NCBI GenBank assembly: GCA_947474995.1
Contig: CANJNJ010000051.1
Span: forward strand, 1 to 32,917
Direction: 5' to 3'
DNA: 32,917 nucleotides
Origin: Opitutaceae bacterium
Lineage (GTDB): Bacteria; Verrucomicrobiota; Verrucomicrobiia; Opitutales; Opitutaceae
A program made the position numbers and the translations under genes. Every line of letters starts with the position of its first letter. The stretch's first letter is position 1. A model generated the notes under the pieces. The model did no database searches and was not told the DNA's origin. It saw nothing but the letters and a program-made list of their open reading frames with translations. Positions 1 to 32,917 of this stretch are shown in pieces.

Positions 1-1
1 C

Positions 2-1360
2 ACCGCCACACCGAAGCGGAAGGACAACGTCGATACCTACGCCTACTTTGGCGAGCCGGTCTACACTTACTCTCTCAAGGAAGGCATCAACGATGGCTTC
101 CTCACGCCCTTCCGCGTGCGCCAGATTTCCACGACGCTGGACGACTATGTTTACACGCAGGACGACACGGTGGTGGTCGGCATGGTCGAGGAAGGAAAAC
201 TCTACGAGGAAAAGGATTTCAACCGGGTGATCGAAATCGAAGCCCGCGAAAAGAAGCGCGTGGATGTTTTCATGAGCGAGATCGATCAGCGGGAGAAGAC
301 ACTGGTGTTCTGCGCCTCGCAGGATCACGCGCTCGCCGTGCGGGACTACATCAACCAGATCAAGACCAGCAAAGACCCCAACTACTGCCAGCGCGTCACC
401 GCCAACGACGGCGAACTGGGCGAGCAGCACCTGCGGGCATTTCAAGACAACGAGAAGACGATCCCCACGATCCTCACCACGTCGCAAAAACTTTCGACCG
501 GCGTGGATGCGCGGAATATCCGCAACATCGTCCTCATGCGGCCGATCAATTCGATGATCGAGTTCAAGCAGATCATCGGCCGCGGCACGCGCCTCTACGA
601 GGGCAAGGATTATTTTACGATCTACGACTTCGTGAAAGCGCATCACCACTTTCACGACGAGGAATGGGACGGTGAGCCCGTTGACCCGGAGCCGAAGGGT
701 CCAAAGCGCGAACCACCGCCCGGCCCCCCGGGGCCACCCGGCCCTGGTCCCGGACCCGGTCCGGTACGGCAAAAGCTCAAAGTCAAACTCGCCGACGGCA
801 AAGCCCGGAGCATCCAGCACATGATGTGCACGACCTTCTGGCATCCGGATGGCACGCCGATGTCGGCGCAGCAGTTCATGGAGTTGCTTTTTGGCCGGCT
901 GCCCGAGTTTTTCGAGGACGAGGCGGAGCTGCGCGCCATCTGGAGCTCACCGGACACGCGAAAGAAGCTCCTGCAAGGCCTCGCCGAGAAGGGCTTCGGC
1001 TCCGAGCAACTGGCGGAGATGCAGAAAATCATCGACGCCGAGAAGAGCGACCTCTTCGACGTCCTGGCGAACGTGGCCTACGCTCTGCCCCCGCTGACCC
1101 GCGAAGATCGGGCGTCCAAGGCCAAGGTCGAAATCAGCGCGCACTTCACGGGCAAGCAGCAGGCGTTCCTCGACTTCGTGCTCTCGCACTACGTGAGCGT
1201 GGGCGTGGAGGAATTGAGCAACGAGAAACTCACGCCGCTGCTCAAACTCAAGTATCACGACTCCCTCGCCGATGCCGTGGCCGACCTTGGAACGACCAAC
1301 GAAATCAAAACGGCGTTCACCGGCTTCCAGAAATACCTCTACGCCGAAGCGGTGGCGTGA
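2..1360 (+). CDS. hsdR: Type I restriction enzyme R subunit, C-terminal part (5' truncated by window)
   Basis: This is the ATP-dependent translocase/endonuclease subunit of a type I restriction-modification system. The reading frame is open from base 2, so the gene starts outside the window and about 452 residues are visible. The first residues read TATPKR, the helicase motif III region, followed by DTYAYFG and YSLKEGINDGFL, which are typical of the EcoEI-like R subunit. The second helicase domain follows, with a motif VI-like QIIGRGTRL about 190 residues in. A Pro/Gly-rich linker (roughly residues 235-255) leads to a C-terminal EcoEI R-type domain of about 200 residues. The nuclease motif and Walker A would lie upstream and are not seen. 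HsdM and HsdS are also not in the window. Family assignment is firm; activity cannot be judged. Confidence 0.9.
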   Translation, partial: TATPKRKDNVDTYAYFGEPVYTYSLKEGINDGFLTPFRVRQISTTLDDYVYTQDDTVVVGMVEEGKLYEEKDFNRVIEIEAREKKRVDVFMSEIDQREKTLVFCASQDHALAVRDYINQIKTSKDPNYCQRVTANDGELGEQHLRAFQDNEKTIPTILTTSQKLSTGVDARNIRNIVLMRPINSMIEFKQIIGRGTRLYEGKDYFTIYDFVKAHHHFHDEEWDGEPVDPEPKGPKREPPPGPPGPPGPGPGPGPVRQKLKVKLADGKARSIQHMMCTTFWHPDGTPMSAQQFMELLFGRLPEFFEDEAELRAIWSSPDTRKKLLQGLAEKGFGSEQLAEMQKIIDAEKSDLFDVLANVAYALPPLTREDRASKAKVEISAHFTGKQQAFLDFVLSHYVSVGVEELSNEKLTPLLKLKYHDSLADAVADLGTTNEIKTAFTGFQKYLYAEAVA

Positions 1361-1389
1361 TGTCAGCAGGGTCTTCTGAACTAACCGTC

Positions 1390-1437
1390 AGCGGCCTGGC
1401 CCGATGCGGCACCCCCTTTGGTTCGATCCGGGCCGCT
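1390..1437. terminator. Possible bidirectional terminator hairpin between convergent genes
   Basis: The 76-bp gap between the convergent hsdR and TonB-receptor genes contains the inverted repeat AGCGGCC / GGCCGCT with a 34-nt loop, the right arm touching the receptor's stop codon. There is no clear T-run on either side, so intrinsic termination is only a guess. Confidence 0.3.
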
Positions 1438-3755
1438 CAAAACAGCAGCCGGTAGCTGCCCGTGAATTCGCGGCCGGCGCCCGGGCGCGCCTGCGACGCG
1501 AGCAGGTCCTCATCGAGGGCGTTGCGAATCGAGAGGCCAAACTGATGGGTGTAAATTTTCTTTACCACGATGCTCCGGCTCACGCCGAGCGACACCAGGC
1601 CGTAGCCGGGATACTCGAGTTGGAAGCGGTTGCTGTCCTCGTAATTCGAGACGTAATGATCGACATAGCTATAGGAGGTGCTGATCGACACCCCGCTGAA
1701 ACGCCCCTTCCCAAAACTGTAGGAGGCCGAAGCACCGAGGTTAAGCGCGGGCATCCGCGTCAACTGGCGGCCGACCTCCTCCGGAAGGTCGGGCGAAGCC
1801 GTCGTAATTGCGCGCACATAGGAAGCCCGGGTCGTGACCGTCAACGGTGGCGCCGGTTTCCATCGGGCTTCGAGCCGCGCGCCGCTAAAACGCTCCTCGC
1901 CGGCTGCAACGAGCTGGGGTTGGGTCTGGGTGGCGTCCAGAATCGGGTCGTTGTAAAGCGGGTTGCGCCGCGAAATGTCATGGTTGGAGAGCGTGAACGC
2001 CGACCCCGACCAATCGAGCGCCCACTCGGCAAGGCGCGCCTTGAAACCCGCCTCGCCTCCGCGCGTGGTGTCGTTGCCCTGGATGTGACCGGTGCGCGCG
2101 TCCACGCGGGTCGAGGGCTCGAACGCCATGCTCGTGGTGGCAAACAGCAGCAGCCGGCTCGGTCGCACCTGGTAATTCGCGCCGAAAAGAAAGGTGGGCT
2201 GCTGCACGCGATCCTCGACGTGCGGGAACGCCACGCCTGGCCGACGGTCATGCAACTGCAAGGCGACAAAATCCTGCCGCGCCCCTGCCGTCAGTACGAG
2301 CCGCCCGTGGTTTAAGGCGGCGCGTTCGCTGATTTCGAGGGCCGTGTAGCGGACGTTCTCCTCGCGGTCGGTAATCACCCGAGTGAAGCCTTCGCGGCGG
2401 AAGGCCGGCCGGAAGTAATCTGGCGCCTCGGGACGAAACTGGCGCACGCTCAAGGGCAGCGCATCGCGATCCGCCGGGGAGAGCCCGCGCTCCGAGCGCA
2501 CGTTGCGGCCCCACGTGTCGGAAAGGGCAAACATGAGCTTGTGGTCGGCGCGCGGGGTGTTGATCCGGCGCGTAAAGTCGCAGCGGGCTGAGAGCGCCTG
2601 TTGCGGCTGCTCGAGATGGATCGGCTCGCGCGTGCCCTCGAAGATCCCCGTCGCCAGGTTGAACAGCGAGGTGGTGAACCGGTCCTGATCGACTTGCCGC
2701 CACCAGCCTTCGACCGCAGCGCGAACGTTCAGCCGGGCATTCGGCTGACCTTCGTACAATACGCCGGCCATCGTGCTGCGGCGGAGCAAGCCAGTCGCGG
2801 GACCACCCGAATTGAAGAGCGCGAGCGGCCGATAAGGCCCGACGATTTTCTGGCCGGTCGCGCGACGATATTCCGGGACCCCGGGCGACGGGGTGGTCGC
2901 GAGCTCCTGAAAATCGACATAGTAAAGCGTGCTCGCGGTGGCGCTGTGTTTCCACGCCAGCGAGCCGTCGACGGAACGCGTTTCCGATACCACATACTGT
3001 TCGGGCCCGGTCTTGCGGCTCCAGTCCGCCGCGACGCGCTGCCAGCCGCGCTTCGGCACGACGGGCCCGGTGATTTCCAACGTGGCCGACTGGCGCTGGA
3101 GCGACGTGACCGAGTAGCCAAACATCCGGGCGGCTTTCGTTCGCGGCCGCGCGGTTTGAAAGTCCTGGATACCACCCGGGGCCGCGCGCCCGAGCACGGG
3201 CACAAGTGGCCCCTGGATGACGAGCGTGCGGACGGTGTTGAGCTCATCCGGCACCCCGAGGTGCACAAAACCGTCGCGCAGCAATGGCGCCGGAAATCCG
3301 CGCAAACTGAGCCGCGCGTCGGCGGTGGCGAGATCGACCGGCGCCGGATGGGCGATCAGGCTGAGCATCGCCTTCAGTTCGTCGGCCAGCGGATCGTCGT
3401 CGAACACCCCCTGCGTCACGAGATCGTTGGAAAACGGCGCCTCGCGCAGCTGGCTCTCGTTGGAACTCAACCCGGGGGAATCGTCGTCCTTTTTGTCCGA
3501 CTGGGCGACGACTTCCACCGTGGCAAGCTGCATGGGCTCGCCCTCCGCGGGTAAGGCCGGTGCCGTCTGCGCCCCAAGCCACGGCAACCCCAAGCCGGCG
3601 GTCGCACAAGCGAACGCGACCCGGACAAGGCGAAAGGGTCCCAGGATGGGCACGCCACCAAGAAAACACCCCCGCCGAGCGGCCTGCAATACCCATGATT
3701 TATCCCTGCGCCTCTGGGCCGTGAGCGAGACGGGCGCGAGATTGGTTTCAATCAA
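1437..3755 (-). CDS. TonB-dependent outer-membrane receptor
   Basis: This is an outer-membrane beta-barrel transporter of about 772 residues if the upstream TTG start is used. A hydrophobic stretch around residues 38-62, ending near GLPWLGAQ, looks like a signal peptide. A GTG at residue 35 would put that signal at the N-terminus and may be the true start. A plug-like region follows (about residues 75-200, with LSLRGFPAPLLRDGF and GRAAPGG), then a long barrel of alternating strands that ends in an aromatic residue (TGSYRLLF), as barrel proteins do. The cargo is unknown. Its divergence from the sugar locus makes a carbohydrate or breakdown product plausible, but this is inference. No cobalamin or iron regulatory element was seen upstream. 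Confidence 0.8.
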   Translation of the reverse strand: MIETNLAPVSLTAQRRRDKSWVLQAARRGCFLGGVPILGPFRLVRVAFACATAGLGLPWLGAQTAPALPAEGEPMQLATVEVVAQSDKKDDDSPGLSSNESQLREAPFSNDLVTQGVFDDDPLADELKAMLSLIAHPAPVDLATADARLSLRGFPAPLLRDGFVHLGVPDELNTVRTLVIQGPLVPVLGRAAPGGIQDFQTARPRTKAARMFGYSVTSLQRQSATLEITGPVVPKRGWQRVAADWSRKTGPEQYVVSETRSVDGSLAWKHSATASTLYYVDFQELATTPSPGVPEYRRATGQKIVGPYRPLALFNSGGPATGLLRRSTMAGVLYEGQPNARLNVRAAVEGWWRQVDQDRFTTSLFNLATGIFEGTREPIHLEQPQQALSARCDFTRRINTPRADHKLMFALSDTWGRNVRSERGLSPADRDALPLSVRQFRPEAPDYFRPAFRREGFTRVITDREENVRYTALEISERAALNHGRLVLTAGARQDFVALQLHDRRPGVAFPHVEDRVQQPTFLFGANYQVRPSRLLLFATTSMAFEPSTRVDARTGHIQGNDTTRGGEAGFKARLAEWALDWSGSAFTLSNHDISRRNPLYNDPILDATQTQPQLVAAGEERFSGARLEARWKPAPPLTVTTRASYVRAITTASPDLPEEVGRQLTRMPALNLGASASYSFGKGRFSGVSISTSYSYVDHYVSNYEDSNRFQLEYPGYGLVSLGVSRSIVVKKIYTHQFGLSIRNALDEDLLASQARPGAGREFTGSYRLLF

Positions 3756-3908
3756 GAAAGGTCAACTCCCGCCGAGCAGCCCAAAGCCGCGAGGGCGAGC
3801 GTGAATCCGTGGCAGGCGGAAAGCGCGTCACGTGCCTAACGAAGGCGAAAGTCGGAGGCCCAAGACACCTTGCGTCGGCCGGGATTTCATACTTTCTCTT
3901 CGGCCCCG

Positions 3909-5099
3909 ATGCTTCTTCTCCCTCGCATCCGACTGGCCGCGGTCGTGCTTCTGACCGCCGGCACCGCGCTCGCCGAACCGACGTTCACGAAGCTCAAGCT
4001 CGACAATTTTTTCTACGCCGAGGGCGCGGCCATCGCGGATTTCAATCGCGACGGCCATCCGGACATCGCCGCCGGTCCGCGGATATTTCTCGGGCCCGAT
4101 TTCAAGACGAGCAAGGTCTACCGTGAAAACCACGCGTACGATCGGCTGAGTTACTCGAATAATTTTCTAACCTACACCGCGGACTTCAACGGCGATGGCT
4201 GGCCCGACATCCTCGTGATCGGCTGGCCCGGCAAGGAAGCGTTCTGGTACGAAAATCCCGGCACCGCGACGCCGCTGGAATGGAAACAGCACCTCGCGTT
4301 TGCCAGCGTCGACACCGAATCGCCGGATTTTCTCGATCTGAAGGGCGACGGCAAACGTGCGATCATCGCCGCGACCGGCGGACGGCTTGGCTGGATGGAG
4401 CCGGACCCGAAGAAGCCCGACGCGCCGTGGATATTTCATCCGATCACCCCGCCCGGCAAATGGGAGCGCTACACGCACGGCATCGGCCTCGGCGACATCA
4501 ATGGCGACGGCCGGCCGGATTTTCTCGAAGCCAAGGGTTGGTGGGAGCAGCCCGCCAGCCTCGCCAGCGATCCCGTTTGGAAATTTCACCCCCAAGCCTT
4601 TGGCGAAGGCGGCGCTCAGATGTACACCTACGACGTCAACGGCGATGGCCGGGCCGATGTGATTACGAGCATCGTCGCCCACGGTTATGGCATCAGCTGG
4701 TTCGAGCAGGGCGTCGGCGCCGCCGGCGATCCAACCTGGACCGAGCACCCGATCACCAGCCGCCAACCCGCCGAGAAACTGAACGGCGTACAATTTTCCC
4801 AGCCGCACGCGCTCATGCTCGTCGATGTCGATGGCGACGGATTACTCGATCTCGTGGCCGGCAAACGCCACTGGGCCCACGGCGATGCCGGCGACCCGGA
4901 ACCCAACGCGCCTGCGGTGCTTTACTGGTTTCGCCTCGCCCGCGGACCGGGCGGCGTCACCTACACCCCGCACCTGATCGACGACAGCTCGGGCGTGGGC
5001 TGCCAGTTTCCCGTGGCCGACCTCAATGGCGACGGCCGGCCTGATTTCGCGATTGCCAATAAGAGCGGGGTCTTCGTTTTCCTGCAGAAGCCGAACTGA
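3909..5099 (+). CDS. Secreted FG-GAP/VCBS repeat protein
   Basis: This is an exported beta-propeller-like protein of 396 residues. The chosen ATG begins MLLLPRIRLAAVVLLTAG and leads to a signal peptide ending at TALA. An in-frame start 39 bases upstream would put a non-hydrophobic tail before the signal. At least six calcium-binding D-x-N/D-x-D-G motifs are visible (DFNRDGHPD, DFNGDGWPD, DINGDGRPD, DVNGDGRAD, DVDGDGLLD, DLNGDGRPD), each followed by a short hydrophobic strand, as in FG-GAP/VCBS repeats. Such proteins usually bind calcium and polysaccharide or other surface ligands. The catalytic role, if any, is unknown. It is the first gene of the rightward sugar locus, 30 bp ahead of the cupin gene. 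Confidence 0.8.
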   Translation: MLLLPRIRLAAVVLLTAGTALAEPTFTKLKLDNFFYAEGAAIADFNRDGHPDIAAGPRIFLGPDFKTSKVYRENHAYDRLSYSNNFLTYTADFNGDGWPDILVIGWPGKEAFWYENPGTATPLEWKQHLAFASVDTESPDFLDLKGDGKRAIIAATGGRLGWMEPDPKKPDAPWIFHPITPPGKWERYTHGIGLGDINGDGRPDFLEAKGWWEQPASLASDPVWKFHPQAFGEGGAQMYTYDVNGDGRADVITSIVAHGYGISWFEQGVGAAGDPTWTEHPITSRQPAEKLNGVQFSQPHALMLVDVDGDGLLDLVAGKRHWAHGDAGDPEPNAPAVLYWFRLARGPGGVTYTPHLIDDSSGVGCQFPVADLNGDGRPDFAIANKSGVFVFLQKPN

Positions 5100-5129
5100 C
5101 CCCACACGGCCCCATCCTAATTTTTCCTC

Positions 5130-6395
5130 ATGCCTGCCGTCACCTCCCTGAAGACTGTTTCGTCCAAAGTTAAGCCGCTCGTCGAAGGCGCGCTCGCCGA
5201 TACCGGCGGCCTCCTGCGTCTGGCCCCCTGCTGGGTCCCGCGGTCATTTCTCCAGCCCGGCAAGCGGCTCAAGCTGCATCCCGACGATCTCTACGCGTTC
5301 GGCCTGAATCGCGGCGGCATCGACGAGCGCTGGTTCGCCTCGACCACGCCCGCGGCCAACGAAAACCGCACGCCCGACGAGGGCCTCAGTTACGTCGTCG
5401 CCGGCGGCAAGCGGTTCACGCTCGCCCAGGCTGTCGCGGAGTGCGGCGCCGATCTCATCGGCCCGGCGATTTGGAAGAAGTACCAGAAGTGGCCCGTTTA
5501 CTCCAAGTTCTTCGACAACATGGGGCCGATTCCGCACCACATGCACCAGTCCGCCGCGCAGGCGAAGCTGGTCGGGCTGGAGGGCAAGCCGGAGTCCTAC
5601 TACTTCCCGCCGCAGCACAACAACGTCGGCAACAATTTCCCCTACACGTTCATGGGCCTCGAGCCCGGCACGACCAAGGCCCAGGTCCGGAAATGTCTCG
5701 AGAACTGGAACCGCGGCGACAACGGCATCCTCGATCTTTCGCGCGCGTATCGCCTCAAACCCGGCACCGGCTGGCTCATCCCGCCCTCCGTGCTCCACGC
5801 GCCGGGCTCGCTCTGCACCTACGAGCCGCAATGGGGCTCGGACGTCTTTGGCATGTATCAGTCGCTGGTCGAAGGCCGTGAAGTGCCGTGGGCGCTCCTC
5901 GTGAAGGACATGCCGAAGTCCAAACACCACGACCTCGACTTCATCGTCGATCAGCTCGACTGGGACGAAAACACCGACCCGAATTTCAAGGACAACCACT
6001 ACCTCGAGCCGATCCCGGTGGCGGACACGAAGAGCGAAGGCTACGTCGATCGCTGGATCGTTTACGGCAAAGTGAAGGGCGAACAGCTCTTCACCGCCAA
6101 AGAGCTCACGGTTGAGCCCGGAGCGAAGTGCACGATCAAGGACACGGGGGCCTACGGCCTCATCACGGTCCAGGGCAAGGGCCGCATGAACAAGCTCGCG
6201 CTTGATTGCCCGAAGCTCATCCGGTTCCACGAACTCACCGAAGACGAAGTCTTCTGTCCCGAGTCGACCGCGCGCGCCGGCGTGACGTTTGAAAACACGA
6301 GCACCGTCGAGTCGCTCGTCGTCCTCCGTTACTTCGGCCCCGACGCCAACCCCACCGCCCCCGCCATGGGCGCGTACAAGAAAATCAAGAGTTAA
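5130..6395 (+). CDS. Cupin-fold protein, possible sugar isomerase
   Basis: This is a cytoplasmic protein of 421 residues without a signal peptide. A cluster of histidines, H136-H137-M-H139 in PHHMHQ, a glutamate in ESYYF about 16 residues later, and H223 in the LHAPG segment are arranged like the metal-binding motifs of bicupin or type I phosphomannose-isomerase-like enzymes. A second cupin-like half (about residues 310-410, with AKCTIKDTGAYGLITVQGKG) lacks an evident metal site. Its neighbours are a TIM-barrel isomerase and a Gfo/Idh oxidoreductase, which supports a role in sugar or sugar-acid conversion. The exact reaction is not recognisable. Confidence is good for the fold and low for the substrate. 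Confidence 0.7.
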   Translation: MPAVTSLKTVSSKVKPLVEGALADTGGLLRLAPCWVPRSFLQPGKRLKLHPDDLYAFGLNRGGIDERWFASTTPAANENRTPDEGLSYVVAGGKRFTLAQAVAECGADLIGPAIWKKYQKWPVYSKFFDNMGPIPHHMHQSAAQAKLVGLEGKPESYYFPPQHNNVGNNFPYTFMGLEPGTTKAQVRKCLENWNRGDNGILDLSRAYRLKPGTGWLIPPSVLHAPGSLCTYEPQWGSDVFGMYQSLVEGREVPWALLVKDMPKSKHHDLDFIVDQLDWDENTDPNFKDNHYLEPIPVADTKSEGYVDRWIVYGKVKGEQLFTAKELTVEPGAKCTIKDTGAYGLITVQGKGRMNKLALDCPKLIRFHELTEDEVFCPESTARAGVTFENTSTVESLVVLRYFGPDANPTAPAMGAYKKIKS

Positions 6396-6442
6396 CCGTT
6401 TCCCGATTTTCCGCTTTCCCGCCTTTCCCCTTTTCCCCAGCC
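6396..6442. other. Pyrimidine-rich intergenic tract
   Basis: The spacer between the cupin and TIM-barrel genes is an almost pure C/T run built from reiterated TTTCCC-like units. No ribosome binding site is visible in it. It could have grown by slippage, and may mark an unstructured leader for the downstream gene. Confidence 0.5.
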
Positions 6443-7486
6443 ATGCCTCAAAATAATTACCCCAAGTTACACAACGCGATGTGGCCCGGCCTCGTCGGCA
6501 AAAAGAGTATGGGCGGCGCCGAAGCCGACCTCGGCCTCGATGAAATGCTCAACCTGACCGCCAAGGCCGAAGTCAACGGCGTCCGGTTCGACGGCGTCGA
6601 TATCTTCCTCAACAACCCGCACACCGCCATCGATATTTCCGACGACGGCATCAAGGCCCTCGCCGACAAGATTCGGAGCAAGGGGCTCGTCATCGGCTCG
6701 GTCGTCGCCCCGGTTTGGTTCTTCGGCAACGCGATGGGTGACGCCGCCAAGCGCGCCGGTTGGGTCGACTGCGTCCGCAAATCGATCCGCATCGCCGCCA
6801 AGCTGCGCGAACTCGGCGCGCGGCCCTACGGCATCGTCCGCATCGACACCGCCGCGGGCGTCACGGACTGGGACAAGGACCCCAAGGGCAACACCAAGCT
6901 TATCGCCCAAACTTTCCGCGAGGCCGGCAAGATTGCCAAGGACCACGGCGAGCGGCTCGCCGCTGAAGGCGAGATTTGCTGGGGCGGCATGCACTCCTGG
7001 AAGTACATGCTCCAGACCCTTGAGGAAACGGATATGCCCAAGGTCGTCGGCTTCCAGGCCGACATGGCCCACACGCTCCTCTACACGCTCGGCTACAACG
7101 CCCCGACCGCCCACCGGATCGTGCCGAAGAATTTCCACTGGGAACCCGAGGCCTTCCACCAGGCGATGAAGAAGATGACCGCGGCGCTGCGGCCGTGGAC
7201 CTTCGATTTCCACGTCGCGCAAAACGACGCCACCGTCAAGGGCTCCGGCGACCACGAGAAGACCGGCAAGCACTGCACCGTGACCGACGTCAACGGGAAG
7301 CTGAACATCGGCCGCGACGCGGGCTACTGGCTGCGCGACGGCGACGGCAAGGTCACGAAAAAGACGAAGCACATTTGCTGGGACGGCTGCATGTTCCCGA
7401 ACGAGACGATGCAGAAGCAGCAAACGTGGAACGACATTCTCGCCGCGATGATTCAGGTCCGCGAGAACCACGGCTGGGTGGGCTAG
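6443..7486 (+). CDS. Sugar phosphate isomerase/epimerase-like TIM-barrel protein
   Basis: This is a cytoplasmic protein of 347 residues resembling the xylose-isomerase-like TIM-barrel family found in many verrucomicrobial and planctomycetal sugar loci. Visible barrel elements include VNGVRFDGVDIFL (about residues 44-56), LVIGSVVAPVWFFG, GIVRIDTAAG, AAEGEICWGGMHSW and VVGFQADMAHTLLY. Acidic and histidine residues at strand ends (E in GEICW, D in QADMAH, H in DFHVAQND) are candidates for a divalent-metal site. Conserved Cys-rich segments near the C-terminus (HICWDGCMF) are notable. It lies between a cupin gene and a Gfo/Idh gene in the same direction. In such loci these proteins isomerise or dehydrate oxidised sugars, but the specific reaction here is unknown. 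Confidence 0.75.
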   Translation: MPQNNYPKLHNAMWPGLVGKKSMGGAEADLGLDEMLNLTAKAEVNGVRFDGVDIFLNNPHTAIDISDDGIKALADKIRSKGLVIGSVVAPVWFFGNAMGDAAKRAGWVDCVRKSIRIAAKLRELGARPYGIVRIDTAAGVTDWDKDPKGNTKLIAQTFREAGKIAKDHGERLAAEGEICWGGMHSWKYMLQTLEETDMPKVVGFQADMAHTLLYTLGYNAPTAHRIVPKNFHWEPEAFHQAMKKMTAALRPWTFDFHVAQNDATVKGSGDHEKTGKHCTVTDVNGKLNIGRDAGYWLRDGDGKVTKKTKHICWDGCMFPNETMQKQQTWNDILAAMIQVRENHGWVG

Positions 7487-7496
7487 GGCAAAGCGT

Positions 7497-7588
7497 CGAG
7501 GAGTGGGGAACTGCGCGGCGGCACCCCACGCTCGCTGCCCCGACCCGCCCTCCCCCAACGTTCGCTTTCACCCCCTTCCCACTCCTCG
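7497..7588. repeat. Intergenic inverted-repeat element
   Basis: The 114-bp gap between the TIM-barrel and Gfo/Idh genes is almost filled by an inverted repeat with perfect 11-bp arms CGAGGAGTGGG and CCCACTCCTCG. The interior is C-rich on the plus strand. It may be a repetitive palindromic element or form a large hairpin in the operon mRNA. No ribosome binding site was seen between it and the following start. Confidence 0.55.
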
Positions 7589-7600
7589 CCACTTTTCCCT

Positions 7601-8740
7601 ATGAAACCCCTCAACATCGGCATCGTCGGCTACGGCTTCATGGGCCGGGCCCACTCCAACGCGTTTCGCAAAGTCGGAAATTTCTTTCCCCTCGATCGCC
7701 CGATCGTCCTCAAGGCCGCCTGCGGCCGCGACGCCGCCAAGACCCAGGCGTTCGCCGACACCTGGGGCTATGAGTCCATCGAGACCGACTGGAAAAAACT
7801 CATCGCCCGCGCCGACATCGATCTCATCGATATCGCGGCGCCCAACAACGTCCACGCCGAGATCGCCATCGCCGCGGCCAAGGCCGGCAAAATGATCCTC
7901 TGCGAGAAACCGCTCGCGATGAACGCGCCCGAGGCGCTGGTCATGACCAAGGCGGTCGAGAAGGCCAAGGTGCCAAACATGGTGTGGTACAACTACCGGC
8001 GGATTCCCGCGGTCACGCTGGCCAAGCAGCTCATCGATGAGGGCAAGCTCGGGAAAATTTTCCACTATCGCGCGAAGTTCCTGCAGGACTGGACGATTTC
8101 CGCCGACGTGCCGCAGGGCGGCCCCGGTACCTGGCGGCTCGACGCGAGTGTCGCCGGCAGCGGCGTCACCGGCGATTTGCTCGCGCACTGCATCGACACG
8201 GCGCTCTGGCTCAACGGCAGCATCGACAAGGTCACCGCCATGACGGAGACGTTCGTCAAGGAACGCCAGCACGCCCTCACCGGCAAAAAGCAGAAAGTCG
8301 GCATCGACGACGCGAGCGCCTTCCTCGCGCGCTTCAGCAACGGTTCGCTGGCGACCTTCGAGGCCACGCGCTACGCCCGCGGACACAAGGCGCTCTACAC
8401 CTTCGAAATCAACGGCGAGCACGCCTCGATTTCCTGGGACCTTCACGATCTGCACCGCCTGCAATGGTTCGACCACCGCGATCCCGGCATCGTCCGCGGC
8501 TGGCGCTCGATTCACGTCAGCGATGGCGATCAGCCCTACATGAAAAACTGGTGGGTGCCCGGCCTGCAGATCGGCTACGAGCATTCCTTCGTCCACCAAG
8601 TGGCCGACTTCCTGGCCGGCCTCGCCAGTGGCCAGCCGGCAGCGCCGACGTTCCGCGACGGTCTCGCGACCGATCTGGTGACGGATGCCGTGCTCAAGTC
8701 CGCGAAGAGCCAGCGCTGGGAAAAGGTGAAGCGAGCCTAG
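7601..8740 (+). CDS. Gfo/Idh/MocA family NAD(P)-dependent oxidoreductase
   Basis: This is a sugar or polyol dehydrogenase-like enzyme of 379 residues in the cytoplasm. The N-terminal Rossmann fold carries G10-Y-G12-F-M-G15 for the dinucleotide. The family signature E102-K103-P104 (in LCEKPLAM) follows at the expected place. The second, alpha/beta domain carries the catalytic histidine H196 with D199 in GDLLAHCID, matching the D-x-x-x-H-x-x-D pattern of active members. Family members oxidise a ring hydroxyl, often at C3, of sugars, inositols or glycosides. It sits between TIM-barrel isomerase genes, the classical arrangement for 3-keto-sugar or inositol-like pathways. The substrate cannot be read from the sequence. 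Confidence 0.9.
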
Positions 8741-8773
8741 AGGCTGTCATGAACTTTGCCGAGTTGAGTGAAG

Positions 8774-8849
8774 GTAGCCCGCTTCGAGAGAAGCGGGACA
8801 AATCGGTTCGATCGAACCTTCGGGTCCCTGCGCTCCCGCGCAGGGCTAC
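8774..8849. repeat. Palindromic repeat element with GTAGCCC/GGGCTAC termini, copy 1
   Basis: This 76-bp element lies in the 242-bp gap after the Gfo/Idh gene. Its ends are the inverted repeat GTAGCCC / GGGCTAC. Inside are three hairpins in a row: CCCGCTTC with GAAGCGGG around a GAGA loop, the perfect palindrome GGTTCGATCGAACC, and CCCTGCGC with GCGCAGGG around TCCC. The layout resembles a small cloverleaf. A longer relative sits after the next gene. It carries no coding sequence. Confidence 0.75.
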
Positions 8850-8890
8850 GTCAAAAAAGCACCTGACCGCCTCTAGCAACGCAATCTTGC

Positions 8891-8963
8891 CATTCTGCGC
8901 AAAGCGAAGAATCCAGAAAATCGGCGACTTGGTCCGGGTGGATTCTTCGCTGCGCGCAGAATG
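8891..8963. repeat. Palindromic repeat element with CATTCTGCGC termini
   Basis: This is a 73-bp inverted repeat with 5' arm CATTCTGCGC-AA-AGCGAAGAATCC and 3' arm GGATTCTTCGCT-GC-GCGCAGAATG, so the arms are 22 paired bases plus a 2-base mismatch. The ATTCTG/GAAGAATCC motif is a widespread bacterial intergenic repeat known to give spurious small ORFs. It ends 19 bases before the start of the epimerase-like gene, so it would form a strong hairpin in that mRNA leader. A single arm of the same family occurs again at 18043-18070. Confidence 0.75.
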
Positions 8964-8982
8964 ACAAACCAATAACCCCAAA

Positions 8983-9846
8983 ATGCCCAAACTCGGTTTC
9001 AATCTCCTCGTGTGGACCGCTGCGATTTCGGACGAATGGTTTCCGCACATCGAGCGGCTCAAGAAAATCGGCTACGACGGTATTGAGATCTGCAACGGGT
9101 CCCAGGACCCGGCGGCTTACAAGCGGCTCGACAAGCTGGCCCGCGATCTCGGACTGGGCGTCACCTGCGTGACCATCGTCGGCGCCGAGGCCAATCCGGT
9201 CAGTCCCGACGCCGCGGTCCGGGCCAAGGCCCTGGATGTGATCAAGTGGAACATCGATCGCACCGTCGACTGCGGCGCAAAATTGCTCTGCGGGCCGTTT
9301 CACTCGGCCTTCGCCACGTTCACCCGCGCCGAACCCAAGCCGGAGGAATATCAGCGCAGCGCCGAAGTCCTGCACGCCGCTGGCGACTATGCGAAGCAGG
9401 CCGGCGTCATCCTGGCGCCCGAAGCGCTGAACCGTTTTGAGTGCTATCTGTGCAACACGATGGCCCAGCTCCGGATGCTCGTCGAACTGACGAACCATCC
9501 CAACGTCCGCGCGATGTTCGACACGCATCACGCGAACATGGAGGAGAAAACCCAGGCCGCTGCCATTCGCCACATCGCGCCGGTGCTCGCGCACGTTCAC
9601 CTCAGCGAAAACGATCGCGGGACTCCGGGCAGCGGTCATGTCACGTTTCGCGAGGCGCTGACGACGCTCGCCAGTGTCGGCTACGACGGCTGGATGACGA
9701 TCGAGGCCTTCAGCCGCTCCGACCCCGGTTTCGCCAACGCGATCAATGTGTGGCGCGAATTTTCCCCCGCGTGGGAGATCGCGGAAAAGGGCCACGCGTT
9801 CCTGCGTGGCGAAATTGCCGCAGCGGGCTTTGGCGGTCGGAAGTAG
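8983..9846 (+). CDS. Ketohexose 3-epimerase-like (D-tagatose/D-psicose 3-epimerase family) protein
   Basis: This is a TIM-barrel sugar isomerase of 287 residues, the usual family length. The four metal ligands of the D-tagatose/D-psicose 3-epimerase family can be placed as E147 (in APEALNRFE), D180 (in MFDTHHANMEE), H206 (in HVHLSENDRGTPGSG) and E241 (in MTIEAF). Their spacing of 33, 26 and 35 residues matches E150/D183/H209/E244 of the Agrobacterium enzyme as I recall it. The two glutamates are also the catalytic acid/base pair. It may epimerise a free ketose or keto-sugar made by the neighbouring Gfo/Idh enzyme. Related hydroxypyruvate-isomerase-like activity is the main alternative. It is flanked on both sides by GTAGCCC-type palindromic repeats. 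Confidence 0.85.
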   Translation: MPKLGFNLLVWTAAISDEWFPHIERLKKIGYDGIEICNGSQDPAAYKRLDKLARDLGLGVTCVTIVGAEANPVSPDAAVRAKALDVIKWNIDRTVDCGAKLLCGPFHSAFATFTRAEPKPEEYQRSAEVLHAAGDYAKQAGVILAPEALNRFECYLCNTMAQLRMLVELTNHPNVRAMFDTHHANMEEKTQAAAIRHIAPVLAHVHLSENDRGTPGSGHVTFREALTTLASVGYDGWMTIEAFSRSDPGFANAINVWREFSPAWEIAEKGHAFLRGEIAAAGFGGRK

Positions 9847-9853
9847 TCCGAAC

Positions 9854-10016
9854 GTAGCCCGGCTGGGGAGAGCCCGGGAGCACGAACCGAGGTCAGGCCG
9901 GAGGAATTTATCTCGGATCGTACTCGGATTGACCTCCTGTGCAAAAGTCCGGCGGCTTAAGTTTGGTTGCGACTCCTCAGGCAGGCATGAATCCCGCGTC
10001 CCCCGACGCGGGCTAC
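9854..10016. repeat. Palindromic repeat element with GTAGCCC/GGGCTAC termini, copy 2
   Basis: This 163-bp element is related to the 76-bp one before the epimerase gene: the same GTAGCCC / GGGCTAC ends, a CCCGG-type hairpin at the left, CCCGCGTC / GACGCGGG at the right, and a longer middle stem formed by GAGGTCA and TGACCTC. It takes up most of the 301-bp gap between the epimerase and the large fusion gene. The remaining 130 bases before the ATG hold no recognised promoter or ribosome binding site. Confidence 0.7.
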
Positions 10017-10147
10017 ACTTTATTTACCACCGGCCGCAAGAAAACCCCTTCAACCCTGCGACTTGCCACCCGGCCAACGACGTGGAGACTGATCCACCCC
10101 GCCGCCGGGTCCCACGGCCGGCCCCGTCACCCGCATTCTTTCATCCC

Positions 10148-13100
10148 ATGACCCTCCGCCCGTTCGTCCGCTCCTTGGTTCTCTTCCTCTCGATGACGGC
10201 CGTGGCGCTCGCGCAGTCGACGCTCGTCCTGAATCCACCCGCCGGCGTTCCCGCCAAGGGCAAACACATCGTCCTTCTTTCCGGCGACGAGGAATACCGC
10301 GGCGAGGAATCGCTGCCGATGCTGGCCAAGATCCTCAGCCAGCGCCACGGGTTCAAGACGACCGTGCTCTTCTCGCTCGATTCCGATGGCACGATCAATC
10401 CCGACAACCAGAAGTCCCTGCCCGGTGCCGAGGCGCTCGACTCCGCCGATCTGATCATCATGGCGCTGCGTTTTCGCGCCTGGCCCGATGCGGCGATCAA
10501 GCATTTCGTCGACGCCTATCGTCGCGGCGTGCCGATCATCGGCCTGCGCACCTCGACCCATGCCTTCAACTTTCCCGCCGACAGCACCTGGGCAAAGTAC
10601 TCCTACAACAGCAAGGCGCCGTGGGCCGGCGGTTGGGGTCGGGAGGCACTGGGCGAAACCTGGGTCACCCACTGGGGCAAACACAAGGTCGAGGCCACGC
10701 GCGGCGTGATCGAACCGGGTGCGGACACCGAGGCTGTACTCCGCGGCATCACCGACCTATTTGGAACCGCCGATGTCTACGAGGCACGGCCACCCGCCGA
10801 CGCGAAAATTCTCGTGCGCGGACTGGTGTTGAAAGGCATGAACGCCAGCGACGTCCCGGCCGACTACAGAAAGAAACGGGCGAACGATCAGCAGGAGCAG
10901 TCGGTCAATGATCCGGCGATGCCGATTGTCTGGACGCGGCTTCATCGCAACGAAGCCGGCAAGGAAAACCGGATTTTGACCACGACCATGGGCGCCGCGA
11001 CCGATTTCGAGAACGAAGGTCTGCGCCGGCTCGTCGTCAATGGCGTGTATTGGGGGCTCGGTCTCGAGGTGCCCGCGCGGGCCGATGTGCGTTACCTCGA
11101 TCCGTATGCGCCGCGGATGTATGGTTTCAAGGGTTACCGGATCGGAATCACTCCCGCGGATCACTCCCTGGGCCGGACCCTGCCCGAAGGCAAAACCCCG
11201 CCCGTAGCCGCGAGCACCGCGCCGTCCGCACCCCGTCCCGCCGCGCCCGCTCCGGCCAGCGCGGCCATGCCGTTCTCGTTCAACGCCGGCGAGCACATCG
11301 CCATCGTCGGCAACGCCCTCGCCGACCGCATGCAGCACCACGGCTGGCTGGAGACGATGATTTACGCGCAGAATCCCCAACTCGGTCTCGTGGTGCGCAA
11401 CCTCGCGGTGCCGGGCGACGAGATCGTGACCCGCGCGCGCTCGAAGGATTTCGGCACGCCCGACGAGTGGCTCGCCAAGGTCCAGGCGGGCGTGGTCTTC
11501 GCGTTTTTCGGTTTCAACGAGTCGTTTCAGGGACCGGCGGGGCTGCCGAAGTTCAAGGAGGACCTGGAGCAGTTCCTGCGCGAGACCCGGACAAAGAGCT
11601 ATAACGGACTCGGGCCGCCGCGCATCGTGCTCTTTTCGCCAATCGCCACGGAGAAGCATCCCGACCCCAACTATGCGATCCCGCCCGAGACCAACCGCAA
11701 CCTGGAACTTTACAGCCAGACGATGGCCGAGGTCGCCCGCGATCAGAACGGGGTCACGTTCGTCGACTTGTTCGGCCCCTCGCAGCAGGTGTTGGCCGAG
11801 GCCGCCCGGCAGGGCTCGCCGCTCACGATCAACGGCGTGCATCTCTCCGAGGCCGGCGAGGGCCAACTGGTGGAAAAGATTTTTCCGCTCGTCTTCGGCT
11901 CGGCGGCGCCGACCGTTGACCTCGCCGCGCTGCGGACCGCCGTCAATGCCAAGAACGCGATGTGGCATTCGCGCTACCGGACCGTCGATGGCTACAACAT
12001 CCACGGCGATCGCTCGAAGATCGCCTATGTCTCGTCACCCGACACCCCGAAGATCACGAACATCCAGGTCATGCAGGAGGAGATGAGCCAGCGCGATGTC
12101 ATGACCGCCAATCTCGAGCGGCGCGTCTGGGCCGTCGCCCGCGGCCAGGCGGGACCGGTCGAGCAGGAGCCGATTCCGGAAGTGACGAAGATGGGCACGA
12201 ACAAGCCGGGCCCGAATCCGGACGGCACCTACGAGTTCATCAGCGGCGAGGCCGCGATCGGGAAAATGACGCTCGCGCCCGGCCTCAAGATTAACCTCTT
12301 CGCCAGCGAAAAGGAATTCCCCGAACTCGCGAAGCCCGTCCAGATGGCGTGGGACACCCGCGGCCGGCTCTGGGTCGCGGTCTGGCCCAACTATCCCGAG
12401 CGCACGCCGACGGCCCCCCAGGGCGACAGCATCATCATCCTGGAGGACACCGACGGCGACGGCCGGGCGGACAAGCTGACGACTTTTCTCACGGACCTGA
12501 ACTGCCCCACCGGTTTCCAATTTTTCAAGGACGGCATCCTGCTCGTGCAGGCGCCCGACGTGTGGTTTGTGCGCGATACCGATGGCGACGGCCGGGCCGA
12601 CTGGAAGGAACGGGTGCTGATGGGTTTTGATTCCGCGGACTCGCACCACACGGCCAACTCACTCGTCTATGAGCCGGGCGGGGCCATCCTGCTCAGCGAC
12701 GGCGTGTTTCATCGGACGCAGGTCGAGACGATCGCGGGCCCCGTGCGCAACATCGACGGCGCCATCTATCGCTACGAACCGACCACGGCGAAGTTCGAAA
12801 CCTACGCCTCGTTTAATTTCATGAATCCGCACGGGCGAGCCTTCGACTACTGGGGCAACGACCTCATCACCGACGCCACCGGCAACCACACCTACTTCGG
12901 TCCCGCGTTCAGCGGCCGGCTCGATTATCCGGCGAAGCATCCCAAGATGAAAACGATCTGGGATCGCCCGTCGCGCCCCTCCGCCGGCAGCATCATTCTC
13001 ACGAGCACGCATTTTCCCGCTGAGTTCTGGGGCAATTTTCTCAACCCGAACGTCATCGGCTTTCAAGGCGTCTATCGCGTCAAGCTAGTGGACGACGGCT

Positions 13101-15181
13101 CGGGCATCAAAGGCGAGCGCGAGCCGGATCTCCTGCGGTCGAGCGACCCCAATTTCCGCCCGATCGATTGCAGCGTCGGCCCGGACGGCGCGCTCTATAT
13201 CATCGACTGGCACAATCCGCTGATCGGGCACCTGCAGAGCCACCTGCGCGACTCGAATCGCGACCACGAGCATGGGCGGATTTATCGCGTCACCTACGAA
13301 GGACGTCCGCTCGCAGTGCCGCCGAAGATTTACGGCGAGTCGATCCCCGCGCTGCTGGAGTTGCTCAAGCGCCCGGAAAACCAAATCCGCACGCTCGCCA
13401 AGATCGAACTCGGCAATCGCGATTCCGCTTCGGTGATCGCCGCGTTGAAAACCTGGACCGCGCAGCTCGATCCCAAGGCGCCCGACTATCCCCATCATCT
13501 CACCGAGGCGCTGTGGCTCCACCAGTGGCACAACGCCGTCAACCTCGAGTTGCTGGAGCGGGTGTTGCAGTCGCCCGAGCCCGCGGCCCGCGCCGCGGCA
13601 ACGCGCGTGGTTTCCTATTGGCGGGATCGCGTGCCGAACGCCCTCGCCCTGCTCCAGCAACGGGCCGCGGACGAAAATGCCCGCGTGCGGCTCAATGCGG
13701 TCCGCGCCGCCAGTTTCTTCCCCGTGGCCGACGCGACGGGGGTCGCGCTCACGGCCGCGAAACGATCGGTCGATTATTACCTCGATTACACGCTCGGGGA
13801 AACCCTGCGCCAACTGCGGCCGCAGTGGAGCAAGAGCATCATCGATGGCGTCCAGCTCGCGGGCGCCGACGCCGACAGCCCCCGGTATCTCTTGCGCAGC
13901 CTGAGCGTGGCCGAGGTGTTGAAACTGCCGCGCAACGCCGACGTGGCCGAGAATATTTTGAGCCGGGCCGGCGTGCCCGGCGACGTGCGGGCCGAGGCAC
14001 TCGCGCTGCTGTCGAAGCATCGCCAGGTCGCACCGATCGCGCTGCTCACCACGACGCTCGCCTTGCCCACGGACTTTGACGTCAAGGGCGTGGGCCGCTT
14101 GCTGCTCGCGCAACCGGTGACCGAGCTTCGGGCCCAGCGCCAGGCGCTGCTCGGCGTCACTTCGGTCGAAAACGCCGAAGCCCGGGGCTACGGTTGGGCG
14201 GCGATCGCCCTGGCGGACGGGTCACTCGACGCCCTTTGGCAGGCGGTGGCGCGGAACGCCGACGCCCAGACGTCGGTGCTCGCCGCGATTGCGCTGATTC
14301 CCGACACGACCTTGCGGGCCACGGCCTACGACCGCGTCATGGCCCTCCTCGCGCCTGCCGCGAGCGGCATCAAGGAGGCGGACCACGTCGCGGGCACCGT
14401 GCAACGCGAAGCAATCCGCGCGGCCCTCAGCCTCGGGCGGGAGCCCGCGGCGGTGTTTACCGCACTCGCCGCCATGATCGGACGGGGCGAACAGGTGGTC
14501 GCCGCCGCCACCGCGCTCAGCTCGCTGCCCCGTCAGGCCCGCCCCCCGGAGGCGGTTGCCAGAGCCGCCCGCGCCCTGGTCGCGTGGGCGGACAAGGCCC
14601 ACCCCAGCGAGCGCACCGGCCGCGATTACGTGGGGATCATTCAAATCGCCGACGAGCTGGCCGGCGCGCTGCCAGCCACCGAAGCGGAGGCCCTCCGCCG
14701 GACCATCAAGGGGCTGCGGGTGGCGGTTTTCGTCATTCGCGCGGTACCGGAACAACTGCGCTACGACACACCGCGACTCGTCGTGCCGGCCGGCAAGGCG
14801 TTCGAGATCATTTTCGAAAACCCTGATGTGATGCCGCACAATCTCGTCGTCGTGAAACCCAACGCGCGGGAAAAGGTCGGGACCGCTGCGATGACGATGC
14901 TGCCGGAAACGCGGGACAGCCACGGCCGCGCCTTCGTGCCCGAGTCAACCGATGTCATCGCCGCCACCCGTACGCTGGAGACCGGGCAGTCCGAGTCGCT
15001 TCGCGTGCCGGGCATCCGCAACGAGGGCGTGTATGAATACATTTGCACCTTTCCCGGCCACTGGAGCGTCATGTTCGGCCAGCTCGTCGTGACGAACGAC
15101 GTCGACGCCTACCTGAGTTCAAACCCCCTGCCCGCCTCAACGCCTCCCGCGGAGCACGGCGTGCATGAGCACGGGAAATAA
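10148..15181 (+). CDS. Exported multidomain fusion: ThuA-like, SGNH-like, PVC dehydrogenase, HEAT, azurin-like cupredoxin
   Basis: This is an exported protein of 1677 residues. The ATG chosen starts a clean signal peptide (MTLRPFVRSLVLFLSMTAVALAQ); the open frame extends further upstream, but only through repeat DNA. Domains in order: ThuA-like (about 35-320, starting HIVLLSGDEEYRG); Pro/Ala linker (350-375); SGNH-hydrolase-like (380-600) with GFNES and GVHLSEAG blocks; PVC-type membrane-bound dehydrogenase/sorbosone-dehydrogenase-like propeller (about 710-1055) with two DTDGDGRAD loops; HEAT-like helices (1065-1470); cupredoxin (1525-1655). The type 1 copper ligands are H1564, C1633, H1638 and M1642, in CTFPGHWSVM as in azurin. 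The SGNH block I reads GNALA and lacks the usual serine. The protein probably oxidises a sugar or alcohol outside the cytoplasm and passes electrons to copper. The substrate is unknown. Confidence 0.85.
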   Translation: MTLRPFVRSLVLFLSMTAVALAQSTLVLNPPAGVPAKGKHIVLLSGDEEYRGEESLPMLAKILSQRHGFKTTVLFSLDSDGTINPDNQKSLPGAEALDSADLIIMALRFRAWPDAAIKHFVDAYRRGVPIIGLRTSTHAFNFPADSTWAKYSYNSKAPWAGGWGREALGETWVTHWGKHKVEATRGVIEPGADTEAVLRGITDLFGTADVYEARPPADAKILVRGLVLKGMNASDVPADYRKKRANDQQEQSVNDPAMPIVWTRLHRNEAGKENRILTTTMGAATDFENEGLRRLVVNGVYWGLGLEVPARADVRYLDPYAPRMYGFKGYRIGITPADHSLGRTLPEGKTPPVAASTAPSAPRPAAPAPASAAMPFSFNAGEHIAIVGNALADRMQHHGWLETMIYAQNPQLGLVVRNLAVPGDEIVTRARSKDFGTPDEWLAKVQAGVVFAFFGFNESFQGPAGLPKFKEDLEQFLRETRTKSYNGLGPPRIVLFSPIATEKHPDPNYAIPPETNRNLELYSQTMAEVARDQNGVTFVDLFGPSQQVLAEAARQGSPLTINGVHLSEAGEGQLVEKIFPLVFGSAAPTVDLAALRTAVNAKNAMWHSRYRTVDGYNIHGDRSKIAYVSSPDTPKITNIQVMQEEMSQRDVMTANLERRVWAVARGQAGPVEQEPIPEVTKMGTNKPGPNPDGTYEFISGEAAIGKMTLAPGLKINLFASEKEFPELAKPVQMAWDTRGRLWVAVWPNYPERTPTAPQGDSIIILEDTDGDGRADKLTTFLTDLNCPTGFQFFKDGILLVQAPDVWFVRDTDGDGRADWKERVLMGFDSADSHHTANSLVYEPGGAILLSDGVFHRTQVETIAGPVRNIDGAIYRYEPTTAKFETYASFNFMNPHGRAFDYWGNDLITDATGNHTYFGPAFSGRLDYPAKHPKMKTIWDRPSRPSAGSIILTSTHFPAEFWGNFLNPNVIGFQGVYRVKLVDDGSGIKGEREPDLLRSSDPNFRPIDCSVGPDGALYIIDWHNPLIGHLQSHLRDSNRDHEHGRIYRVTYEGRPLAVPPKIYGESIPALLELLKRPENQIRTLAKIELGNRDSASVIAALKTWTAQLDPKAPDYPHHLTEALWLHQWHNAVNLELLERVLQSPEPAARAAATRVVSYWRDRVPNALALLQQRAADENARVRLNAVRAASFFPVADATGVALTAAKRSVDYYLDYTLGETLRQLRPQWSKSIIDGVQLAGADADSPRYLLRSLSVAEVLKLPRNADVAENILSRAGVPGDVRAEALALLSKHRQVAPIALLTTTLALPTDFDVKGVGRLLLAQPVTELRAQRQALLGVTSVENAEARGYGWAAIALADGSLDALWQAVARNADAQTSVLAAIALIPDTTLRATAYDRVMALLAPAASGIKEADHVAGTVQREAIRAALSLGREPAAVFTALAAMIGRGEQVVAAATALSSLPRQARPPEAVARAARALVAWADKAHPSERTGRDYVGIIQIADELAGALPATEAEALRRTIKGLRVAVFVIRAVPEQLRYDTPRLVVPAGKAFEIIFENPDVMPHNLVVVKPNAREKVGTAAMTMLPETRDSHGRAFVPESTDVIAATRTLETGQSESLRVPGIRNEGVYEYICTFPGHWSVMFGQLVVTNDVDAYLSSNPLPASTPPAEHGVHEHGK

Positions 15182-15217
15182 AGAAATCACCTCCCAGCGC
15201 TTCACCGTGAGTCATCC

Positions 15218-17929
15218 ATGAAAATTTTCCCCCTGTTCTCTCGCACCACGTTCCCCGCGGGCCAAGCCTTGCTGGCGCTCGCGCTCATTCCGCTTCTGCC
15301 CGCCGGCGCCCAAACGCCCAAACCCAAAGCGGTGGCCACGCCGTTTCAGGTTCCGGCGGCCCCGGAGGCGTCGGCCCTCCACGTCCCAGCCGGATTCAAG
15401 GTCGAGCTGGTCTATTCCGTGCCGAAGGGAGACCAGGGCTCATGGGTCTGCCTCGCCATCGATCCCAAGGGCCGCATCACGGCCAGCGATCAATACGGCG
15501 GACTGTATCGCATCACGCCGTCGGCCGGCGGACCAGCGACGGCAGCGCGCGTCGAGCGACTCGCCATAACACTCCCCGCGGTCCCCGGGACCGAGCAGAT
15601 CCGCACGCCGGAGCGGGCCGCGGGCACCGATGGCTCGGCTTCGGCCACCATCGGGGCGCACGGACTGCTCTACGCCTTCGACAGCCTCTACGTCATGGTC
15701 GACGAAGTCCCCGGCCGGCAGGGCATCTGGCGGCTGCGCGACACCGACGGCGACGATCAGTTCGACGAGATCAAATTTCTCCGGAGCATGAAGGGCACCG
15801 GCGAACACGGCACGCACGCCCTCGTCCTCAGCCCCGACGGCAAGTCGATCTACTTCGCCAACGGCAATCACACCGACCTACCCGCGCACTGGGAAAAGGC
15901 CCGTCCCGTCTCGTGGGGCGAAGATCATCTGCTCCCCCGCATGTGGGACGCCCGCGGTCACGCCAAGGACAAGTACGCCCCGGGCGGCTACATCGGCCGG
16001 ATGGACCCCGAGGGGAAGGAAATCGAGATCGTGACGATCGGTTTCCGTAATCAGTACGACATCGCCTTCAATCAAAACGGCGAACTCTTCACCTATGACT
16101 CCGACATGGAGTGGGACCAAGGCTCGCCGTGGTACGTGCCGACGCGAATCGTGCACGCGATCAGTGGTGGTGACTATGGTTGGCGCAGCGGCGCGGGGCG
16201 CTGGCCGGCGTACTACGCCGACAGCCTGCCGCCGGCGCTCGACGTCGGACCTGGTTCGCCCACCGGGATCACGTTTGGAACGAAAGCCAAGTTTCCCGCC
16301 AAGTACCAGCGGGCGCTGTTCGCGTGCGACTGGACCTACGGCACGATGTACGCGATGCACCTCACGCCCGAGGGCTCGACGTATCGCGCCGCCAAAGAGG
16401 AATTCGTCGCCGGCAAGGCGCTGCCCCTGACCGACGTCGTGATCAATCCCGTCGACGGGGCCATGTACTTTACGGTCGGCGGTCGTCGCACGCAGTCGGC
16501 GCTCTATCGGGTCACTTACACCGGTTCGGACAGCACGACCCCCGCCACCATCCCGCCGCTCACGCCCGCCGCCGAAGTGCGCCGTTCCCTCGAGGCCCTG
16601 CAAGAGGACGGAGTCGGACCCGAGGCGATCGAAAAGGCATGGCCCAATCTCGCCAGTCCCGATCGCTTCCTCCGGTTTGCCGCGCGCATCGCGATCGAGC
16701 GCCAACCGCCGGAAAAATGGGCCGAGCGGGCGTTGGCCGAGTTGCTGCCCCAGGCCTCGATTGAGGCGCTGATCGCCCTCGCCCGCGTCGGCGACAAGTC
16801 GCTACAGCCGCGACTCATCGAGGCGCTCAGCCGACTCGATTTTGCGAAGCAACCGGCCGAGCTGCGGCAGCCGTTCCTGCGCGCGTGGCAGCTCGCCTTC
16901 ACGCGCCTGGGCAAGCCCTCACCCGAGGTCTGCGCGGGCCTCGCGGCCAAATTCGATCCGCTCTTCCCGCACGCGGATCCGCTCGTCAACCGCGAGCTTG
17001 TCTCCCTTCTCATCTATCTCGGCTCGCCGACCGTCGTGGCGAAAACGGTTCCGCTGCTGAGCGTGGCGGAACCGCCGGTCGCCGAGTGGGCCAGCGACGC
17101 CCTGCTCGCCCGCAATGATCGCTACGCGGCCGCGGTCCTCGGCGCCGCCACCAGCCGGCCGGACCGGCAGCAGATCGCGTATGCCTATGCCCTGCGCAAC
17201 GCGACGACCGGTTGGACGCCCCAGCTGCGCAAAGATTATTTCTCGTGGTTCCCGCGCACGCAGGGCTGGCGCGGGGGCGCGAGTTTCTCCGGGTTCATTA
17301 AAAACATCCGCACGGAAGCGCTCGCGCAGGCCGTGGCGGATCCTGCGGAGCGGACGGCGCTCGACGCGCGTTCGCAGATTCCCGTCCAAACCTCGCTGGC
17401 CAGCGGGATTTCGCCCAAGGGCCCGGGGCGCAACTACACGGTCAACGAGGCGACGACCCTCGTCGGCAGCAAACTCTCCGGGCGCAATTTTGCCCAGGGC
17501 CGGGCGATGTTCAGCGCCGTCGCCTGCACCGCCTGCCACCGCTTCAACAACGAGGGCATCAGCATCGGACCCGACATCAGCGGGGCCGGCAGCCGCTACA
17601 GCGTGCGCGATTTGCTGGAAAACATCATCGAGCCCTCGCTGGTCATCAGCGATCAATACGCCAACGAGCAAGTGGACAAGACGGACGGTTCGACGGTCGT
17701 CGGCCGGGTCATCGCCTCGGAAAACAACGCCCTGCTCTTCATGGTCAATCCCTTCGCTCCCGACGAAAACGTCCGGGTGATGCTGACCGAGATCAAGGCG
17801 CGCAAGACCTCGCCCGTGTCGCTCATGCCGCCCGGATTGATCAACGCGCTCAGTCCGGAGGAACTGAAGGATCTGCTCGCCTACATCCTCAGCGGCGGCA
17901 ATGCGCGCGACGCGATGTTCAAGAAATAG
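15218..17929 (+). CDS. Exported PVC-type dehydrogenase with C-terminal cytochrome c domain
   Basis: This is an exported protein of 903 residues, 36 bases after the fusion gene and likely co-transcribed. A signal peptide (residues 1-32, ending PAGAQT) is followed by a sorbosone-dehydrogenase-like six-bladed propeller (about 45-425, with HVPAGFKVELVYSV, DTDGDDQFDEIKFL, GFRNQYDIAFNQNGELF and SGGDYGWRSG). A helical HEAT-like region spans about 445-720. The C-terminal domain is the planctomycete-type heme-binding module, with C770-T-A-C773-H774 for covalent heme attachment and M870 in SLMPPGL as probable axial ligand. The protein should oxidise a sugar-like substrate in the periplasm and deliver electrons to heme c. 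It parallels the upstream fusion, which ends in a copper domain instead. Confidence 0.88.
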   Translation: MKIFPLFSRTTFPAGQALLALALIPLLPAGAQTPKPKAVATPFQVPAAPEASALHVPAGFKVELVYSVPKGDQGSWVCLAIDPKGRITASDQYGGLYRITPSAGGPATAARVERLAITLPAVPGTEQIRTPERAAGTDGSASATIGAHGLLYAFDSLYVMVDEVPGRQGIWRLRDTDGDDQFDEIKFLRSMKGTGEHGTHALVLSPDGKSIYFANGNHTDLPAHWEKARPVSWGEDHLLPRMWDARGHAKDKYAPGGYIGRMDPEGKEIEIVTIGFRNQYDIAFNQNGELFTYDSDMEWDQGSPWYVPTRIVHAISGGDYGWRSGAGRWPAYYADSLPPALDVGPGSPTGITFGTKAKFPAKYQRALFACDWTYGTMYAMHLTPEGSTYRAAKEEFVAGKALPLTDVVINPVDGAMYFTVGGRRTQSALYRVTYTGSDSTTPATIPPLTPAAEVRRSLEALQEDGVGPEAIEKAWPNLASPDRFLRFAARIAIERQPPEKWAERALAELLPQASIEALIALARVGDKSLQPRLIEALSRLDFAKQPAELRQPFLRAWQLAFTRLGKPSPEVCAGLAAKFDPLFPHADPLVNRELVSLLIYLGSPTVVAKTVPLLSVAEPPVAEWASDALLARNDRYAAAVLGAATSRPDRQQIAYAYALRNATTGWTPQLRKDYFSWFPRTQGWRGGASFSGFIKNIRTEALAQAVADPAERTALDARSQIPVQTSLASGISPKGPGRNYTVNEATTLVGSKLSGRNFAQGRAMFSAVACTACHRFNNEGISIGPDISGAGSRYSVRDLLENIIEPSLVISDQYANEQVDKTDGSTVVGRVIASENNALLFMVNPFAPDENVRVMLTEIKARKTSPVSLMPPGLINALSPEELKDLLAYILSGGNARDAMFKK

Positions 17930-18042
17930 CGGCGCGGCACGTAGGGAACGCCGGGACCCTGGCAGGAAACGGAGATGCGCCCTCGCGACCTGAACCCGTC
18001 TCGTCGCTCCTCCGCTGCCAATCGTGGGAGCGAACTCCTGCT

Positions 18043-18070
18043 GGATTCTTCGCTCGCGCTCAGAATGACA
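18043..18070. repeat. Single arm of the ATTCTG palindromic repeat family
   Basis: A GGATTCTTCGCTCGCGCTCA-type arm followed by GAATGACA matches the right arm of the repeat at 8891-8963. No left arm is present, so this looks like a decayed or half element. Just before it the arms TCGCTCC and GGAGCGA (18004-18033) form another small hairpin. The rest of the 215-bp gap after the cytochrome-dehydrogenase gene shows no recognised feature. Confidence 0.55.
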
Positions 18071-18144
18071 GGCAAGAGAATCTCGTTGGATGTCTCCTTA
18101 AGAATTTTTGCTGGCTGAAAGTTACCCCCTCTCTCAACGCCGAT

Positions 18145-18369
18145 ATGAAAATGCGATTCCGATTTATACCCCTGCTCCCAACCCTGGGCTGTTTGCTGGC
18201 TCTGGGTTCGCCGGCCGCCAACGGACAAGGTCAACCCGCCGCGCCCGCCGGCCTTTTTACCCAGGCCCAAGCCGATCGGGGCAAAGCGGTCTACGCCCAG
18301 TTCTGCGCGGCCTGCCACGGCGAGTCCCTGGGCGGCGCGGCGTTAGGAAAGACGCGGGCTAGAGCCTAG
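18145..18369 (+). pseudogene. Truncated c-type cytochrome remnant
   Basis: The frame encodes 74 residues: a good signal peptide (MKMRFRFIPLLPTLGCLLAL, ending near NGQ), a typical cytochrome c first helix (QADRGKAVYAQF), and the heme motif C-A-A-C-H followed by GESLGG. It then runs into an unrelated tail (ALGKTRARA) and a stop. A normal class I cytochrome c needs about 60 more residues, including a methionine ligand, so this is very probably a broken gene. Its stop shares the palindromic CTAG with the stop of the convergent toxin gene, so the toxin-antitoxin cassette seems to have replaced the rest. In its intact form it may have served the dehydrogenases upstream. A functional mini-cytochrome is unlikely but not excluded. 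Confidence 0.7.
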
Positions 18370-18686
18370 CGCAGGTAGGCGTCGAGACATTCATCGAGCA
18401 TCGCAAGATGCTCGGGCGAAAGATTACCCAGCACTCCGCGCAGTCGTCCTTTTCTAACCTGGCGGATTCCGGGAATGACCGCGTAGGTCACCTTCCCCGA
18501 AAAATTACCGACCTCAAGGCGCAGCGGCCGGATTTCCGGAGCGATGCTCGAGGTTGGGACGACGACCACGGTATTGAGCACCTCGTTGTGCGCCCTGCCC
18601 GAAACGATGATGCCCGGCCGCATTTTGCCCATTTCGGGCGGATTCGTGTCACTCAAGTCCACCCAAACGACCGTGCCGCGTTTCAT
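18366..18686 (-). CDS. MazF/PemK-type toxin (endoribonuclease)
   Basis: This 106-residue protein has the length and pattern of the MazF/PemK/ChpK toxins, which cut mRNA at short sequences. The N-terminal MKRGTVVWVDLSDTNPPEMGKMRPGIIVSG carries the family's G-x-V-W-x-V-D-L, K-x-RP and V-S motifs, followed by VVVVPTSS, where the conserved threonine/serine active-site region lies. The arginine of K-x-RP is present. Its ATG overlaps the antitoxin stop as ATGA, so translation is likely coupled. It ends on the same CTAG as the truncated cytochrome gene on the other strand. Family call is firm; cleavage specificity is unknown. Confidence 0.87.
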   Translation of the reverse strand: MKRGTVVWVDLSDTNPPEMGKMRPGIIVSGRAHNEVLNTVVVVPTSSIAPEIRPLRLEVGNFSGKVTYAVIPGIRQVRKGRLRGVLGNLSPEHLAMLDECLDAYLR

Positions 18687-18928
18687 GGCTTTCGCGGTTC
18701 GACGTCATCCACCAGCGGGGCCGACTCCCACACCTCCATCGCAGCCCGCTCGTCGGGATTCTCCTGCAAAAATTTCTGATAGGTGCTGGCTGCTTCGTGA
18801 TGCTTTCGGGCCAAGTGCTCTTTTTCGATCAAACCGCGGACATAGCCGGAAATACTTTCGTCCTTCGGCTTCAAATTTGTCACCTTTTTGACCAACTCAG
18901 CCTCTAGCTTTATGGTAGTCGCTGGCAT
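18683..18928 (-). CDS. Antitoxin of the MazF/PemK-type pair, ribbon-helix-helix-like
   Basis: This 81-residue protein lies directly upstream of the toxin with a 4-base ATGA overlap. The N-terminal ATTIKLEAELVKKVTNL followed by SISGYVRGLIEKE fits a ribbon-helix-helix DNA-binding fold (a strand, then two helices). The acidic C-terminus (ENPDERAAMEVWESAPLVDDVEP) is the part expected to wrap and block the toxin. Like other antitoxins, it probably represses its own promoter through the palindrome over its start codon. The call rests mainly on gene order and fold pattern, because antitoxin sequences diverge fast. Confidence 0.75.
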   Translation of the reverse strand: MPATTIKLEAELVKKVTNLKPKDESISGYVRGLIEKEHLARKHHEAASTYQKFLQENPDERAAMEVWESAPLVDDVEPRKP

Positions 18929-18953
18929 ACCATATAAGTAGTCTCTTGGTATG
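18926..18953 (-). promoter_or_regulatory. Candidate autoregulatory operator of the toxin-antitoxin operon
   Basis: A perfect inverted repeat, CATACCA and TGGTATG separated by 14 AT-rich bases, covers the antitoxin start codon. A TTATAT/TATATG stretch between the arms could be a -10 box, giving a very short or leaderless mRNA. Ribbon-helix-helix antitoxins commonly bind such sites. The location and symmetry are seen; the function is inferred. Confidence 0.5.
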
Positions 18954-19012
18954 AAGCGTCAAGCCAGCGGAACGAAGGGTATTGGCACAGATTGAGATGA
19001 ACCCCTCCCATC

Positions 19013-19106
19013 CGGTGTCACGCGGAGCCGCGGAGGACGCGGCGTGAACAAAAATCAATGCATCGCCGGGTTTTCTCCGCGGTCTTCGCGGCTCCGCGTG
19101 ACACCG
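19013..19106. repeat. Intergenic inverted-repeat element with perfect 20-bp arms
   Basis: The arms CGGTGTCACGCGGAGCCGCG and its exact reverse complement enclose 54 bp. The inner part continues the symmetry loosely, with GAGGACGCGGCG facing CTCCGCGGTCTTC. The TCACGCGGAG...CTCCGCGTGA type is a common bacterial repeat motif in GC-rich intergenic DNA. It has no open reading frame of its own. Confidence 0.75.
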
Positions 19107-19143
19107 TACGACTGGGACCCGAACCTTTTTCCAAGAGAACAAT

Positions 19144-19183
19144 CCGAGGTCACAGCCGAGATCGATCCCATCCGTGACCTCGG
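19144..19183 (-). terminator. Possible terminator hairpin downstream of btuB
   Basis: Perfect 10-bp arms CCGAGGTCAC and GTGACCTCGG around a 20-nt loop lie about 60 bases past the btuB stop. No clear U-run follows in the btuB direction, so it may equally be another repeat element. Confidence 0.35.
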
Positions 19184-19246
19184 TGGCTGGGTTCCGTCTC
19201 CTCTGTGACTCATGCCTTGATTTGATTCAGGGGTGAATTTTTCGGG

Positions 19247-21118
19247 TTAAAATTTCCATTCCGCGCCGGCGAATACTCCAAGACCCAGCGCCGGGTAGCC
19301 GTTCACGGGCTCGTATTTTTCATCGAGCAGATTTTCGAGGCGCACCTTGAGCGTCAGCCGCGGCGTGGCGCGCCAGGCTCCATAAAGCCGGACGACCGAG
19401 TAGTCCCTGGCATCAATTTGGGCGAAGGTCTTGGCGTCGACGTCGCGCCGGTGCACCACCCACGCGACACCGGCCCCCGCGCTCAGGCCGTGGGCGAAAT
19501 CGCGCGATCCGTCCAGATTGCCCATCTGTCGCGGACGCCGCAGCAGACGCGCGTGGGTCGTCAGGTTTTCGGCTTCGAGGTACGTGTAACTGAGTCGCGC
19601 CGCAATCGCCTTGGGCAGCGCCACCTGCAGCGACAGCTCCGTGCCCCGGGTTCGAGCATGCTGGATGTTTTCCACGCTGCGAAAATTCCGCGTGCTCGCG
19701 ATCAGATCGGTGAAATCGGTGTCGAACCACGTCGCGCTCAACGAGCCGCGTTGCGCCGGCAGATAATAGTCCGCCCCGGCGTCCCAGCCGCGGGCGGTTT
19801 CGGGACGCAGGTTCGGATTGCCGGCGTAGAACGCGCTTTGGCCGTAAAGATCCAGAAAGCTCGGCGAGCGAAACGCCGTGCCGTAGCTCGCGCGCAGCTT
19901 GAGCGACCGCTGCGCCACCAACCAAGCCGCCGTGGCCCGGCCCGTCGTGGCGCGACCAAACGTGTCGAAGTCGTCGCTGCGCAACCCGGCAGTGAGATGC
20001 ACGTCGTCGACCGGCGCAAATTCGTCCTGGGCAAAAACCGCCAGAAGCCCCTGCCGCCGGTTGATGTCGCCGAAGCCGGTGTTGCGCGTTTGATTCGCCT
20101 CCGCCGTCATCCCGGCCGTCAGGCGATGCCGCTCCGCCCCGGTGAACGTGGTCTGCGCATCGAGCACGCCGCGGCGATTTTTCACCAACGTAATCTGCGT
20201 GGCGCGGCCGACGCGGGGATTTTCCGAGACAAACCGGCGGTTCTGTCCCCCGAGCACGACATGTGCCGTCCACGCGTCGGCCAGCTTCGCGTCCACGAAC
20301 GCGGTCGCGAGCACGTTGTCCTCGCGCTCCTGATTGTCGGGATCGTTCGTGTAGCGATCCCCCGGATCGCCGTAGGCGCCATGAAACCAGCGGGCGGTGG
20401 CGCCGATCGAGACGCGCTCGCTCAGCTGGCGATCGAGCCGCAGCGTCGCGTTGGTCGAATCGAAGGAATTATTGGGGCGTTCGTTCTCCGTGTGTCCGCC
20501 CTGCAGCGAAAAATTCCAGGCGCCCGCCCCGCGTTCACCCTGCCCAGTCACCGTACCTTGCCGGGTCCCAAAGCTGCCCGCTTCCATCGCGATTTGCCCC
20601 GCCGGCGCTCCTGCGCCGCGCTGCGCCCGCAACGACACCACGCCGCCAACGGCTTCGCCACCGTAGAGCGTGCTCTGGGGACCGTGGGCGATCTCGAGAC
20701 TGTCGCAGGCGCTGACACACGCCCCGCCAAGAAAAACGGCGTAGTCGGTGTTCGGATCGTTGAGCCGCAGGCCATCCACCAGGAACAAAGTCTGATTCGA
20801 ATTCGAGCCGCGCAGGAAAAGCGAGGCGACCGCCCCATTCGCGCCCGAGGCGAAAAGCGGCGTGCCCGCCGCGGCGCCCAGCGCCGCGGCCAGTGAATTA
20901 ATCTGGCGGCGAGCCAGGTCCCCGGCCGCGAACGTGTCGACCACCGAACCGAGGGTTTGGGCATCCGCCGGCGTGCGGGTGGCCGTCGTGATGAAAGCCG
21001 GGAGTTGGGGCGGTGCCGTTTGCCCGCGAGCGACCGGCAAAAGGGCGGTCGTCCCGTGGACGAAGAGGACACCGAAAGCTCGGAGCACAAGGCGACGAGT
21101 AACGGAGGAGTGGGACAT
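19247..21118 (-). CDS. btuB: BtuB-like TonB-dependent cobalamin receptor
   Basis: This is an outer-membrane receptor of 623 residues, about the size of E. coli BtuB. The ATG chosen precedes a signal peptide (SVTRRLVLRAFGVLFVHGTT to ARGQ); a GTG 69 bases upstream adds an unlikely tail. A TonB-box-like ITTATRTP follows at about residue 43. The plug domain (to about residue 175) has FLRGSNSNQTLFLVDGLRLND and the GPQSTLYGGEAVGGVVSL signature. The barrel ends in GYPALGLGVFAGAEWKF, with a terminal aromatic residue. TonB, ExbB and ExbD power such receptors to bring B12 into the periplasm. A cobalamin riboswitch in its leader supports the call strongly. The B12-dependent methionine synthase lies divergently next door. 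Confidence 0.88.
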   Translation of the reverse strand: MSHSSVTRRLVLRAFGVLFVHGTTALLPVARGQTAPPQLPAFITTATRTPADAQTLGSVVDTFAAGDLARRQINSLAAALGAAAGTPLFASGANGAVASLFLRGSNSNQTLFLVDGLRLNDPNTDYAVFLGGACVSACDSLEIAHGPQSTLYGGEAVGGVVSLRAQRGAGAPAGQIAMEAGSFGTRQGTVTGQGERGAGAWNFSLQGGHTENERPNNSFDSTNATLRLDRQLSERVSIGATARWFHGAYGDPGDRYTNDPDNQEREDNVLATAFVDAKLADAWTAHVVLGGQNRRFVSENPRVGRATQITLVKNRRGVLDAQTTFTGAERHRLTAGMTAEANQTRNTGFGDINRRQGLLAVFAQDEFAPVDDVHLTAGLRSDDFDTFGRATTGRATAAWLVAQRSLKLRASYGTAFRSPSFLDLYGQSAFYAGNPNLRPETARGWDAGADYYLPAQRGSLSATWFDTDFTDLIASTRNFRSVENIQHARTRGTELSLQVALPKAIAARLSYTYLEAENLTTHARLLRRPRQMGNLDGSRDFAHGLSAGAGVAWVVHRRDVDAKTFAQIDARDYSVVRLYGAWRATPRLTLKVRLENLLDEKYEPVNGYPALGLGVFAGAEWKF

Positions 21119-21268
21119 GGGTGGCTGTGGTTTGACTGCGACAAGAGCAGAACCACCCGCCGGCGGCAGGGAAGGACCCACTCTCACGCTTCATTTTCTG
21201 CGATGAAGTTTTCGCGAAGGGCTCGAACCTCGGCTAAAGGCTCGGACCCGACGCGTGAGGATTTCCAG
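21119..21268 (-). promoter_or_regulatory. Expression platform region of the btuB leader
   Basis: The 150 bases between the riboswitch aptamer and the btuB ATG can form a stem from CTCACGC and GCGTGAG (21253-21259 with 21183-21189). A competing hairpin from CTTCAT and ATGAAG (21189-21208) overlaps its right arm, and such alternatives are typical of expression platforms. No good Shine-Dalgarno sequence precedes the ATG. The mode of control, transcriptional or translational, cannot be decided. Confidence 0.4.
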
Positions 21269-21301
21269 GGCAGATGTTCGGACTCCGCATGTCGCGCGCC
21301 A

Positions 21302-21402
21302 CGCGCGCGAAAGTAACATGGATCAAGTCGCCAAGGATCAAGGGCTGGCCTTCGCCCCCCTCTTCAGACCTGGAACTTGCTACCTGAAACTTCACGCGCG
21401 CG
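21302..21402. repeat. Palindromic repeat B inside the riboswitch
   Basis: This 101-bp imperfect inverted repeat has ends CGCGCGCGAAAGT and ACTTCACGCGCGCG. Each half contains shortened direct repeats (GGATCAAG twice on the left, ACCTG-AACTT twice on the right). It is related to repeat A, with which it shares GCGCGAAAGT-CATG at the left end and TGGAACTT near the right. It lies between the kissing-loop hairpin and the B12 box of the riboswitch. Confidence 0.7.
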
Positions 21403-21469
21403 GCGCTTCCTCGCCCGCGCCTTCACCTCCGACAAAAGTCGGCGATTGGCTGTGCCCGGAGCGCGCCCG

Positions 21470-21545
21470 GCGCGAAAGTTTCATGTCACGAGGAACAAGA
21501 CTCGGCCTTGCTGGCCTCCATCTTGTCACTTGGAACTTTACGCGC
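21470..21545. repeat. Palindromic repeat A inside the riboswitch
   Basis: This 76-bp imperfect inverted repeat has ends GCGCGAAAGTTTCATG and GGAACTTTACGCGC. The arms continue through GTCAC and CAAGA, and the tip is a GGCC-TTGCT-GGCC hairpin. It lies between the conserved GGTAA core of the riboswitch and the kissing-loop hairpin. It would fold as its own rod-like stem-loop in the RNA. Confidence 0.7.
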
Positions 21546-21655
21546 CGCTCGCGCAACCCGGTGCGGGTCTGTGATGCGTTACCGCAGCGAGAACTGTGGC
21601 CGGTTTTCACGGCCTTCCCTGCTGACCGGAATGGACAAGGAACGACGAACCTGCC

Positions 21656-21774
21656 GACGGCACTCCGGCCAGGTAGCCACCGCAAGCCCAAATTGGAATA
21701 TGACGCATCAACGAATTCCCATGCGTAGATATGTGACTTGCCAACGTCTCCCCCCGACCTAGCGTTGGACCAAC
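21656..21774 (+). promoter_or_regulatory. Divergent btuB/metH promoter region and metH leader hairpin
   Basis: This 119-bp stretch must hold the btuB promoter (minus strand) and the metH promoter (plus strand). No convincing -35/-10 pair could be singled out. Next to the metH start the arms CCAACG and CGTTGG (21741-21768) form a hairpin, followed at once by CCAAC before the ATG. It does not match a SAM or cobalamin riboswitch. A GGA six bases before the ATG is the only ribosome-binding-like element. Confidence 0.4.
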
Positions 21775-22836
21775 ATGGATTCCGCCGCCCAAGCCTTGCA
21801 GGCCCTGTTCGCGTCCCGCATCGTCGTCCTCGATGGCGCGATGGGGTCGATGATTCAGACCTACCAGCTAAGCGAGGCGGACTTTCGGGGTGAGCGCTTC
21901 AAGTCCCATCCGCATGATCTCCAGGGCAACAACGACCTCCTTAGCCTCACGCGTCCGGACGTCATCGAAAAAATCCACGGGGATTACTTCGCCGCTGGCG
22001 CCGACCTTGTCGAAACCAACACCTTCAGTTCCACGGCCATCGGCCAATCCGACTACCAACTCGCCGCGGCCATACGCGATATCAACCTCGCCGCGGTGAC
22101 CTGCGCTCGTCGCGCCGCCCGACGGGCCGAGGCCGCCGCTCCCGGCCGGCGCTGTTTCGTGGCCGGCGCGATCGGGCCGCTCAACCGCACCCTCTCGATG
22201 TCGCCCGACGTGAATCGCCCCGATTATCGCGCGGTGACGTGGGAGCAGGTGGTGACCGGCTACACCGAACAAATCTGCGCGCTGCTCGATGGCGGCGTCG
22301 ACGCGCTGCTCGTCGAGACGATCTTCGACACCCTGAATGCCAAGGCCGCGCTTTTTGCCATTGAGTCCGTCTTTGACGAACGCGGGGACGCGGCGCGTGT
22401 ACCAGTCATGATCAGCGTCACGATCACCGACGCCTCAGGGCGCACCCTGTCCGGCCAGACGGTCGGTGCCTTCTACACCAGCGTGGCCCATGCGAAGCCC
22501 TTTTCAGTCGGCATCAACTGCGCGCTCGGCGGTGACGCGATGCGACCCTACGTCGAGGAACTTGCCAGCATCGCCGGTTGTTACGTCACGTGCTATCCAA
22601 ACGCCGGACTGCCCAATGCCTTCGGCGGCTACGACGAGACCCCGGCCGACATGGCCAGAGTCCTGGGCGATTTCGCAGCCAACGGTTGGGTCAATCTCGT
22701 CGGTGGCTGCTGCGGCTCCACCCCAGCCCACATTGCGGCGATCGCCCAGGCCGTCAAAGGCACGGCTCCCCGCCTTCGGCCCACGACGACCCCGGCGCTG
22801 CGCCTGAGCGGGCTGGAGGCCATGGCCGTCGCGTGA
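21775..22836 (+). CDS. metH: Methionine synthase, homocysteine-binding module (MetH N-terminal part)
   Basis: This 353-residue protein equals the first domain of cobalamin-dependent methionine synthase, which binds zinc and homocysteine and takes the methyl group from methylcobalamin. It begins with [24 protein letters not shown], characteristic of MetH. The three zinc cysteines are visible, one in GINCALGG and two adjacent in [11 protein letters not shown] near the C-terminus. In E. coli this module is fused to the rest of a 1227-residue protein; here it ends in a normal stop, and the remaining modules follow 82 bases later in another frame. The two proteins should work as a complex. A stand-alone betaine- or S-methylmethionine-homocysteine methyltransferase is less likely, given the neighbour. 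Confidence 0.9.
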
Positions 22837-22918
22837 ACAAGTTTTATGTTAGCCGTCGCTGCCCGGACGACCATCGTCGCCTGACCACGACGGGCTTTTG
22901 GTCCTTCGCTTCCTAACC

Positions 22919-25657
<2,739 letters not shown>

Positions 25658-25745
25658 AATAGTCTTCCGGTGGGCTTACTGGCGCGTAGCGTTGTCTCCT
25701 CGAGGCCCGCTTGGGCGAGAGGGGTCAGCCTCCGGGGAGGCGCAA

Positions 25746-26576
25746 ATGGGTTTTACTTTGGGCACGACGACTCCAGCGTTCCGCATCCTCGGCTCGCCCA
25801 TGACCCATGCCTCGCGTAATTTTCTCGGCGCCTTGCTGGCGATGACCGCCCTCTGCGCGCCGCCCCTCCGGAGCCAGACCGTCGCCGACCTGCGCGCCAA
25901 TTATGACGCCGCGGCAGGAGGGTTTTCGAATGGCACCACTTCCGTGGGAAAAATTAGCGACACTTTCGCCAGTGGCTCATGGAATTTCTACGGTTCCAGC
26001 ACGGTCAACCCAACCGCCGGCGGCGCCAACCTGACCCTGCTCACTTACTCCACGTCGAGCAACGGGGTGCGCACCGCCAACGCCTACGCGACGATCGGTC
26101 AGTCCTTCGACCTCCCCGCCTGGTCGAACGCGAACTTGATCTCGCCGGCCGGCACCGAGGGGAGTCCCTCCGCCAACGAACTCGCGGTGCATCCCGGGGG
26201 ATCCGACCCGCAATATGCCATCGCCGCGTGGACCTCCGGCTATACCGGAACCGTCGGTCTAGCGGGCGCGTTTCGAGACCTGGGCGTCTCCGGCAATGGC
26301 GTGACTCTTGATATCTGGCGGAACGGGGTGGCTTTGTTTTCTTCCGGAGTAACCAGCGGGAGCACGCCGATCCCCTATAGCACCAACATCGCGGTGGGTC
26401 CCGCGGATGTGCTCTATTTCGTCGTGGGCTCCAACGGTGAATATAGCGGTGACCAGTCCGCTCTCTCTGCCACTGTCAGCGCCGTCCCCGAACCTTCGAC
26501 TTATGCCGCCTTTGTCGGCCTGGCTTGCCTCGCCGTTGCTGTCACGCGCCGACAGGGCGCGGCGCAGCCAACTTGA
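25746..26576 (+). CDS. Secreted PEP-CTERM sorting-domain protein
   Basis: This exported protein of 276 residues has no recognised enzymatic domain. The ATG chosen has GGGGAGG five bases upstream, the clearest ribosome binding site in the window, though that motif also sits in a small GCCTCC/GGAGGC hairpin. A second ATG 54 bases downstream would give a cleaner signal peptide (MTHASRNFLGALLAMTALCA). The body is rich in Gly, Ser, Thr and Asn, with beta-strand-like segments. The C-terminus is a classical PEP-CTERM signal: VPEPSTYAAF, a hydrophobic stretch GLACLAVAV, then TRRQ. It should be cut by an exosortase and presented at the surface or in the matrix. No exosortase is in the window. Confidence 0.8.
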   Translation: MGFTLGTTTPAFRILGSPMTHASRNFLGALLAMTALCAPPLRSQTVADLRANYDAAAGGFSNGTTSVGKISDTFASGSWNFYGSSTVNPTAGGANLTLLTYSTSSNGVRTANAYATIGQSFDLPAWSNANLISPAGTEGSPSANELAVHPGGSDPQYAIAAWTSGYTGTVGLAGAFRDLGVSGNGVTLDIWRNGVALFSSGVTSGSTPIPYSTNIAVGPADVLYFVVGSNGEYSGDQSALSATVSAVPEPSTYAAFVGLACLAVAVTRRQGAAQPT

Positions 26577-26728
26577 TTGCCGCCGCCATCGGCGAGGCGA
26601 AATACTCGGCAGAATTGCGCCAAACGTGTTGCGCCTCGGTTCTCCCGTTCCGGCGGCGCGGCAGCACCCGGAAGCACGCTTGCCCGGCGCGCCGCCCGCG
26701 CTACCATCGAGTCAAAACCAACTCGCGC

Positions 26729-28933
26729 ATGTCTCGACCGCCTGATTTGTCTCGGCCCCCGCAACCTGCCTCGGCGCCGTGGCACGCGATCACCCTTTGG
26801 GTCGCGGCGCTCCTCACCTTCACGACACCCGGGGCCCCGCTCCGCGGTGCGGACGGGGCGGCCCCCGCGTCACCTTCCGCCGCCGAGAACCCTTTTCTCC
26901 GCGAAAGCACCCTGCCTCTGCAGTACCCGCCGTTCGATCAGATCCGGAACGAACATTTCATCCCGGCCCTGGAACTCGGCATGGCGGAGCAACTGAAGGA
27001 AATCGAAGCCATCGCCAACAATCCCGAGCCGCCAACCTTTGAAAACACGGTCGTCACCTACGAACGCTCGGGCCGGCTGCTCGGCCGCGCCAACCGGACG
27101 TTTTCCAGCCTCACTGGGGCGCACTCCAACGAGGCTTTGCGCGCGATCGAGAAAGTCATGTCGCCCAAGCTCGCCGCGCAGGGCGACGCCATCCGCTTGA
27201 ACGGCCCGCTCTTTGCCCGGCTCGAGAATCTCTATCAGCGGCGCGACCAGCTCGGTCTCGATGCCGAGTCCAAGCGCCTGCTCGAGCGCCTCTACAAGGA
27301 TTTCGTCCGTTCCGGCGCCAAGCTGTCGGAGGCCGACAAGGCCCGCCACACCGCCTTGAACCGGGAGATCGCCGTGCTCCAAACCCGGTTTAACCAAAAC
27401 GTGCAGCAGGAATCCAACGCGTCGGCCGTCGTGGTCACCAATCGCGCCGACCTGGCCGGCATGTCCGCCCGCGCCATCGCCATCGCTCAAGCCGCCGCCA
27501 AGTCCGACCACGAGGACGGCAAGTTCGTGCTGCGACTGCTCAACACCAGCGGCCAGCCCTCGCTGGTGTCCCTCGAGAACCGCGCGATTCGCGAGCGAGT
27601 GCAGAAGATGTCCGTCCACCGCAATCGCCAGGGCGGTGAATTCGACAACCGCGCCATCGTGGCCCGGCTCGCGCGCCTCCGGGCGGAGCGGGCCGGGCTG
27701 CTCGGCTACCCCAACCACGCCGCCTACATTCTCGAGGACCAAACCGCGGGCACGCCGGCCCGGGTCAACGAACTTCTGGCGAAACTCGCCGGCCCCGCCG
27801 TGGCCAATGCCCGCCGGGAAGCGGCCGACATGCAGGCGATCATCGACCAGGAAAAGGGCGGCTTCCCGCTCGCGCCCTGGGATTGGGATTTTTATGCGGA
27901 GAAAGTCCGCCGGGCGCGCTACGACTTCGACGACGCGGCGCTCAAACCCTATCACGAGCTGGATCACGTCTTGTTTGACGGCCTGTTTTACGCCGCCACG
28001 CGGCTCTATGGCATCACCTTCAAGGAACGCCACGATCTGCCGGTCTATGAACCGACCGTGCGGGTCTTCGACATCTTCGACGCCAATGGTTCCCAACTCG
28101 CGATCTTCCTCGAGGATTTCTACGCGCGCCCCTCGAAGCGCGGCGGGGCGTGGGCCAATGCCTATGTCAGCCAATCCGGCCTGCTCGGAACCCGGCCGGT
28201 CATCGCCAACCACCACAATATTGCGCGGCCACCGGACGGCGAGGCCACGCTCCTGACCCGGCGCGAGGCGGAGACCCTGTTTCATGAATTCGGGCACGCG
28301 TTGCACGCGATGTTTTCCAACGTGAAATATCCGCGCTTCAGCGGCACGGCGGTCCCGCGCGACTTCGTGGAGTTCCCGTCGCAGGTGAACGAAATGTGGG
28401 CCATCTGGCCGGAGGTGCTCCGGAACTACGCCAAGCATTACCAGACGGGCGAACCGATTCCGACAGCACTGCTCGACAAGGTGATCGCCGCGGAGGATTT
28501 CAATGCGGGCTTCAAGACCACGGAATATCTCGCGGCTTCGCTGATCGACCAGGCGTGGCACCAACTCAAACCCGACGACGTTCCCGGCGCGGATGGCGTC
28601 GACGCCTTCGAAGCCGCGGCCCTGCGCACGGCCGGCCTTGATTTCGCACCAGTGCCGCCGCGGTACCACAGCACGTATTTCCTGCACGCTTTCTCCGGCG
28701 AGTACTCCGCCGGCTACTACTCCTACATCTGGGCCGAGGTGCTCGACGCCGACACGGTCGAATGGTTCAAGGAGCACGGCGGGCTCACGCGCGCGAATGG
28801 CGATTATTTCCGCCAAACCCTCTTGTCGCGCGGCGGCAGTGAGGAGGCATTGACCCTCTTCCGCAATTTCGCCGGACGCGACCCGTACGTCGAGCCGCTG
28901 CTCAAACGGCGCGGACTCGAAACCCCTCGGTAG
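26729..28933 (+). CDS. dcp: M3 family zinc peptidase, peptidyl-dipeptidase Dcp-like
   Basis: This is an exported metallopeptidase of 734 residues, close to the usual length of Dcp/oligopeptidase A. The chosen ATG is followed by a signal-like hydrophobic stretch (WHAITLWVAALLTFTTP); the frame upstream is open but implausible. The N-terminal helical part (NPFLRESTLPLQYPPFDQI onward) fits the M3A family. The active site H519-E520-F-G-H523 binds zinc, with E548 in DFVEFPSQ as third ligand. The substrate-binding segment HAFSGEYSAGYYSYIWAE near the C-terminus is also conserved. Such enzymes remove dipeptides from the C-terminus of oligopeptides in the periplasm. It is likely transcribed alone. Confidence 0.9.
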   Translation: MSRPPDLSRPPQPASAPWHAITLWVAALLTFTTPGAPLRGADGAAPASPSAAENPFLRESTLPLQYPPFDQIRNEHFIPALELGMAEQLKEIEAIANNPEPPTFENTVVTYERSGRLLGRANRTFSSLTGAHSNEALRAIEKVMSPKLAAQGDAIRLNGPLFARLENLYQRRDQLGLDAESKRLLERLYKDFVRSGAKLSEADKARHTALNREIAVLQTRFNQNVQQESNASAVVVTNRADLAGMSARAIAIAQAAAKSDHEDGKFVLRLLNTSGQPSLVSLENRAIRERVQKMSVHRNRQGGEFDNRAIVARLARLRAERAGLLGYPNHAAYILEDQTAGTPARVNELLAKLAGPAVANARREAADMQAIIDQEKGGFPLAPWDWDFYAEKVRRARYDFDDAALKPYHELDHVLFDGLFYAATRLYGITFKERHDLPVYEPTVRVFDIFDANGSQLAIFLEDFYARPSKRGGAWANAYVSQSGLLGTRPVIANHHNIARPPDGEATLLTRREAETLFHEFGHALHAMFSNVKYPRFSGTAVPRDFVEFPSQVNEMWAIWPEVLRNYAKHYQTGEPIPTALLDKVIAAEDFNAGFKTTEYLAASLIDQAWHQLKPDDVPGADGVDAFEAAALRTAGLDFAPVPPRYHSTYFLHAFSGEYSAGYYSYIWAEVLDADTVEWFKEHGGLTRANGDYFRQTLLSRGGSEEALTLFRNFAGRDPYVEPLLKRRGLETPR

Positions 28934-29015
28934 GAGCGGGTTTATCCCGCGACCGATCGTTCCCCCGCATCATTGCGTTGCGCTGCCGCGGCGATTGCCC
29001 CGAGGCTCTGCCCTT

Positions 29016-29906
29016 GTGACCTCTGGTTTTGCCCGCACCCTCTCGATCCTGATCGCCATGGCCCTCGGCGCCCTCGTGCCGCAGGCGCATGCCTTCTCGT
29101 GGGCCATCCGCTGGACGATCGTGGTGATGCTTTTCCTTGTTTTCCTGCAGACCCGGCTGTCGAGAACCGGACTGCAGCGCAGCCACCTCACGCTTCTCGC
29201 CGTTAACATCGGCCTGGGCTACTTCGGCTGGGGCGTCGGCTGGCTGGCGGGCGGACGGGACCTGGCCCTGGTGGGATTTTTTGCCGGCATCACGCCGACG
29301 GCCATCGCCGCGCCGGTCATCATCAGCTTCCTGCGCGGCCGCGTTGACTACGTCGTCATGGCGTTCCTGCTTTCCAATGTCGCGATTCCCGTGCTGTTAC
29401 CCGTGCTCCTCCCTCTGGTGCTCGGTCGCACCACCCCGGATGTCATGGTCCAGGTACTGGGCAGCATGGTCTTCGTGGTCTTTGCGCCCATGCTCGGCGC
29501 CTGGCTGCTGCGCGCGCTCCATCCGGCGGCGGCCGAGTGGCCGAGCCGCCTGCGCAACTTCTCGTTCGCGCTCTGGGTGACCACGATGTTCCTCGTCACC
29601 GCCAACGCCTCGGAATTTCTCCGCCAGCACGCCGACACGCCCCATCTTCTCCTCGCGAAAATTGCGCTGCTCACGCTGCTCATGGCCGCGGTGAATTTTG
29701 GCGTGGGCCGGCTGATCGGCGGCCCCAAATTCGGGCGTGAAGCGAGCCAGGCGCTCGGGCAAAAAAACACGACGTTTGCCATCTATCTCGCGCTGAGCTA
29801 CGCAAGTCCTCTGGTCGCGCTCGGGCCGACCTGCTATGTGCTCTGGCACAACCTCTGGAATTCCTGGCAACTGCACCAAGGGTCCCGACGCGAATCGGGC
29901 GACTGA
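29016..29906 (+). CDS. Bile acid:sodium symporter-like (BASS/SBF family) permease
   Basis: This is an inner-membrane protein of 296 residues with about nine or ten hydrophobic helices, as in the bile acid:sodium symporter and related families. Visible helices include TLSILIAMALGALV, IVVMLFLVFLQT, LTLLAVNIGLGYFGWGVGWL, LALVGFFAGITPTAIAAPVII, VAIPVLLPVLLPLVL, and others to the C-terminus. The G-I-T-P-T-A-I-A-A-P segment resembles the discontinuous-helix substrate site of this fold. The GTG start has a GAGG ten bases upstream; a TTG 21 bases earlier is the alternative. The substrate is unknown: members carry bile acids, pantoate, pyruvate or other organic anions. It lies downstream of the M3 peptidase gene and may be co-transcribed with it. 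Confidence 0.7.
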   Translation: MTSGFARTLSILIAMALGALVPQAHAFSWAIRWTIVVMLFLVFLQTRLSRTGLQRSHLTLLAVNIGLGYFGWGVGWLAGGRDLALVGFFAGITPTAIAAPVIISFLRGRVDYVVMAFLLSNVAIPVLLPVLLPLVLGRTTPDVMVQVLGSMVFVVFAPMLGAWLLRALHPAAAEWPSRLRNFSFALWVTTMFLVTANASEFLRQHADTPHLLLAKIALLTLLMAAVNFGVGRLIGGPKFGREASQALGQKNTTFAIYLALSYASPLVALGPTCYVLWHNLWNSWQLHQGSRRESGD

Positions 29907-29909
29907 CTT

Positions 29910-30011
29910 TTACCGGCCCGCTTTCTTCTCTTGCTTGGCGAGCTTCTTCTCCTTCGCGGACTTCAAGGGCTGTTTCTTAACCTGTTTCTGGGAGTTTTGT
30001 GACTTGGCCAT
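29910..30011 (-). CDS. Small lysine-rich basic protein
   Basis: This short frame of 33 residues reads MAKSQNSQKQVKKQPLKSAK and continues EKKLAKQEKKAGR. About 36 percent of the residues are lysine, and no membrane segment or metal motif is visible. It lies between two rightward genes, on the opposite strand, ending three bases after the permease stop. Similar tiny MAKxQNxKK-type proteins are, to my knowledge, annotated in several bacteria as hypothetical proteins. They could bind nucleic acid or ribosomes, but this is a guess from the charge. The frame is short, so the call depends on conservation elsewhere, which cannot be checked here. Confidence 0.55.
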   Translation of the reverse strand: MAKSQNSQKQVKKQPLKSAKEKKLAKQEKKAGR

Positions 30012-30150
30012 TCCGGATCGTAGGCACGGAGTTAGCCTGAAGCGATGGTGAAATGCAGGGCCGGGAAAATCACGGCGTCTTGAAAACCCCTGCGCGCCCC
30101 GCCATACCTCGCCTGCGCCCGCTTTTCGCCGCGCCCTGCCCCCCCATCCC

Positions 30151-32748
30151 ATGCACCGCGTTTTCCTTCTGCCCACGCTCGCATTGCTGATCGTCTCGGC
30201 CCCGGCCGCGGTCGACAGCCGCCGGACCATTTCCATCGTGCGCGATGCCACGCCCGGTCGCGCCGTCCAGCACGGTCTCGGCAAACTCGAATCGGCGCTC
30301 CGCGCCCAGGGCTGGACCGTGGAGAATCCAGCCAGCGGGGCCGCCGCCCACGGCCAGCAACTCATCGTCGCCGGCACGAGTGCCGGCGGTGGCGCCGCCG
30401 CCCAGACGTTGCGTGAACTCGGCGGCGCGCTCCCGACGTCCGCCGAGGCTCTCGCCGTCAAGAAATCCGTGCGCGGCGCGGCGCCGACCCTCGTGCTTTG
30501 CGGCGCCGACGATCGCGGCCTGATGTACGCGCTCCTCGACGCGGCCGAGCGAATCAGTTGGGCCGCGGATCCGAGCCTGCCGTTCAGCGAGATTCACGAG
30601 GTGAGCGAGCAGCCCAGCGTCCTCGATCGCTCGCTGTCCGTCTACACGATGAATCGCGCGTATTGGGAGAGCCGATTTTACGACGAGCGCTACTGGAGCC
30701 GCTATCTGGACACACTCGCAGCCAATCGGTTCAACCGCTTCCTGATCATTTTTGGCTACGAGAACGGCGGATTTCTCGCCCCGCCCTACCCCTACTTCTT
30801 CGACACGCCGGGTTTCGATGGCGTGCACATGGTGGACCTCACGCCCGAGCAGCAGCGCCGCAATCTGGCCGCGCTGAATCGATTAATCGAACTCGCCCAC
30901 GATCGCGGCATCGCGGTCAGCCTGGGAATCTGGGACCACATTTACCGCGCTGGCGTGCAGACCGGCGGCGCCGAATGGCTCGATGTCTACAAAGGCCGGC
31001 CCATCCCCAATACCGTCGAAGGCGTCACGACCGAGAATCTCAATACCTACACGCTGGCGTCGCTCAAGGAGCTGCTCGTGCGCGTGCCGGCCCTCGATGC
31101 GCTGCAGTTTCGCGTGCACGAGGAGTCCGGCCTGAAGCGCGAGGAGATGGATGATTTCTGGCGCGTGGTTTTCGAACATGTGCAGCGACAGAAACCCGGA
31201 ATGCTCCTCGAGGCGCGGGCCAAGGGCACCCCCGACAGCGTGCTCGAGACGGCGCTCGCCCAGGGCGTCAATCTGCGCGTCGAAACGAAGCATTGGATGG
31301 AGCAGATGGGACTGCCCTACCACCCGACGCACATCAATCCGCCCAACCAGCGCGAGCGCCGCCACGGCTACGCGGACCTGCTCCGGTACCCGCAGCGTTT
31401 CCAAATCGACTGGCGCCTCTGGAACGGCGGCACCGCCCGGGTCCTGCTTTGGGCCGATCCCGAGTACGTGCGGCGCTACTCGGCGGGCACGGCACTTTAC
31501 GACAGTCCGAATTGGGACGTGCAGGAACCGCTCGCAACCAAGATGGAAGCCCAGCGGCCGGACATGCCCGTGTTCGATCTGATGCCGGCGAAGTACCGCT
31601 ACTACGACTACGAGTTCGAGCGTTACTGGCATTTTTTCCAGGTGTGGGGCCGTGTCGGTTACAATCCCGACACGCCGGCCGACGTGTGGCAGCACGAGTT
31701 CCAAAAACGCTTCGGGGCCGCCGCGCCGCACGTGGAAGCGGGCCTCCACCGCGCGTCCGACGTTCTGCCCATGATCGTCGCGGCGGTCTACCCGTATCGG
31801 GCCTTTCCCACCACTCGCGGTTGGGCCGAACGGCAAAGCCTCGGCGCGGCGCTGGCCGATTACGCCAACAACGAGGGCACCGACACGGCGCAGTTCGAGA
31901 ATTTTGCCGAGGCCGCGAAACGCCTCCTCGCCGGGGGAACGACCGCCAAGCGGACCCCCGACGCCACCAGCCGATGGTTCGACGCGACCGCGGACGCGAT
32001 TCTCGTCTCGGTGCAGCAGGCCGAGGCCGCGATCGGCCATCAGCGTGGCAAGGAATTCGACGCCACGATGACCGACCTGCGTATTCTCGCCCAACTCGCC
32101 CGCTTTCATGCGCGGCGCGCGATCGCGGCCGTGCACTACCATCTCTTCAAGCGCGGACTGCGACTGGCCGAACTGCTCGCCGCCACCACCGAGGAGAAAG
32201 CCGCCGTCGCCGCGTGGCGCGATTTGGTCACGGCCGCCGGCGATCGCTACACCTTCGACCTCGCGATGGGGGCGCGAAAGTTCGATCTCTGCGGCCACTG
32301 GCGCAACGAGCTCGCAAACCTCGAGTACGATCTCAAGGAGCTCGAAGCGCAGTGCTGTCCGCCGGACGAAGCCGTGGTGAAGGAAAAAATCTGGCAACCC
32401 GCCACCACCGGTGACCGCACGCCACCCCGCGTGGAACACGAACGCGCCCGCAGGGCGAAGCCCGGGCAACCACTGATTATCACGGCGCGCGTGACGGATC
32501 CGTCCGGCGTGCAGAGCGTCCGCGTGCGTTACCGACCGGTCACCCAGTTCGAAGACTATGCGTCGCTTGACCTGCTACCGACCAGCGCCGCCGGCGTATA
32601 CTCCGTGTCGATTCCGGCCACGGCGTTCTCGCCGCTATACGACTTCATGTACTACCTTGAGGTCATCGACGCCGCCGGCAACGGAGCCACCTGGCCCGAC
32701 CTCGCAAAAGAAACGCCGTACGTCTTGGTCAAGGTCGAACGCCCCTAA
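30151..32748 (+). CDS. Secreted TIM-barrel glycoside-hydrolase-like protein (alpha-glucuronidase-like N-terminus)
   Basis: This exported protein has 865 residues. A signal peptide (MHRVFLLPTLALLIVSAPAA) leads to a domain (about 25-155, with RTISIVRDATPGRAVQHGLGKL and GADDRGLMYALLDAAERI) that resembles the N-terminal domain shared by GH67 alpha-glucuronidases and GH20 hexosaminidases. A TIM-barrel region follows (about 165-500, with NRFNRFLIIFGYENGG, GIAVSLGIWDHIY, LQFRVHEESGL, LLEARAKG and DWRLWNGGTARVLLWADPEYV), with several acidic residues at strand ends. A helical region (about 500-740) and a C-terminal Ig-like domain (about 765-865, RVTDPSGVQSVRVRYRP) close it. It probably acts on plant or algal polysaccharide outside the cytoplasm. 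The catalytic residues and substrate cannot be assigned with confidence. Confidence 0.7.
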   Translation: MHRVFLLPTLALLIVSAPAAVDSRRTISIVRDATPGRAVQHGLGKLESALRAQGWTVENPASGAAAHGQQLIVAGTSAGGGAAAQTLRELGGALPTSAEALAVKKSVRGAAPTLVLCGADDRGLMYALLDAAERISWAADPSLPFSEIHEVSEQPSVLDRSLSVYTMNRAYWESRFYDERYWSRYLDTLAANRFNRFLIIFGYENGGFLAPPYPYFFDTPGFDGVHMVDLTPEQQRRNLAALNRLIELAHDRGIAVSLGIWDHIYRAGVQTGGAEWLDVYKGRPIPNTVEGVTTENLNTYTLASLKELLVRVPALDALQFRVHEESGLKREEMDDFWRVVFEHVQRQKPGMLLEARAKGTPDSVLETALAQGVNLRVETKHWMEQMGLPYHPTHINPPNQRERRHGYADLLRYPQRFQIDWRLWNGGTARVLLWADPEYVRRYSAGTALYDSPNWDVQEPLATKMEAQRPDMPVFDLMPAKYRYYDYEFERYWHFFQVWGRVGYNPDTPADVWQHEFQKRFGAAAPHVEAGLHRASDVLPMIVAAVYPYRAFPTTRGWAERQSLGAALADYANNEGTDTAQFENFAEAAKRLLAGGTTAKRTPDATSRWFDATADAILVSVQQAEAAIGHQRGKEFDATMTDLRILAQLARFHARRAIAAVHYHLFKRGLRLAELLAATTEEKAAVAAWRDLVTAAGDRYTFDLAMGARKFDLCGHWRNELANLEYDLKELEAQCCPPDEAVVKEKIWQPATTGDRTPPRVEHERARRAKPGQPLIITARVTDPSGVQSVRVRYRPVTQFEDYASLDLLPTSAAGVYSVSIPATAFSPLYDFMYYLEVIDAAGNGATWPDLAKETPYVLVKVERP

Positions 32749-32800
32749 CCCGCCCCGCCCCCTCAACCTCCCCGCATGGAAAGGGCCGCCCCCCTGCCCG

Positions 32801-32823
32801 TTTGTCATCTAATAGATGACAAA
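32801..32823. promoter_or_regulatory. 23-bp perfect palindrome, candidate operator
   Basis: The arms TTTGTCATCTA and TAGATGACAAA are exact inverted repeats separated by a single A. It is an AT-rich island in GC-rich DNA, 65 bases ahead of the next likely start codon. The short spacing suits a dimeric regulator (GntR- or LacI-like) rather than an RNA hairpin with a proper loop. Which gene it controls is inferred only from position. Confidence 0.55.
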
Positions 32824-32888
32824 CAGCCATCGCCGTTTGGGGCTTTTCCTTCGCCACTTTTACCCGTCGTCCCCGTCGAGACCCCTGC

Positions 32889-32917
32889 ATGAACAAGAAC
32901 GGCATCAGCGTCGTGGC
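32889..32917 (+). CDS. Start of an unidentified gene cut by the window end
   Basis: An ATG followed by MNKNGISVV is open to the window edge. Nine residues are too few for identification. The start is supported only weakly, by the upstream palindrome and a GAG ten bases before the ATG. Confidence 0.3.

Follow-up and report, generated by a model that had tools for sequence, protein, structure and literature searches.

The locus described here has its nearest precedent in the P6b stem of the Nostoc tRNA-Leu(UAA) intron, which contains seven-base motifs, measures 50–126 nt in one type, and has had its motif classes replaced repeatedly (PMC4476775). Palindromes also occur inside structured RNA genes of Rickettsia, where elements of about 105–146 bp lie in tmRNA and M1 RNA (PMC2229807). 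In Opitutus terrae, which belongs to the same group as our organism, GTAG REPs are abundant palindromes spread through the genome that enter genes, some genes twice (PMC3733652). We compared these systems with a cobalamin riboswitch found in the window, by which we mean the whole stretch of 32,917 nt that was analysed, which is contig 51 of an Opitutaceae draft genome of 5.24 Mb in 261 contigs. The riboswitch contains two palindromes, here called R1 (5') and R2 (3').

The window's riboswitch resembles the btuB-leader riboswitches of RF00174 in its core, B12 box, P1, P7/P8-type helices, loop L5, downstream L13 and gene context. It differs from them in its length of 387 nt, in having peripheral hairpins as long as about 94 and 111 nt at two positions, and in its RF00174 score, which was 24.1 bits against a curated cut-off of 31.5. 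As in the Nostoc stem, seven-base motifs pair in a peripheral stem of variable length within a structured RNA; unlike that stem, ours belongs to a riboswitch from another phylum, has other motifs, and shares its motif with other places in the genome. Rickettsia palindromic element families are defined by sequence, whereas the palindromes here share a period, a short core and an orientation. In contrast to the Opitutus terrae REPs, R1 and R2 carry no GTAG tag and have no near-identical copies. Further papers reportedly deal with RNase P RNA (Vioque), the tRNA-Leu intron (Costa) and small cyanobacterial repeats (Elhai). Searches of the open-licence PMC literature turned up no riboswitch described as holding palindromes of this kind, and such a description may exist elsewhere.

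Our main reading, to which we assign a probability of about 0.7, is that the window holds a probably working btuB-leader cobalamin riboswitch, and that in each of two peripheral hairpins a diverged member of a palindrome family has made the hairpin longer; this family is dispersed, directional and seven-base periodic (CAAGTNN running inward, NNACTTG running back). The core and the helices are kept, the palindromes sit at hairpin positions, the period is present in both of them, heptads occur elsewhere in the genome, and the 3' hairpin has changed repeatedly across relatives. The features of the locus are collected in Table 1.

Table 1. Features of the riboswitch locus, in positions of the window, listed in the order of transcription of the minus strand except for the last row.
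Feature	Position	Strand	Evidence
Cobalamin riboswitch aptamer, P1 to P1, 387 nt	21269–21655	-	sequence, RF00174, family model, invariant residues
P1 5' strand, GGCAGGU	21649–21655	-	direct reading
Loop L5, UUCUCG (UUGCG in most relatives)	21588–21593	-	loop comparison
P7 5' strand, CGCAU	21574–21578	-	5 pairs kept in 127 of 137 aptamers
P8 5' strand, CCCGC	21563–21567	-	5 of 5 pairs change on both sides (20 relatives)
R1, 5' palindrome with seven-base periodic arms, enlarges the P9-position hairpin	21461–21554	-	z -4.0; 5' arm lag 7, p ≤ 0.004
Conserved middle hairpin AGCCAAUC...GGUGAAGGC, P10/P11 position	21419–21454	-	covariation in relatives
P8 3' strand, GCGGG	21414–21418	-	two-sided changes; window duplex CCCGC/GCGGG
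R2, 3' palindrome with seven-base periodic arms, replaces the P12-position hairpin	21296–21406	-	z -5.3; lag 7 best, p ≤ 0.003
P7 3' strand, AUGCG	21286–21290	-	fully paired in 127 of 137 aptamers
P1 3' strand, AUCUGCC	21269–21275	-	direct reading
P13 region, CUCACGC/GCGUGAG around hairpin CUUCAU(CGCAGAAA)AUGAAG	21183–21259	-	sequence
BtuB-like TonB-dependent receptor gene	19247–21118	-	Plug and beta-barrel domains; open frame
B12-dependent methionine synthase, divergent, two open frames	21775–25657	+	domain matches

An earlier note on this DNA had proposed that a BtuB-like gene is preceded by a cobalamin riboswitch, a proposal borne out by a family model, by invariant residues and by the gene context. 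Both strands of P1, the GGGAA...CGCTGCGGTAA core, the AGTCCGAACATCTGCC box and the CGCAT/ATGCG helix were all on the minus strand where the note had placed them, and its element length was confirmed. The RF00174 match covered 21545–21655 (E = 4e-4), its alignment stopping before it had passed R1. Across 57 genomes (the window's own and those of relatives), the same model gave a match at E ≤ 0.01 in 17 and a match above the cut-off in 10. The argument that removal of the repeats leaves an aptamer of the usual size also holds, because RF00174 matches within the genus spanned up to about 250 nt and reached 49.6 bits. This locus illustrates how riboswitches expanded in such a way can escape a standard search by RNA family model.

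A family model, which was built from 20 unexpanded family aptamers, scored 58.7 bits at 21401–21614 with 96 bases left unaligned at R1, and 11.0 bits on the part holding the B12 box (21265–21361). With default filters the matches were 21489–21619 (55.1 bits) and 21265–21411 (12.6 bits). No match of this model bridged R2, because the 58.7-bit match put the 3' strand of P7 inside R2. The window kept 66 of the 67 residues that were invariant in the 20 unexpanded relatives; that is, the core and the B12 box were retained, and the single exception lay in loop L5. The core motif was present in 133 of 252 family genomes, and at least 119 stretches of named genomes carried it, mostly from Verrucomicrobiota and many from Opitutaceae. 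Merging identical aptamers gave a family set of 137 distinct aptamers, which are thus counts of sequences and not of genomes; five core-motif loci, of which one belonged to the family set, were dropped for lack of a B12-box match in reach. The window's aptamer was the longest of the 137 (355 nt within the limits that the script set).

The helix names P7 to P12 are assigned by position. P7 kept its pairing across the family in several letter versions (Table 1) and was nearly invariant among the 20 relatives. A permissive search recovered a P8-like duplex of at least four pairs in 116 of the 137 aptamers. Covariation in the 20 relatives extended to all five pairs of P8, to the middle hairpin and to four of four pairs of the 3' hairpin, and two-sided cells numbered 65 against 17.6 in shuffles, on a structure predicted from the same 20-relative alignment. 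The placement of both repeats inside P7 was correct, with the amendment that R1 also lies inside P8, whereas R2 lies between P8 and P7. R1 sits at the tip of the 5' hairpin, where the halves of the native hairpin adjoin it in the alignment; R2 replaces the 3' hairpin. The latter hairpin can be absent, as it is from loci L300 and L305. The earlier note was supported in that both palindromes lie at peripheral hairpin positions, which vary in length among relatives, and in that the core is kept.

The names L5, P13 and L13, and the role given to the L5–L13 contact, follow PMC10653944. The hairpin between the repeats had been presumed to be the kissing-loop hairpin, an assignment that we do not follow: the likelier partner of L5 is the loop at 21202–21195 in the P13 region, downstream of the B12 box, which is able to pair with it (AGAA/UUCU). 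In the 106 family aptamers with both loops, L5 UUGCG faced a CGCAA loop with five pairs in 73, and only three contiguous pairs were possible in 21. An L13 match was absent from 31 of the 137 aptamers, and some members of the family pair the two loops only loosely. The window's L5 was unique among the 137, as was its L13, CGCAGAAA, among the 106 with a match. Despite the changes in both loops, four contiguous pairs are possible in the window, and six can be drawn by eye with one bulge; bulged L5–L13 pairs have been reported (PMC10653944).

Because the core is intact and the altered L5 and L13 can still pair, a working switch is favoured, and judged from its sequence the riboswitch probably still works. 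We weighed this against decay, in which a dead riboswitch would simply be collecting repeats. Decay would fit an aptamer that is the longest in its family, falls below the RF00174 cut-off and has a changed L5, but it sits poorly with the invariant residues kept, with P1, P7 and P8 that still pair, with an L5 and L13 that have both changed and can nevertheless pair, and with an open BtuB frame; we consider it very unlikely. If the switch works, plentiful cobalamin would still lower BtuB, most likely through P13. The palindromes may be tolerated in that their self-folding would leave P7, P8 and the L5–L13 contact able to form.

Each enlarged hairpin folded better than all 200 of its dinucleotide shuffles (21294–21408 for R2 and 21455–21555 for R1; z values in Table 1). 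The two repeats were present as the earlier note had described them, with limits that by fold were slightly wider than its 21302–21402 and 21470–21545. An exact-seed repeat finder run over 21000–21900 listed no inverted repeat, because the arms of R1 and R2 are imperfect; it did return a 25-nt direct match between them (76% identity). Lag 7 was the best of lags 3–15 in both of the window's arms (p ≤ 0.004). On the transcribed strand CAAG comes first and CTTG later in R1 and R2 as read by eye, which is the inward order. The loose motif CARGTNN had 16 matches in the whole window, where 7.5 were expected, and eight of the 16 lay inside R1 and R2. The exact CAAG-heptad palindrome pattern was absent from R1 and R2, and the window's aptamer was not among the 11 of 137 that contained it. 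Membership of R1 and R2 in a family is thus argued from the period and the loose motif, because neither exact pattern matched.

We then asked how common such arms are among the family aptamers. The 3' arm measured at least 80 nt in 33 of the 137, and in two runs of the period test lag 7 had p < 0.01 in 24 and 22 of the 33, respectively; it was the best lag in 26 of the 33 in both runs. The long arms with p ≥ 0.01 numbered nine in the first run (four of them above 0.05) and 11 in the second. The test covered 3' arms of at least 45 nt, leaving out 46 of 137 that were shorter, and among the 58 arms of 45–79 nt a single one had p < 0.01, with lag 7 best in four or five. On the 5' side, nine of the 137 aptamers had arms of at least 60 nt, and the window's arm alone had p < 0.01 among the 85 of at least 45 nt. 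Set against the 22–24 periodic arms of the 33 long ones on the 3' side, this agrees with the view that a double event, as the note had supposed, is unusual.

The motifs of the long arms varied, being CAAGTNN in 13 (the window included) and CAAANNN, AAATNNN or RAATGNC in others as read by eye. In the 13 CAAGT arms, when folded (37 heptads), the CAAG core was paired at 92–95%, and the two spacer bases at 62% and 35%, the last base having the lower value. GC-rich clamps were seen by eye beside the arms in many aptamers. Loci L061, L062, L059, L272 and L289 had 3' arms of 99–186 nt in which the seven-base period was not clear, indicating that other expansions occur at the same 3' place.

To follow these states across relatives we used a tree of BtuB with 124 rows; a BtuB homologue lay behind 126 of the 137 aptamers, 11 had no BtuB match, and the tree omits two of the 126 as too short. 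At least 13 changes were required for the heptad state, which 23 rows show, and 19 for the long-arm state, counts that do not separate gain from loss, on a tree in which 49 of 121 inner branches were weak. An old insertion at the 3' hairpin, shared by descent and followed by many losses, could therefore stand in place of repeated gains. Palindromes are prone to deletion, and in the row nearest the window, L273, the arm is 76 nt long and only weakly periodic (lag 7 is the best lag, at p = 0.048); it could be a remnant. We nevertheless find this history doubtful, because the sister rows L308 and L309 carry different motifs, CAAGT and CAAA, at the site.

Locus L293 carries 133 bp at a position where L290 and L298, which are close kin and nearly identical to it, have 2 bp and lack a hairpin. 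No target-site duplication was seen by eye at the L293 site, and no close second copy of the insert was found in its own genome (83% complete). Likewise, a DNA comparison of R1 and R2 with their own genome gave no close second copy of either, only short GC-rich matches at the 19 places inspected. The description of the palindromes as mobile is therefore upheld in one respect, the insertion-type difference between close relatives, and unsupported in another, since no close second copy of either lies in the genome. Based on L293 and its kin, the arrival of the palindromes looks like insertion, from a source that the lack of second copies leaves unseen; in the main reading, the palindromes would have come by insertion into hairpin tips.

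The lack of second copies would be expected if no element had moved at all and native hairpins had instead grown in place, by seven-base slippage on one arm and correction of the other by template switching. Template switching inside a hairpin is the basis of quasipalindrome correction, and the strong pairing of the CAAG core beside a last spacer base that is mostly unpaired would also fit such growth. In the Nostoc tRNA-Leu intron, the P6b stem with its seven-base repeats is reported to vary by indels and in repeat number (PMC4476775). However, independent growth would hardly be expected to place the same motif at many unrelated sites of one genome, L293 differs from its kin by 133 bp at once, and the GC-rich clamps that flank many arms count against it as well. 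We judge growth in place to be a serious but less probable alternative to insertion of members of a dispersed family.

Evidence for that family came from the 252 family genomes. The exact motif CAAGTNNCAAGTNNCAAG was found in 67 of them; the window's own genome had four matches against none for the control, which was non-empty in other genomes. With one mismatch allowed, matches in the own genome numbered 24, and the reversed control gave 19. Inward CAAG/CTTG palindromes were matched 380 times, in 48 of the 252 genomes, and the outward form 16 times, in eight. A reversed-letter control of the palindrome pattern was not low, with 157 matches in 52 of 252 genomes, including 12 in the own genome that proved to be GTAG-type REP doublets, another family. 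In a strict test for a partner arm at the 21 motif loci readable on the given strand, six were inward, none outward and 15 without partner; many heptad runs are thus not strict palindromes, because 15 of the 21 had no strict partner arm. A larger count of 55 loci (39 inward, none outward, 16 partnerless) is biased, as some of these loci were fetched with the inward pattern.

In the own genome, lag 7 had p ≤ 0.0034 at nine of 15 tested places, a set from which the window's own riboswitch matches and repeat occurrences of a single element had been removed; the result is partly circular because the motif was used to find the places. Folding z at the nine places was modest, from -0.8 to -3.9, with two of 29 controls below -3. 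No known RNA family reached its curated cut-off at the 40 dispersed heptad loci scanned. Taken with the period and orientation of R1 and R2, the heptad counts suggest that the two palindromes belong, in diverged form, to a dispersed family. Of the 380 inward palindromes, 19 lay inside 11 of the 137 aptamers; the share held by btuB riboswitches is large for so short a site, and it is inflated by inherited copies. The length of stop-free frames was tried as an intergenic marker and proved uninformative in these GC-rich genomes (median 338 codons for elements, 395 for controls). Two genomes, G065 and G179, each contained several outward CTTG...CAAG palindromes with arms alike, perhaps a separate repeat family.

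The GTAG-type doublets of the own genome (12 places, loci L401 to L412) have arms like GTTCGTAGTTCCGCCTTCAGGCGGAA. They raise the alternative that R1 and R2 are REP doublets of the REPIN kind, moved by Y1 transposases (RAYTs). The own genome has seven Y1_Tnp matches, and the REPs of Opitutus terrae described above are plentiful, enter genes and do so twice in some. The presence of Y1_Tnp carries little information, because it was found in 216 of 252 genomes. Judged by eye, the own doublets have near-identical arms; R1 and R2 differ from them in this and also have no close copies. Given these differences and the missing GTAG tag, we rated a REPIN origin as highly improbable.

Our main reading points to a class of palindromes with a seemingly conserved shape and an unconserved sequence, for which no moving enzyme was found. 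A bolder version, offered tentatively and thought improbable, is that the class is kept by its form, so that the letters change but the seven-base period, the inward orientation and the GC clamp stay. A process would then install such palindromes preferentially in hairpin tips, with the btuB riboswitch as a hot spot and the window's riboswitch hit at two tips. The family also provides, ready-made by nature, versions of one riboswitch that do or do not carry long inserts at two defined tips, so that one can measure directly how well an RNA switch tolerates insertion.

The 387-nt element (21269–21655, minus strand) lies in the leader of the BtuB-like gene, and so upstream of a B12-related gene; the receptor is inferred to import B12. 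In the divergent methionine synthase, the frame at 21775–22836 (plus strand, 353 aa) is the homocysteine-binding part, and that at 22898–25657 (plus strand) has the pterin, B12 and activation domains. Several leaders contain CUGCUCUU after P13 (21118–21183 in the window, minus strand), and by eye its pairing with GAGAG, where P13 ends, looks possible; the two would then form a candidate alternative stem for the expression platform.
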